Positions 1 through 64,000 of a stretch of 64,000 nucleotides of DNA are shown in pieces. A program made the position numbers and the translations under genes. Below the pieces are notes generated by a model. That model did no database searches. It saw only the letters and a program-made list of their open reading frames with translations, and was not told the origin of the DNA. Source of the DNA: Kappaphycus alvarezii (taxonomy: Eukaryota; Rhodophyta; Florideophyceae; Gigartinales; Solieriaceae); assembly GCA_002205965.3 (NCBI GenBank), contig NADL03000047.1:62001-126000 (forward strand), read 5' to 3'. Positions within the stretch are counted from its first letter, which is position 1; each line of letters starts with the position of its first letter.

Positions 1-1958
1 ATACTTCTTTGTTGTCTATGTAAAGAGGGTGAAGAGGGTTTCGGGAGGGAATCCGGAGGAAACCAAGCATCCTGAACATCCCGAGCTCCCCAAACACTAA
101 CACGAGCATCACACTACCACCACTATGTTATCTTGTCCGGCATGTTATCCTCAAAGCTGTGGCGTCCTTGTCTCCTTGGATAAAGTGTCTGTATACCAAA
201 GATCAAGGGAGCAATATCCATTATACCGCAGATTTTCCTTACTTCTTTGGACTTTTAGAGATTACCTCGAATTTCAAGGGCACAATAGGCCCAGTTACTG
301 CTTAACTTCAAAGCATTACTGGTCCTTGAAGGGATGATCGAAGGCATGCGTAGCCACTAAAGACCCAGAAAGACCATCGCTGCTACTAAGAGTTGAGTCA
401 GAGGGAATAATTCGCAGGTTTAATTGGTAGCGGCAGAAAACGGATAGATGATGTAATAGGGGAAAAATCAAGAAAATCAGAAGAACTGAAAGACACAAAG
501 ATATAAATAAAACGCAGAAACAAACAGAAAAGAAATGAAAACATCAAAACATCACAAATAAATAATCCCCCAGTGCCTGCACAAAAGGTACTACTACAAC
601 ATAGGATTCCTTACGGGAAAGGAGCGAATATTTGTCATGCCGCGTCGTAGATGCCACAGGAGCGGATAATCTCGAGTGGATTTCCGATATAGAGAGCGTT
701 TCACTCCGTATGAAGACTGCGGCGAGGAGATACTACCAGACAATGGCAATGAGTGCTGTCTAAGCAGAGAGAAAATACTTTTCAAGAAAAAGGCTGGGAG
801 TAATGTTGGGTTTTCGGATGGAAAACGAAATCAGAAACTTGACAGTAGGAGAGCTCATTATGAAGGATCTAAAACCATAGTCGGCAAGGGTCCTGTAGAC
901 CCCGCCGGGAGTAATGAAAATTCCAAGATTAAGGATACCGGGAAAGCGACAAGAGACGCGAAGAACGCGGACGCCGGCGCTGGACAGTAAAATAACCTTT
1001 TCTCTTGCTGTGCGATATCGCGCAACAACTGGGGCCTCTAGAGGTAGAAGCTCAATGACGGGTAAGCACAGTTACATAAATTTGCTGGTGACTTTTACAT
1101 ATATTGAATGTAAAGATTGTCCTTGGAAGGAACCAGGAAATCAGGGGAATTGGGAAAATCAGTGCTAATTTGCAACCAGCGAGAGTTCGAAACTTTGATG
1201 TACGGCATAGTTGACCCTCAATATATCCTTTTGGTTCCATTTCGACAGATCTCTTCCGACCCTCCGAAACAGGGCACGGAAGGAAATTTATTTGTCGATT
1301 AAATTACATCAGAGGGAATACAGGAGCGTGTATGGAGGGAGGTCCCCGAATAAGAGATATAATTCAAGTCATTTTTACCTACGGATCTCATATCGAGCGA
1401 CAGCAGTGGGAAAATGTGACACGTGGCGAGGCTCCATCAATTATCATCCAATTGGTTTCCCAAGCAAAAGAAGGGTTTAACTCTAGAATCATTTGCAGTC
1501 TAGTTTATGGAAAACGATCGAATTATTGGATTAGACCTGAAAGTGGGATAAAACGCTTTCATGTAACATTCGGCTATGATGATTTACTTTAAGGTGAAAT
1601 TTGGGACTTGTTACTGCTAGTTAACTTTACTCACACTGGCTGGAGGCTAATTGTAGAGTTTTTTTTGTGAGATTATCTACTTTTTGTGGACCCAAGTCAG
1701 AAGGAAGTACGAGTGCCGCCTCCTGTACTATATAGAATACATATTGGTGTGCCCCATTGCGACAAGGCATTCAATGGAAAGGTATTGAGGGCTCCCAAAG
1801 AAGCTTATACGAAAGCAAATGAGTCTCTTAGGTCTACGTATCCGTCCAGAGAAAGGCTCCCTTGACAATCGTACGCCCAGACTGGGACGCATTGGCCTAA
1901 TTATAGAAAAGAAACGAATTACGTTTCCCGTACCGGAGCACAGAGTCAGAAGGTTTAA
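1..1958. other. No recognisable gene
   Basis: Only short overlapping open frames (up to 104 codons at 676-990) are present on both strands, and none resembles a known family. Codon use and composition give no consistent coding signal. I see no tRNA, tandem repeat or clear LTR end. It is probably decayed transposon DNA like the sequence that follows, but this is inference. Confidence 0.4.
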
Positions 1959-2700
1959 ATGGCTGCAAAATACTTAATCAATATAGTCCGAAGGAATCAG
2001 AGACAGGAGGAGGTCAGGAAACTAAAATCTTTTGCAGGGGTATGGCAAAGTTTGAAACACGCTGTACCAGATTCCAGATACCATCTCAGTGCAGTTTTGG
2101 AGATCACTTCCAGCACGAGATTCGGCAAAGTACGACTGGCTGGAGCAGTAATATGCTCTATACTCTAGTAGAAGAGCCTTCGGGCCTAAAAATTTACTGC
2201 ACAAAGCGAAACACCACTGCTGCGATCCACTTGTACTCCTCGAGTTGGACAAAGAGGGCTACACTGGGTCCTGGGAGACAGGTCCTAGACAACAAGAGAT
2301 GTAATAATTATCCATATACTAGGATTCAAAGATCCGCATTCTCTATCCTATTACTCACAAAGAAATGAAAATCGTAAAGGACTCGCTTTGGGGGTTCCGG
2401 GAGTTTGTAAGGACACTAAGGGGCGGAAAATCAAATTATACATAGAAGATATGAGTACAGTGTTTATTGTTAGCTAGATGCTATCAAATCAAAAACAGCT
2501 GATGAGAGATGTGCGGCAACTGCACACAAATCTACGGAGGAACAGTATTCATCTAGAAACACAATAGATTCCCAGTGCTTGAACTTATAAGCAGATCGCT
2601 TATCGGGACGAAAGATGTTATTTGACTTCTACCAAGTGACAAAGAGTTCTACGACAGAGCTTAGGTTGGAGCGATCAAGTCAGACGACGGTCAAAACTGG
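1959..2700 (+). pseudogene. DIRS-like reverse transcriptase/RNase H relic
   Basis: Joining frames across several indels gives a run that resembles the RNase H part of DIRS-like retroelements. In order it has ITHKEMK followed by SLWGFREF (about 2350-2405, like the ITYKEL...FR core), EDMSTVFIVS (about 2445-2475, like the DN..VV motif), then LMRDVRQLHTNL with IHLETQ, IPSA and ADRLS (about 2500-2600, like the LMRELR...IRSA...ADRLSR tail). The upstream frame at 1959-2168 may be the end of the RT. Stops and frameshifts interrupt every part, so it cannot make protein. No tyrosine recombinase or terminal repeats were seen. The family call rests on motif order only. Confidence 0.4.
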
Positions 2701-4285
2701 GGTCTATAATAGCATTTTCGCTTGAGTAAAAGCTGATTCCGATTTCTTTACGGGAGGAAAAAGGAGACAGATTCAAGGTATTCATGCTCCTCCTGCGTCT
2801 TGTGGCCGATGGTATCAAAGGAAGCCTAGAGAACTCACGCTCTGAATTCAAAACGGAAGACAAGCAGGGCAAGAAGTGGGACGTGATCTGCGTGCATTTC
2901 AGCCACAACAGCAGTTGTATTGAACCGGCGATAAAGTGCGAGACCGTGTCATAGAAGAAAAAGGAGGCTCGCAAGCAGTTTCTATCTCAAAGGGGACGTA
3001 GCTAATGATAGCAGCCTAGGAGAGTACGATTAACCGCTAGTAAAATTCTATGTGAACACTTTTTGTCAATTCCTGCCATGCTGACCACCGTAATGCTCAC
3101 GAAGCATCCAGGTTAGATGTGCTGGCATGAATTGGCTGGATCTTCGATGGAGTAAATGTCAATCCCGGGTCTATCGGAAACTACGTATCGGTCTTAAATT
3201 CCTGGTATAGAGCCCTTGGACTAAAATCTCCTGTCATTGTGCGCGCGCTACCATGGAAAAGAAATGCTATATCAACATGTCGGAAAAAGATCCATCCAAT
3301 TTACTAAGAATCCCAATTACACTCGCATATATCAAAATTATTCTTCAGGTGGGCTCAAGGTTGTTAAGTCGCAAGATCTTATACAGGCAAGGATATGCCT
3401 TGCAATAAAATTGCAGAATTATACATTTGAAAGGCCTGGACTGACTGCGGGATTCATGTTGGAATAGATAGGCTGGCCTCCCTTCCACCTTCTGGTAGAT
3501 TGGAGTGCCATCCACAGCTTCCGACGCATCGTACGGTTTCGCAATTGGCTTGACAATGATACGATATCTGCGCTCCGGTACAAATTTACTGGATACCCCC
3601 ACATATCTACCACAGTAAATTAACCCCCATTTACAGAATTACAAGAGATGAGCTATTATGTATTATACCGTCCATTTTTTCGGGAAGAAAAATAAGGATG
3701 GAAATATGCTACGCCTAGTGAGGGCAACGATTATGAAGTCGTCCACCAACTTGATTTGATCTCGGAATTTCACAGAATGCAAAGCAGGAAGAAGAAAAGA
3801 CTTTACCAAGCAGGAAAAGGGAGGCTAGCGGCCTTCAAAAGGGGAAAAATCTGTCCGAGCCAGGAGCGGTTGAGTTGTCGTCGGTTGATCGCGACAGAAG
3901 TTCGTTGTTGTATGAGCGAACTGATAATCGTGACCAAGCGATCGCGCTCGAAGGCAGGGCTACTGCCTTTTCCGTAAAGCGATGTACTCAGCAATTCTGG
4001 ACAGACATCGTTTGGGACCGGGACCGGCAGACCCGTATATATCGAAAGCCATCGGGTGGAAGTCGAAGGAAGAGGATGGAAGTCGAAGTAGGAAGAGACA
4101 TAAATATGCGCTTTTATTTGAGATAGAAGGATAGCAAGGCATATAAACTACCTCCCGCGTTCAGGATGAATGGCTGAAAGTATTTATGTTGGGTTGCGAA
4201 TCAAAGCACCAGAGGGATATAGTTATGAAGTTCACAGTTCCCGTCTGTCAAAATAACTATTACAGTACAAAGCGAAAAAACGAAT
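2701..4285. other. Decayed intergenic DNA without a recognisable gene
   Basis: Short ORFs occur on both strands (for example 3237-3467 plus and 3345-3602 minus) but they overlap one another and match no family I know. No RNA gene or clear repeat was found. The stretch separates two retroelement relics. Confidence 0.4.
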
Positions 4286-5552
4286 CCTCTCCTGACTCAA
4301 TCTGCGGTTCTCGCCGCTAGCTTCGATCAGAAGCAGAGGGAAGCGTTCCACCAATTGCAGCTGCCCTGTCCAGAGCGAGCCTGGCTCCAAGCCTCTCTCC
4401 CTTCTCAATGGGCGGTCTAGGTCTCCTGCAAACTTCAGACATTACCGAGGCTGCATACGCAGCATCTGTAATTGATTCTTTCGACTTATCTCCGACCTGC
4501 TTACCCTTTCCAGGACCGCCACTTGGAAGAGATCCCGGTCTGCCATCTCGCTCTTATCCTCCCGCCACCCGCAGCTGTCTTCGTCGCTTACAGCTACGGC
4601 TCTTTTCGAGCGTTGTTCATCGCCGGTCCCCGGCGAAAGGCTCCAGTCTGCGATCACAACTGAACTCATGCTATCGAAGTCCGATAGCTTGTTCTCGTCC
4701 GCGGCAGCCCACGACCGGAGCACGGCTCCTCTCCGTGCGCACATCCTCCGCATCGACTGTTTTCTCTTCGCTTCCTCACCCCCACCGCGGTACGTACATG
4801 TCCTCTTCCGCCTGGAAAGTCGCTCTGGCTCTACGTCTCGGCATCGCGCTATTCCCTGGATCTACTCGCTGTCCGGTCTGCTCCCGCCGCTCGGCCGACA
4901 TCGCACCCGTCTTAGATCCAAGTGGTCAACACGCGTTGACCTGCAAATACGAAGACGGAATGACTCGTCGTCACCACATCCTCCGCAACGTTCTTGCCCG
5001 CTACTGCAAGGAAGTTGGGATCGTCGCCCTCGTCGAACATCCGCTCCTCCACCAGGTTCCCGACTCATCTGGGCATTCGGAGTCCCCCGTGCTACGAATG
5101 GATATTACATACCCGCTGCATACGGGCTTCACAGTACCGATATAGCCGTCGACGTTACTGTTGCCCACCCCTCCGCACGCCGCCACATTTCGCCAAGTAC
5201 GGTTACTGCCGGCGCCGCCGCGACACTCGCAGAGCGCGAGAAACATCGTCATTACGGCACTTACTGCAACCGAAACGATATCCTCCTCTCCCCCGTCGGG
5301 ATTGATATCTATGGCGCCTTGGGCGACGACGGTAAGGCTTTTTTCCGCCGCCTTGCTTCCTTCGCTGCTTCCGTCGCGGTTCCTCCCCTCAACAGGAGCT
5401 CCGCGACTTCGTTACCCGTTTTGCATTTAGTCTCCAAATAATGCAGGCGCGACAAGTTTCTACCCGCCGCCCGCATCCGTAGTTAATTTATAAATACCCT
5501 CCGCACGCCTCTGTGCGACATTGTATGACAAATAAAGATCTACCACCTGAGT
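4286..5552 (+). pseudogene. 3' half of a CCHC/restriction-like-endonuclease non-LTR retroelement (lineage i)
   Basis: The frame begins in the region after the RT (LP..MGGLGLLQ, then AYAAS). It continues to a zinc motif with C155, C158, H175 and C179 of the 245-codon frame at 4408-5145 (CPVC...GQHALTC), then RRHH. Next comes a split endonuclease core: RMDI at about residue 230 in that frame and DVTVAHP in the next frame (4668-5441), about 15 residues apart, as in the PD...D core of R2-type RLE domains. The tail AEREKHRHYG...GVDIYGALGDDG...FFRRLASFAAS is typical of these proteins. A frameshift near 5110 breaks the ORF. The last 80 bases end in an AATAAA-like signal at about 5531, and the same 3' end recurs elsewhere in the window. 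The RT core is missing. Confidence 0.7.
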
Positions 5553-5761
5553 GGCATTACTATCCTGGGTTGCATTTTAATTATCGGGACACTGTACTGA
5601 ATCATCGAGAGTCAATATGCATTACTCTCCAAAGTGAGGCTACAGTATCCTAATGCATTTATCTATGTTTAACTCAGTATATAAAGGATATTCGAGTCCC
5701 CTCTGCGGGACTTCGTTTTCCAAAGAAAGAAGTTCAGGACACTAAAGAATCTTGTCCTAAA

Positions 5762-6040
5762 ATGAAGTGGAATCTTGATGTCCCGATAGCCATGTTAATG
5801 CACACAAGGGGTAAAAATCGCAAAAAGGTTATGATTGACCCAGGGGCACGCTCTCGCATGTTTAAAGACAAGGAACTATTTTCTACGTTGAAGAGGTGCC
5901 AGGCACGCAATGGTGCGATGGCTGACGGCAGAAACATGACTGCATGTCAAATGGAAACTGTTTTAAATCTACAGTGCAGGGCGATCTGTAGGGACCAGTC
6001 TACTAGAACTTAAGGATGCTTTTTATATCCCTTATATATA
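5762..6040 (+). pseudogene. Ty1/copia aspartic protease fragment
   Basis: The 83-codon frame has the layout of a copia protease: KVMIDPGARSRM (active-site DSGA changed to DPGA), then KELFSTLKR, then VADG-like MADGR, and after a frame change LLELKDAFYIP, the usual flap end ('vLYVP'). The changed active-site serine and the stop at 6011 mean it is dead. The next expected part of the same polyprotein, the integrase zinc region, is found about 3.2 kb downstream at 9420, so this piece and the 9290-12150 piece probably came from one element. Confidence 0.6.
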
Positions 6041-6050
6041 TATATATACA
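6032..6050. repeat. (TA)n microsatellite
   Basis: A run of about eight TA units lies inside the protease relic, just after the codons for the flap end. It probably grew after the element died. Confidence 0.8.
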
Positions 6051-6337
6051 GTATTCTAAATTCCGTGCAGTTTCTGCGGGGTGCAACTTGATTCGGGCCA
6101 GGTTGACGTGATGAATTAATATGTTTGGGGCGGTCGGGCGAGCACGCCCGTTCGTTGGCATATCAAATGCATTCACTGGGGTTCCCAGTGGTAGTGTGAT
6201 CAACCGTCAAAGGTTGTGCCTGGAACGTGCGGCACAACCCTAAAAAACCAATAAAATTCGGTAGTCGAGGTGGGGGCTTTGCCACGCTACAAGGGACATA
6301 CTTGTGCGTCGGTGCACGCTTCTGTTGGACTGTGCGG

Positions 6338-6344
6338 TATTTAA
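6338..6344 (+). promoter_or_regulatory. TATA-like box followed by a small palindrome
   Basis: TATTTAA is followed at once by a perfect 7-bp inverted repeat around one base (ACCAGGA-G-TCCTGGT). A pyrimidine-rich stretch of about 170 bases then leads to an ATG at 6533. The arrangement resembles the promoter and leader of the LTR-borne ORF units elsewhere in the window. Confidence 0.35.
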
Positions 6345-6532
6345 CCAGGAGTCCTGGTGATTTCATGTGCATCCAACACCTCTCCCAGCATCAAGGTACG
6401 ATCAGACATCTCGTCGCCATTCGCTTGTCTTCCCTCACTCATCCATCCTCATCGTCCTCCATTCACCTCTCCATTGCCATCCATCATCACCTTACTTCTC
6501 TTCTCCCTCGCCAGCGGACAGCCAGTCTTGTC

Positions 6533-6858
6533 ATGGACGGCCTTCTGTCTGATGTTGGACCAGTTGCGAGGGCAGGTCACCTGCCCAGTGCCGCTCCGGT
6601 TATCCCGAGGGCGATGGTTGCTAGCAGAGACTGGCAGGTGCGCTTTGACACTGACGCGGGCTCGGTTGTTCAGCTTTGGATCGAGTTCATGCCTGCGCAC
6701 GCCGACGCGGCCAGTACTTCGAACTGCGTTTTGTTGTCGAGGAGAACCTCGATCTTGCTTTTGCGAGGTGTGCCAATGAGGCATCATACGCTACGAGGAT
6801 TGCCTCGTTAAATAGGGATGAAACATTCTTCTTCTTTTTCTTCCTCAGTACTCTGTAG
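6533..6858 (+). pseudogene. Small frameshifted ORF downstream of a TATA-like box
   Basis: The frame starts at ATG 6533 (MDGLLSDVGPVARAG) and reads well for about 60 codons (SRDWQVRFDTDAG, LWIEFMPAHADA). The sense then moves to another frame ending at 6858 (GQYFELRFVVEENLDLAFA, RCANEASYATRIA). The two parts join smoothly near 6710, so one indel has probably split a protein of about 105 residues. I do not recognise the family. It lies in the block that interrupts the copia relic and may sit in an LTR, by analogy with the LTR ORFs described below. No second copy was found in the window. Confidence 0.35.
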
Positions 6859-7500
6859 TTCACAGTCCGTTGAGGCGTCTTCTCGGCTCAGCTTAGACTG
6901 AAAAGTAGCTTGTATATAATAGTGGTGTACCGTCAGATAATTCCATGACAAGTAAACATTGCTGTCCTGTGAGCTCTTGCTCCCATCTGTCCATCAGAGA
7001 GAGTGAGATACGTTCTCACTAAGATATGTACGAGTAATTAAGGTCGTCTTTGTACCATAATGGTCATCCAAAGGTCACCTTGGCAACACAACTGACGCGA
7101 GAGTGTTGGCACGTACGCCAGCGCATTGTATTCGAAACAAGGTGTCCTTGTCAAATCAAAATTCTGTCAGGGCAATGCGTGCCTTGTGTATAAGTCATGG
7201 GCTATACCAAGGTTTGTCGTGAATGTTTTTCACCTGTCAAGGAACCCTTGACATTCTTACCTGATTGAGTGGGGTTCAGGGACTTCCTGAACGTAGCAGC
7301 GTTGGGCGCGGTTACACTCCATATGCAACTCGAAGGATGTTCCTCCCCATCGCCGTCCTCTTTGGGACCCACAAAGGTCATCCTAAGTTGTCTTTCTTCT
7401 TCTCAGAGAGCGACGCGGCCCACCCCAACAAAAATTTAAGGCGAGGATTTCCTTGTCCGTTTGTGGCTGGTCTCGGCATCAAACATCAACAACAGAAACA
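6859..7500. other. Spacer, possible LTR remainder
   Basis: There is no coding sequence I can support. The stretch follows the small ORF above and precedes the reverse-strand gypsy relic. A TATATAAT at about 6915 could be a second promoter box. LTR borders could not be fixed because no second copy is present. Confidence 0.3.
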
Positions 7501-7529
7501 ATTACACAGGACTTCCTGTGCGTAGCATC

Positions 7530-8870
7530 ACCGAGTTAGCTCGTGGCATCGTTTGCGACAAGGTCACCTCGTCTGCTTCCACTTGGTATGCCAGGGTATC
7601 CTGGTCCAGCTTTCCGTGACGGCTCTTCTCTGGCGTCCGCTTCGATGTTTTTCGAGGCGACCTTGTGTTTTCCCGGCCTGATAACATGGTCGAAGTAGTT
7701 CACCGTAGATGTGAACCACTTACATGTCTTCAACTTCAGGGAAGCCTCTGTATCCCGAAATAAGTTGAATGCTTCTTCAACATGATCGAAATGTTCCTCG
7801 ATGGATTTGGAGAAGATGATGATATCATCGAAGTACACCAAACAAGTCCTCCACTTGTATCGCACCAGCAGGATGTCGACAGTCTGCTAGAACGTGGCTG
7901 GTGCGTTGCACAGCCTGAAAGGCATTCGGTAAAACGGATAGCAGCCTTCGTGACAGACGAATGCTGTCTTGTCCTTATCCGACTCTCGAATAGATATCTG
8001 CCAGTAACCGCAATTACAGTATAAGGCGGTGAATACCGTCGTCTCACCTAGGGAGTCCAGGCATTCGTCCATACGGGCAGCAGGTTGCTGTCCTTGACCA
8101 TGATGGCGATGGCGTTGAGATTTCGGTAGTCGATGCAAAACCGCTTGCTCCAATCCGGTTCGGCTACCAGCACCACAGGGCGGCGAGCGATCTCTGCGGA
8201 GGATAAGCTCCCGTATTTGATCACGTAAGTCCTAACCCTTGCGCTTTTCTTCTTTAAGCTCTTGCTTGAGGTCCTCGAGCTTCTGCTCGAGCGGTGACTC
8301 TGCCATGGCGGCTCCGAAGAGCCGGCCGACATGAGCATCGCCTGCTACTGCTCGCTCCTCTCTACTTAGGGCGACCATAACCTGACGGACAGTCGTATGG
8401 AAGGAGTCTTCCTTCTCCTTGGTCTTCTCTTACAGCGCTGACTGGAAGGCGTTCAAACGATCTTCGAACATTTTTTCGAAAAGTGCCATCATCAAGCGAA
8501 GCTCAGGAAATAGTCAAACTTGAGGAACATACTCAATTCAAGATCCGGCAAGACTTCGGCCTTTGTTGAAACTGGGGAATCTCAGTCGTCTCCTCCGGCA
8601 TCGCCGGTGGTTGAGCAACTAGAACGGGTTCGCCCGATATCGGTTCCACTAATTGGGATGATGCCAGCTTGGGAAGAGGATCAGGAATTCCCTGATTAAG
8701 CGGTCGAGACGCACGCGATCCCTTGGAGTAGTTGACACGAGGAACTCCTCGCAAAGCGCGATCCGAGGGTCTTCCCCGGCTGTTCGCATTCGAAGCAAGA
8801 GGCATCTTGCTGATTTCAGTGGAACAAACCACAAAACGAAATAGAAGTGGTTCCTTCTACAAAATTTCAC
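7530..8870 (-). pseudogene. Ty3/gypsy pol relic (spacer and RT)
   Basis: Read on the minus strand, a leader (8870-8530) with SRGRPS and PRVNYSKGSRASRP leads to RT blocks in successive frames: EPDWSKRFCIDYRNLNAI (about 8165-8110), then GYWQISI and DKTAFVCHEG (about 8010-7955), then MPFRLCNAPATFQ (7930-7890), then VYFDDIIIFSKS (about 7840-7805), the catalytic YxDD variant FDD. After SLKLKTCKWF the frame decays, and there is no RNase H or integrase. Several frameshifts make it non-functional. It lies in reverse orientation between the two halves of the copia relic, so it entered later or with the block that split that element. Confidence 0.7.
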
Positions 8871-9289
8871 TCAATGGTTTCTCAGAAATGAAAACATTTC
8901 TGGGTCGGGAGACCACTTGTAGTAGAATTTGCTTACAAGGTCCACGCATCAGGTGGGGGTTTTAGAAACGGAGCTTCTTCATGAGATCAATCCAGCTGGG
9001 CTAGACAGCTACAGGACTAGCAGGGCAGGTCGACCGTAGGTCGCGCTCGAAAGGACTAGGAAGACGCCGAGGATCATCCAGGTGATCCGGGAGTGGGGAT
9101 CGATTGAAGAGAAAAGGGAAAGGAGGAAGAAAAGAAAGAATGGAGGAGCAGGGAGACGGTTAATAAGGGTAGGTGATCCTACTCCTGGAATCGCCTGAAA
9201 GGGTTAGTTCTACAGTGGCACTGTCAACTAATTAGTCCTACAGTAATTACTAAAATAAAGGGATAATTAAGGGAATAGATGTAATTTCC
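8871..9289. other. Spacer at the edge of the block splitting the copia relic
   Basis: No gene is visible. The stretch is purine-rich on the plus strand around 9100-9150. Its right border is near the point where copia coding sense resumes at about 9290. Confidence 0.35.
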
Positions 9290-12150
9290 TTGGCCCTACA
9301 CGTGGCCCTAAAACGTGGTCGTCATACTTGGCACTACACGTGTGCGCTGGACAGGACAGCCTGTCCGTACTGCATTAAGACAGTATGCGCGCGCGAAAAT
9401 AAAATATCAGGTTCCCACAGATTGGACTTGTGGCATTTAAGGTTTGGCCATGGAAACGAAGCAATGATTAATGAGATGTCTCGTAACAATACGTGAATGG
9501 ATTGGACTTGAAAGCAGAAGCCCTACATGAGGTAGACCGCACACCGTGCAGAATGGGAAAGCAAGTTAATTTGACGCTTGACTCTAGGAGCAGTATGCTA
9601 TCGGTGCCTGGGGAAGTTTTTTTCACAGATGCATATGGTCCTATGCCTCTGAAAAGCAAAAGGAAACCATTATTTTGTTTCACTTATCGAAGGAAACACC
9701 AAATACAAGGAAGTCAGGCTAATGAAAAAAATAAGTTTCCTCCTTTATTTTAAACTTATCAGAGCCAAATTTGAGATTATTTCTGATTGCCGTATTAAGA
9801 ATATATACTCGGATAACGGGGAGAGTATATAAGCCTCCAGAAAGAGCTTGAAGAGCTCTATATTCAATGGGAATAATGCGCCCCATATACATTAGACCAG
9901 AATGGCATTGCGAAAAGACTTAATGGAACGGTTATGGAGACCACAAGAACCATGTTGATTCTTTCAGGTCTGCCTGATACATCCTGGGGGGTGCCCGTGA
10001 TCACCGCCGCCACTATTCTGAACTTAACAGGCACAAGGAAGCCAAACAGAAAGACACACTTTGAGGTGTTGAAAAGTAAGAAGCCAGACGTCTGAAACTT
10101 GCGAGTGTTTGGGTGTGAGGAATGGGTACATAATACCTCGAAGAGTAAGAAGAAATTAGACCCTAGGGCAAAGAAGGGAATACTGTGGAGGTATTTGCTA
10201 CAACTGAACTACAGGGTCTGGATTATTGAGGAGGGGCGTGTCGTTCATGCACGGCATGTTCGATTCAATGAACAAGTATTTCCTGGAAAGGAATGGACTA
10301 AGAGACACGCATCTAAAGTGTGTCCTGCTTTGGAGGGACTATGAAATCCGATAACCCTGTTACAAGAGAGTGAAGCAGTAACATAACCTGCAACGTACGA
10401 TGGATCTTCGGCAAATACTGATTAAATCATAGGATATGATGATGATGCATCCAAAAATGAGCTGTCACAGCCCACAGTACAGCGAAAAGAAGAGATGCTC
10501 ACATACTATCCTCCTCCGACTCCGAGTCGGGAGGTGAGTCACCCTCAGAAGCAGGGATGATAGCTGATAGCTGAAGCAGATGAAAAAAATTCCTAAGGAC
10601 ATTAAAGAAGCTATGGAGAGTACTGAGAGTAAGTTGTGACAGCAAGCTATCGAAAATGAGATTAATAGCATTTGGTCTACAGACACATGGGCTGTGGAGC
10701 CCATACCAAGTGACGACAAAGTTCTTTATACCAAGATGATATTTGACCGAAAGCGGAATTCTGATGGATCAATTGACGAGTATAAGGCCAGGCGTGTCGC
10801 AGGAGGGTTTCAGGAGGGGCAAGTGGATGATGTTTATGCTCCCGTACTTGATTTTTCTACTGTAAAGCTCTCGCTAGCATGCATTGATCATGGGTGGGTT
10901 GTGCATCATCTCGATGTCAAGAACGCCTTTCTCCATGGGAAACTGGACGCTAGTAGCAAGATATTTGTTAAGGCCCCACAAGGCATGACTATTGGTTGAA
11001 GCTTGGAACAGTCTTGAGGATACATAAAGTACTGTATGGCTTAAAGAAAGCGGCGAAGGTTTGGCTGAAACTGTTCACAAACAGTGTGCTTTCTCTCGGA
11101 TTCAAAGAAGTGAGTGGTAAGGAGTTTTTCCTCCGAGCTTTAGTCGAAGACAGTGAAGTATGGATTTTGGTTTATGTCGATGACATACACGTAATGAGCC
11201 ATGCCTATTATTCTGTGTACATGTTGAAGCAAATACTAAGCTCTAAATTTCAACTGAAGGACCTCTGCAGATTGAATTCTTTCTTGGGGTTGATTTCTTA
11301 TGTAATGAGCATGGGTTGTGTCTGCGGCAGTCGCACTTCGTCAGGTTCCTCTTGCAGAGATTTGGAATGCATAACTGTCGCAGTGTGGAAAAACCTCTCT
11401 CGCCACAATATGCATTGCGAAAGGGAAGCTCCCTATTTCTGAACGAACAAGGAAAATACAATAATCAGGTGGCAATCGGTGGTTTGGTTTTCCCTGCGAC
11501 ACGGAATAGGCCAGATATTTGTGCGGAAGTCGGAACACTTGCCCGAAAGCTAGTCATACTAGCAAAAATGATTGGGAAATGGTTGAAAGTGTGTTCAAAT
11601 TCCTAAAGGGCACTTCTGAGTTGGGATTAAATTGGATTTTACTAAGAATGGAGAGTATACAGAAGTGATTGGCTTCAGTGATGCAGATTCTGCAGACGGG
11701 CATGAGACGTTCAGATTAACAAGCAGGTGCGTAATACTTGTAGATCGGACCCCTGTTACGTGGAAGTCTAAGAAGCAGGCTTAATTCGCACTGTCTTCGG
11801 GTGAAGCTGAATTCATTGCATAATGCTAGTGCGTCAAGCTGATAAAAGGAGTCCGCACAGTTCTATCGAGTCTTTATCTGCGATATGCAACTCCTACACT
11901 AGTACTTGACGACAAAAAAGGGGGCAATTAAGTGGTATAAAGCTGAAAACGGCCAAAATGTGTACACAAGGTATTATTTGTAAGAGATACAGTCTCAAAA
12001 ATGTACTAGGAACATCAAACACCGCCATAGTGAGAGCATGATTGCCGATATTATGACAAAGAGTTTTCCAGGCCGTTTATTCAAGAGATTTTGGACAATG
12101 CTAGGCCTCGGAAGCATAACTGCCGATAGTTCTCTTAATTAGCTTGGTAA
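9290..12150 (+). pseudogene. Ty1/copia integrase-RT-RNase H relic
   Basis: Motifs appear in the normal copia order, spread over several frames. There is a zinc-region WHLRFGHGNEAMI (about 9430) and the integrase core start PGEVFFTDAYGPM (about 9612). The integrase end is RVFGCEEWVHN with KLDPRAKKGI (10099-10180). RT has YKARRVAGGF (about 10780), HHLDVKNAFLHGKL (about 10905), KVLYGLKKAAKVW (about 11027) and the catalytic VYVDD (about 11175). RNase H has EVIGFSDADSADG (about 11660), TWKSKKQA and ALSSGEAEFIA (about 11800), and a final KSFPGRLFKRF (about 12060). Many stops and frameshifts are present. The RT resembles plant-type Ty1/copia rather than the GalEa-like copies further right. Confidence 0.8.
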
Positions 12151-12641
12151 GAATGGAACATCGCTATCAGTTTGAATTCTTGTATTGATGTATGCTTCTG
12201 TTAGAAAATATGTTACATTATGTTATCATGATCTGACAAGATGTCTAAGTACGTGGATTGACAAGACGTTTTGAGGCCCACTCTGCAATCTAGTGCAGCT
12301 ATTTATACTTAAAACCCATAGTTAACCCACTATTTCCTCGCAAGAAGGACCTGTGTAAACGTATACACAAAGGAAGTTATTTTTTTTATACCCTTCAATA
12401 CCTAGTCCGATTTCCCGACCAAAGATGTTTTTCTTCAGTCCTTCAACTCTAAGAAAAGTAATTAATCTGGTTCAAGGTCGCTGGAAGGCTGGCTCCAGAC
12501 TAGCCAACAGGAAGTCCGGGTTGGACGTGACACCGGCTGTAGCGTGGATTTGCACAAATATCCGCTAACCTTCCCGTATTATTCCATGGCCCTGACTGCA
12601 ACGCTTCTTGCGACTTCGGTTATAACGGCGTATGCGTCTGG
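12151..12641. other. Likely 3' LTR remainder of the copia relic
   Basis: Non-coding sequence follows the end of RNase H. A TATTTATACTTAAAACCC stretch at about 12300 looks like an LTR promoter. The matching 5' LTR was not found, so borders are unknown. Confidence 0.3.
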
Positions 12642-12998
12642 ATGACAAACATTCACAGTGTATATGGATACGGGGACGCTTCTGTCTTGGGAGGAAGTAG
12701 CAATGAATGCTTAATAATATCTGTGCTTCACCGATTGGGCTGCATTAAGGTAGTTCAGTGTGTTGACTCTCATATTCGATGGCGCGAGAGGATTGACAAT
12801 GGTGATGTTGAAGAATTAAGTCCCTCTGCGGCTTTCCATTGCCCCGACATTCGGTCTCGTCCCGTGGAGGCTCTGTCGTGGCTCTATGACCAGATGACTG
12901 GCGAATTTGGCCAATTCCATAGCCAAAAATTTTACAATATACTGTTTTATAACCCATACAGTATCTCCCCAGACCAGAAAGTTTACGTAAGCACCTAG
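12642..12998 (+). CDS. Unrecognised 118-codon ORF
   Basis: The frame begins at a true ATG and is uninterrupted for 118 codons, with a mixed, non-repetitive composition (MTNIHSVYGYGDASVLGG, CPDIRSRPVEALSWLYDQM). I do not recognise it. It may be a piece of a transposon gene or a chance ORF; nothing in the neighbourhood helps choose. The minus-strand frames over it are shorter. Confidence 0.25.
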   Translation: MTNIHSVYGYGDASVLGGSSNECLIISVLHRLGCIKVVQCVDSHIRWRERIDNGDVEELSPSAAFHCPDIRSRPVEALSWLYDQMTGEFGQFHSQKFYNILFYNPYSISPDQKVYVST

Positions 12999-13044
12999 CA
13001 TGACTACCTTAACACCCTCCCTTTCTTAGATTGATGCTCTTCCC

Positions 13045-13485
13045 AGTGTCTATTGGACCCTTGTCCTCATATAAGGACTACTTTTAGCACTTTTTCAATA
13101 CAAATGTTTTTTACCTCAGCGCATTTCTTGTCCCTTCGCATTAGTTCGTAAGTGTAGATAGCCGATCAAAACAAAATTTTCAAGATTGTTGACCTTGGTG
13201 AAGGCTAGAGCAGTTTTCCCTCACCAGCTTCCGCTCTTCGCAAGAAGTTGTGAGAACGGCTTCATTTTGGAAGAGAATATAGTTCGTATTATCGTGGGGG
13301 TTCTTAGAAACGAGGGTGTATGTACAGTAAGAATTAATGTACTGTAACTCAACAAAAAAAAACTTTTTTGTAGTAAAAATTTCTGGCTTCCAAAACATTT
13401 ACCTTTCCAAAATGTAACGGAAACTGTCCTCACATGAGGACAAAGTGTGCTTCATATGAGGACAGTGCTTGGTCCTATAGACACT
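13045..13485. mobile_element. Small inverted-repeat element (MITE-like)
   Basis: AGTGTCTATTGGACC at 13045-13059 is matched in inverted orientation at 13471-13485 with 14 of 15 bases. Just inside both arms are copies of TGTCCTCATAT and its palindromic form TCCTCA-CA-TGAGGA (13065-13080, 13428-13465). The 440-base interior has no transposase. No clear target-site duplication was seen. A non-autonomous TIR element fits best; the superfamily is unknown. Confidence 0.45.
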
Positions 13486-14196
13486 AGTATCCTTCAAGCC
13501 TAAAAATGGGCAGTTTGGCCCGTATTATTACTTAGTTTGTAGGCAAATAACCGCAAAACACGTATGATTTTTCTTGAAGAATGAAGACTCGGAACTATTT
13601 TCACACTTCAATTTAATATACAGTACAGACTTTATGTGTTTTCTAATTCAAAGTAGATACAGTGGATGGAACATGCAAAGAAACTGACCACATCACTGAA
13701 ACAAAACTATGAGAATTAGGTTTGAGCTGGGTTGGTAAATGTTTCATGACCGATTTGGTCCATCTGACCAGCTCTTAGCTTTTAGGGTTCTAATTTTGAT
13801 TGGTTTTAAAGTAGTTTCCTTTTATTATGTGCGCTTTGTGCTGGCACAAATTATGTAAGATATGGCTCTTATTAATATATTTTAGATTATTCTACTGTAC
13901 ATTTGCCTCGTCAGTATGTCTACAGTACCTACACTGTAAGCTGACATGCGCACTTCCGATAGATCTATACTGTGCAGTATAAAGGCGTGAATGGTGCTGC
14001 GTCCTGCACAACATTTTACCAATCTTCATCATCAATAAACTCAAGATCTGAAGGACAAACCCTGACGCTCTGCCATAAGTTGAAACATGTGGCACGCACA
14101 AACCCGTAAGGTGTGCACCCATCGCCCCACCAGCGAAACAACAACCGCGGTTTTAACTTTCATCAACTTTCTGGTCTTCATCTCTCTGCCCTTTCC
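13486..14196. other. AT-rich spacer, no gene seen
   Basis: No supported coding or RNA feature. Several TACAGTA/TACTGTA words occur (about 13620, 13895 and 13923). Confidence 0.4.
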
Positions 14197-14553
14197 CTAC
14201 ATTTTCTGATAGTCCGGTTCTGGTGCTGTAGTTAGGACTGGCCCTTTATCTGGTGATTCAGTCTTTGTTTTCTCTGGTCGCTTCGCTTTGGTGCTGTCCC
14301 TGGTCGCTTCGCTCGCTTTGCTCTGGTCTTTCCCTGTGTTTGGTTTGCTCTGATCGCTCGCTGCGTTTGATCTGCTCTGGTCTTTTGCTGTGTGTGGCTC
14401 GGTCTGATCGCTCGTTTCGATTGGTTCGCTCGCAGTATCCGCCTCGCTCACTCTAATCTGTGCGTCTCGCTCTGTCTTGTTGTCTGCTTGCTGCGTGTGG
14501 TTGTTCGGTATTGCTGTTTGTCTACATTGATGTGTATACTGCTTGCATCGCAC
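14197..14553 (-). CDS. Low-complexity polar ORF (118 codons)
   Basis: The product would be rich in Thr, Lys, Ser, Asp, Glu and Gln with imperfect internal repeats (SDQTEPHTAKDQS, SDQSKPNTGKDQSK). The DNA is a degenerate repeat of a CTTTGCTCTGGTC-like word, so the open frame may be a by-product of the repeat. No family is recognised. Confidence 0.2.
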   Translation of the reverse strand: MRCKQYTHQCRQTAIPNNHTQQADNKTERDAQIRVSEADTASEPIETSDQTEPHTAKDQSRSNAASDQSKPNTGKDQSKASEATRDSTKAKRPEKTKTESPDKGPVLTTAPEPDYQKM

Positions 14554-14699
14554 CGATACTGTTACTGCTCGCCCTTGGATATATTGGCCTGTTTTGCTAT
14601 GGAATACATTGCTATGGTTTCGGACAAGTTGATACTTCCTTTTTTTAGTATCTCGCTTCCATGGTTCACTTTTTTTTTCTCAGTACCATTAAATGGTAT

Positions 14700-17600
14700 C
14701 CTGTAGCTAGTAAGTTAACCTAAAAATAATTTAATTGTGGGTAGACAAAGCATATCCAACTACTACCCAGTGATTTTACAGTGGACTCTATTCGTAAGCA
14801 CTCGGAAGAATTCTTAGGCTCGGAGTTAGGCTCTGAAGAGGAACGGGACGAGGCCCCTGTTCTCCTCGAAATCGAGACAGTGAGCGCCGACAAGGAGGTC
14901 CCTAGTGGGGTTTTGCTCTCCTCAACGCCCGACAGCAATCCACCTTCTGCGCCCTCTAAACCGATCGTCAGTCCCGAAAGTTCTCCTCTTGTCTTCGGTA
15001 ACTGTACCACCGCATTCCCCTGACCTCCTTCGCCTGTCAATTTTCCCTACAGAATCAGAAAACTCCCTTTACCTTTGAGCCCTCCTACGCCAGCACCCTC
15101 AGCAAGCATCCCATGTACTGCTCCCTCTACCCCCCTTCAGCTAAAGCGCATCGACTAAGGGCTTTCCTGTCACATCTTTCGCGTTAAAACTACCGCATGA
15201 GGGAGAATAAAAGGAAGAAAAGGACTTCCTAAACATTCTGCGAACCATGCGACCGCAACTTCCCTTCCCATCTTCAACCTAAAAAATACCAGAAAGGTAA
15301 GTGACAGGTGTACAGGGAGTGCAATCTCAACAATCCGGGAGGATTTCGTTGTGATTTGTGCTAAGGCACTATTCATAACAAGCGTGACGCCGACTGTCAC
15401 AACATGAGCAAGAAACACGTCAACAACGAACATATGCCCTTAGGTCTTCGTTAAGTAGCTAGGCAACGTTTCTTTTTTGTAATATAGCAACTGAGACTTG
15501 CTTACCTAATGAATAGGACCCAAAATTGCGCAACTCTGACCCATCTACCCTTTACAACTGCTGCTCTCCCATACTTCCAACCACTACACTACCAGTGCGG
15601 GTTATATCTAAGAAGCGGTATTATAAATGATAACTATGGAGTTCATTCAAACATGTTTTAATGACTATAAGCCCTCGTCTCAGTCAAACTGTGTCATCAA
15701 AGCTGCTCTGGCCCTTTATGTCAACCAAGATCCCGAACCCTCAAATTAAAATGAATACTATTCGCAAAAAGGGTTATGCATACTTCTGATGGATTCAACA
15801 TCTCGTTAATTTCAGCCATAGTGCGTTGACTAAACTTCAAAAAGGATTTCATCACCCTTCATTTGATAAGTTACTGAAGCTTACCAAAAGAGCCTGCTGG
15901 GAGGAATGTGATGCAAATAAAAAAGAAGTAATTGATAGAACATTGTGGTAGGAGTCAACTTACTGGTCCAACCCTGTTTTATTTTACATTTCTATGAAAG
16001 ATACAGAGGAACATTTTTTTGGAGAGTAACCATCGCTTGACTTGACGTTCCTCAAGAACCATCCTGTTCTTCATTTCATCGACAACGCTACTCGTTTTTC
16101 CAGTGCTGTATTTCTAGATGAGAGCTCTTGATAAAATCAGAGTGTCGAAGGAACTTGGCTTGCATTTCTCGAAGCATTGTGCTTAAATCATTCTGGGTAC
16201 CCAACTAGGGTTCGTAAAGATGCTGGATCAGTGTTCACTTCTCCACGATGGAAAGATATTCCAAGTGGATGCGGTATCAGTCTTAGGCTTCTGGTGTAGA
16301 AGGGCATTACTCTCTTGGAACAGAGGAAAGACTTCATGCTCCATTACGTCGTTTCTATAGAAAGGTAAGTAGGACATACCCCCGCGTCAAGAAAGGGCTT
16401 CTTCTAGAGATAGGTAATAACGCAATGAATGACACGATTCCATATAACCGTTTAGTTCTATCATTTTTCGTGTTCGGAATCCAACCTCGATTTCCCAATC
16501 TCAACTCTAGCATACCTAAGCAAATTGAACGCATGAAAATTATTGCTTATGCAATCATTGAGGTGAATAATGTTGTTGCTGAAAGGCTTTTTGCTACTGC
16601 GCTAAGTGGATATGTTCCTTCCGCTTCAGGTAGAATTTACAATCCTGGCTGGGAAGTTCTTATCTTCAGAGAGAAAGAGAGGTAATGGATAGGTCCTTAA
16701 ACCCTATTCGATTTTCGTGACAAAATTTTGTATGTCAAAGGAGGGAATTCACTGGTGGAATGGTTCAATATTCAACAAGCAAAATCATACCTATGTGAAG
16801 TTAGGGACGATCTAATTGATCCCTCATTTATTTCCTCCTCCGCGTTCTATCAAACTATGCTAAGACTATCCCTCTCCGAAAACAATCCATCTAAATCCCA
16901 TTTTCCACTCAGCTGACGGGGACATTACACCCGAGAGATCCCCGTATAGCAGATTTTGGAGCAGCCAAACGAAAGGAAAATATTGGACTTATAGAGCGTG
17001 GTGATTGTGAATTAGTGAGCAGAGATGAAGAACTGGATAGCGCTAATAATCTAGGTGAACGCTTCGAGCTCGCCACCAAGGACTCTGGTACAAGACATGA
17101 GGTGTAGTAAGGCTGGGGCACTCGTTCAAGGTCATCGTGAGAAAATTAAAGAGTTTCCTGTCCATGAAAATAACACTGTTCGTCAATATTCGATTCGTAT
17201 TTTAGTTGGACTTGCAACTATTTTCCGTTTCAAGCTGTTCTCAACCGATGTTGTTCAAGCATATATACAAAGTGCTGAAAAGGCACTTTGAGATATTTAC
17301 CTTAAACCGACAGAAGAATTTGATCTTAGTTCTAACGCATTACTTAAGATCCTCAAGCCACTTTATGGATTTCCCGATAGCGGTGATTACTGTGGAATAA
17401 ACTCTTACAAACATATTCGGTCGGTTTTAGGAATGGATTCCACAGCTAATGATGGATCATTCTTCTTTGAGATGCAGTACAAGAAACTTTCTGTCCTTTG
17501 AGTAGCCTTTTTCGAACATTTGCTTCAAACTGGTAACAAGTTCTTCGAAAAGGACTCAAAGAAGACTGAGAAACGTTTTAAGTTACAAGTTTAAGAGAAA

Positions 17601-18425
17601 ATATTACGAAAACGTTCAATTCTCTGGAACGCAAATCGAGATGAAGCCCTTTTTATTCCAGATACAACAATCCAATAACACTAAAAATTAAGTTAATCCT
17701 TTTTGATGCCTTCTTTAGATCTTTCAAATCATAAAAGGCTAACACATCTTGGATCTCGTACAATAGGCCTGAAAGTTCCTTCAGAGTCGCTCAAGCCCCT
17801 CCACGTACGGAAGATATATTCAAAAAAAGATCCTCAAAGGCATATTAATAGGCTCAATTTGCTCTGAGTGTCGTCAGAAGTAAAACATTATCCGACTTAA
17901 GTTTCCAAATCTCGATGCCTATTTGCTTCATCTACGAGTATATTTCGGCGCATCCTTTGCGACAAATATTGACGGATCATTCCAACTTGGTTAAATTATT
18001 TTTTTCAGATAGCACTGATAAAATTTAGCCAATCTATTGGTTATCCCATAAGTCTAAACGAGTGACGAGATCTGTTCCCCGTAGTGAAGTTATTGCCCTG
18101 GCTGACTTTTTCGATATGTCTTACGCCCTGAAAAGTTACTTACAGAAAATTTTATTACGTTCTGTCCCATCTATCATATTTACAGATAGCGTGCCTCTTT
18201 TTAATGTCATTACTATAACAAATACAACTACTAAAAAGCGATTGATGATTAATATTGCTACTGTTAGGAATTCGTAAACGTCGGAAAAACTTCATATTAT
18301 TAATTTTATTCGTTCTGAGTTAAACCCCTCGGACGCATTGATAAAGTTAAATAGTTATTCAGTCTTATATTTAATTATTAAAAATGGTCGCAGAACTCAT
18401 CCAGCTGAGCAATGAATTGATCGAG
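14700..18425 (+). pseudogene. Ty1/copia relic of the GalEa/fungal-like type (gag to RNase H)
   Basis: An 80-codon frame at 14781-15023 with an acidic, Ser/Pro-rich composition may be the gag N-terminus. Integrase follows in pieces: HFIDNATRFSSAVFLDESS (about 16075), TRVRKDAGSVF (about 16205), EGHYSLGTEERLHAPLRRFY (about 16300). Next is an intact 86-codon piece at 16425-16685. RT shows FSTDVVQAYIQSAEKAL and LLKILKPLYGFPDSGDY (about 17240-17390). RNase H is at about 18010-18280 (IYWLSHKSKRVTRSV, SEVIALADFFD). The DV.QAYLQS and KPLYG.P..G motifs are those of the copia branch found in fungi and some marine eukaryotes. It is broken throughout and no LTR pair was found. Confidence 0.65.
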
Positions 18426-18489
18426 AAGACTGAATTCATTATGACTCGAACGAACAGAAAAGCTGGGAATGTCAGCGATCAGCCGTCGC

Positions 18490-19110
18490 CTAAAGATGTC
18501 TCTTAGTCTGTTCTACCCCATATTCTGCACCACACAGCCCTGTGGACCCATCAAAGAATTTTCCCCACCATATAACCTTTATCTTGTTCCTGGCGGACCA
18601 ATTCATTGCCCAACCGATCGGATATATTTTCCAAAGTGGAACACTTAAAACTTTTCCCTCCTGCCCAACTCCAACGAAATTCATGCCTCACGTTGACATA
18701 AGGCCATCGCGGCCCAACAAACGTGGCTCCTAATGGACCTCTCATCGCTATTCCAAACCAACTTTTCGCTAGTTCAATGCGTAGGGCGGCCGATGCACGG
18801 TGATCTTATGGTTTAGTGCCCATAGAAGTCCCCGAATCGCCCACTAGCACAATTTCGTAACGCAGGCTACCATTGCTTAACTCCCACCTTCTCCACGCAC
18901 CGCGGTCATTCACTTTAATTACCTGCAACTATTCTTCCCCGGAATTCATCAACTAAGCCATCTTGTAAGCTACCCGCACTGTGAACCTGACCTCCACAGC
19001 AGGCCAGACCGCATGTACCCTCGCTTGCTCCGCCGGCTGTTCACCACCTAGATGTACCCTTAAGGCGTACCGTAGATCTTGGCCCTGACAAACCTTAGCC
19101 GGTGCATTTT
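18490..19110 (-). pseudogene. Unidentified broken coding region
   Basis: Read on the minus strand, three frames join into a continuous, complex protein of about 200 residues. It runs from RYALRVHLGGEQPAEQARV (about 19065), through AWRRWELSNGSLRYEIVLV and GDSGTSMGTKP (about 18900-18825), to MRGPLGATFVGPRWPYVNV, HEFRWSWAGGKSFKCSTLE and NISDRLGNELVRQEQDKGY (18745-18560). The composition is that of a folded protein rather than a shadow frame. I do not recognise a family. It lies between a copia relic and a solo gypsy LTR, so a transposon or plasmid-derived origin and a host pseudogene are both possible. Confidence 0.35.
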
Positions 19111-19244
19111 AGGTGTTGATCTCACTCTATATAACACACATATTGTCGCTGATACCACGTTCATGTCGCGACAGCCCAATACGGGCATGACAAAATCGCT
19201 TAAAACAAGATAAATAATTCATTCCTTGGTCATTAAGGTGCTTT

Positions 19245-20720
19245 AAAGCGGTGAATATTCGGAAGAAGAGATATTCAGAACCCATTACCCACGAAGGAGG
19301 TGTTTCAAGAGAAAAAAGTGCTACCGTGGTATAGTTGAGTGAAAAAAAGTTTTGAGTAAGTACTACAGCTCGGAGATCTATAATCAAGTACAGAATGGGC
19401 AGGTTCTACCAATGATTCTCTGTGACCAGCGTAAGAAAAATGGTTCTTGGGTCTGAAGCAGACTTTCAAGTTCCCACTACTCGGGACTTGACTTGAAGTT
19501 GTCTGCTAGCTTGCTTAACCTCCACAAAATTGAGCAGTTTAATCAACTTATATAGACATTTTGGCTTGCCCTCGAGTCTCAGAAAAGCATACCAAGTACC
19601 ATAAAATGCATCGAATGGAATCTTGTGAACGACAAAGACTAACAGCAGATACTATCAGGAAAAGTATACAAATTTATTCCTTGCAATCTTAGTCGTCGAG
19701 GTCAGAACCCCAAAATTCCTCCAAATAATCTATTCAACCCAATCAGCCGCCGCAAATATCCGCGAACGGCTTATAATTCTCTTTTTCCTCCTAGGAGATA
19801 TCTCAAATGCTTAAGTTGCACCCATTCAGTTCCAGCGTCAGGACCACCTGTTCCATGCTGTCCGGCCCCTCCTCAACATTCCAACACTTTCCATGTCTCC
19901 CTTCCCCTCACCTTCCTCACCCTCCTCACCCTCCTCTTCATCCTCCTCTTCATTCCTGCCAAAAGAATCATGAATAACGATTAATCCTCAGTCCCCCCTT
20001 CTTTCTTCACATCGTCTCCCCCGCCTATGTACATTAGTGGCTCCCACGGGTCCAACAAGTCCTCCTCGTCTTTCTCTTCTACCTCTTCTTCTGCCTCCTC
20101 GAAGCAATGCTGGCGGACCCACTCCCGAATGCGTTCCCGGTCCATTCTTCTACAATAATAATTATAGCCGATTGGTCCATTGGCCATCAAGGCCAGAGCG
20201 ATGAGAGTGCGGCGGCCTCGGGATGACTTGGTGATGGTGAGAGACGGGCGGAGGTTGGTCATGCTGAGGGCAAAAAGGGGGTGAGCCGAAGGGGTAGTTG
20301 ATGGCGGGGGTTTTGTCTCAACTACATCGATTTCGAACTTCAAACAGGGCAACGCATTCGAAAGATTTCACGGCCTTGGACGAAATAAAAATGTGATTTA
20401 ATGTCGCAGCTTTGAACTTGCATGCAATCAGGGCAGGCAATAGCGAATCATCTGCTTGATAAAATATCGGAATTGAATTTGGAGGAAAAGTGGATCACGA
20501 GTCGAAATATTGTTTATTGAAAAAGATGACCAAAACACTCAGAGATAATATGGAAATGGACTTGTACAGTGATTTCGGATTCATAGGGGAATTTTGTTAC
20601 ATGATTCTGTTTGTAAAAGAAAATTAGTGGGAAAAGTTGTTTTTGAAAACTCACTGGGATGAAGAAGACAGGAGTTTGCGGAGAGGACCGCTCTCCTACA
20701 GAAATAACCGTTTTAGAACA
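19245..20720 (-). repeat. Solo gypsy LTR, subfamily 3 (copy G1)
   Basis: Close relative of 50858-52321. On the minus strand it starts TGTTCTAAAAC and its 3' end resembles the last 40 bases of the other gypsy LTRs in altered form. It has the TCTATATAAG promoter box at about 19545, the conserved leader region and the LTR-borne ORF. Its U3 is unlike those of the intact element, but the rest aligns with them. No internal domain is attached. Confidence 0.7.
19981..20352 (-). CDS. LTR-borne acidic protein, subfamily 3
   Basis: The family start is the ATG at 20262 (MTNLRPSLTITKSSRGR), matching MSNLRPSVPISK of the intact element; the open frame extends further upstream to 20352. Then come ALALMANGPIGYN (family: LRLAAYGPTDADDY), RRMDRERIREWVRQH (family: RRQTKKQIIEFVRRL) and an acidic run (FEEAEEEVEEKDEEDLLD). 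An added ending WEPLMYIGGGDDVKKE replaces the usual tail. The conserved tail (KPFADICGG) lies downstream in another frame at about 19700-19790. The role is unknown. It is the most diverged member with an open N-terminal half. Confidence 0.5.
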   Translation of the reverse strand: MPCLKFEIDVVETKPPPSTTPSAHPLFALSMTNLRPSLTITKSSRGRRTLIALALMANGPIGYNYYCRRMDRERIREWVRQHCFEEAEEEVEEKDEEDLLDPWEPLMYIGGGDDVKKEGGTED

Positions 20721-20879
20721 ACAGTGCTCCTGCCGAAGGCTCTGCTGGGCTCCAGTGATTCATTGTTTCCTCGCGGATCGATAAGGGTCTCCCTTTTAGT
20801 CTCGAGGCTAGCATTCACGATGTTCGTATGGTGATGAGGCGCAAAGGTAGAGATTTAGACATTGTTATGCTTTCTGTTG

Positions 20880-22740
20880 ATACCAGAAATGTATTTACTG
20901 CTTTCTCGCGTCAACAAATGCAATAAAATATCCTGTCGCAAGCCCCAACCCTTTGCCGTTTTATCAATAGGATCTATGGCCATGTCCTCCTCTTCATGTC
21001 CTACTATCCCATCACCATCCTTTTCCTCCAGTCGTGAGGATCTAAGCAAGATCATCCCATCAGTGCGCTCTATTTCTCCCTTGCTCTCCAGACCCTTGTT
21101 ATCCGCGTATACGCGCAACGTGACCTTCTATTGAATCGCTGCTACGTAGACGACGGCTCTCATGTTGGTCGCGTCCCGGAAGTGGCCAAGGCTCTTCATA
21201 TCTTGCGGGGTCGGCCCCGAAATCAATGCCTCACAGTATCGCGCTGGCCCTCCATGTACCCGATCCGCCTCCCTGGTGTCAGATTATAGCTTATCGCCTC
21301 ACGCCTCCCCTCTGGACTCCGTAAACTTCATGAGATATAATTTCAGGATTCTATAGACAGCTACAAATCTGCAGGGGCCCTGCTCGACAATTCCCGATAC
21401 CCGCATCCGCTTCCACCTCTATCTTGTCACCTCGTTGTCGGTCTACCGCGTTTAACACGCTTTCCGCCTGGTGCCCCTGGATGTTTCACCTCCGCACGGG
21501 ATCGGGTTTGATAACCTCCAGATGGAGACATTTGCACAGCTGAGTCAAGTCCCCTCACACCGTCCGCCCCATCAGGTCACAATCCTTTTCCAACCAGTTA
21601 GCATAAATTCCAACAACATACCAACTACATCCAAGCTTCCTATGTAACAACCTAGATGGCCGCTGCGAAGTATTGAGTTTATGCCCTGACAATCCTCAGC
21701 CCCTCCATCTGTCGCGGGATTCCTCGCGTCCCCTCCGTGGCTTCGTCGCACTCCTCCTTCAATGCCTCTGGTCGCCATGCTTTGAGTTCGGCGCCTTCGA
21801 CCTTGGCGCTTTCGATCCTGAGACACTCGCCAATCGTAGCGACAACCTTCTCGTCCTCCTTGTGCAGATGCCGCAGCCACCGAGATGCGAACATTCTGGG
21901 AGGATGAGCTTTGGAAGGCCCATCCCAACCCTAGTGACCACAGCACCGCATCTGTATCCGGCGACGTGCTCGCCGCAACCCCCCTCTCTCCCTTGCCGCA
22001 TCCGTCTTCCTTACTGCCTATCCCCCACACCTCCCAAGCTCCGCAACGATAGGTGATCAGTTATGCTACGCCGACATCTTGACCTCTCTATTTGCGAGGA
22101 CTCGGTAGCCCGGATCCGTTGGCACCATTACCGTGCCCCTATGTACCCTTGAGGAGTGATCACGCCTCGATTTCCAAGTCTGACATTGGCGTTGTGCACC
22201 GGCACAACATCAATAAAAGTATCCTTACCGGAATTGTGTTAAGACCGCGGGTCTCGCATGTCAACACGAAGTTACCTTCCTGTTGGCTGGCACCACTGAT
22301 TGCTCCGCTGATGTTCTCGTCCAACCAAGACCTCCCCAGTCAATGGTTCACCGCCTAACAACCGACCACTTATGACAACACGGTCCACTCTACGTTTACC
22401 TCTGCCACGGTCTGGCATGCCACCGAAAAAGCTGCCGGCGCCGCGGTGGTGCCGCTGTCCTTCGTTAATGTCTCTAAACTTAAGAGGTTCCAGCGGAGGT
22501 TGCGTGAAGCGCTCCTTCCCGAGGACGGCAATCCGTCCCTCCACGCCCATTCGCACTTCGTGCCGCTCGCCCTTGACACCCTTGATGCTCTCTCTTTGCA
22601 CTCGTGACGTGTACTCGACGACTACGCTAAATCGATATGGTTCCTCATGCCCGCCGTTGCTCCGTCATGAAGGCACAACTACTTCGACGAATAAGTATTG
22701 CTAATCGGTCCAATGTCGCCGCTGTCATCCTAGCTCGCGT
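20880..22740 (+). pseudogene. Non-LTR retroelement RT plus RLE relic (lineage ii)
   Basis: RT blocks are seen in shifting frames: KQDHPISALYFSLALQTLV (about 21045, like QQGDPLGPLLFALALQ), then LLNRCYVDDGSHVGRVPEV (about 21120-21180) with the catalytic YVDD, then AKALHILRG. A poorly preserved middle follows. The endonuclease-side tail is at about 22370-22610: ATEKAAGAAVVPLSFVNV, LKRFQRRLREALLPEDG and FVPLALDTLDALSLHS, which matches the FQPLAFDSLGAPSPG tail of the other lineage ii pieces. Stops are frequent. It lies between two solo gypsy LTRs. Confidence 0.55.
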
Positions 22741-22896
22741 GTCGTTTTACGACGAGGGACTTGTTTAAACAGGGGAAATGTTTGCGTGATTTACATTTTA
22801 AAGATAGGTACGGTTAAGTTCCGGAGTTACCTAGATAGGGACTACGTTGTAAACATGAGTTAATACGTGCAGCAGAACGCCACTCACCGTCACTAC

Positions 22897-23100
22897 TTAC
22901 TGTACCACCGCCTCGGTGAGGCCCAGTTTCCCTGCTTGGTCAACTACGTCATCGACGCCGTCGCCATCTTTAGAGTTGAAGTCAGACCAATCTGTCCACG
23001 TCAAAGACACGAAACATGAGCAACTATTGATCCCTGGTAATAATTCTGCAATGCAACCACCCCCTACTGCATGAAATACCGCAATAACTACCGAACAGTA
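22897..23100 (-). pseudogene. Fragment related to the acidic-tailed ORF at 30190-30624
   Basis: The last part of the minus-strand frame, LTWTDWSDFNSKDGDGVDDV, parallels VSWMDWSDSNSVEGDDVNSD near the end of the 30190-30624 ORF. It abuts a solo LTR at 23101, so that LTR may have cut it off. The family is unrecognised. Confidence 0.4.
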
Positions 23101-24582
23101 TGATAGGGGTAAATAATCGGGAGAATAGATACTCAGAACCAACTACCCCAAGAAGGAGGTGTTGCGAGCGACAAAAGTGCTACCGTGGTATATTTAAACG
23201 AACAAAAAGGAGTGTATATGGAAGAGAGTTAAGAGGGTTACAAGCGAGTATGTAAGGGCAGGGTCTACCACTGATGCTCTGCGACCAGCGTAGGAAAACT
23301 TTTTCTTGGGTCCGGAGTTGACTTTTAACTCCCTACTACTCGGAGCATGACTTGAAGTTGGCTGCCAACTTGCTTGACCTCTCCATGAGGAAGCAGTTTA
23401 CTCAGCTTTTATAGACTTTTGGCTACCCCTCAAGTCCAAACAAAACTACAGAAGGTACGCGGAAACGCATAAAAACAATTTTTGTGGACAAAATATTCCA
23501 AACAAAAGATACTTAATAAACTAGCAATCAATGACGTCCTCTTATTTCTCATTCTCTAAATCAGATCCAAACAACTCCTCTAAAATACCCATGCTGTCCA
23601 AGCAGTCCACACAAATAGCTGCGAAAGTCATATAACTATCTATTTCCTCCTGAGAGATATCGAAACTACTAAAGATATCCCCATCCGGTTCCATCGTCGG
23701 TACCACTTGTTCCCTTCATTCCCCCATCCCAAAACTTCCGATGCCCCCCCTATCCCTCCTACTCCTCGTCCTCGTCCTCGTCCTCTTCTTCGTCCTCGTC
23801 CTCATCGTCGTCACCCTCTCATGATCTCCTCATGATCTTCCTCGACCTCCTCGTACTCCTCATCCTTAACCTCGTAGACCAACTCCAGGGCTGCCCAATC
23901 CTCGAAGGTCTCCCCAGCTCCACCCTCGACCTCCCAATCATGCCCTCAGGGACCACCTCGGCCTCACCCTCGACGAAGAGTTGGCGGACGAACTCGATTA
24001 TCTTCTCCTTAGTCTGGCGTCGCAGGTAGTCTTCTGCGTCCGTTGGGCCATATGCAGCAAGTGCAAGACCATTTAAGGGGCGAAAGGGGGGTTTTTGGTG
24101 ATGGGGGCGGAGGGGCAAAGGTTGTTCATTTTGGTAGACTTTAGGGAATGGGAGGCAATGGAGGGTGTTTTGGGTGTGGGGGGGAGAGGGGTGATGAGCG
24201 AAATGATCGAGGACGTTTGGAACTTAGGATCGGCTCCCGGGGCAGGTCCTACAGATTAGGAATAGGTAAAATAAATCTGCAAGGGATTTTGCATTACTGC
24301 ATTTGCGCTCTTTTCTCAAAAAAGAATTTAGAGGAGGAGGTAAGCTGAAAGGGGAAAAGATCTTGATTCGGGGTCGATTCAGATAGGTAGATACAGTGTA
24401 AGAATATCTACATAAAATGGAAGTAAATTTGGAGAGGACGACGGTAATGATAAGCAAAGTTCAGGGAGGACGAGGAAGAACCGGAACTATGAGCAAATTT
24501 GGACAAGGAGAGGTAGTAAAGTAAACTAAAGGCCTGTAGATGACGGAGACAAAAATCCGTTCCTATCAGCACGCGCCTAACA
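23101..24582 (-). repeat. Solo gypsy LTR, subfamily 2 (copy D), with target duplication
   Basis: On the minus strand it begins TGTTAGGCGC and ends CCCCTATCA, so it has TG...CA ends. It is flanked by CAGTA (23096-23100) and CAGTG (24583-24587), a 5-bp target duplication with one change. The body matches the LTRs of the intact element, including a TATAAAAG box at about 23405 and the small-ORF region. The U3 start differs from that element and matches the truncated copy at 36402. Confidence 0.8.
23542..24129 (-). pseudogene. LTR-borne acidic protein, frameshifted copy (D)
   Basis: ATG at 24129 (MNNLCPS). The sense moves after one indel to the frame 24118-23819: FRPLNGLALAAYGPTDAEDY, LRRQTKEKIIEFVRQLFVEG. 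It then enters a scrambled acidic stretch. The conserved tail returns in another frame near 23697: MEPDGDIFSSFDISQEEI then CLDSMGILEELFGSDLENEK, with stop at 23542-23544. The N-terminal and tail modules are both recognisable although the microsatellite-like acidic middle has lost frame. Confidence 0.6.
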
Positions 24583-24659
24583 CAGTGCACAGTGTAATGT
24601 GCAGCGCAGAGTGGGTAGAAGAAACTTTACTTCATTGAGTATCTATCGTGTACACTGCA

Positions 24660-25288
24660 GGTCTGACTATACGGCTACGAATCAACCGGATTTTCCACTT
24701 CAGACGCATGCACTGGGGCTCGCGATAGAATCGCCATTGCAACACAAGACCACAGTGTGCAACTTATGCGCTGATATGTACGTCTGCGGATCACTCCTGT
24801 GGTGGTGTTTAACTTCTTAACTTCTCTGCGATGCGCAGGATTAAGTCTTCCAGGAACAGAATAGACGCGGGAAATGCGGCACCCAAGGAATCGAAAGCCA
24901 GGGGCTGAAACTCCGTTCGGTTCCTGGAGGGTGTTGTGCGAAGGTAGGGGATCCGGCGTACCAGTTTGCGCTCCAGGTCTTTGACTTTGTCTCGGTGGGC
25001 AATGTCGGCGGCGGCGCCGGCCATTTGCATGGCCCTTGTGCGCACGCCTTGCTTGAACGGAGAGACAACAGTGAGGTCGCAGGCAATGGGCGGACCTGTT
25101 GGCCAGTTGGCAGAGGTGGGGGTTGAATAAGAATGTCCGCAGGGCGGATATTCGTTCCCGGGACAAGCAGCGAGATCCGATATTGGTAGTCCAGGCCCGC
25201 GGCGATAGCAACGTGGTAGGCGAAAACGTTGCGTAGCGAGTAGTGGCGATGCCGACCAAAGACCATGTTGAGAGTGACAGCAACTCAC
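24660..25288 (-). pseudogene. RLE-type retroelement C-terminus (lineage ii)
   Basis: On the minus strand the endonuclease core is split over two frames: NIRPADILIQP (25143-25110) and then IACDLTVVSPFKQGVR (about 25070), which fits the PD...D core of the domain. KDLERKLVRRIPYL, RNRTEFQPLAFDSLGAAF and ASILFLEDLILRIAEKL follow to about 24809. A further frame gives RRTYQRISCTLWSCVAMAIL (about 24760). Upstream HYSLRNVFAYHVAIAAGLDY is the helix after the zinc motif. At least two frameshifts inactivate it. Confidence 0.65.
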
Positions 25289-25349
25289 CGCACGAATAAT
25301 TCAGGAACTCGTCGGCACTCCTTCATGTCAGGAGGAAATGTCGTTGAAT

Positions 25350-25565
25350 AAAATGATGTTTGCGGTAAAATTGGATTTTTCCGCGGCCTTGCTTCCTTCG
25401 CTGCTTCCCGTCGCGGTTCCTCCCCTCAACAGGACCTCCGCGACTTCGTTACCTGTTTTGCATTTACTCTCCAAGTAATGCAGGCGAGACAGGTTTCTAC
25501 CCGCCGCCCGCATCTGTAGTTAATTTATGAATACCCTCCGCACGCCTCTGTGCGACATTGTACAA
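25350..25565 (+). repeat. 3' end of a lineage i RLE retroelement
   Basis: This piece is nearly identical to 5341-5525 (the last codons and 3' untranslated part of the first relic), ending CTCTGTGCGACATTGTA. It is a severely 5'-truncated insertion, the usual outcome of target-primed reverse transcription. It abuts the oppositely oriented lineage ii piece at 25290. Confidence 0.7.
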
Positions 25566-25706
25566 CCCAAAAATATTTAGCACCACAAAATTGTAGTTCA
25601 GGATCTTTATGGGGACAAGATTGTAGTGGTAGATGTTTACGAGGTGTGGATACAATGGTAAGATTGAACCGCAACAAAATTACGTGACACGCGTTATACG
25701 CGTAAG

Positions 25707-25780
25707 TACCCCCAGCAGGGCTCGAACCTGCGACCCTGGCGTTATTAGCACCATGCTCTAACCGACTGAGCTATGGAGGC
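25707..25780 (-). tRNA. tRNA-Ile(AAU)
   Basis: The 74-nt cloverleaf folds fully on the minus strand: acceptor GCCTCCA / TGGGGGT with two G-U pairs, D arm GCTC...GAGC, anticodon stem TGGTG / CGCCA with loop CTAATAA (AAT at positions 34-36), a 5-nt variable loop and T arm GCAGG-TTCGAGC-CCTGC, then discriminator A. There is no CCA in the DNA and no intron, as in eukaryotic nuclear tRNA genes. The conserved A-box and B-box (GGTTCGAGCCC) are present, so RNA polymerase III could transcribe it. A34 would be edited to inosine, reading AUU, AUC and AUA. It looks intact among dead retroelements. Confidence 0.95.
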
Positions 25781-25989
25781 AACTTGGCGTGCGATCGGGT
25801 TGATATTGTAAATTTATTCAAAATGTTGTAAGATTGCCAATGAATACAAAACACGTGTCTTCGTAGTACTCGTAGCCCTAGCTTCCGCATTATTGCGTTG
25901 ATTGGGGAAGCTTTTAGATAATTCAATATTTGCCACACATAGTCACCGATGTTGATCGTCCAGCTAGTTCATTACGAACTAATCGGTCA

Positions 25990-26632
25990 TTTACGGAAGT
26001 GAATACTGTACGCCGCCGACCTCCGCTGCCCTGGTTTCGGCCGTCGTCACCGCCATGACTCCCCTGTTAGGCGTTCGCGATACACGTTATCCGCGCCGCG
26101 GGTCTGGATACTCGGCGCGCGGTTCCGCTCCTCTTCCCGGGCACTGAACTCCAGCCCGCCGATATCCTGGTAACCCCCCTCAACCCGGAAGGCACAGCGT
26201 CGCGCCCCATTGCATGTGACATCATAATCGTCTCGCCGTTTAAGGCCGCAGTTCGCACCAAGGCGACCCAGGTTTCCCGTGGTGCTGCTGAGTGGCGGCC
26301 CGCGACAAGATTACAACTCTATAACGAAACCTCGCCCGACGCCTCCCCGATCCCTCAACTGGCCCATCTTCTGCACGCAGAATTTCACGTTTCGACCCCT
26401 GTCGTTTGATTCCCTGGGCGCCCCTTCTCCTGGTACCATTGCGTTCATTGAAGAGTTAGTTCCGCGGATCGCGTCCAAGTGTCACTCGACACCTGATGTT
26501 ATCCGCCGCCGTATCTACCAGCGACTGAGTTGCACCCTCTGGTCATCCATCGCTCAAGCTATCCTCTCACAGGCCCTGAAGCGCATTGACGACGAGTTAC
26601 ATCCGGTTAGGTCTTGGCCGTATAGTTAGGAC
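25990..26632 (+). pseudogene. RLE-type retroelement C-terminus (lineage ii)
   Basis: In shifting frames: FPGTELQPADILVTPLN (about 26135-26185), IACDIIIVSPFKAAVRTKA (about 26213-26265), then LLHAEFHVSTP, and in the frame 26279-26629 LSFDSLGAPSPGTIAFIEEL, VPRIASKCHSTPDV and RIYQRLSCTLWSSIAQAIL, ending at a stop at 26629. The ADIL...CDI pair is the RLE core. It is better preserved at its C-terminus than the 24660-25288 copy and gives the family ending. Confidence 0.65.
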
Positions 26633-27219
26633 GTGCGTAGTCCCCAGTAGATACTGAATGCATTACACTTCTCTCTTCTCTCACTCTGGAAACATCATGA
26701 GTAAAGAAAATTGATTGAAATACGGTGGTAAGGTACACACAGTTTACCACCAATATTCCTTAGGCTGGCTCGAGCCCAGCCAAAAAATAAGATCCGTTAG
26801 AAGAGACAGCGGCCGCAGCATGCCTTCGCATCAATATTTCCCGCACCTTTCCATAAATTTCCATAGCTACGCCCTCGCAATCTCAGTTATAACCAAAATA
26901 AGCATTGGGGTGCCAGTCTCCCAAGGCGGAAATTGGCACGGGAAGAGCCTTCTGCTGCCAGAACTCGCGATGAATGCTCGGTATCTTCTGTGCTTCGCGG
27001 CCCGAGCTGCGTTCAAATCGGTCAGCTGGTTAGACGCTTTCACCTTCCTGTGTGACGGTGCAAAAGGCTTGACGAAGATGACGTCAAAAAGGGAAGTTTT
27101 GGGTTACTTTAATGTGTGGGAGATGTGGTTAGTTGTATTGACGCAAGGTCCTGGACCTCGGAACGGAAACTCTCTACGAGTTCTAAGTTACGAAAGTGTG
27201 CAGAGAGTATTCACAGATC
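26633..27219. other. Spacer with a 183-codon open frame of doubtful meaning
   Basis: The plus frame 26715-27266 is long (183 codons) but lacks recognisable motifs and runs into the reverse copy of a lineage i retroelement at about 27220. I could not tell a gene fragment from chance. Confidence 0.25.
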
Positions 27220-27605
27220 AACTACGTAGGCAGGTGTGTGTGGAAACCTGTCGCGCCTGCATTTGAGGCTAAACGCAAAGCGAGTAACGAATTCGCGAAG
27301 TTTCTGCGAAGGAGAAGAACTACGACGGGAAGCAGCGAAGGAAGCGAGGGGTCGGGAAAATATCTGCCCCCGTCACCCAAGGCGCCGTAGATATCAACCC
27401 CGACGGGGGGAAAGGAGAATATCTTGTGGGTGGCAGTAATCGGCGTAATGATGATGTTTCTCGCGCTCTGCGATTGTCGCGACAGTACCTGTGGTAACTG
27501 TACTTGGAGAGGTGTGGCGGCGAGCAGAAGGATGGGCAATAGTCGCGTCGACGGCATTATCATTTGTGTGAAGGCCATAGGCACCCGAAATGTAGATATA
27601 CATTC
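27220..27605 (-). pseudogene. RLE retroelement C-terminus (lineage i)
   Basis: On the minus strand: AYGLHTNDNAVDATIAHPSA (about 27580-27530, family DIAVDVTVAHP with a V-to-A change), then TIAEREKHHHYADYCHPQDI, then in another frame GVDIYGALGDGGRYF and PSLPSLLPV. This parallels the tail of the 4286-5552 copy. A frameshift near 27400 and a shortened 3' end show it is dead. Confidence 0.6.
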
Positions 27606-27610
27606 GTAAG

Positions 27611-27700
27611 GGGAACGTTTTGGTGTTTTACTCTTGGAAGATATATCGATCTATCCCATGGTTTTCCAGACAACCACAATCGACTCAAAAAGGGTATACC
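27611..27700 (+). repeat. Short dispersed repeat (copy 1)
   Basis: About 70 bases containing ACTCTTGGAAGATATAT, GATCTATCCCATGGTTTTCC and AGACAACCACAATCGACTC. Other copies are at 28147-28234 (minus), 30715-30800 (diverged) and 37763-37840. It is followed here by AAAAAGGGTATACCG, shared with copy 2. It is too short to code and could be a SINE- or MITE-like unit. Confidence 0.6.
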
Positions 27701-28018
27701 GTAACAATAGTTTGGGCGTGCTGTTTCGAACGTGTCGATAGGGAGGTGCAGTAGAGTGTTGTAAAAAAGGTACACAGTATTCGCGAGATGTCCGAGTCGC
27801 GTCCCGTGAAGTTTACAATCAGTGCATCGTCAACAGTATATGTAGCATAACAGAATGCAGTAAACACAAGTGTTGATCAAATACAAAAGGTACCACTAAA
27901 CACAAAGCATTAAATGGGTTGAGACGGAATGCTAATTACAAAGTTACAACCGACGGTCGCAGTCAATACTCAACAGGTGGAGGCGACCTTTCATGTTGAA
28001 TTCAGATTCAAATTCATA

Positions 28019-28274
28019 TACCGACACAGTAATTGGGAAGGAACTACGACGCTGCAGCAGCCGTCATGTCCAATGCGGCCTGCTTGATGGCTGGCCTGAA
28101 GGTAGCATTTTAGGGAGCATAGTTCCTTCCCATTACGGTGTCGGTATACCCTTTTTGAGTCGATTGTGGTTGTCTGGAAAACCATGGGATAGATCGGATA
28201 TACCTTCCAAGAGTAAACACCCAAAACGTTTCCCCCTCCCTAAAATGCTACCTTCAGGCCACCCATCAAGCAGG
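28019..28274. repeat. Interleaved inverted repeats around a short dispersed repeat
   Basis: Arm A (28019-28046) pairs with A' (28120-28146): TACCGACAC...AAGGAACTA, with two differences over 27 bases. Arm B (28077-28116) pairs with B' (28236-28274): GCCTGCTTGATGG...GGTAGCATTTTAGGGA, almost perfect. The order is A-B-A'-B', with copy 2 of the dispersed repeat in reverse orientation at 28147-28234. A single-stranded copy could fold either stem or a pseudoknot-like form. Confidence 0.7.
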
Positions 28275-28299
28275 CCGTATTCGTAATGGACGGGACTCC

Positions 28300-28720
28300 C
28301 AATGAATAGAAGAATTGGGATCTTGGACGAGAAGCCTACGTTCGACGAGTGCAGCGACGCCAACTTCCTTACAGATGTGGGCGAGAACTTTGCGAGGGAC
28401 GTGATGCAGGACCTCGATCGCAAGCACTCCCGGCCAGTACCGCCTGGTACCGCCCCCAACAACACATCTTGAGATCCGGGCTTCCTTTTCCAGCCCATCG
28501 CCTTTGATTCTCCTAGTGCGCCATCCCGGGCCACCTTGTGGTCTCTAGAAGAGTACCTACTGCGCGTTGCGCCCCGCTACCACCACTGCTGCTACGATTC
28601 GCACCCGCATCTACCAGCGCCTCAGTTGTGCGCCGTGGTCATCGGTGGCTATGGCCGTCATATCTGCTGCATGTGATCGACGTGAACAATCCAGTTAGAT
28701 CTTTACTAAATACTAAATAA
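28300..28720 (+). pseudogene. RLE-type retroelement C-terminus (lineage ii)
   Basis: Short in-frame runs match the lineage ii tail: LQPIAFDSPSAPSRATLWS and LEEYLLRVAPRYHH (about 28490-28590), then RIYQRLSCAPWSSVAMAVI (about 28605-28665). Upstream KPTFDECSDANFLTDVGEN may be the helix before the core. Several frameshifts are present. Confidence 0.5.
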
Positions 28721-29089
28721 TCGGTCAGTAGGTAGACACTTCAGACATACTGTAATGAGTAAAGAATGTTACATCCACGCCGCTGAAAATTGCATCGCGC
28801 GGGAGAAGTCGTAATTGGGTAACACTAAAAACATTTTTTACGGCCGGCCCAATGCAAGTGAGTAGATATGTCGCGTTAGACATAACGGCCGCGGCAGATC
28901 GGCTTTGAATTAGCACTGCTCGAACCTTCCCAACAAGTCCCCACCGCTCGAATGGCCACGTTCCGTGCGAAAAATGGAATGAATTTTACTCATTACTCAT
29001 TTTCAGTTTGACTTTCTTGTTGAACGAGGGGCAGGGCGACTTTAAGTTAAGATCAAACAGAATTGTCTACTTAAGTCGTTCTCTACATA
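28721..29089. other. Spacer, no gene seen
   Basis: Only short shadow frames occur. No RNA gene or repeat border was found. Confidence 0.4.
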
Positions 29090-29179
29090 TTGTATAAGGG
29101 GGAAAGGTTCAGTGTTTTACTCTGGTCTGAGGTGCCGCAAAACTTCAAGCCACCTGGACGCTCGTTCTTCTACCTGAGA

Positions 29180-29640
29180 ATGGTTAATTTCGCTTTGGAG
29201 GAGGAGATAGAAAAGCAGCTCCGTTCTTCCCGGCCCCACCTTATAAACTTGCACACACACGTTCAACGCCTTTTGCCAGACCTGCAGCGGTTCGTCCACG
29301 TGCACGAGGCCGCTGTGTGGCTGGGATACGGAGTTGGGCACGTCGTGGCATCAATTCTATCTCTTTCTCTGCCACATGTCAAGCCCTCGAAAACTGCCGC
29401 TCGGCGGTTGAATCGGTCCCTATCGACCTCTTGTTCACCGCCTATGACGGAATTCGCCCGGACCCAGAGCTTGCCCGTTCAGTCTCCAAATCAAACAGGC
29501 CCATCTTCAACGTTCCGTGTCTACCGAACCCTCACGCCCGTAACAGGTAAGTAACGAGCAGCCCTATATTCTCAGGAAGCCACCCCTATCACATTAAACC
29601 CCAAAGTCGCCTATGGGCAAGCGTACAAGTTGAATATATG
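29180..29640 (+). pseudogene. Helical ORF of unknown function, 5' part
   Basis: ATG at 29180 opens MVNFALEEEIEKQLRSSRPH, LINLHTHVQRLLPDLQRFVH, VHEAAVWLGYGVGHV, which looks helical and is likely real. After about 29340 the sense moves one frame over to FSATCQALENCRSAVESVPI, DLLFTAYDGIRPDPELARSV and NRPIFNVPCLPNPHARN. A CAG/GTAAGT splice-donor-like site lies at about 29549. The segment 29490-29630 is repeated, diverged, at 30280-30440. The gag-like position and composition suggest a retroelement ORF, but the family is unknown. Confidence 0.4.
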
Positions 29641-30189
29641 TGTGTGTGCCTTCTGAATTATTTCTGATAGGTTGATAAGACACAGTTTTGTATCTCGAGA
29701 CCTATTACGTTATCGTTTGACAGCTTGTCTAGCTATCTTCTATAAGTCTTATCTGTCTTCCTGTTTTCTGTTACGCATTTGAATGCTCTATCTCTTTTGT
29801 GCTTCGGACACGACATGGAGTATCAGTCAGCTGTGGGGTCTGATTTACCTCAGAGGCGGTCAAGAACTGACTGTTTGGCTGCTGACTGCAGTTGAAATAA
29901 CTTGTGGTGTTGCGCGGGGCTGGTTCGGATGGACAAGAAAGGAAGACGAGTCCCTCTGTCGTTTTCTGTGGCCGGGATCGGATTGGGACTGGAGCTCTGA
30001 GTGCTCTGTGGATGAGAAGGTTTGTTGGAGCCCAGGGCTCACATATGTGGATATTCGAGTCCCTTGTCAAGGAGAAATCGGAGCAATACTCAGAGTAAGT
30101 AGTGAAAGTTTGTGTATTTAAGAGTACCCCAAACGACACTTCAGTAAATTACGAAAGGCAAGTCGGCAACCTTTCTTCTGAACTACCAA
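29641..30189. other. Spacer or intron-like segment with ambiguous ORFs
   Basis: Overlapping frames occur on both strands (29783-30121 plus, 112 codons; 29771-30139 minus, 122 codons) and neither is recognisable. The segment separates two diverged copies of one coding stretch, so it may be an insertion or an intron. A second GTAAGT lies at about 30093. Confidence 0.3.
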
Positions 30190-30624
30190 GTGTACACTGG
30201 GCGCGCGGGTGAGACTATTAAGAGCCCGGAAACGGCGAACAACTTGGCCCTTTTGGAAATGAGCCCTGTTCCATCAGGTTCTGCAACAAACAAACCATCG
30301 TTCAACACCTCATGTCTACCGAATCCCTCACGCTCATTATCTGTCGATGATGGGAGGCCCTTATCTTCTTCGGAAGCCGCCCCCCTCACATTCAAACCCG
30401 AAGTCGCCTATGGGCAGGCGTACACTACGCTCGCGGGCGGGGCTATTAAGAGCATAGAGACGACCACCGGCTTTCCTCTGCAGGGTCCGTATGGAACTGA
30501 GCGCCTGTTGGTGCCGGTTAGCTGGATGGATTGGTCTGACTCTAATTCTGTGGAAGGCGACGACGTTAATAGCGACGTCGCCGACCCATTAGAGCCAGAT
30601 TCGATTGAGGACGGGGATCAGTAG
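30190..30624 (+). CDS. ORF with acidic WMDWSD tail, unknown function
   Basis: A 144-codon frame: SGSATNKPSFNTSCLPNPSR, RPLSSSEAAPLTFKPEVAYG, then TTTGFPLQGPYGTERLLVPV, SWMDWSDSNSVEGDDVNSD and a Glu/Asp-rich end (LEPDSIEDGDQ). The middle repeats the 29490-29630 segment. The tail is related to the minus-strand fragment at 22897-23100, so this protein type occurs at least twice in the window. It may be the C-terminal half of the protein that begins at 29180. It lies just before a lineage iii retroelement end. Confidence 0.4.
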   Translation: MYTGRAGETIKSPETANNLALLEMSPVPSGSATNKPSFNTSCLPNPSRSLSVDDGRPLSSSEAAPLTFKPEVAYGQAYTTLAGGAIKSIETTTGFPLQGPYGTERLLVPVSWMDWSDSNSVEGDDVNSDVADPLEPDSIEDGDQ

Positions 30625-30714
30625 GTGTTGGATTTACGCGCAGGTTGTGACATTGCAAGAACGTACCTTAACATACCAATGTTATCCGGGATCACAGCCG
30701 ACCTTATTTTTCAA

Positions 30715-30800
30715 TCATTAAAACACTCAAGATTTTCCCTCTTGGGAGAGATTTTTGATCTATCACAAAGTTTTTTAGACAACCACAATCGACTCAAAGA
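30715..30800 (+). repeat. Short dispersed repeat (copy 3, diverged)
   Basis: Retains GAGATTTTTGATCTATC and AGACAACCACAATCGACTCA of the dispersed unit, with about one quarter of bases changed. It directly adjoins the reversed 3' end of a lineage iii retroelement. Confidence 0.5.
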
Positions 30801-30940
30801 AGAAAATCGATTTGTTTTTTTAATGTTTGAAAAATGCGGTTCGGCTATCGCCCGGTGTATGCTAGACGTGTTCAGGGTAATGGGTGATGTCACTCGTGTG
30901 CCTAAATGCTTAACTCAAAGCCTGTCAGCAGGGAAGAACA
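30800..30940 (-). repeat. 3' end of a lineage iii RLE retroelement
   Basis: The reverse complement matches 38930-39045: last codons LLTGFELSI and stop, then TTTAGGCACACGAGTGACAT, CTGAACACGTCTAGCATACA and ATTAAAAAAACAAATCGATT. The shared 3' untranslated end of about 100 bases defines the terminus of this lineage. Confidence 0.6.
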
Positions 30941-30959
30941 CACTTTGTTGGGGTAACCA

Positions 30960-31075
30960 GGGACTACTGTTAGGCAGCTTTTAGTGCTGTGCGGTTTTAG
31001 TTATTTGGTTTGGGGTTTTTGGTTTACAATAAATATGGAAATTCAGGTTCGCCAAAACAAAAGTATGCGGCTCCC
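30960..31075 (-). other. Possible ITS1-like sequence flanking the copia insertion
   Basis: If the copia element at 31076-34634 is removed at its CTCCC/CTCCA target duplication, this AC-rich (minus strand) stretch becomes continuous with the 18S 3' end at 34660. On that reading it would be ITS1. This is inference; no 5.8S was found. Confidence 0.3.
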
Positions 31076-31393
31076 TATTGATGTACTTAGACTGCAATGG
31101 TGATTTGTGTTACTGTGCTGATAAGTAGTCGTTATTTGAATATTCGTGAACTATGTAAGCGGTTGTCTCCTTATTACTTGCATTTTCCTTTGTATTACCT
31201 GTATTAACCTGTCCAAATTGCTTGTACTCTGCACACAATACTTCCGTCGATCTCTATATATATTTTCGATATTGTCTGTCTATTACTCGAATAAAAAAGG
31301 GCATCGAAGCTTGTGCCTGGGATCTATTGTTTTTACTGTGTCTAGCCTCAGTTCTTTTAAGTTTCATTCTCAGCATCACACCATTCATTATTA
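31076..31393 (+). repeat. 5' LTR of the copia element
   Basis: About 85 percent alike with 34323-34634. Shared landmarks are TTGATGTACT, AATTGCTTGTACTCTGCACA, TCGATCTCTATATAT and GGGCATCGAAGCTTGTGCCT. It starts TATTG where the 3' copy has TGTTG, and both end ATTATTA or ATTTATTA. Confidence 0.75.
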
Positions 31394-31412
31394 GTTATGG
31401 GCCCAGTGATCT
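31394..31412 (+). promoter_or_regulatory. Primer-binding site complementary to the initiator tRNA anticodon region
   Basis: GTTATGGGCCCAGTGAT directly follows the LTR. Its complement matches the anticodon stem and loop of initiator tRNA-Met (CACTGGGCTCATAAC) with one change. Drosophila copia and relatives are known to prime from a 5' half of tRNA-iMet at this place rather than from the 3' end. Confidence 0.6.
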
Positions 31413-31503
31413 CTAACCTTCCCGCCCTCTTTTCGCTTGGGATGCAAAAAATCCACCTTGGACTGACGTTAAAAGAAACAAGAAAGGTTCACAACTGCCG
31501 TAA

Positions 31504-31745
31504 ATGAATTGAAAGAGTACTATGACTCGCTTCCAGATACTAGCTCTAACAAGCTTGCTCCCCAGATCCAAGGTATTGTGCTCAAATCGGAGCTCTTCGG
31601 TCTGGTTGCTGACCTTATCGCCAAGTTAACGAACGAGCAGTTGAAGGGCGAGAACGGTGTACAAGGAAAAGGTGGTACGCGACCTGCGTATCATTTGAAG
31701 ACATACGTCTTGCTCTACCTGCAGATTCATTCGCAAGTGCTTTGA
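31504..31745 (+). pseudogene. Gag-like fragment of the copia element
   Basis: The frame MNELKEYYDSLPDTSSNK, APQIQGIVLKSELFGLVADL, IAKLTNEQLKGENGVQ is helical and lies where copia gag begins. It ends at a stop at 31745, where foreign copia sequence starts. No zinc knuckle is seen. Confidence 0.4.
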
Positions 31746-32215
31746 AGGCTTCCATTGATCCCGTCAATGATAATATTGATGAGACAACCCAATCCGCATC
31801 GGGAGGAGACAACGAAAGTAACTGCAATGACACCACATCATCAGCCACTGTGTTTGGAACACATTGAGATGCAGATTTATCCGATGTTCATAGTAAGTCA
31901 GATACTAATGAGAATCCAGGTGTATAAACTCAAGACTCTCAACCACCGGTTTTATGGTCGACATAAACGGGTCACCAATCTACTGGAAGTCGAATCTCTA
32001 TGGCTACTGCAGATCACTTATCACCAAAGAAACAAGCACAATGATCTCAGAGTTCACAAGAGAAAGAACTAATAAGGAACGGAACTATCGAGTTGCAATA
32101 CGTTCCTTCTACAAGCGACAAAGCTGATTTATTAACGAAACCTATGAGCAGAGAAGGATTGGGTCAAATGGTTCGAAGGTGGACGCTTGAATCTTGGAAT
32201 TTATGATTTCAATAT
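31740..32215 (+). pseudogene. Nested copia RNase H end
   Basis: In mixed frames: SRLSTTGFMVDINGSPIYWK (about 31930-31990, as in STSGYVF..NG.PI.WKS), TKETSTMISEFTRE (as in STAEAEY), then GTIELQYVPSTSDKADLLT and KPMSREGLGQMV (about 32080-32180, the usual ADI.TKPL ending). The order RNase H before RT is wrong for the outer element, so this is a separate inserted copy. Confidence 0.6.
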
Positions 32216-32660
32216 TAGAACCTTTAGAAAATTCAGCAACAGAAGCAGCAGAAGTCTTACAAGCAGCAGAAGTATTGGAAGCAGCAGCAACAGTTTTGCA
32301 AGAAGCAGCAGCAGTTCTGGAAGCAGCAGCAGAAAGTGGTTTCAAGTCCACTCAATTTACGAGCAAAGAATGCTCCTGTGGTTAAAATTCCACAAGTAAT
32401 GGCAGCAGGAGCAGACATGCACTCCAAAATGCAGCAGTATAAGCGTAGAAATTTAGTATCCCAAAAGAGGCAACTGAAAGCCACCTAATTAAGCAGCAGC
32501 AGCATCCGTGAACTATGAAAACTGAAAATTCTGGAAGCAGCAGCAGAAAGTGGTTTCAAGCCCACTCAACTTATGGGCATAGAATGCACCTGCGGTTGAA
32601 ATTCCACATTTAATGGTAGCAGCAGCAGAAACGAACTCCGAAAAGCAGCAGAAGTAGCCT
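32194..32660 (+). repeat. Duplicated CAG-rich segment encoding an Ala/Glu/Leu helix
   Basis: GCAGCA triplet runs lie at 32245-32340 and again at 32470-32660. Two units of about 215 bases share GGAAGCAGCAGCAGAAAGTG, GGTTTCAAG.CCACTCAA and the following 60 bases. The frame 32194-32385 gives TEAAEVLQAAEVLEAAATVL, QEAAAVLEAAAES, an amphipathic helix with hydrophobic residues every three to four positions, then FTSKECSCG and a stop. Confidence 0.65.
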
Positions 32661-32689
32661 TGAACTACGAATACTGAAAATTTGTTCTT

Positions 32690-32996
32690 CCGAGGGGGCG
32701 TCTTGGAATAATCGTACGTAAAGGGGAAGAGATGGCCTTTTATTCGAGCGTACAGTAGCTCACAGAAGAGCCAAATTTACGCAGCCCAGTCAGGAGCTAC
32801 TTTATTATTGACCAGCACCTTCCTGGATAGTACCTCCTGACAAGAGGATGGTCCAGTCGGAAGGCCCACTCTTCTCAGGTGCCGAAACTCTCCAGCAGCC
32901 CTCGACAATCTTTTCTCTATATAAAGTACACTCCAAACGTCGTTCTGACTGACCGGAGCAACAACAACAACCCAACCAACTCCAACTTTCTACAAA
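32690..32996 (+). repeat. Polypurine tract and LTR of the nested copia
   Basis: CCGAGGGGGCG (32690-32701) is followed by TCTTGGAATAATCGTACG, in the style of a copia polypurine tract and LTR start (TGTTGGAATAATCG type, second base changed). A TCTATATAAAG box lies at about 32917, followed by a CAACAACAACAAC leader. It is the 3' LTR of the nested copy; no 5' LTR was found. Confidence 0.5.
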
Positions 32997-34320
32997 TTGC
33001 TTCTTTATTTGGATTGACAGTGTACAGGGCCGATGTCAAAGCTGAATTGTTACAGCCGGGCACTGCTGGACGTGATGTGGCACGTGAAGCGTCCGAAAGA
33101 GAGTCGGATGAGTTCTACACATATGTGGCTACTACTGACTGCCTCTTATGGCTTACTCAATGCCAATGCCGAGTGGCGAGTGCAGGCAGACTAGTGCCTT
33201 AAAAAGATTTATGTATTTCAATGCCAACGAGTGTCACAATTGTTTTATAAGCATAAGGATGGAAATCTTGTGCTAAATGTACCCCATTGTCCTGAATTTC
33301 TGCTGAATCGATTGCCGATGACATCAAGTCAGCAGACATTCAGGACAATGGCAAATTTTTATTTTGAAAAGTTTGATGAATCTTTCAAGCTCGGCAGTGT
33401 TCTAACATAGCCCTGGTCTATTAAGATTATTGTCATAAATAAAAGTACAAGATAATGACAGTACCGTCTCTACCAATGCCAATGACAAGCCTAAGGCACT
33501 AAAAGAGTACCCGATAAGTCGCATTCGTCGAAAAGAGTTTGGCGAGCTTCTAAACGATATTGAAAAGTCGTACTTTGCCTCACCAACAGCGCCCTTGGTT
33601 GGATAGGCACCGCAGCTTCCATTCTGCTCTTTTATGCATCTTATCTACAGCAGAAGGCTCCTGAGACAAAGTTGTGTCACCTAGTCGCACAGAAAAATGT
33701 TTTAAGGAAGCTCAAAGAAACTTGGTACTGTAAATAAACCATCCAAGACCAGCTGATACTACTGAATTTGAAACTATCAGTATTGGTTTTTTGCCGATGC
33801 TTCTAAACGGGTGAAAATGGGCAGCTCGGCATTCTTACCGGTTAACTTATTGTACCATTGTCCTAAGAGCCTATTATTTCATGCAGTGTCCTGGATCTCT
33901 AACAAGGCAAAGAGACCTCTGAAGAGTGTACCGGCTGCTGAAATTATTGCTTCAGGAGAAGGCATTGATGAGGCAAAGGGTATAGCTCATGACTACGCAG
34001 AAATCCTTTACGCACCCGCTGGAGTTCACTTATGCGTGGACTCTAAATATTATATACATCTCTATCGACGCAACGAAACTTTGTGGACCATAATATCCAC
34101 GAAGATGTTGATTTCATCAGGTTAGAGTTTCAAACTGGTAATATTGAATATAATCACCTGGATTCTGGGCAAAATCAATTTAGCTGATGCGCATACAAAG
34201 AAAGATAGTCCTCCTCTTGATACTTTATAGCTAACTCTATCCAACGGCCAATTGAACATAGCATACGAAGAATTTGCTGAAACTAAGTCTACGCAAAAAT
34301 TCGGCTGAAGAGAAAAGATT
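32996..34320 (+). pseudogene. GalEa-like copia RT and RNase H of the outer element
   Basis: Frame pieces: LFGLTVYRADVKAELLQPGT, AGRDVARE (33011-33095, as in QADVKAAFLQTG.A.RDV). Then QLFYKHKDGNLVL and FYFEKFDESFKLGSVLT (about 33240-33410). Then GWIGTAASPFCSFYASYLQQ (about 33600-33655) and KLKETWYCK. RNase H follows with SVFADASKRVKMGSSAF (about 33785-33835), AVSWISNKAKRPLKSVPAAE (about 33882-33940) and a final DAHTKKDSPPLDTL (about 34190). The VVDD catalytic box is lost. The integrase is missing. Confidence 0.65.
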
Positions 34321-34322
34321 AG

Positions 34323-34634
34323 TGTTGATGTACTCAGACTGCAATGTTGAATTGTGTTGCAGTACTTATAAGTGGTTAGTATTTGAATATTCGTGAAGTT
34401 TATAAGCGATTTTTCCTATTACTTGCATTTTTCTTTGTATTACCTGTATTACCCCGTCCAAATTGCTTGTACTCTGCACACACTGCTTCCGTCGATCTCT
34501 ATATATTTACTCGATATTGTCTGTCCATTACCGAATAAAAAAGGGCATCGAAGCTTGTGCCTGGGCTCTATTGACTTCACTTTGTCTAGCTTCAGTTCTT
34601 TGAAGTTTCATTCTCAGTCTCACGCCATTTATTA
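34323..34634 (+). repeat. 3' LTR of the copia element
   Basis: Starts TGTTGATGTACTCAGAC and matches the 5' copy throughout, as described for 31076-31393. It is followed by CTCCA and then by 20 bases leading to the reverse complement of an 18S 3' end. Confidence 0.75.
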
Positions 34635-34659
34635 CTCCAAGAAAGTGGGCACCCGTTCG

Positions 34660-34681
34660 AATGATCCTTTCGCAGGTTCAT

Positions 34682-34717
<36 letters not shown>

Positions 34718-34847
34718 GTCATAAGGTTTGACCAAGTTAAGCCAGGCGGTCTGTGAAACACAGTCCATCTTTCCCTCCTAAGGCCTCACCGGACCACTGA
34801 ATCGGTAGGAGCACCGGGCAGTGTGTGCAAAGGGCAAGAACGTAATG
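34660..34847 (-). rRNA. 18S rRNA 3'-terminal fragment (degraded)
   Basis: The minus strand reads ATTACGTTCTTGCCCTTTGC, ACACACTGCCCGGTGCTCCT, ACCGATTCAGTGGTCCGGTG, AGGCCTTAGGAGGG, then CTTGGTCAAACCTTATGAC, TTAGAGGAAGGAGAAGTCGT, AACAAGGTTTCCGTAGATGA, ACCTGCGAAAGGATCATT. This is the well-known end of eukaryotic 18S (helices 44-45) with scattered changes (for example CACACTGCCC for CACACCGCCC), so it is a pseudogene copy. About 188 bases remain. It is joined at 34847 to a lineage iii RLE retroelement and at 34640 to a copia LTR. Confidence 0.9.
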
Positions 34848-35020
34848 AAGCAGCATTGGACATCACTTCTGCTGCAGTATGGCCTCTGGGTTAAAACCGT
34901 TCGAATCGTCCCGTCTGTCTCCATTCCCCTAACAGCCACGTTCCACGCCACGTCGGTCAGCCTTGCGTAGCTACTCAAAAGGTAGATCGAATATATCTTA
35001 CAATAGCAAAAACATCGAAA
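34848..35020 (-). pseudogene. Lineage iii RLE retroelement fragment joined to 18S
   Basis: The minus frame gives YARLTDVAWNVAVRGMETDG, TIRTVLTQRP and then AAEVMSNAA, matching the 38780-38955 copy (VLTDVARNVAVRVMETH...). It stops about ten codons before the family end, and 18S sequence begins at once. Both run in the same direction, so the retroelement lies upstream of the 18S end. Confidence 0.6.
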
Positions 35021-35199
35021 ACGTTCCCAATAAGGTGTGTCGTTACACCAAATAATGTGGGACGAGCCACACTCTCTAAAGGCCACCGTAAGGCCAGCCA
35101 TGAAGCAGCCCGATATAGCTAACTGACCAGAGGTGAGAAACAATAAGTGTTCGAGACAAGCAAACGGAGGAGTGGTGTCTTATCAGTAGCATGTATCAA

Positions 35200-35510
35200 A
35201 GTATCAAGGTACGAACATTTGATCGCCACTTCCGCAAGAGGATGGCTTGTGTCCACCCCATCTCCCTCCCTCGGAGGCTGGTATTCAGATGCGTATGCTG
35301 TGCTAGCCGATTTTGCTCGGAATCTGGCCTTCCGGGCGATAGAGACTTATGGGAAGGTTCGAGCGGTGCTAACCCATAGGCACGCTGCCGCGGCCGTTTT
35401 GTGCAACGCGGCATGCCTAGTGGTATTGAGCCGGCCATGTAAGGAATGTTATTTAGTGTTACTGAATGACGACTTTTTCCGCGCAACGCACTCCACGCGT
35501 GTGGTAAATC
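35200..35510 (+). pseudogene. RLE retroelement C-terminus (lineage iii)
   Basis: The frame 35147-35539 holds SLGGWYSDAYAVLADFARNL, AFRAIETYGKVRAVLTHRHA, AAAVLCNAACLVVLSRPCKE, the family ending GGWHPDAYAVL...CL. It points opposite to the neighbouring lineage iii fragment at 34848-35020. Confidence 0.6.
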
Positions 35511-35519
35511 TTTACAGGT

Positions 35520-35980
35520 GTACAATGTTGCACAGATGAGTGCGGAGGGTATTCATAAATTAACTACGGATGCGGGCGGGGTAAAAACCTTTCGCGCCTG
35601 CATTGTTTGGAGACAAACGCAAACGGGTAACGAAGTCGCGGAGCTCCTGTTGAGGAGAGGAACCGCGACGGGAAGCAGCGGAGGAAGCGGCGGAAAAAAC
35701 CGTCGCCGTTGTCGCCCAAGGCGCCATAGATATCAATCCCGACGCGGGAGAAGAGGATATCGTTTTGGTTGCAGTAAGTGCCGTAATGACGACGTTTCTC
35801 GCGCTCTGCGAGTGTTGCGGAAGCGCCTGTGGTAACCGTACTTGGCGAAATGTGGCGGCAAGGCGTGGATACAACCAGTCATATGTTCCATACATTCAAA
35901 AACCCAAACGTTCCACCTTCCAGTTTTACAACATATTCCACGTAGAATTTGGGCAAAGCATGCCTTGGCAGACACTTCAT
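35520..35980 (-). pseudogene. RLE retroelement C-terminus (lineage i)
   Basis: The minus strand matches the end of the 4286-5552 relic: PHFAKYGYHRRFRNTRRARE in a shifted frame (nucleotide match to AEREKHRHYG), GLISMAPWATTATVFSAASS (shifted form of GVDIYGALGDDG), then the tail and CCTGTAAAGATT. The 3' end CTCCGCACTCATCTGTGC is near 35540. Several indels are present. Confidence 0.55.
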
Positions 35981-36359
35981 CATGAACATAAAGGGAATAT
36001 TTTGGGTGTTTTTACCGTTGGAAGCCTTCGCATGTGTCGGCTATTGCCCGCTGTTCACCTAGGAATAACCTCGAATCAAAACTGTCGCACAGCTGTTATC
36101 ACACCTCCGCAGCTCTTATTTTCGGGGCTCGAAGCTAGGACCACCTAAGCGTCACGCGCTTGAAAAACTTTCAGAGTACCTATCCAACTTACGATATTGG
36201 TACTGTGGATGTCACGACTAGTACATCTGGTCAAGGGTATCCGCCCCACCTCGGACGGCTGCATGTGTTCTTCTCGTCTCCGACTGCCCAAAATGAAGTA
36301 TACGTACAGCGCCAAGGCATTATGTTCCTCTACATGATGCAAAACTGCCCAGACCCGCT
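35981..36359. other. Spacer with part of the dispersed repeat
   Basis: ATTTTGGGTGTTTTTACC and GTTGGAAG at about 35999-36025 resemble the start of the short dispersed repeat and then diverge. No gene was recognised. Confidence 0.3.
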
Positions 36360-36404
36360 ACAGTACCCACCCCTGTCTTAGTTGTCGACAGGGGTGGGTA
36401 CTGT
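36360..36404. repeat. Perfect 18-bp hairpin at an LTR border
   Basis: ACAGTACCCACCCCTGTC (36360-36377) and its exact reverse complement (36387-36404) enclose the 9-base loop TTAGTTGTC. The last three bases of the right arm are the TGT that opens the neighbouring LTR (36402). It is not followed by a T run, so it is not a simple terminator. Confidence 0.85.
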
Positions 36405-37414
36405 TAGGCGCAGATTTTTTTTGCCGTCGTCATCTACTACAGGCCTATAATTAACTGTACTACCTCTCCTTGTCCAAATTTGCTTATAGTTCCTGTCCTT
36501 CCTCGTCCCCCCTGAACCTCGCTTATCATTACCGCGGTCCTCTCCAAATTTACTTCCATTTTACCTAGAAATTTTTATACTGTATCTACCCCTCTGAATC
36601 GATCCCGAATCAAGTTCTTTTTCCCTTTTTGCTTACCTCCTCCTCCAAATTCGATTTTTTGAGAAAAAGGGTGCAAATGGACTACTACAAAAAATCCCTT
36701 GCAGATTTATTTTACCTATTTCTAATCTATAGAACCTGCCCCGAAAGCCTATTGAAACCCCTTAATTCCGAGTTTTAAACGTTCGCGATCATTTTGCTCG
36801 GCACTCCTTCCCCCCTACACACCCCGCTCACCCCTTTTCCAGAAATATGACATCAAATCGCCCCTCTGTCCCTTATCCAAAAACCGCCCTTCCCGTCCCA
36901 CCAATGGCCTTCGTCTTGCCGCCTACGGGCCAACCGATGCCGACGACTACATCCGGTGGCAAACAAAGAAGCAAATCATCGAGTTACGTTCGCTGCCTCT
37001 TCATAGAAGAAGAGGCGAGGGAGGCAAGTGAGGATGAGGACGAGGACGAAGTGGATGAGGGAACAGGGGCATGAAAAGTATTGGACTGGTGGGGCCTGGA
37101 CTGGAGAGTATGGAACAGGTGGTGCCGACGATGGAACCGGATGGAGATATCTTTAGTAGTCTAGATATATCACAGGAGAAATAGAGAGCTGTGAGCCATT
37201 CGCAGATATTTGTGGAGGCTGCTTGGACAGTATGGATATTTTAGAGGAGTTTTTGGATCTGATTTAGAGAATAAGAAATAAGAGGACCTCATTGATTGTT
37301 AGTTTCTTAAGTATCTTTTGTTTAGAGTATGTCATCCACACAAATTGTTTCTGTGCATTTCCTGGTACCTGCTGTAGTTTTGTTCGGACTTTAGGGGTAG
37401 CTAAAAGTCTATAT
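36402..37414 (+). repeat. Truncated gypsy LTR, subfamily 2 (copy E)
   Basis: Starts TGTTAGGCGC like copy D and follows it through U3, the leader of the small ORF and the acidic-tail region. It is cut off after AAAAGTCTATAT, in the middle of the conserved promoter box, where RT sequence of a lineage iii retroelement begins. About 450 bases of the LTR 3' end are missing. Confidence 0.75.
36847..37268 (+). pseudogene. LTR-borne acidic protein, frameshifted copy (E)
   Basis: ATG at 36847 (MTSNRPSVPYPKTALPVPPM). The family sense then jumps frames through the LRLAAYGPTDADDYIR region to RCLFIEEEAREASEDEDEDE. The tail module at about 37110-37268 gives MEQVVPTMEPDGDIFSSLD, ISQ, then EIESCEPFADICGGCLDSMD, ILEEFLDLI in an adjacent frame. 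One indel near 37180 separates the two halves of the tail. Confidence 0.55.
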
Positions 37415-38960
37415 GCCTCCCTCGATGCAACAACCCGAGGACTTCATCTTTCGCTGTCCAAATGTAAGGTTTGGTGGTCCTCTGCATCCCCTGAGGCAGT
37501 GCAACGCCTTTACCCGATGGAACTCAGGCAGGAATACAGTGCAGGTACAACTGTCCTCAACGCCCCCGTCGGCTCTCGCACAGTTCAGTACGCAATTTTT
37601 CACCTCTCATGTACATTCCCTCGAAGCAATCCTCAACGCCGTCGTAGATATTGAGAATATTGAGAATACGCAAGTGGAACCTCAGCTCCAGCGCAATTGC
37701 TTCAGAGTCTGTAAGATAGGGTATTTATTGCGTATAGTACCGCCACCGTGCACCGCACACGGGAAAGTTTTGGGTGTTTTACTCTTGGAAGAAATATTCC
37801 GATCTATCCCATGGTTTCCAGACAACCACAATCGACTCGGTGCTGCCAATAATATTTGATGGAATGATGGAGCGTGGCGTCCGAACCTTGGCTAAGGAGT
37901 ACTCGATTCTGAAAATTTTCGGGAACTGCAACTACCTCTCAAATCCAGGGACGAACAAAACGTCTCTTGGACTAGGATTCACGTCCGCGAAAGATTTCGC
38001 AGGTGCTGCGTTTCTGGCCTCCAGTTCAGCCTCTAACGGGCTGTGCGAAAAGGTTTTGCTCGCCTCCATCAGGAGTCTCACAACATATGAAGACGCCTGG
38101 AGGCTCACCGGCTTTGGTCTCAATCCTGCTTACAGTCCAAGGATTTTTTCCGTTCAGTACCTTTTGCTCAAACAAAAACATCTTCGCAAAAGAACTCACG
38201 GAAGCAGTTCACGAGGCTGTGCAAGACGGTTTACCTCTCGGAGACGCAAGGAGGCAGTCTATACGTGCTTCGATGCGCTACCAGGGGCGAAGGAATGGGC
38301 GTATTTTCCCCGTGCCCGGGTCTGAAAACTAGTATCGACGCCCGCGAATTCTCGACATTGCTTCAATCTACTCTCAGTTCCGCTTTTCGCTCCGGACACA
38401 CCGTGCCCGAGGAGAAACTGTCCGGAAACACTTGACTGCTTCGGGGATCATCTCCTGCACTGTGTTCACGGAGGCCACAGAATTCGAAAACATGACCGCC
38501 AAGTTCCTTGCTTGCCCAGGACCTGCAAAAAGATGCTCGTCGTCCCGCCATCGAGCCGAGGGACGGCCTTCATCGTACAAGGCCAGACATCAGGACATTG
38601 GGAGCATTGGAGGCACAGATTTCTTCGATGACATTTTGTCATCTCTTTCGCGCCATCCAACGGGAGAGTGCGCACCTTACCCGCTCACATCCTCAACGCG
38701 GCAAAGACTGCAAAGTATACAAGATATGAATCTTTTATCGCGACCGCCGACCGAAGAAGGCCATACCTGTATCCACCCACGGGGGCTGGCACCCAGACGC
38801 CTACGCAGTGCTAACCGACGTGGCGCGGAACGTGGCTGTTAGGGTAATGGAGACACATTCGGACGGTTCAGCGGTTTTAACCCAGAGGCATGCGGCAGCA
38901 GTAGAGATGTCCAATGCATCATGCCTGCTGCCAGGCTTTGAGCCAGCCATTTAGGCACAC
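37414..38960 (+). pseudogene. Lineage iii RLE retroelement relic (RT end, CCHC, endonuclease)
   Basis: RT thumb region: TRGLHLSLSKCKVWWSSASP with VLNAPVGS (37428-37580), then HSLEAILNAVVDIEN and CFRVCKIGYLLRIVPPP. After the inserted short repeat at 37763-37840 come FDGMMERGVRTLA, SLGLGFTSAKDFAGAAFLAS, LCEKVL (37855-38060). The zinc motif is at about 38430-38490, CFGDHLLHCVHGGHRIRKHD. Then RTRPDIRTLGALEAQ (about 38580) holds the PD of the endonuclease. The end is GGWHPDAYAVLTDVARNVAV, RVMETHSDGSAVLTQRHAAA, CLLPGFEPAI and stop (38782-38955). Frameshifts and stops are frequent. It is the most complete copy of its lineage here. Confidence 0.65.
37763..37840 (+). repeat. Short dispersed repeat (copy 4) inside RT coding sequence
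   Basis: GTTTTGGGTGTTTTACTC, GATCTATCCCATGG and CAGACAACCACAATCGACTC match copies 1 and 2 nearly base for base. It sits between the YLLRIVPP and FDGMMER parts of the RT relic, where this family normally has no such stretch, so it looks inserted. Confidence 0.55.
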
Positions 38961-39232
38961 GAGTGACATTATCTATAATCCTGAACACATCTAGCATACA
39001 CCGGGGGATAGCCGAACCGCACTTTTCAAACATTAAGGAACCAAATCGATTCCCCTTCCTTATGTTTGACCTTAGGAGTGGGCCACATGAATTGCACAAT
39101 TCACACCACACTGTAGGGTATTCCGGGCCACAACCGACCATATCTTTCAAATATTAAACCACCCACATTTCCCGCCAAACTGTCCTGCTTACTCAAACAA
39201 AATCAGGTCACACGATTTTTGATAAATCTCGT
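38961..39232. other. 3' untranslated end of the lineage iii relic and spacer
   Basis: 38955-39045 matches the reversed 30800-30940 copy, so it is the element's 3' end. The remainder shows no features. Confidence 0.5.
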
Positions 39233-39389
39233 TTGAAAAAGAGCAGAGCATTATCATCCTCTTGTTTTCTCAATAACTTTGCATTCATGAATAAATACCA
39301 CGCTCTGCTTAGTGGCAGTTTCATCCCTCACTGGTTTGTAATGAAATTCAACCTCAAGCTCAGGTCATCGCACAGTTCAGTCTCAAACC

Positions 39390-40968
39390 ATGCCTGCCAC
39401 TATATGCGCAACCCTCTTCCAAAAGTTAAGCATCTCAACTCCGTCACAAGGGCGCATCCTTCAAATCGCACTTTCCGCCGATAGCCTTACCCTGTTGGTG
39501 TCATCGACGAGCGGTCAATTGATTGTTTTCAAGCGAGGATGCTTGAATTCAAAGTTCGAATACAACTTTAATATCATCCCTCCAAGGGGATTAGGATTTA
39601 TCACGAGTATAGGGCTGAGCAGTAGTGGAGAAGAAGGATTGTATGGGAGTGCAGACTGTAGTTTGAGATGCTTCGATGCCTGTGATAGGGGATGCGGAGG
39701 GCAGATAGTGGGGAGTGAGGACGGAGAGGACGGACGGAGTGTGGGGTGTGGAATAAGTGAAAGGTATGTTGTAGCGGCGTTTTGGAAGGATGATAAGGAT
39801 GACGTGGGAAGTGGAGAAGGAAGATGGTGGTTTGGAGGCGGGGTGGAGATTGGGAGATGAAGCTGGCGAGAATTTGGGGATGGAAGAAATTTGTCGGGGA
39901 GGGATGGATTGAGAGATGCATGGTTGTGGACGCGGGAGTGGGATTGGTTGTGTATGTAGAAGGGATGAGAGGGGGTAGAAGGAAGATAAGGGTGGAGACC
40001 ATTGAAGGGGAAAGTGTCCGGGATGGGGGTTGTTGTTACTGTTCGTGCCGATTTGATCCTTCTTCAAGCAATATTCAGGTGGGCATGCAACTGGAATGTG
40101 ACGTCGGAGCTGTGAAGGGAATGACGCTGGTAGAGAGCTTTGCGGAGGGACGGACGACGTGATTGCAGTGCGAATGGGTGGGAGGGAAGGTGGAGGTATG
40201 TTTTTGAGTTGGGAGTCCTTGTAATCGAAGAAGGAATGTTCTCCAAGTATCAGGTGGATCAGGATGGCCAAGTATCAAGAGGGTATTGGTGCGTTAAGGG
40301 CTTGCCTACAGAGGGGGACTATGATTTAAGTCATCCAATCAGAGATAGTAGCAAAATTCTGGTGGCGAGAATTGTACAGGACGGATGGGGAGGAGTGCAT
40401 GTGTACAATGCTGAACTAAGTAACGTTTAACTTTTAGTCTGGATTTCCACATGAGACCTCACTGCAGGGGGAATTTATGGGATAAAGATGGATAATGGTT
40501 ACTTCTCGGTCTGGGGAGGGACAGGTCTGTGCATTAAAGACAGAGTCACATGGAAAACCTTTCAAGACTCGCGTAAAGCCAGAATGTGATTACAATCCCC
40601 TCTTCTTGCGGCTGGAGGGGGATGGTCTTTTAATGCTTGAAAGATATCATCAGGCTGAGATTTGAGGGAATTGCAGAGTAGTATCACGTAATAACTGCTA
40701 CGTCAAAGGGAGAAAGAGCCTTCATTAGGATATTTGAAAGCATATGAGGAACACATTATTAAGAAACATGGCGATGCAACATCCTGTGAATGATAGTAAT
40801 CGCAGCCCGCTGTTGCTCCAGCAAGCAGAGAACGAGGAGTCGATGACGATCAAAGAACATAACTTAACAGCGCCAACTGCGCATCCCTTTGATGTCTGGG
40901 GCTGGATTCATTTTGTTCGTTGGTTGGACTTACTTTTTGCGCCCAAGACTTCACTCAAACTCGAATGA
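39390..40968 (+). pseudogene. Candidate host-type gene, beta-propeller-like, interrupted
   Basis: ATG at 39390. The frame to 39860 reads GRILQIALSADSLTLLVSST, SGQLIVFKRG, then GFITSIGLSSSGEEGLYGSA, DCSLRCFDACDRG: hydrophobic-strand, turn and 'S..G.L..F' spacing like WD/propeller blades. Sense then moves to 39824-40162 (WIERCMVVDAGVGLVVYVEG, RRKIRVETIEGESV), to 40140-40430 (WRYVFELGVLVIEEG, KILVARIVQDGWGGVHVYNA), to about 40465-40590 (GGIYGIKMDNGYFSVWGGTG) and to 40744-40968. It is not related to any transposon here. Breaks could be introns, frameshifts or assembly errors. The minus-strand 226-codon frame over it is Pro/Ser-rich and looks like a shadow. Confidence 0.4.
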
Positions 40969-41028
40969 ATACCCAATCCACCGGGTAGAACACATGAGTT
41001 GTAGCACAGTAAACCTACCTAACCTGAG

Positions 41029-41033
41029 CTACC
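41029..41033. repeat. Target-site duplication CTACC, left copy
   Basis: CTACC directly before the outer end of the 3' LTR (minus orientation). The same five bases lie at 50399-50403, just beyond the partial third LTR, so the whole 41034-50398 block is one insertion. Confidence 0.8.
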
Positions 41034-41254
41034 AGATAGGGGTAAATCGGCGGGGGAAGAGATCTTCAGAACCAATTACCCTTACCCTGAGAAGGAGGTG
41101 TTTGCGAGCGACAAAAGTGCTGCCGTGGTATTGTTGAACGAACAAAAGGGAGTGTATATAGAAGAGAGTTGAGGAAGCTACAAGCAAGTATAAAAGGGGC
41201 AGGGTCTACCACCGACGCTCTGCGACTAGCGTAAGAAAAAGTTTTCTTGGGTCT

Positions 41255-41273
41255 GAAGTTGACTCTCAACTTC
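41255..41273 (-). promoter_or_regulatory. Leader hairpin downstream of the gag promoter
   Basis: GAAGTTGA-CTC-TCAACTTC, an 8-bp perfect stem with a 3-base loop, also at 48808-48826 in the 5' LTR. It would lie in the 5' untranslated RNA about 80 bases after the predicted start. Diverged LTRs keep the place but not all pairs. Confidence 0.5.
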
Positions 41274-41347
41274 CTACTACTCGGGACTTGGCTTGAAGTT
41301 GTCTGCCAACTTGCTTGACCTCTCCATGAGGAAGCAGTTTACTCAGC

Positions 41348-41355
41348 TTATATAG
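41348..41355 (-). promoter_or_regulatory. Conserved LTR TATA box (gag-pol promoter)
   Basis: CTATATAA on the minus strand, equal to 48901-48908 in the other LTR. Variants CTATAAAA or CTATATAA stand at the same place in copies D (about 23405), F (about 62838) and G1/G2 (about 19545, 51155). It is the best conserved regulatory word of the family. Confidence 0.7.
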
Positions 41356-41482
41356 ACTTTTGGCTACCCCTAAAGTCCGAACAAAACTACAGAAGATACT
41401 AAGAAATGCATAAAAATACTTTGTGTGGACAATATACTCTAAGCAAAAGATACTTAAGAAACTAACAATTAATTTGGTCCTC

Positions 41483-42060
41483 TTATTTCCCATTCTCTAA
41501 ATCAGATCCAAACAACTCCTCTAAAATATCCATGCTGTCCAAGCAGTCCCCACAAATATCTGCGAATGGCTCACAACTCTCTATTTCCCCCTGGGAGATA
41601 TCTAGACTACTAAAGATATCTCCATCCGGTTCCATCGTGGGCACAACTTGATCCATACTCTCTATTCCAGGCCCCACCGTCCAACACTTTCCATGCCCCC
41701 TGTTCCTCATCCTCCTCATCCTCCTCCTCTCCTCCTCCCATCCTCCTCCTCCTCTTCCTCCTCCTCATCCTCCTCATCCTCCTCCTCATCTTCCTGATCC
41801 TCGTACACTAGCTCAGGGGCTAACCATTCCTCGAAGGACTCCCCGCTCTCCTCCTCGACCTTCTCAGCCTCTCCCGGACTTACCTCCCTCGCTTCTTCTT
41901 CTATGAAGAGGCGGCGCACGAACTCGATGATTTGCTTCTTTGTTTGCCGCCGGATGTAGTCGTCGGCATCGGTTGGCCCGTAGGCGGCGAGACGAAGGCC
42001 ATTGATGGAACGGGAAGGGCGGTTTTTGGAAATAGGGACAGAGGGGCGAAGGTTGCTCAT
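41483..42060 (-). CDS. LTR-borne acidic protein (copy A, split into two frames)
   Basis: N-terminal frame 42060-41716 (114 codons, true ATG): MSNLRPSVPISKNRPSRSIN, GLRLAAYGPTDADDYIRRQT, KKQIIEFVRRLFIEEEAREV, then a Glu/Asp run. The overlapping frame 41719-41483 carries the tail: GPGIESMDQVVPTMEPDGDI, FSSLDISQGEIESCEPFADI, CGDCLDSMDILEELFGSDLE. The two meet within a GAGGAG/GATGAG microsatellite, where length changes alter frame, so one protein of about 190 residues is the likely ancestral form. It is strongly acidic, with a possible helix before the acidic run. It resembles no retroviral protein I know. It lies wholly upstream of the TATA box at 41348, in U3. Confidence 0.6.
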
Positions 42061-42167
42061 TGTGATAGAAGTTGGGGAACAGGAGGCAATGTGGGTGTTT
42101 GGGTGTGTGGGGGGAGAGGGGTGATGAGTAAAATGATCGGGGGCATTTGGAACTTAGAATAAAGGGG

Positions 42168-42175
42168 TTTAAATA
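42168..42175 (-). promoter_or_regulatory. TATA-like box upstream of the LTR-borne ORF
   Basis: TATTTAAA about 110 bases before the ORF's ATG, also at 49725-49732 in the other LTR. It is not kept in the older solo copies D and E. Confidence 0.5.
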
Positions 42176-42419
42176 GGCTCCCGGGGCAGGTTCTATAGAT
42201 TAGGAATAGGTAAAATAAATCTGCAAGGGATTTTGCAATAGTGCATTTGCGCCCTTCTTCTCAAAAAAAGGCGAATTTGGAGGAGGAGGTAAGCTAAAAG
42301 GGAAAAGGGACTTGATTCGGGGTCGATTCAGAGGGTTAAATACAGTATAAAAATATCTAGATAAAATGGAAGTAAATTTGGAAATGACGGTTGGAGAAGT
42401 TAGGGGCGGGATCGTTGTA

Positions 42420-42519
42420 GGTTGCTGGATTACACGAGGGGAGGACCATTTCCTGTATTACGTGAAGGGAGGACCATTTCCTGTATTAAATGAGGGGAGG
42501 ACCATTTTTTTGTATTACA
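42420..42519 (-). repeat. 28-base tandem repeats in U3
   Basis: GGGAGGACCATTTCCTG plus TATTACGTGAA or TATTAAATGA is repeated three times here, twice in the 5' LTR (about 49985-50047), four times in the partial third LTR (about 50280-50398) and once in copy F. Variable copy number just upstream of a promoter is typical of U3 enhancers. Confidence 0.75.
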
Positions 42520-42532
42520 CGCCCCCTTTCTC
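42520..42532 (-). promoter_or_regulatory. Polypurine tract
   Basis: GAGAAAGGGGGCG immediately before the TGTAATACA start of the 3' LTR, the expected site for plus-strand priming. Confidence 0.8.
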
Positions 42533-42590
42533 AAGGCGAACGTCCCGGGTCGTCACTGCTCTTCTTCTGCTTCCGTTAGTGTTCGCTGTC

Positions 42591-44679
42591 TTATTGATAA
42601 ATGTATGGTCTCTCAAACGGGTACGGATGCAACTGATTACCAATATGATGCTCTAAAAAGTAGGTTCGCATTACTGGTACCTCACTTTGTAGCATAGCCT
42701 CATATATTGGTTTGATCACATCGAGGTGGGGTTGAATACATTCTTCTTCCGTGACTCTTCCGAATCTTCCAAGAGTGAAAAAATATATGTGATATGCAAA
42801 CTCTTCTGGAAGATGCCGGAGGAATGGATGTCGATAAGAAAAGAAGACGCGCATCATCAAGAACGAATCTTCGTAAGATAAGTGCGGTCCATGTAGCGCC
42901 CTAAAACATAAACAGATGCTTATCATGAAATAAGAAATGACCTGCGCATCGTTCGCATCCTCGGAGATATTGCGCAGCCAAAAAGATAATCTTCTTCTTC
43001 CGACTGTATGCTGTGCATGGTTGTGAAGGAGAGCTAGAGATGAAGTTGTGGTGGACGGTCCCGATGAATGGCCGCGACCAGCTCCTGACGTACTGGGACC
43101 TGCACGAGGTCCTCTCGGGGGACGACCGGAACCTCTTCTGGGCGGGTTGTTGTCTCCTGAAGGTCCTCCTCTGGTCATCATCACTGCTTCAGGAGGATCC
43201 TCGCCGCCTCCAACGTTCCCAATTTGTGGCGGAGAAACGTAAGGTTCCCATAGAGGATACGGGACCAGCCTGTATTCCATATCCGGGGGTAAGGCGTAAC
43301 CTCTCAGTCGCACGTCTTGGTTGTTCTTGAGAAATACGTAAATTGGACGGATAATATTCAGATACGTTTGCGACAAGTCTCCAGCAGCTACCATTCCATA
43401 TCTTCCTATAGAGTAATGATATATTACCTCCACAAACTCTGGACCTGCTTCCGTGAACCTTCCGTTTTGGAATGAAAATAGAACTCTTATTAATAGTCGG
43501 AAATCTTCTTGAGGTAGCAATGGTCCGTTCAACGTACGAAAACATAGGCATATATTAATGTAGAAATGGATGATTACGTGGAGTTCGTAGTAGTCCCGCG
43601 TAACCGAGATGATCCATTCCCAGGCCCTTTTTCCTCCCATAGGAATCATTCTATAGTTAAAGATGAGTATGCCCCGTGGTTGCGCATAGTCCTGTGTGAG
43701 AAGGAATTCTTCAGGCCTCTGATGGTAAGGGACCAGACGACGTGCATGGATGGCCCTCCTTGATCTCTTCCCTGAGCTTGAACAGAGCTGATAGTGCGGG
43801 TGTCTTTCCTCCGTGACGATGCAAGGGTTCGAGTACTTGGTTTGGAAGGCCGGCCACTTCACAGCCTGCTGCATTGCTTTTCCATGTACTACAAGTACTT
43901 TAGAGCCAACTGAAAAGGTTCTGACTGCAGGTTCTGCATCCTTATTTCTTGTCTGTGTTAGCGCGCGGTGTGATCTCCAGCCTTCGGTGGCCAGTAGTTC
44001 AACTTCCCTACTCTCTTCATCGATAATATTTGTTTCCATGTCTCTCTGTAACATTCTAGGAGCCCTTCCGTACATTAGCTCGAATGGTGAGCGTCCATTT
44101 CTTCCTCTTCTTCGACGGTAGCCGTATAACACTTTTGGTAAGGCATCTTCCCACTGGATTTCATTCTCCAACATAGTTTTCGATATTGCTCGTTTGATGG
44201 TTCCAACCATCCTCTCCGCTTTCCCGTTGGACATAGGAGCGTATGCGAGAACGGTCTTCAGCTGAATCCCTTTCTCTTCCAAAAAACGAAGCAGTGAAGT
44301 TGCAGTAAAACAAAGGGCGTTATCCGAGATGATCCTTTTTGGAAGACCAAACGGTTCAATTATTTCTTTTTCGATGAATCTCAGTACCACCTCAGCATTT
44401 GCCTCCTCGACTGCAACTGCTATTGGCCATCCAGTAAGATGTTCCACCCCTATAAGGAGATATTTGTTTCCGGAAGAAGTTTCCTTGAACGGGCCCGAAG
44501 TCAATTGAGAAGGTTTCAAAGAGACCGGAAACTGGAAAACTTAGAGTTGTCTTATACTTCCGTATTGGAGTGAATTTTTGGCAGTTGTCGCAGCTTTTCA
44601 CGAAGTTATAGACGTCCTTATGGATACCGGGCCACCAGAATCTCTCAGTTACGAATTTTTGGTTGTTTCGAGATCCCAA
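42591..44679 (-). CDS. Integrase with two extra C-terminal domains
   Basis: The zinc region is FHDELGHWD (end of the upstream ORF), with WWPGIHKDVYNFVKSCDNC in the frame at 44679-44480. The core has FSIDFGPVQG and, in the 642-codon ORF (44519-42591), SDN at about residue 66 and E102 in KAERM, exactly 35 residues apart (DD35E). A C-terminal SH3-like part follows (VGSKVLVVHG, RRAIHARRLVPYH, about 205-266). Beyond it lie two similar domains, about 308-432 and 521-642, sharing YxxICLCFR.L.GP.L..ED, RV.FS, EF...IY..., GR.G.V, I.PIY and PYP...PY. A Pro/Gly/Ser-rich linker (435-492) joins them. Two compensating frameshifts lie near 44660 and 44480. Confidence 0.85.
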
Positions 44680-45569
44680 TGCCCTAGCTCATCATGGAAA
44701 GTCCTCAAGATCTTCATTCTTTCTTTCAAAGGGGCCACTAGTCGGGGACCGGCTTTAGTGTGCCGGAAAAGTTTCCCATTCCACAATGTAAAAGCCTTTT
44801 GATTCCTGCGTACCCAATTTCGGTGTTCAAGATCAACCTTTCTCATTTCTAGTCCATCGAGGAATTTGATCAGTCCGTGAATATTAGCTTCGTACTCGTT
44901 ATCGTTCGGCAACTGCAACTCGGCGACTCCGACGATGTCCTCCGAAGCTTTTTCATTTGGAATCAGTGCGTCCCTCAAGCGGGATAGGTAATCGGCAGGC
45001 TGATTATTGCGTCCGGGTCTATACACAATTTCAAACCGATATTCTGCGAAAATGTCGAGCCATCGGGCCAAGCGGTGATGTACATCCTTCTTTTGGAATG
45101 CTGTTTTAAGTGCCTGGTGATCAGTTATCAAGACAAATTTCTCGAGTGATAAAAGGTATACGCGAAACTTTTTCAGCGCGAAGACGACAGCTAGCGCTTC
45201 TTTCTCGCAGACTGAGTATCTCTTTTCCGCGTCATTCAGAGTTCGGCTTGCGAATTGAACAGGGTGTAGTCTTCCGTTTTCATCTTTTTGGGACAAAACG
45301 GCACCCAAAGACCGTTCTGAGGCATCTGTCTCCACAACGAATGGTCTCTTGAAATCTGGGTACATGAGAACTGGGGGGACACATAGCTTATCTTTAAGCT
45401 CCTGAAATGCAGTTTCCATTTCCTTGTTCCAGTAAAATTTTCCGTTCTTCGTAGTGCTGGCATGTAACGGTGCTGCAGTCTTGGCGAAATCTTTGATAAA
45501 TCTTCTGTAATATGAGGCCAGTCCTAAGAAGCTTCGGACCTCCGTCTTTGAAGCGGGCCTTGGTGCCAA
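44649..45569 (-). CDS. Gypsy RT thumb/RNase H
   Basis: 306 codons. RT connection: SFLGLASYYRRFIKDFA (13-29). RNase H: PFVVETDASERSLGAVLSQK (77-96, catalytic D82), CEKEALAVVFALKKFRVYL (121-139, catalytic E124), FVLITDHQALKTAF (145-158, catalytic D150), RPGRNNQPADYLSRL (184-198, catalytic D193). It ends in the integrase zinc region. It is in a different frame from the RT ORF upstream (one frame change near 45572) and in the same frame as the main integrase ORF. Confidence 0.9.
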   Translation of the reverse strand: MAPRPASKTEVRSFLGLASYYRRFIKDFAKTAAPLHASTTKNGKFYWNKEMETAFQELKDKLCVPPVLMYPDFKRPFVVETDASERSLGAVLSQKDENGRLHPVQFASRTLNDAEKRYSVCEKEALAVVFALKKFRVYLLSLEKFVLITDHQALKTAFQKKDVHHRLARWLDIFAEYRFEIVYRPGRNNQPADYLSRLRDALIPNEKASEDIVGVAELQLPNDNEYEANIHGLIKFLDGLEMRKVDLEHRNWVRRNQKAFTLWNGKLFRHTKAGPRLVAPLKERMKILRTFHDELGHWDLETTKNS

Positions 45570-45571
45570 CT

Positions 45572-46447
45572 TTATTTTTTCGTTTTCTCTGGATCCACTC
45601 TAATTCCCTCTTGGTCGACGATATGACCGAGTAATTGGATAGAAGTTTTCGCAAAGAAGCATTTGCTCAACTTAATTTTCAAGCTATACTCCGATATCCT
45701 CTCCACAACTGTCTTGACGTGCGAGATGTGCTGATCCAATGTTTCTGAGAATATGACGACATCATCGATATAGACTCTTGCGAATGGAAGTCCTTTCAAA
45801 ACCTCGTTCATCATTCTTTGGAATGTAGCTGGTGCATTCATGAGACCAAAAGGCATCACTTCGAACCTGAACGTACCGGCTTTGCTGGTAAAGGTTGTTT
45901 TTTCCTTACATTTTTCATCCAATGGAATCTGCCAATAGCCAGTGTAAAGGTCAATTGAGGTGAAATATCTCCCGTCCTTCAGGTCCTCGAGGATCTCCTC
46001 CATGTTCGGAATCGGAAATCGATCGGGTATCATTCTCTGGTTCAGTTGTCGGTAATCGACGCAAAAACGCAGCTTTCCATCCTTCTTTGGTGCGACCACA
46101 ACTGGAAACGACCATGGGGATGAAACTGGTCGAATAATATCATTTTTCAGCATACTTGTAACATTTTCTGAGATAAATTGGTCATATTTTGGCGGTTGAC
46201 GTCTAGGCTTGTGGTAAATCGGTTGAGTGTCGGTAAGTTCGAACGAGTGAGTAACCGGTACACTTGCTTGTCTTAAATCTGAAACGCTCCATGCAATTAC
46301 TTCGGAAGATGTTAACATGTCGGATATTTTCAGTGAGGCGGGGGCGGGAAGGTGCTGCACTTTTCCTTGGATTTCTGCCATTTGGCGCCCTTTTTCTTCT
46401 TGATCCTCAACCTCAATATTTTGAAGGACCTCTTCCGTCGTGCTCAC
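45572..46447 (-). CDS. Gypsy reverse transcriptase
   Basis: About 290 codons. Blocks: PIYHKPRRQPPKYDQF (76-91), VVVAPKKDGKLRFCVDYRQL (116-135), TSIDLYTGYWQIPL (163-176, first catalytic D166), FEVMPFGLMNAPATFQRMM (195-213), VYIDDVVIFSETL (225-237, catalytic D228 and D229), LLGHIVDQEGIRVDPEK (272-288). The frame opens at a GTG next to the TGA that ends the upstream frame, so it is probably reached by frameshift from gag-protease rather than started here. A degenerate plus-strand copy of this region is at 55730-55930. Confidence 0.92.
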   Translation of the reverse strand: MSTTEEVLQNIEVEDQEEKGRQMAEIQGKVQHLPAPASLKISDMLTSSEVIAWSVSDLRQASVPVTHSFELTDTQPIYHKPRRQPPKYDQFISENVTSMLKNDIIRPVSSPWSFPVVVAPKKDGKLRFCVDYRQLNQRMIPDRFPIPNMEEILEDLKDGRYFTSIDLYTGYWQIPLDEKCKEKTTFTSKAGTFRFEVMPFGLMNAPATFQRMMNEVLKGLPFARVYIDDVVIFSETLDQHISHVKTVVERISEYSLKIKLSKCFFAKTSIQLLGHIVDQEGIRVDPEKTKK

Positions 46448-46906
46448 ATCTTCATATATGGAATTCGCGTATTCTTATTTTCTTTGCAAAGGTAATCTTC
46501 TTTCATGCTCCGAATTCTGTCCTTTGATTCGATATCATCGCAAAAAGAAACACATTCGGGTTTCAAACTTATCCTAGAATCCCAGTCGTCATCTGTTTCA
46601 AACCCGGAATCATAATCGTCCCATGCCATGTTCATTAACCCCCGAGGGTACCCTTTTCCACTTCTGAAAGTGTTAGTTGGTTCCGAATCTTCGCTGTCAT
46701 AGCTAGAAGTGAAATCTTCACTGTCCGTTTCTTTTAAATCTTCAGGATGCGTGCTTTTGTCGAAATCCAGGGGCATCTTCACGGTTCTGCCGTCAATATT
46801 AACTGAAACCATTTGGTTGCCCAAGTCAATGCATGTCCTAGTCTTTCCATGTGGGCAGCCAATGATTGCATCGAAAGGGAGATCCGGCATGACAAGAAAG
46901 TCTACA
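46444..46906 (-). CDS. Protease C-terminus and acidic spacer
   Basis: The frame 46890-46444 continues the protease whose N-terminus ends the gag ORF: DFLVMPDLPFDAIIGCPHGK (flap and IIG motif), VSVNIDGRTVKMPLDF. It is followed by an acidic linker with DSEDFTSSYDSEDSE and DDYDSGFETDDDWDSR, leading to RT. It is one frame away from both gag and RT. The acidic linker is unusual in gypsy pol. Confidence 0.75.
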
Positions 46907-48766
46907 TCACTTTAGATCCCCAAAGAACACGGAAACCTTGTCAACAGTGCCCATGCATTTTGAGACGGTTCCATCCGCTACAGTTATTTTTCGAGTCGTT
47001 GGAGTAATTTCGAGACCTAGATCTGTCACCAAAGTTTCTGAAATGAGGTTTGGAACAGCACCCGAATCGAAGAGAGCTTGGGTTTTCATACCCAATACTT
47101 TGACTGGTACCAGCTTAAGACGTCTTGGTGCTGTCGAGGCCGATTGAAGAAACAGTTTCTTACCCTTAGCGGACTTATTAGACCTGATAATTTTTTTGAG
47201 TTCTTTTCTCGCATCCTCTGCGTCGCCCCTCAAAAGTTGACCAAACGTTATCCCAGTTGGGGCCGATGCAAGCTCAGCCACCAAATTGTACCTCTTCACA
47301 TACTCTAGTACGTCCTTAGAGATACTCTTAACTTTCTTACTCTTTTTCGTCTTCTTGGCCGGAGTGACTCCCACTCCTGGAACAACTTGATCAGACCTCT
47401 TGGTTCGAGGAGGTACAGGTGCTGGGATATGCTCCAGCATTCCATACTCTAGCCTAGGTTTCTTCGATAAAATGTTCCCTTCCCCATCCCTTTTTGTCAC
47501 ATTGACTTGACTAATCTCTTCAGCGATGGATACGTTACCGGCATCCGTCAACCTTTGATCCCTTCTATTTTGTAAGATTTTCACCTCTGGTCCTGACTCA
47601 CTCCTCGCTTCCGATAAATTTGCTCTTCTGTTGTCTTTAGACCAGCAGTTACTTTCATGATGCCCATATCGACCGCACTTTGCACAACGAGTGTTTCTAT
47701 GTGGATTATCAGGACACCTGTTTGCAAAGTGTCCAGGCTTGTGACAGTAAGAACAGACTTCTGCGGCCTTAGGGGCCCCAGACTGGTTCTTCTTAATGGT
47801 AAGAGTAAGGCTTTCCAACTGCGAGGTTATCATGTCAAGTCGATTATCGAATCGGGTTTCCAACCTTTCTTCCAAGTTTTTGACATCGCTCCTGACAGAT
47901 TCTAATGCCGCTGCACTAGTAGCCGGCCTTTGATAATTCTTTTCAGGATGTACGATAGACATCGATGTGCGGGTTTCCCTCGGTACCTCACTCAGTGACT
48001 GAAACGTCTCCGAATTTTTGACAAATTCTACTATGGTACCCTTCAGTTCATCAAAAGTGTGAGGGCCCTTGATGAGGAGGAAATCGGAGAGCCGCTTATC
48101 CCCCATAGCCGCCTTACGCAGCATTCCGTACTTGGCTTGGGCGTTGAACCCAGCCTTTTCATAAAGATCACACAAGTACACCAATGAGCTTAACAAATCG
48201 TCGAAGTTGAGCCGGGCCTCTATGGCGGTACGAATCATCTCATCTGGTTCTACCTCCTTAGCATACTCTTTCACAAGCCACTCACATACCTCACCGAAGT
48301 TACGCCCATTCCCGTTAAGAGACCACCCGTCGATAAACTTGGACTTATATTTGTGCTTTGCGTCACCATGAAGATAGGCGAAGATACTTGCGGCCTTCTC
48401 TTCATCGCCCTTCTCTCGCATCACAACGTTGACATATGTGTAAAGAAACTCCTCAACGTCTTCAGTCTTGCCCCTGTGAACGTTATACGAGCAGCATTGA
48501 GATCCATGATTACAGAAAAGAAATCCCCCGAAGTGTTCCTTACTACTGCTCAACTCGAATACCTCGGGTGCAACCCCCTCCACAAGAGTACCAAATGATA
48601 GGGGTAAATCGGCGGGGGAGAGATCCTCAGAACCAATTACCCTGAGAAGGAGGTGTTGCGAGCGACAAAAGTGCTGCCGTGGTATTGTTGAACGAACAAA
48701 AGGGAGTGTATATAGAAGAGAGTTGAGAAAGCTACAAGCAAGTATAAAAGGGGCAGGGTCTACCAC
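46907..48766 (-). CDS. Gag with two zinc knuckles and protease N-terminus
   Basis: 619 codons in one frame. The capsid-like helical region is at about 100-260 (TEDVEEFLYTYVNVVMREKG, RNFGEVCEWLVKEYAKEVE). The zinc knuckles are CSYCHKPGHFANRC (338-351) and CAKCGRYGHHESNC (361-374). A basic stretch KKTKKSKKVK lies near 471-480. The protease active site is ALFDSGAVPNLIS (564-576). The first 57 codons lie inside the 5' LTR, and the next ones cover the primer site. The frame has no ATG from the upstream stop (about 48850) until Met116; codon 1 here is GTG. Start may be at Met116, at a non-AUG codon, or supplied by splicing. Confidence 0.85.
   Translation of the reverse strand: MVDPAPFILACSFLNSLLYTLPFVRSTIPRQHFCRSQHLLLRVIGSEDLSPADLPLSFGTLVEGVAPEVFELSSSKEHFGGFLFCNHGSQCCSYNVHRGKTEDVEEFLYTYVNVVMREKGDEEKAASIFAYLHGDAKHKYKSKFIDGWSLNGNGRNFGEVCEWLVKEYAKEVEPDEMIRTAIEARLNFDDLLSSLVYLCDLYEKAGFNAQAKYGMLRKAAMGDKRLSDFLLIKGPHTFDELKGTIVEFVKNSETFQSLSEVPRETRTSMSIVHPEKNYQRPATSAAALESVRSDVKNLEERLETRFDNRLDMITSQLESLTLTIKKNQSGAPKAAEVCSYCHKPGHFANRCPDNPHRNTRCAKCGRYGHHESNCWSKDNRRANLSEARSESGPEVKILQNRRDQRLTDAGNVSIAEEISQVNVTKRDGEGNILSKKPRLEYGMLEHIPAPVPPRTKRSDQVVPGVGVTPAKKTKKSKKVKSISKDVLEYVKRYNLVAELASAPTGITFGQLLRGDAEDARKELKKIIRSNKSAKGKKLFLQSASTAPRRLKLVPVKVLGMKTQALFDSGAVPNLISETLVTDLGLEITPTTRKITVADGTVSKCMGTVDKVSVFFGDLK
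48577..48595 (-). promoter_or_regulatory. Primer-binding site of the gypsy element
   Basis: Directly after the LTR end CTATCA, the minus strand reads TTTGGTACTCTTGTGGAGG. It holds TGG two bases in, complementary to a tRNA 3' CCA. I cannot name the tRNA; its 3' end would be CCTCCACAAGAGTACCA. It is translated in the gag frame. Confidence 0.55.
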
Positions 48767-48829
48767 TGACGCTCTGCGACTAGCGTAAGAAAAGTTTTCT
48801 TGGGTCTGAAGTTGACTCTCAACTTCCTA

Positions 48830-48880
48830 CTACTCGGGACTTGGCTTGAAGTTGTCTGCCAACTTGCTTGACCTCTCCAT
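48830..48880 (-). CDS. Conserved 16-codon ORF after the LTR TATA box
   Basis: MERSSKLADNFKPSPE then stop. The same peptide is at 41277-41327, and copies D and F keep MERSS..LA.NFK.... with the stop in place. The ATG lies about 27 bases after the first T of the TATA box, so the RNA may start at or just after it. If included in the RNA it would be an upstream ORF before gag. It is too short for firm judgement. Confidence 0.35.
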   Translation of the reverse strand: MERSSKLADNFKPSPE

Positions 48881-48900
48881 GAGGAAGCAGTTTACTCAGC

Positions 48901-48908
48901 TTATATAG
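48901..48908 (-). promoter_or_regulatory. TATA box of the 5' LTR
   Basis: CTATATAA, expected to drive the genomic RNA from about 48875, upstream of the gag frame and the primer site. Confidence 0.7.
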
Positions 48909-49035
48909 ACTTTTGGCTACCCCTAAAGTCCGAACAAAACTACAGAAGATACTAAGAAATGCATAAAAATACTTTGTGTGGACAATATACTCTAAGCAAA
49001 AGATACTTAAGAAACTAACAATTAATTTGGTCCTC

Positions 49036-49703
49036 TTATTTCCCATTCTCTAAATCAGATCCAAACAACTCCTCTAAAATATCCATGCTGTCCAAGCAGT
49101 CCCCACAAATATCTGCGAATGGCTCACAACTCTCTATTTCCCCCTGGGAGATATCTAGACTACTAAAGATATCTCCATCCGGTTCCATCGTGGGCACAAC
49201 TTGATCCATACTCTCTATTCCAGGCCCCACCGGTCCAACACTTTCCATGCCCCCTGTTGCCTCATCCTCCTCCTCCTCTCCTCCTCCTCCTCTCCCATCC
49301 TCTCCTCCTCATCTCTCTCCTCATCCTCCTCATCCTCCTCCTCATCTTCCTGATCCTCGTACACTAGCTCAGGGGCTAACCATTCCTCGAAGGACTCCCC
49401 GCTCTCCTCCTCGACCTTCTCAGCCTCTCCCGGACTTACCTCCCTCGCTTCTTCTTCTATGAAGAGGCGGCGCACGAACTCGATGATTTGCTTCTTTGTT
49501 TGCCGCCGGATGTAGTCGTCGGCATCGGTTGGCCCGTAGGCGGCGAGACGAAGGCCATTGATGGAACGGGAAGGGCGGTTTTTGGAAATAGGGACAGAGG
49601 GGCGAAGGTTGCTCATTGTGATAGAAGTTGGGGAACAGGAGGCAATGTGGGGTGCTTTGGGTGTGTGGGGGAGAGGGGTGATGAGTAAAATGATCGGGGG
49701 CAT
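49036..49703 (-). CDS. LTR-borne acidic protein (copy B, two frames)
   Basis: The N-terminal frame 49703-49215 has the family Met at 49616 (MSNLRPS); an upstream in-frame ATG at 49703 would add 29 residues (MPPIILLITPLPHTPKA...), but it lies only about 20 bases after the TATA-like box. The middle is a run of Asp/Glu with EERMGEEEEERRRR. The tail frame 49248-49036 starts with an ATG (MESVGPVGPGIESMDQ) and ends DILEELFGSDLENGK, identical to copy A. The two frames overlap by 34 bases. Near identity of the tail in both LTRs, and its retention in old solo LTRs, suggest a protein with a function. Confidence 0.6.
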
Positions 49704-50056
49704 TTGGAACTTAGAATAAAGGGGTTTAAATAGGCTCCCGGGGCAGGTTCTATAGATTAGGAATAGGTAAAATAAATCTGCAAGGGATTTTGCAATAGTG
49801 CATTTGCGCCCTTCTTCTCAAAAAAAGGCGAATTTGGAGGAGGAGGTAAGCTAAAAGGGAAAAGGGACTTGATTCGGGGTCGATTCAGAGGGTTAAATAC
49901 AGTATAAAAATATCTAGATAAAATGGAAGTAAATTTGGAAATGACGGTTGGAGAAGTTAGGGGCGGGATCGTTGTAGGTTGCTGGATTACACGAGGGGAG
50001 GACCATTTCCTGTCTTACGTGAAGGGAGGACCATTTTTTGTATTACACGGTCAACT

Positions 50057-50398
50057 TAGGTAAAATAAATCTGCAAGGAATTTTGCAGTAGTGCATTTGC
50101 GCCTTTCTTCTCAAAAAAAAGGCGAATTTGGAGGAGGAGGTAAGCTAAAAGGGAAAAGGGACTTGATTCGGGGTCGATTCAGAAGGTTAAATACAGTATA
50201 AAAATATCTAGATAAATGGAAGTAAATTTGGAAATGACGGTTGTAGAAGTTAGGGGCGGGATCGTTGTAGGTTGCTGGATTACACGAGGGGAGGACCATT
50301 TCCTGTATTACGTGAAGGGAGGACCATTTCCTGTATTAAATGAAGGGAGGACCATTTCCTGTATTAAATGAGGGGAGGACCATTTTTTTTGTATTACA
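50057..50398 (-). repeat. Partial third LTR (copy C, U3 only)
   Basis: Matches the first 340 bases of the LTRs (from TGTAATACAAAA to GCAGATTTATTTTACC) with four 28-base units. It is separated from the 5' LTR by about 10 bases and followed by the right target duplication. It probably remains from a tandem element or LTR from which the rest was deleted. Confidence 0.8.
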
Positions 50399-50403
50399 CT
50401 ACC
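50399..50403. repeat. Target-site duplication CTACC, right copy
   Basis: Pairs with 41029-41033. Confidence 0.8.
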
Positions 50404-50857
50404 CAAACGGCCCGAACTACCACGAACGTGGTAGGAGGCAGTCCTGACCACAACACTTCTCCGCAACCCACGCTCAGCGAATCCTGTCCGCAGCCCCGTT
50501 ACTGTTCTTCTGCAACCAAAACCTTGAAGCACCTCGTGCCTGCTGAAATTCACACTCAAAGAAGGATAACTATCAAATGACTGAGACGCGATTGAGACTG
50601 ATAAATGTAACGACATAGAACCACTATTAAAAACATAAATAACAGTCAAAAACACGATATGAGAGAGTCGCACAAACTGATATGACAACACATCCTACCA
50701 ATGAACAGCTCCACTTGTCCTACGACAACGTATCCAATTAGGTATCGCCACTAAGTCGGGTAACGGCACAGCTGTACTCGGAATCCGAGAGTCTGATGTG
50801 TAGTAAAATTTACGCGCATGAAAAATATCTGGATAAAAAAAGAAGGGTGAGGACAGA
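50404..50857. other. Spacer between two LTR insertions
   Basis: No gene recognised. Apart from one copy of CTACC it should continue the sequence left of 41029. Confidence 0.4.
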
Positions 50858-52321
50858 GATAGGGTAAATAGTCCGAGGAAGGATACTCAGAACTAATATC
50901 CAAGAAGGGGGTGTTGCAAGGGACAAGTGCTACCGTGGTATAGCTGAGTGAACAAAAGTGTTGAGTAGGGACGACAGCTGGAAGGGCTACAAGCAAGTAC
51001 AGATGGGGCAGGTTTACCACTGATGCTCTGTGACCAGCGTAAGAAAAATGGTTCTTGGGTCTGAAGCAGACTTTCAAGTTCCCTACTCGGGACTTGACTT
51101 GAAGTTGTCTGCTAGCTTGCTTAACCTCCACAAATTGAGCAGTTTACTCAACTTATATAGACATTTTGCTTGCCCTCGAGTCTCAGAAAAGTATACTAAG
51201 TACCATAAAATGCATCGAATGGAATCTTGTGAACGACAAAGACTAACAGCAGATACTATCAGGAAAAGTATACAAATTTATTCTTACAATTACAATCTTA
51301 GTCCTCGAGTCAGAACCCCAAAATTCCTCCAAATAATCTATTCAACCCAATCACCGCCGCAAATATCCTCGAACGGCTTATAATTCTCTATTTCCTCCTA
51401 GGAGATATCTTAAATGCTTAAGTTGCACCCATTCAGTTCCAGCTCAGGCCACCTGTTCCATGCTGTCCGGCCCCCTCCTCAACATTCCAACACTTTCCAT
51501 GTCCCCTTCCCCTCACCTTCCTCACCCTCCTCATCCTCCTCTTCATCCTCCTCTTCATTTCTGCCAAAAAGAATCATGAATAACGATTAATCCCTCAGTC
51601 CCCCTTCGTTCTTCACATCGTCTCCCCCGCCTATGTACATTAGTGGCTCCCACGGGTCCAACAGACCTCCTCGTCTTTCTCTTCTACCTCTTCTTCTGTC
51701 TCCTCGAAGCAATGCTGGCGGACCCACTCCCGAATGCGTTCCCGGTCCATTCTTCTACAATAATAATTATAGCCGATTGGGTCCATTGGCCATCAAGGCC
51801 AGAGCGATGAGAGTGTGGCGGCCTCGGGATGACTTGGTGATGGTGAGAGACGGGCGGAGGTTGGTCATGCTGAGGGCAAAAAGGGGGTGAGCCGAAGGGG
51901 TAGTTGATGGCGGGGGTTTGTCTCAACTACATCGATTTCGAACTTCAAACAGGGGAACGCATTCGAAAGATTCACGGCCTTGGACGAAATAAAAATGTGA
52001 GTTAATGTCGCAAGTTTTGAACTTGCATGCAATCAGGGCGGGCAATAGCGAACGTCTGCTTGATAAAATATCGGAATTGAATTTGGAGGAAAAAGCGATC
52101 AAGAGTCAAAATATTGTTTATTGAAAAAGATGACCAAACACTCAGAATAATATGGAAATGGACTTGTACAGTGATTTCGGATTCATAGGGGGAATTTTGT
52201 TACATGATTCTGTTTGTAAAAGAAAATTAGTGGAAGAGTTGTTTTTGAAAATCACGGGGATGAAGAAGACAGGAGTTTGTGGAGAGTACCGCTCTTCACA
52301 GAAAGAACCGGTTTTATAACA
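50858..52321 (-). repeat. Solo gypsy LTR, subfamily 3 (copy G2)
   Basis: On the minus strand starts TGTTATAAAACC and ends near ATTTACCCTATC. It is closely alike with 19245-20720 along its length, with small indels. It carries the same promoter box (about 51155) and the same small-ORF region, frameshifted by an extra base near 51780. Confidence 0.75.
51590..51870 (-). pseudogene. LTR-borne acidic protein, frameshifted copy (G2)
   Basis: Begins MTNLRPSLTITKSSRGR at 51869 as in copy G1, then loses frame at an added base (GGGTCC for GGTCC, about 51780). The acidic run and the WEPLMYIGGG ending remain readable in other frames. Confidence 0.5.
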
Positions 52322-53449
52322 ACGTACAGTATCTGAATTAGCAAAATTTATTTAACTTAGTTTATAGTAAAAATTTACTGTTTTTTCTAATTTTTCATAC
52401 ACAGACAGTAATTGATACTGGTGGACGTCAGAGTTCTGGGAGACAAAATGAGCGATCACTGAAACTCTACATAATTGCCACGCCATTTCCACTCTCGGCT
52501 GGTAGTTTGTGGCGATGACTATGGCTTTAGATACTTACCTTGAAGAAACAATTCTTTCTAGGGATTCTTCGTCCATAAAATTATTTTGAATACTTTTATT
52601 GTGTTACATGTTTTTTGGGGACTTTAGGGTTAGCTGAAAAATCGTAGATGAGAGTAAACGGAGACCTCTTGGACATGGTTGGGAAGTTTGGAGAGAACTT
52701 TAATTGCAGACCCAAATATTTTGCGAAGTGAAAATTCACTGTTTAAAGAATAATAATTTATTTGACGTTTGGTCCTTGGACACGTGAGGTATACCACGCC
52801 ATTTATATAATCAGTTGTATCCTTTGACTCCCCGTCATTATTATTATCGTCATTTTCCACAGATATACTTTGGTATATATTTTTCGCTTGCTACGCCTTC
52901 GCTTTGGGATACCTGGTTCTGAGAATCACGTCTCTGCCAATTTGTTCATATCATTTTGGAAACCCCTGGACGGAGTGCAGAAGAGGTATTATTGTTGCGA
53001 AATATTATGTTCAAGTTCGGTTTGGTCTTATTTGGTTTTTTTGGAATTCCTCTATCTTACCGCTGCTCTATATTGTTCATAGGCAGCAAGAATTTGGACG
53101 ATGTGGAGTTTGTTATACATACATTAATGTTATAATGTGCTAAAAGAACTATGAGGAGCATGCTGCAAGAGACTTTAGCTATTATGTTTGATGACGCAAA
53201 GAGCAACTAATAAGAAAAAATAGTTCATGAGTCGTCACTCAATGGAAATGGTGCAACTTCTCTGAGGTATGTGGGTAGATTGTGGAGACATATATACTGA
53301 GGAATAAAAACCAGATGAGGCGATCCTTCCTACCGTAGATGCTTGCGTCAACTTCAGTGATTTGTTAAGTTCATTTTTTTTCCTTGTATAGTCTCTTGGA
53401 AAGGATGTTATCAAAGGAAAGCCAAGTACAGAGTGTTTTTTAAGGCAAT
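52322..53449. other. AT-rich region without a recognised gene
   Basis: Short plus frames at 52870-53143 are hydrophobic but unrecognised. No repeats or RNA genes were seen. Confidence 0.4.
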
Positions 53450-54290
53450 TTAATCCTCATTGTAGCATTAACGGATAACTCATGCTACAACATAGAGTAG
53501 TACCGAGAACTTAGTCGTACCGGGACAACGGACTAAACGGTCAGCGAAGCGTAGCGTACACTAGAACGTGGGACCGGGAAGTGAGGACGCGTAAACGGAG
53601 CCGAGCTCTTCCGCGTTATCCCTGCGACAGGACCTAGCCACTTCACGTTTAGCGTAGAGTATACTGCAGATAACGAGCGATCAGCTGCGACTCGAACCAC
53701 ACGACCCTCACCACACTAGTCCCGTGGAGTTGAAGGGGCGCGCACAGAACGAGAGGGAAAGACCGGGAACGTTGTTCAGAGCGGTAGCATGGGGGCAAAG
53801 CCTTAACGTAGTACTAGTTTACTGCCCGATACTACGGTGGTTATCCTCTGTGGGCTCCCAAGTTTCGAGAGCTCGCCGGTACTTGAGTAGTTACGACTAA
53901 AACTAGCCTATACTAATTATCTCTAAATATCTACACCCGCGCCCTCGGATTAGGGTTTTAGCGGCGTTATCTACTTTAAACTCGCTTACAGTACGGTGGC
54001 GAGGCGTGCCAGCTACTACTGTGCACTATAAACGGTGCTTGCACAGTGAGCGTACGGTCCTTATAGGCTCTAAACGGTACATTGTACAGCGCGCGGTATA
54101 AAACGATTAATTACTGTACAGTGGTGCCCTCGTGGCACGCGTACTGTACAGTCGGTACTGTAGAGTCGTGTACAGTACGGTAGGTACACCGTTTTATCGT
54201 CCAGTCCTGCCATTGCGTAGCATGTGCACTGTACGGTCGGCACTGTAATGCGTACAGGGCGAGAGCGAAAATTTAGCATTTATACTACAC
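53450..54290. repeat. GTAC-rich block
   Basis: About 13 GTAC words lie within the last 300 bases (53980-54280), roughly ten times the chance rate, mostly as ACTGTAC, GTACAGT or GTACGGT and their inverses. TAAACGG words recur. There are no long frames except a 69-codon minus one made of the repeats. The block is richer in CG than its flanks. Confidence 0.6.
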
Positions 54291-54299
54291 TCATCAAGG

Positions 54300-57010
54300 G
54301 CTCTTACGCTTTTAATCACTGGAAAATATGCAAATAATTACCTGGAGAATAGAAACTGGATTTAACTGTGGGAAGCGCGGTCGCCATAGTCATTTTGAAA
54401 GTGTCTGCTGGATTAAATATAAAAAACAGGCATCTAACTCGGAAGCTCGACGCAATTCTGGACCTGAGATGAAAATGTTACAAAAGGAAGGACGATAATC
54501 TTAAAAATGCTGATACATTATCTACAGCTGACGAAATAGGCCAAAAATAAATACGGCAAAATGGGATGTAGAATGTTATGTTTTATCGAAGAAGCAAGTA
54601 TTGAATCACGTATGTCTAGGCTTATTCTAGCACCTGTAACTATTTGGACGAAAAGATTGGATTAAATTTTACCGAGATCGTAAATAGCTCCGGCATGGAA
54701 AATGAGAAAGAATAAAAGTCAAAAATCTCCAAATGGATGTATTGGGGTGTAAAATAAAATAAATGTTTGTAGTAAAGTATTCTTCGGCGCCAACTGAAAT
54801 AAAATGTGGTCAGCTGTTAAAGGGGGATATATAAGATACGAGAAAAGCGCTCCAATAGATAGAGCAATCGATTAAGTCCAGTAAGGATTTCAAACCATTT
54901 CTTGACTCGAGCTAGACAACAACAAGAGTCTTAAGCTACTACCTGTCAAAATATTGGGAACAAAAACCCAGGCTTTTTAGATTCGTGTGCTGTCCAATTC
55001 TCATTGCTGAAGTAATAGGGATAGATCTCGGCCTCTAAATGGTTCCAGCTAGGAGAAGGATAACTGTTGCGGTTGGGACCATCTCAACAATCCTGTATTA
55101 TTCAGGACTCGCAAGTCGGTATGGATTTTATTGTTATGCCTGCGCTATATTTTGATGTAATCATTACGTATTCGACAATGGAAGAGCTGAGGACATGCAA
55201 TGACCTTGGATACCAATGTTTCTCAGTTCAAATTGCCGGTGGAATCATGAGGATACCGCTGTACTTTGTGAGAAAAGCGTGAAACCAGGAGATTTGATAG
55301 ATGAAGACACTTAATTTTCCACTTTTCAGCTATGGAAGCGAAGGTTCAGAGTACAAAACGCCTTCGTAAGAGAAAGATTAAAAAAAGAAGAATATTAAAC
55401 CTTACTCGGAACTAATACTATTCGAGGTATGATACAGACAACTAAAGAGATTTGAAGGCAGATCTAGACACTGAATTTGTCGCAGTTTGAGAAAACTTTG
55501 GATTCGACACCAAAATTACCAGTACGAAGGATTTAAATTAATTCGAATAAACTGCAGATCGGGTGGCTATCAAATTTGAACCTACAGATGCAACGGAAGT
55601 GGTTCACTAAAACGGATATGGGAAGATCACCCTCAAGAAGGGCGAAAGATCTTGTATATTATTGAAAAGATGAAACTGCCCCCCTCTACCACATCTAGGT
55701 AAATATACGGGATATTAAAATCTTAACAAACCATGCCATGGATCGTTTCCGATTTAAAACGAGCAAGTATAGCATCATCCACTGCTTCTAACTTACCGAT
55801 ATTCTACCAATTTAAAAAGCCTAGGCGTCAAGCGCCAAAATATGACCACTTTATTTCGAAAAATGTTACAAATAAAATTAAAAGTGACATTAATCCCCTA
55901 GTCTCGTCCCCATGGTCATTTCTGTCGTTGTTGCGCTAAAAAATATGGAAAGCTTTGCTGTTGCGTCCAATGGAGACGATTAAACTAAATAATAATTCCG
56001 GATCGATTCTCGATTCAGAATATGGAAGAAATACTGAAGTATTTTTAGGAAAGAAGAAAATTTTCCATTACTCAATCTGTACACTGAGTATCGGCAGATT
56101 CATTTTTATGAAAAGAACAAGTAATAGAAAATTTTTACCATCAAAAGTCTCACATTCATATTATAGGAAATGTCTTACAGCCTCACAAATGAACGAGTCG
56201 CATCCTAAAGAATTGTTGATAAGGGTTTGAAGGTAATTCTACATTAGAGGGTGTACATCGACGATTTTGTAGTGTTTGTAAGAACTTTGTACGAGCATAT
56301 TTCATATTCCAAGTATTAGAGAGAATATCAGACTGTAGCTTGACAATAAAATTGAGCAAACGCCTCTTTGCGTAAAACTAATGGACCAAATTGCTTGATC
56401 AAGGTCGACCCGGTAAAACCCAGACAAATCAAACTGGAGCCAATAACTACCTAAAATTGAAGTTTGAAGCTTCTACGGTCTAGCCTAGTATTGCAGAAGG
56501 TTCAGAAAATATTTAGGCATAACATTATCTCCGCTACAAGCCGGAACTATGAAGATAGGGGCTTTTCTTGCAACAGAGAATGCAAATCGGATCGGAGGAA
56601 CTTAAAACCCATGCCTCCCTCCAGAAATCATTACTTGGATTAAAACTGTCTTTACTAAAAAAATTATCTTTTCGATATTTGAAGTAGTATTATCACAAAA
56701 ATATTAGAACGGAAGGCTAAATGTGTTCTTGTTCGCAAGTCGAAATTTAAGCGATGCAGGGAAGAGATAATCTGTCTGGGAGAACAAAGTTTCCTTAAAA
56801 AATAAATCCGAAAATATTTTCCTGTATGAATCAAAATTCACTTTAAGTCCCGATCTGTTATTTTATGTTTGAAATTTTGGCCGGAGGAAAAACCTTTCGA
56901 ATCGAGACCTGTTTCATCCACCAAACCAGTTTGGAAATTTTATCAAGAATATTTCAATTTTGCCGTGATTGTATACAAATTCAAAGCAGCAACTTTGCCC
57001 CTTTTTTTCA
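54300..57010 (+). pseudogene. Degenerate gypsy copy related to the intact element
   Basis: Plus-strand pieces align in order with gag-pol of the element at 41034-50398. The second zinc knuckle is at about 54370-54470 (CGKRGRHSHFESVCWIKYKK, SEARRNSGPEMKMLQ). The protease is at 55120-55270 (MDFIVMPALYFDVIITYS, CNDLGYQCFSVQIAGGIMRI). RT is at 55733-55930 (MPWIVSDLKRASIASSTAS, KPRRQAPKYDHFISKNVTN, SPWSF). Traces of later RT lie to about 56500. Identity is low and stops abound, so it is an old copy. Confidence 0.65.
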
Positions 57011-57467
57011 GTCAAAGCCGTGAAATTTTCAGAAGCAATCCACCTACTTGAAGAGCTACGCCTACAAAGTTGAAGAAACACCATCACCACCAACCACGCC
57101 ATCAGTTAATCCACCAAATTCCTTAATTTTCACGAAACTTAGCGTACCTCCGCCGTTACTTCACCAACAAGAAATTAACCGGAGTCCCGCGCTATATCAA
57201 CTGACTTGCCTTCATGGCCAATGCGGAAAATGACTACGAGGATCACCTCAGGAGATTGAACTGGCAAAGTTTTTTGGAGTAGGATGTTCATCAAGTTTTG
57301 GACGATAAAAAGGAAGCAGAGAAGCGGCTGAAGTGATGGAGGGGGCGGAGAAGGATGAAGCGGATGTTAAGAAATGCGAAGATATGGATGAATGGGTGCA
57401 CCCATCGAAGTTAATGTTTTACAACGGTGGGGGAGTCTCTGTGACAAGAAGCGAGAAGAGTGAGAAT
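57011..57467 (+). other. Short ORFs of unknown origin
   Basis: ATG at 57213 opens MANAENDYEDHLRRLNWQSF and stops at 57284. Another frame continues MEGAEKDEADVKKCEDMDEW. This could be a broken small gene or the gag start of another relic; it is not recognised. Confidence 0.25.
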
Positions 57468-58420
57468 TTAATCATAATCTTGTGGACTCATCGGATGGTA
57501 ATGTAGCGTAAATGAAGGTTGTTGCGGAGTAATTGGAGGATTTAATATTTCCAAAGAGATTTTACATATATTCACTCTTGGCGATTCGACATAACTCGTA
57601 GGTACCGCATGTGAAGTGTGAAAGTGGGGCATTTTTGGGATATATAACACGTGGAATCTCAGCTGCACCTTGACACCCTCTTTCCAAAACAATTGCTCAA
57701 CTACCCGGGTACTATTTCGATAAAAATCCGACATCTCCAATACTATATTCTCCCCCTTTTTACATTGTCCCATCACGATATAATTGTCTGCTGCACTGAA
57801 GTCTTTATACCCTAGACACTGATCCTGCATATAGCAAGGTAGAACCCAGCTAGAGACCATTTGGCAGAACAGAGACCTCAAACTCGTATGAATATAGCTT
57901 TTTATTGCCACTATAGTAGCGTTTTTCTTCCTCAATGCTTCCACTAGGTCTATGTGCCTGGTGGAAAGTTACATTCATCGCTTTCTGATCTTTCTTTAAT
58001 ACTTCAAATACGCTTTTTTCATGCATCACATGTTCCATTGAGTATATATCTCAACAACTTTGGTTACAAACTGATCGTGAAGGTAGCGTACAGTAAGTTG
58101 AAGAAACTGTGTAACTCTTTTTCGAATGTTGGTAATTTCATGTGAGACACACGTCCCAGAGTCTGACTAGACCCCGCGCTTGAGCACAGCAATTGCACAA
58201 AATAAAGCGCCCTTTTCTGTAACGAGCGAGCATTGGTCACTGCCAGTGTTGTACTTCGCCTGAACATGATCCTCAGAAGCTGCCAAAAATGTTTAAAATT
58301 CCTTGAGAACAAATGTTATAAACCCATGGATACCTTCATTTTCCACTTTCATAAAGCAAGTCGACCATTGGAGTATTTGGGCCGGTTTGGTCGTTTTCAA
58401 AATCCCTGTCGGGAAAATTA
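57468..58420 (-). pseudogene. Probable copia gag-protease relic
   Basis: The 158-codon minus frame 57944-57468 reads LRKKNATIVAIKSYIHTSL, SSWVLPCYMQDQCLGYKDFS, AADNYIVMGQ, then LRFHVLYIPKMPHFHTSH. This has the spacing of a copia protease: W-[DSG lost]...KDF...VLYIP. Upstream frames (58038-57850, 58312-58064) are helical and could be gag. The active-site triad is destroyed. Confidence 0.35.
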
Positions 58421-60760
58421 TTAACTTTGGACATATTTTTCTCCCTGTCAAATAAAACGTCCTTAAAAAGACACAAAGAAGCCGAAATGGGCTGACACGC
58501 GAGCTGCTTCATGCGCTATCACGTTTTTTTGTATATTCATGGATAGGCTGATGGATAGGCTTGGGTAATATTTTGGTGGTTGGAAGTCTGTAAAAGTGTT
58601 CATACTCATAATGGATATGATTACAGTTTTTGTTGTTTTATTTTCAATCCTTTATGTTCTATACGTAGTCGTTACGGCTGCAAGATGGTTCGAATAAGTA
58701 AATTACGCAGTTATATTCGATTATTTTGGGCGCGTGCGACAAACATGAAAAGTCCGCACTTTTTTGTATGACCAGGTACAGTTCTCATTCATTCCCTGTT
58801 TGCATATATCGCATACGAACTTATAATTTTTCGAAATTTATTTTCATTTTCGAACTTTGGGTACTTATTCCTGAAAAATTTTGAATTTCAATCGCTATCG
58901 CTGGTGCGTGCGAATTTAACGAATTAAACTCTGCACAATAAGAACATAAAGCCCAGTTCATCTATATTTTTTCTGGCTCAGGGATAGCATTGAAACCTAA
59001 AAACACAAGCCCGTATTTCATCCCACTGTATGCTCCTGAAAGACCGTGCCGAAATAGAAAAGGGCAAAATTTTGGAGCGAAAAGGTAAACGACAATTCGC
59101 CGGAAATTCGAACACTCTCTTTGGCTGGTAACAAATACATCACACTGTAGCATTTAAATTAGTACGTAGAAATCCTCAGGGTTCGATATGAAACTTCGAA
59201 AGCACCAAAGATGGGCACTTGAGATAATCATGACTACAAGTATAATTAAGTTACCGTTTGGATGTTACGATTTCATAGAGGAACAGTGTCATTTATGCTG
59301 GGTCATTAATTCGACACGCATAGTGTACGTTAGGTTACGTGTGATTGAGGATCCTTCGTGACCTGCCCAGAACTCCAATGTCCTTCTTGCCCATTAAATA
59401 TGTTCTCTAACCGTTATGAATAGAAATTTATGTCTGCTGTATGTATAATGGGATGTAGGATTTTTTTCTACTCCAAGAGGAACTTATCGTAAGGCGTTTT
59501 CAGCTATTCGATTTTGATTATTTACAGTTCGCTAAATAAATTGTAATGTATAATACGAAAAAAGGCATTTCCAACATCTTCCAGTGCATAAAAGCATACT
59601 ATTCCCAAAATAATAAGAAAAAGAACTTCATTTAAATAAGCTTGAAAATATGTGGTGGTTGTTAGACAAGACATAAAAAATTATGCAGTATTACAGACGC
59701 CGCACTTGCGGACCAAAAATCGTTTCTAACATATTGGTGAAAACGAATCCGCACTCCACCATTCGAGTATCCACTGCGTGTTTCGATAGAGGCCGCGCAA
59801 TCATCGAAAACCTTGTAAATATGCTTTTGGACGGTGACACAAACAAGTCAAAAGCTAGGTGCACGAATTTTCATTCTAGCTTCGATCGTCTTGGGAGATT
59901 TCGTTAAGGATGCCAAAATTTCATGGTCAGATCCAAATCCCTATACTTTTCTGTTGCATTGGTACGTCACAGCTTCTCATGGTCATATTGGTATATAGCC
60001 CAGAATAAAGAAGATATGGTGACATCTTACGTCATTTGGGAGCAGGCGGCGCTTGCGTTGAATTAGACCGCTGAAATAATATATTGTACGCGCCTAACTT
60101 GTTCAGACAATAAATCAAGTACCTAATTTTTTTAACGCTGACTTCTGCTGCATTTAACTGCCTTCGGTCAAATAAATTCATCATCGCAAGGAGTAGACCT
60201 GTCCATAAGACACTCTTACTCCATAATCACGCTACAGGATTCATAAGAAGGCTCATCAGCTTGTCGAAACCTCTAATTGCAGCAGTGAAGTGCCATCACA
60301 CACGCGAACTCCCAAGAGACCATTTACTGAAAAATTACGATCCAAATCACGTCATACATTCTGCGGACGTCAGATTTATTCCTAGTCACTGGGTAGAAAC
60401 TTGATAAATTTGGTAAGCATAACCAACGATCGGTGCTAAAATCAATCTCGACAACCGGAATAGTTTCATTTTGCTGTGGAATTTTCTCTTTTTTCTGTGT
60501 CCCTACACTTTTGGTGAAATAGAAAAAATAGTATCACCAACACAGAAAAATTCGAACATACCCCACCAACTCACCTCTAAACGGAGCTCAAGCGTGATGC
60601 AATGAATCTTGATCTTCGATCTTAGACCAACAGTGCTCCTAGTTAGTTTGCATGACCATACATTCTCTTTTGGGTATCTGAATTGCTAGGTCTCTGAATT
60701 GTATGTTCCCCTTTAGGTTCGTTCTATTTACGGATCTCTGTATCTAGCTTTGTTTTGTTT
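58421..60760. other. AT-rich region, no gene recognised
   Basis: Only short frames on both strands, none with motifs I know. No tRNA or LTR ends seen. Confidence 0.4.
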
Positions 60761-60864
60761 TTACCTACGTATTTACCTATTTTTGTGTAACATAAGTTAG
60801 ATTACTTAAGTCTTACCTACGTATTACCTATTGTTTGTGTAACATAAGTTAGACTACTTAAGTT
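60761..60864. repeat. Tandem duplication of 52 bases
   Basis: Two adjoining units share TTACCTACGTATT, ACCTATT, GTGTAACATAAGTTAGA and TACTTAAGT, with a few changes. Confidence 0.8.
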
Positions 60865-61140
60865 TTGAACACTAAGTTCATTTGCACCACGTTTGGACAA
60901 TACAAAAAGCTCCAAACTTTGTTCTTTGTTTGTTCCACTTGTGTTCGATCCTTCAGCCATTTCTTGTTGAAATCCCTTTAAACTATATGAAATACAAGGT
61001 CTCCTTTTCTCTTTCATATTAAACGCAATTTCAAATACCGCCGTGAGTAGTAATGCATGCTGTCTTTTGATTTGTTGGCTGCTCGATGCTGATGCATCGA
61101 GTTAGCCCGCAGTTTAATATCATTTTTAGTGGTTCTTTAG

Positions 61141-61400
61141 GTGTTCTTAGACCGATCGAGTATTTCAGATGTTTATTTAACCACACTGCGTGTGGCAGGG
61201 GCGTCTTTAGGTCCTAGAAAGGGAAAAAAATTTGGCGCTCCCGGTCGTCGGGGGTGCAGTGACTACCTAGCAATACCAGTGGTGGGTTTGCCACCTAAAA
61301 TAGTCCGGACTGATCAGGGAACACATATAAATTAAGTCAGGTTTGCCTCCAGTATTCGAAGAAGGATTGAGAACAGTAACTCACCATAAACAGAGATGTA
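61141..61400 (+). pseudogene. Possible integrase fragment
   Basis: The frame DYLAIPVVGLPPKIVRTDQG then THIN resembles the second catalytic Asp of retroviral-type integrases (LP..I.TDQG..F). The continuation GLRTVTHHK in a shifted frame is weak. No flanking domains were found. Confidence 0.3.
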
Positions 61401-61772
61401 AAGTCCTTAGTAGCCCCTATTCCGTACCAGTAGGGGGTCTTCCTTGATGGACCAGGTGGTCGCTTTTAGAAAAAGACGGTGGTGAAGTGGCGGGCGTCGG
61501 ATCACAAGAGTGGCAAAACTCCTATCATTTTAGTCCTTAATCCTGGACGCGAAAACTCTCTAGGAATATCTGGTTTTTCAACGCCGTTACACATGTTGAA
61601 GCCACATAAAGAGAGAAAATGATGCCGGGTATCAGGGCTGAGCATTGTGGCCTAGAATTTAGGTTAGAATCTAATGCTTTTCATTTCTTTGTGATGGCCT
61701 GTATTGGCGTTGTGTGATACTGCGCAACGGGGACTAATTGTGTAAAATGGTAACCTGCAATAAAATATGCAT
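61401..61772. other. Spacer, no gene seen
   Basis: Nothing recognisable before the solo LTR. Confidence 0.4.
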
Positions 61773-63149
61773 TGTTAATACAGAAAATGGTCCTCCCCTC
61801 GTGTAATCCAGCAAATTACAACGAATCCCGCCCCTGACTCCGCTTACCATCCTTTCCATTTGTCTACCATCCTCCCTAGTATTTGATACTGTATTCTCTC
61901 CTCCAAATCAACGTTTTACGTCTTTTTTATCTACCTTCATCATCAAATTCACTCCTTATGTAGAAATTTCACGCAAATGCGCTAGTGCAATTTCAACTTT
62001 AATTTTTTAGTATCGTCTCCATTCCGCCTCTAAGGTGTACTTATTAAACCCATTTTACCCAGCTCTTTTTGAGATCCACCAACCCCTACACATACTACCC
62101 TCCCCCTCACACTCTCTATCCTCCATCCACAATCGCTCCACTTCATTTCAACCAAAAATGAACAATCTTCGCCCCTGCGCCTACATCACCAAAATCATCA
62201 CCCCCGTCCCTAAACTCCATTCCCACACTCCTTTTCGGACCTACTGACCGTGATGACTACCTACCTTGACAAACACAAAAAAGGTGAGCGAATTCGTGGG
62301 TCGCTTGTTCGTCGAGGAGGATGCGGAGGAGGTACCTGAGGGGCAGGAGTGGGAAGTCATGGAGGGAGCTGGGGAGACCTTCGAGGAGTGTGCAGCCCCA
62401 GAATTGGTCTACGAGGTTGACGAAAAAGGAGACCGAGGAGGATGATGGGGAGGATGAGATGATGAGGACGGGGACGAGGACGATGAGGGAAAGGGAGACA
62501 TGGGAAATGTTGGAATGGTTGGGCCGGGGCTATAAATTATGGAACAGTTGGTACCGACGATGGAACCGGATGGGGATATCTTTAGTAGTTTCGATATCTC
62601 CCAGAGGGAAATATATAGTTATGAACCGTTTGCAGATATTTGTGGGGTCTGCTTGGGTAGAATGGATATTTTGGAGAATTTGTACCTGATGTAGAGAATG
62701 GGAAATAAGAGGACCATATTGATTGTTAGTTTATTAAGTATCTTTTGTATAGAGTAAATTGTCCACGCAAAGTGTTTTTAATGAATTTCCTGGTATCTTC
62801 TGTAGTTTTGTTCGGACTTTAGGGGTAACCAAAAGTCTATAAAAGCTTAGTTAACTGCTTTTCATGGAGAGGTCAAGCGAGTTGGCGGACAACTTCAAGT
62901 CAAGTCCCGAGTAGTAGGAAGTTTAGAGTCAACTCCAGACCCGAAAAACATTATTCCTATGCTGGTTGCAGAGCATCAGTGCTTGACCCTGTCCCATTGT
63001 ATATTTTTTGTAGCCTCTAAACTTTATTCTTTATCAACTCCTTTTTGTTCGTTCAACTATACCACGATAGCACTTTTATCGCTTGCAACACCTCCTTCTT
63101 GGGGTATTTGGTTCTAATTATCTCTTCTCCTGACTATTTCCCCTAATCA
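61773..63149 (+). repeat. Solo gypsy LTR, subfamily 1 (copy F)
   Basis: Starts TGTTAATACAGAAAATGGTC and ends CCCCTAATCA, with TG...CA ends. It has one 28-base unit, the CTATAAAAG box at about 62838, the conserved 16-codon ORF at about 62863 and the acidic-protein region. It is older than copies A and B. Flanks TGCAT and CAGGT do not match, so its target duplication is lost or it arose by recombination. Confidence 0.75.
62158..62694 (+). pseudogene. LTR-borne acidic protein, frameshifted copy (F)
   Basis: ATG at 62158 (MNNLRPCAYITKIITPVPKL). The middle is scrambled by indels. The tail module is intact from an ATG at 62539 to the stop at 62692-62694: MEQLVPTMEPDGDIFSSFDI, SQREIYSYEPFADICGVCLG, RMDILENLYLM. 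Confidence 0.55.
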
Positions 63150-64000
63150 CAGGTTAAGATCGGATCAGCAGTGTTAAAAGCCCTCAGGGAAGCGGTATGA
63201 GACAATTTATGGATTATTTGCTTTTTATAGCTTAAAACACTGTGAGATGTTTCATGTTCAAAAATCGGAGAATATAAGATGAAATTACCATGGTCGCCTT
63301 GCGCTTCTCCATTCTTTGGCTGACATTTTCCACCAGCTCTCATGCTCATAGATGACCTTCATTCACTTCCAGAAATACATGCAGAGCTGATGTGCTTCTT
63401 AGATAGCATAGCTGAAATCGTACGATTAATGAGGAAAATCGCAAGCAATATCTATGAAGACAGCGGGAACATGTCCTACTCTTTTCAACTTCAGAGAGTT
63501 ACTTGCAGCTAACAGGCGCAATTCAAAAAATTTACTGTAGTTGTCGGAACTGGGCTCGCTGTAATCAGCAGGCCACAGGGGACCTCCTTCGACAGAATCG
63601 CCAATAATTTGTCGATTAGACTGAAAGAAAACGAGATTAAGATATCTTGGGTTGTAGGCCAGTGCTGGGAAGATTATCGAGATGAATGCCGTCGAGATGC
63701 CCAAGACTACCAACTTTCAGCCCTCCCGAAATTTGAGTTTCTGCACAGACCCCTGGGAGAAGACGCGAAAAGTTTTTATCTTGAAGTCTTTGATTGATAC
63801 CCTACTTCTTTTGAGCAGACCTTTTACATCTTGGGGAGGAAATAAAATTTACATATGCGCCATAACAAAGTGAAAACTGCCTGAAATCACTTCGCATGAC
63901 AAAACTTTTGTCGGATGTTACAGACATGGCAGCCGTTCCGGAGAACACCTGCAAAGTTATCACCACGAGACCGCTTCAAGCGCCCATCTCACATCTTGGT
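63150..64000. other. Window end with an unassigned ORF
   Basis: The plus frame 63609-63797 (IKISWVVGQCWEDYRDECRR, LSALPKFEFLHRPLGEDAKS) may belong to a gag-like gene that runs past the window. It is not recognised. Confidence 0.25.

Follow-up and report, generated by a model that had tools for sequence, protein, structure and literature searches.

Long terminal repeats (LTRs) are normally treated as regulatory DNA, and the accessory genes that lie at the 3' end of foamy viruses (tas/bel) and lentiviruses (nef) and reach the LTR region have reading frames that begin outside it. In the Gypsy retrotransposon analysed here, by contrast, a candidate promoter box (P1), the start codon and the stop codon of a gene all lie within the LTR, so that each complete insertion holds two copies of the gene, and a solo LTR can still retain it. 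The VANDAL elements, whose VANC protein we compare by description, belong to a different class from Gypsy. VANC of Arabidopsis is a transposon-encoded, trans-acting protein that prevents silencing of elements (PMC5735166; this and the other cited sources are represented by excerpts), an anti-silencing effect demonstrated there and one that we infer for the LTR protein. Foamy virus has tas, bel-2 and an internal promoter (PMC7828637), and the pairing of Tas, a transactivator, with that promoter resembles the arrangement that we propose. MMTV sag is, like the gene described here, a protein-coding frame within an LTR (PMC3038982); its product, compared by description only, is a retroviral type II membrane protein, whereas the LTR protein is acidic, lacks a membrane-length hydrophobic stretch and belongs to a Gypsy retrotransposon. 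Plant LTR retrotransposons carry additional ORFs of unclear function, as does this element, and a text search of the paper describing them gave 0 occurrences each of 'in the LTR', 'within the LTR' and 'inside the LTR' (PMC7264820). One fungal element with a variable U3 encodes two ORFs, gag and pol (PMC10787394), and the 'LTR ORF' of another report denotes polyprotein ORFs (PMC12037069). In the excerpts of the literature searched we came across no retrotransposon gene contained entirely within U3; among the papers listed, one has the phrase 'gene in the LTR' (PMC3087523).

The window, that is, the whole stretch of 64,000 nucleotides that was analysed, holds a Gypsy element on the minus strand (41034-50398; Table 1), whose LTRs start with TG and are flanked on both sides by CTACC, a 5-bp target duplication, as befits a Ty3/Gypsy LTR pair. 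Its genes follow the Ty3/Gypsy order Gag-protease-RT-RNase H-integrase, in which Pfam and the ORF list support protease, RT, RNase H and their succession, Gag is assigned by position and integrase by eye (MSNGKAERMVGTIKRAISKT). Four relatives of the Gag and protease ORF were found, while the 547-aa ORF after RNase H has no Pfam match (Integrase_H2C2 weak, E 0.066). Additional domains 3' of integrase are a feature of elements of this lineage. The AlphaFold2 models of the extra domain after integrase and of the N-terminus of the LTR protein (pLDDT 57 each) are too poor for a fold search, and the RNA fold of a piece of R-U5 is unremarkable (z -0.71).

Table 1. Window coordinates of the Gypsy element, its LTR gene and related LTRs
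Feature	Position	Strand	Remarks
3' LTR of Gypsy element	41034..42519	-	TGTAATACA...CTATCT
5' LTR of Gypsy element	48596..50398	-	TGTAATACA...CTATCA; ~290-bp internal tandem duplication near its 5' end
Target-site duplication CTACC, left	41029..41033	.	+ strand letters
Target-site duplication CTACC, right	50399..50403	.	+ strand letters
P1 TATTTAAA box, 3' LTR	42168..42175	-	115 bp before ATG
P1 TATTTAAA box, 5' LTR	49725..49732	-	116 bp before ATG
LTR gene, N-terminal + acidic frame, 3' LTR	41716..42060	-	ORF list; ATG 42060; 114 aa to stop
LTR gene, tail frame, 3' LTR	41483..41719	-	ORF list; different frame here; stop 41483
LTR gene, N-terminal + acidic frame, 5' LTR	49215..49616	-	ATG 49616; ORF list starts at upstream ATG 49703
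LTR gene, tail frame, 5' LTR	49036..49248	-	ORF list; stop 49036
P2 TATATAA box, putative genomic-RNA promoter, 3' LTR	41348..41354	-	~130 bp past tail stop
P2 TATATAA box, 5' LTR	48901..48907	-	~130 bp past tail stop
Gag + aspartic protease	46907..48421	-	Pfam Asp_protease_2 E 4.2e-8; zf-CCHC E 0.051, under cut-off
Reverse transcriptase piece	45572..46381	-	Pfam RVT_1 E 5.9e-36
RNase H piece	44649..45419	-	Pfam RT_RNaseH E 1.4e-39
Post-RNase H ORF, putative integrase end + two copies of ~130-aa domain	42591..44234	-	integrase end by eye
LTR relative B, diverged (about 80% DNA identity)	23104..24440	-	gene copy broken
LTR relative C, diverged	36537..37414	+	gene broken
LTR relative D, diverged	61776..63145	+	gene broken
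Clade E LTR relative	19981..20262	-	N-terminal frame open (93 aa); stops in tail
Second clade E LTR relative	50862..51868	-	frame broken

Both LTRs contain the gene on the minus strand, within the LTR and 5' of TATATAA, which by position makes it an LTR-encoded accessory gene and, with the start of the genomic RNA inferred from the position of TATATAA, places it in U3. A first-pass annotation had proposed such an ORF with its own TATTTAAA box about 110 bases before the ATG; the box is present at 115 and 116 bp, the placement in U3 is borne out by the coordinates, and the observation as a whole more strongly by the genomic copies than by the window. The extent then assigned to the ORF stands in part: the frame is there in both LTRs, but position 49703 marks an upstream ATG in the same frame, the start common to relatives being MSN/MTN/MNNLRPS. 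The exact TATTTAAA box recurs in 29 of 47 rows, 83-116 bp 5' of the ATG, its octamer having a mean pairwise identity of 0.93 versus 0.80 and 0.84 in the flanks (34 E rows), and a TATA box of the P2 type occupies the corresponding site in LTRs of clades A, E and G. The A frame contains a GTAAGT that resembled a splice donor; it is absent in relatives B, C and D, and a spliced gene was rejected.

The N-terminal and tail frames are unjoined in both window copies because of indels in the GA-rich acidic run. Had they never joined elsewhere in the genome, the proposed gene would have been in doubt; they form one joined frame of 177-204 aa in 20 of 54 distinct genomic copies, the window's two being counted in the 54. 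One of the 20, L037, reads through an out-of-frame middle, and some of the 20 are the 5' and 3' partners of one insertion (for example L067/L068, by position and border type). Among the matches listed in a protein search, at least 150 genomic places encode the 90-aa N-terminus with 100% amino-acid identity, which exceeds what chance would give, a count to which the two LTRs of one element can both contribute. Homologues also occur in divergent LTR families of the same genome, the one genome from which all sequences of the gene come: proteins of A and E can be aligned over their whole length with 47-49% identity, clade G frames measure 167-168 aa, single full-length frames are found in clades A, E and G, and the three-part protein described in the first-pass annotation keeps the same plan in several diverged lineages.

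Selection on the reading frame is most evident in the N-terminus, where pN/pS in frame 0 was 0.44 (0.34-0.55) for 10 copies located via non-coding LTR DNA, 0.39 (0.31-0.52) for 30 copies and 0.38 for 20 protein-anchored copies, against 1.10 and 1.20, 1.08 and 1.06, and 1.15 and 0.78, respectively, in the other frames. The tail gave 0.54 (0.41-0.71) in 27 copies and, in the weakest sample, the one anchored on non-coding DNA, 0.69 with a range up to 1.06; the control, non-coding R-U5, gave 0.72-0.93. Between families, the pairs A-B, A-D, A-G and G-E combine fewer replacements with more silent changes in frame 0 than in the other frames (for the G-E N-terminus, pN 0.16 and pS 0.67 versus 0.30/0.19 and 0.30/0.20), and the A-C comparison of the N-terminus shows no frame preference. 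Within-family polymorphism is too low to be useful, with one replacement and two silent distinct changes in the N-terminus (56/57 rows) and three and one in the tail (50/56 rows), some loci being repeated. That the LTR gene is real and under selection is close to certain; the selection is purifying and frame-specific, with ratios well below 1 in the N-terminus, where a value near 1 would have refuted the gene, and a weaker effect in the tail.

The encoded protein has a basic N-terminus (pI about 10), an acidic middle and an acidic hydrophobic tail (pI 4.1 in the A and E proteins) of the MDILEELFGSDLED type, with a DILEELF-type motif recognised by eye. PML carries a phospho-SIM motif. In PML-type proteins, which are host proteins whereas the LTR protein is element-encoded, a four-residue hydrophobic core stands beside serines and acids (PMC12751080), and the same pattern is seen here. 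Under the rule taken from that source (a four-residue core with at least three V/I/L, beside acidic or phosphorylatable residues), VIVISDSSD of clades E and G qualifies by sequence as a SUMO-interacting-type motif (SIM), degenerate in clade F, although motifs as short as the SIM and the acidic one can be misleading. The segment aligned in 40 of 50 rows; A3w, B23w, C36w and D62w gave no alignment to it, and the middle of the protein in the window clade A is PELVYEDQEDEDEE, so not every lineage can depend on SUMO binding. No membrane-length hydrophobic stretch was found in clades A, E and G, with one protein taken from each (maximum Kyte-Doolittle mean 0.66-0.86 over 19 residues); the type II transmembrane character of the MMTV superantigen is thus absent, and the likeness is, as had been supposed, one of position only. 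The earlier statement that no family like it is known also holds: there was no relative among 5.8 billion proteins, in a search that requires shared 5-residue words and misses remote relatives, nor in scans of viral contigs; all Pfam matches fell below the cut-offs, and PDB sequences gave one match (E 0.42).

We tentatively read the LTR protein as quite possibly a nuclear regulator, encoded in U3, that controls the transcription or silencing of LTRs. Supplied by the element itself, it would target P2 of sibling LTRs in trans, either as a transactivator or as an anti-silencer; that it is specifically an acidic activator of the LTR is a guess. U3 would constitute a complete gene, running from P1 (TATTTAAA) through the start codon and about 170-200 codons to P2 (TATATAA), and P1 of any integrated LTR, solo ones included, would give rise to a short mRNA whose 3' end lies in R/U5. 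Nucleic acid or the nucleus may be reached by way of the basic N-terminal segment; the SIM, in the clades that have it, may bind SUMO carried by proteins of chromatin or transcription; and the acidic hydrophobic tail may recruit the transcription machinery or displace a SUMO-dependent repressor, the protein thereby reaching P2 of sibling LTRs in trans. Transcription of Copia and Gypsy Ty elements in yeast is kept in check by the Nup84 complex, which in the case of Ty1 does so by tethering the SUMO protease Ulp1 (PMC8585004). Against the regulator reading count the 34 of 54 distinct copies without a single joined frame, the absence of a TATTTAAA box in the window relatives B, C and D, the weakest tail sample and the ratios of the R-U5 control. 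More doubtful is a bolder version, according to which each LTR would be a self-contained selfish gene with tandem promoters, the first producing an activator that reads SUMO and, in the nucleus, opens the second promoter of all sibling LTRs, a longer acidic run having replaced the SUMO reader in lineages such as the window's; if true, solo LTRs arising by recombination would keep producing activator, to the benefit of living elements from dead ones.

The SIM and the acidic tail would be equally suited to tethering, and the protein might instead be an accessory of integration or of the particle, travelling with integrase or Gag and using SUMO or acidic contacts either to direct integration towards chromatin rich in SUMO or to aid nuclear entry. 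We regard this as unlikely: the lineage's extra domains after integrase speak for it, and a paper on host factors of Tf1 integration contains the word SUMO (PMC5741268), but the gene has its own P1 box and stands apart from gag and pol, as would suit a regulator produced early or by itself, and its similarity to the element's own ORFs is unconvincing (best E 0.19). Quite unlikely, too, is a role in counter-defence, the protein serving as a decoy that blocks a SUMO-dependent silencing enzyme of the host across the genome instead of acting at its own LTR. The SIM-type core with serines and an acidic flank is of the kind that CK2 can phosphorylate, and herpesvirus ICP0 and K-Rta are described, in the excerpts available, as SUMO-targeting ligases; however, Pfam recognised no catalytic or RING domain in the LTR protein, and clade A lacks the motif.

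Truncated Gag p22 limits Ty1 copy number, and the dose of an LTR-borne gene can be reasoned to climb with copy number, as copy-number control needs. A self-limiting repressor that binds or sequesters activators at LTRs is nevertheless improbable, given that selection on an element normally favours activation and that the identical N-termini of clade A, at no fewer than 150 LTR places, leave no strong self-limitation visible. Scarcely tenable is the view that the region is kept as a promoter or RNA element with the ORF incidental or a relic: LTR DNA is conserved elsewhere, R-U5 included, and many copies are frameshifted, but constraint tracks codon phase (N-terminus 0.38-0.44 in frame 0, 0.78-1.20 in the other frames, 0.72-0.93 in R-U5) and full-length single frames persist in three clades, so that for the N-terminus this view is already refuted.

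Judged by its sequence, the Gypsy LTR described here is itself a protein gene, one that is selected in several families of a single genome, and alongside MMTV sag it would be a case of a gene borne by an LTR. Control of LTR transcription by an element's own product would thereby become testable outside vertebrate retroviruses. There are also practical consequences, in that pipelines which mask LTRs as non-coding can miss genes and insertion dating that assumes neutral LTRs can yield biased ages. As a side observation, the SIM of the sister clades lies beyond what the window alone could have revealed.

The small reading frame borne in the Gypsy LTRs of this genome (336 Mb in 884 contigs were searched) is a gene that selection has maintained in several families. 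Constraint was assessed by counting pN/pS for the coding frame and, as a reference, for each of the two other frames, with codon-bootstrap ranges that are optimistic because the copies are related to one another, and was measured separately for the N-terminus and the tail, as the first-pass annotation had proposed. For the N-terminus the coding-frame ratio was 0.44 (0.34-0.55) versus 1.10 and 1.20 in the 10 usable copies of the 20 found through R-U5 DNA (non-coding-anchored), 0.38 versus 1.15 and 0.78 in the 20 found through the protein (protein-anchored), and 0.39 (0.31-0.52) versus 1.08 and 1.06 in all 30 copies. The tail is more weakly constrained: 0.69 (0.48-1.06) versus 0.94 and 0.83 in 11 of 20 non-coding-anchored copies, 0.62 versus 1.16 and 1.07 in 13 of 20 protein-anchored copies, and 0.54 (0.41-0.71) versus 0.94 and 0.97 in all 27 copies, those of families A, B and D included. 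A segment holding a SUMO-interacting-type motif (SIM) gave 0.52 (0.31-0.98) in 13 copies and 0.51 (0.32-0.87) in 32, the other frames lying at 0.80-0.95; the non-coding R-U5 control (19 copies) gave 0.72, 0.93 and 0.93 in its three frames. The N-terminus and tail sets were limited to copies that matched the probe without gaps over 80% of its length, and the SIM set to matches of at least 15 residues. L069, whose position is that of L096, was left out when sets were pooled, and L101, a near-copy of L092, was left out of all reported sets except row lists; since broken copies were counted in, the true constraint is probably stronger.

Comparisons between families, lettered A-G by similarity and not from a tree, point the same way in most cases. 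Between A, the clade of the window's Gypsy element, and B, pN was 0.29 and pS 0.64 over the N-terminus (other frames 0.40/0.34 and 0.39/0.37); the corresponding A-G values were 0.27 and 0.65-0.68, and the A-D tail gave 0.11 and 0.44. G and E differed by pN 0.16 and pS 0.67 in the N-terminus and by 0.26 and 0.57 in the tail. The short A-C comparison of the N-terminus (pN/pS values 0.09/0.15) was no different from frame 1.

In both window copies the start and tail frames are not joined, the indels being located in the GA-rich acidic run, and it had been suggested that a genome-wide consensus with the two never joined and the N-terminal frame closed would speak against a gene. They do join: 60 loci were taken from two genome searches (30 of 40 and 30 of 150 matches listed), 54 of them distinct by position with both window copies counted in, and 20 of these 54 have a single frame of 177-204 aa reaching from the start to the tail stop. 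Identical first 80 residues are shared by 52, and 45 keep the 59-residue tail and stop unchanged in some frame; drawn from the best matches listed, these fractions are not genome-wide rates. Some of the 20 joined copies are 5' and 3' partners of one insertion (L067/L068), and in L037 the middle is read out of frame. A protein search found at least 150 genomic places encoding 90 N-terminal residues at 100% identity. Border probes classed the 54 loci (57 rows less the repeats L048, L049 and L064) as 29 3' LTRs, 20 5' LTRs, two that are both and three that are solo-like, that is, with no internal sequence adjoining the LTR within the stretch examined; one solo-like copy (L022) has the full frame. 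As first described, the gene lies upstream of TATATAA in both window LTRs, ending about 130 bp before it; from this box and its recurrence we infer that genomic RNA would start there, which would place the gene in U3.

Coordinates of the features discussed
Feature	Sequence	From	To	Strand
Gypsy element	window	41034	50398	minus
Clade A 3' LTR	window	41034	42519	minus
Clade A 5' LTR	window	48596	50398	minus
LTR gene, start to tail-frame end, 3' LTR	window	42060	41483	minus
LTR gene, start to tail-frame end, 5' LTR	window	49616	49036	minus
Tandem duplication of LTR 5' end	window	49750	50398	minus
Post-integrase domain copy	window	42594	42998	minus
Post-integrase domain copy	window	43233	43628	minus
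R-U5 with hairpins	window	41200	41330	minus
Diverged LTR relative B	window	23104	24440	minus
Diverged LTR relative C	window	36537	37414	plus
Diverged LTR relative D	window	61776	63145	plus
Clade E LTR, open N-terminal frame (E19w)	window	19981	20262	minus
Clade E LTR (E51w)	window	50862	51868	minus
Clade-G-like gene copies	G000:C782	16803	48210	
Clade-G-like gene copies	C629	68632	91631	
18S rRNA gene 3' end	window	34667	34823	minus
Non-rRNA stretch	L114 (G000:C63)	1	1200	

The gene also occurs in the other diverged window LTRs, B, C and D (about 79-88% DNA identity over longer matched stretches), and in two of the more distant clade E. A genome search with the E frame gave 164 matches, those listed below the query being 61-77% identical and more commonly stop-free than stop-containing. 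Twenty were fetched, mostly for their long frames; by reading, seven keep a single frame that includes an FGSD-type tail (190-202 aa, or in L083 222 aa counted from an upstream ATG), and 17 of these 20 protein-anchored copies are followed downstream by matching LTR sequence. Because this choice was biased, a non-coding R-U5 piece of the E LTR then served as query. It listed 40 rows, of which the 20 copies in rows 3-22 were taken; recognisable gene pieces were present in 18 of them and an N-terminus piece in 16, nearly all copies being broken as judged by their longest frames. This sample and a later search yielded clades F (L093, L103, L106 and L118, the last with its tail lost) and G (L115-L117; 167-168 aa from the shared start, or 194 aa from an upstream in-frame ATG in L116). 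The A protein (L013) aligns end to end with that of E (L082) at 47-49%, and A with G at 37-40%. On contig C550 both of the paired LTRs (93.8%) of an E-type element contain broken gene copies, and the RT, integrase and post-integrase pieces between them belong to this lineage too. Clade-G-like copies are evenly spaced on two contigs (about 10.4 kb on C782, 7.5-7.7 kb on C629), a layout like that of element units repeated in tandem with shared LTRs.

In most families examined the gene has a TATA-type box of its own. Of 47 rows, 29 carry an exact TA[TC]TTAAA no more than 140 bp from the start (L069/L096 being one place counted twice and LTR partners counted separately). Its position is -83 to -88 in E and -115/-116 in A, and the mean pairwise identity of the octamer among 34 E rows is 0.93 versus 0.80 and 0.84 in its flanks. 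The corresponding sequence in G is TATTTAAA, some 105-108 bp ahead of the shared start, and in F, by eye, TATATAAA or CATATAAA at about -90; within the same 140 bp the TA[TC]TTAAA box is absent from B, C and D. From the upstream region into the beginning of the frame A and G are 80-84% alike, 65-68% of silent sites differ over the first 57 codons, and DNA identity falls from 24-25/30 to 14/30 within 150 bases. This pattern suggests that the LTRs are mosaic, perhaps through template switching.

The protein family was said to lack known relatives, and this holds across the searches made: nothing exceeded the Pfam cut-offs, the single PDB match had E 0.42, and protein searches needing shared 5-residue words gave no candidate for the N-terminus and 681 for the full E protein, none of them with an E of 10 or less. 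The protein as a whole is acidic (pI 4.1) although its N-terminus is basic (pI about 10), and its tail may resemble acidic activation segments. We infer that the protein may act in the nucleus to regulate LTR transcription or silencing. VIVISDSSD-like segments, judged by a rule for SUMO-interacting motifs given in PMC12751080, are present in E and G, and the SIM segment could be aligned in 40 of 50 rows (two of the 40, E51w and L110, garbled by frameshifts). Counting against a regulator is the absence of the motif from the window's own clade; the ten unaligned rows are four A-side LTRs, E19w and five non-coding-anchored copies. Yeast offers a case of SUMO influencing LTR transcription, in that Ty1 is restricted by the Nup84 complex via Ulp1 (PMC8585004), and VANC is a transposon-encoded anti-silencer (PMC5735166). 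In the literature covered, MMTV sag is the only close positional parallel for an LTR-borne gene; its product is a type II membrane protein (PMC3038982), a feature not found here, and the likeness is one of position only, as first proposed. The part of the literature covered yielded no genes inside retrotransposon LTRs; accessory genes of retroelements are known as a kind, and what is unusual is the place in the LTR together with a family without known relatives.

The window element is flanked on both sides by the 5-bp duplication CTACC, has LTRs about 98% identical (the 5' one with an internal tandem duplication of about 290 bp) and broken internal frames. Pfam recognises protease, RT and RNase H; Gag is taken to be present by position and a weak knuckle match, and integrase by eye, and the Gag-protease ORF has four relatives at 37-56% identity. 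Short GGACCATTT repeats close to the LTR start seem to differ in number among copies. After the integrase stand two copies of a domain of about 130 aa, 36% identical to each other, without a Pfam match and predicted, at low confidence, to be helical; in the C550 element a similar piece (L109) precedes the 3' LTR. R-U5 holds two small perfect hairpins, AAGTTG-GCAGA-CAACTT and GAAGTTGA-GAG-TCAACTTC, and the piece with both folds no better than shuffles (z -0.71). Elsewhere in the window lies an isolated 157-bp 3' end of an 18S rRNA gene, the only rRNA piece found there; at L114 the 3' part of an 18S gene is preceded by a stretch that, by eye, is not rRNA, as if the gene were interrupted by a mobile element.
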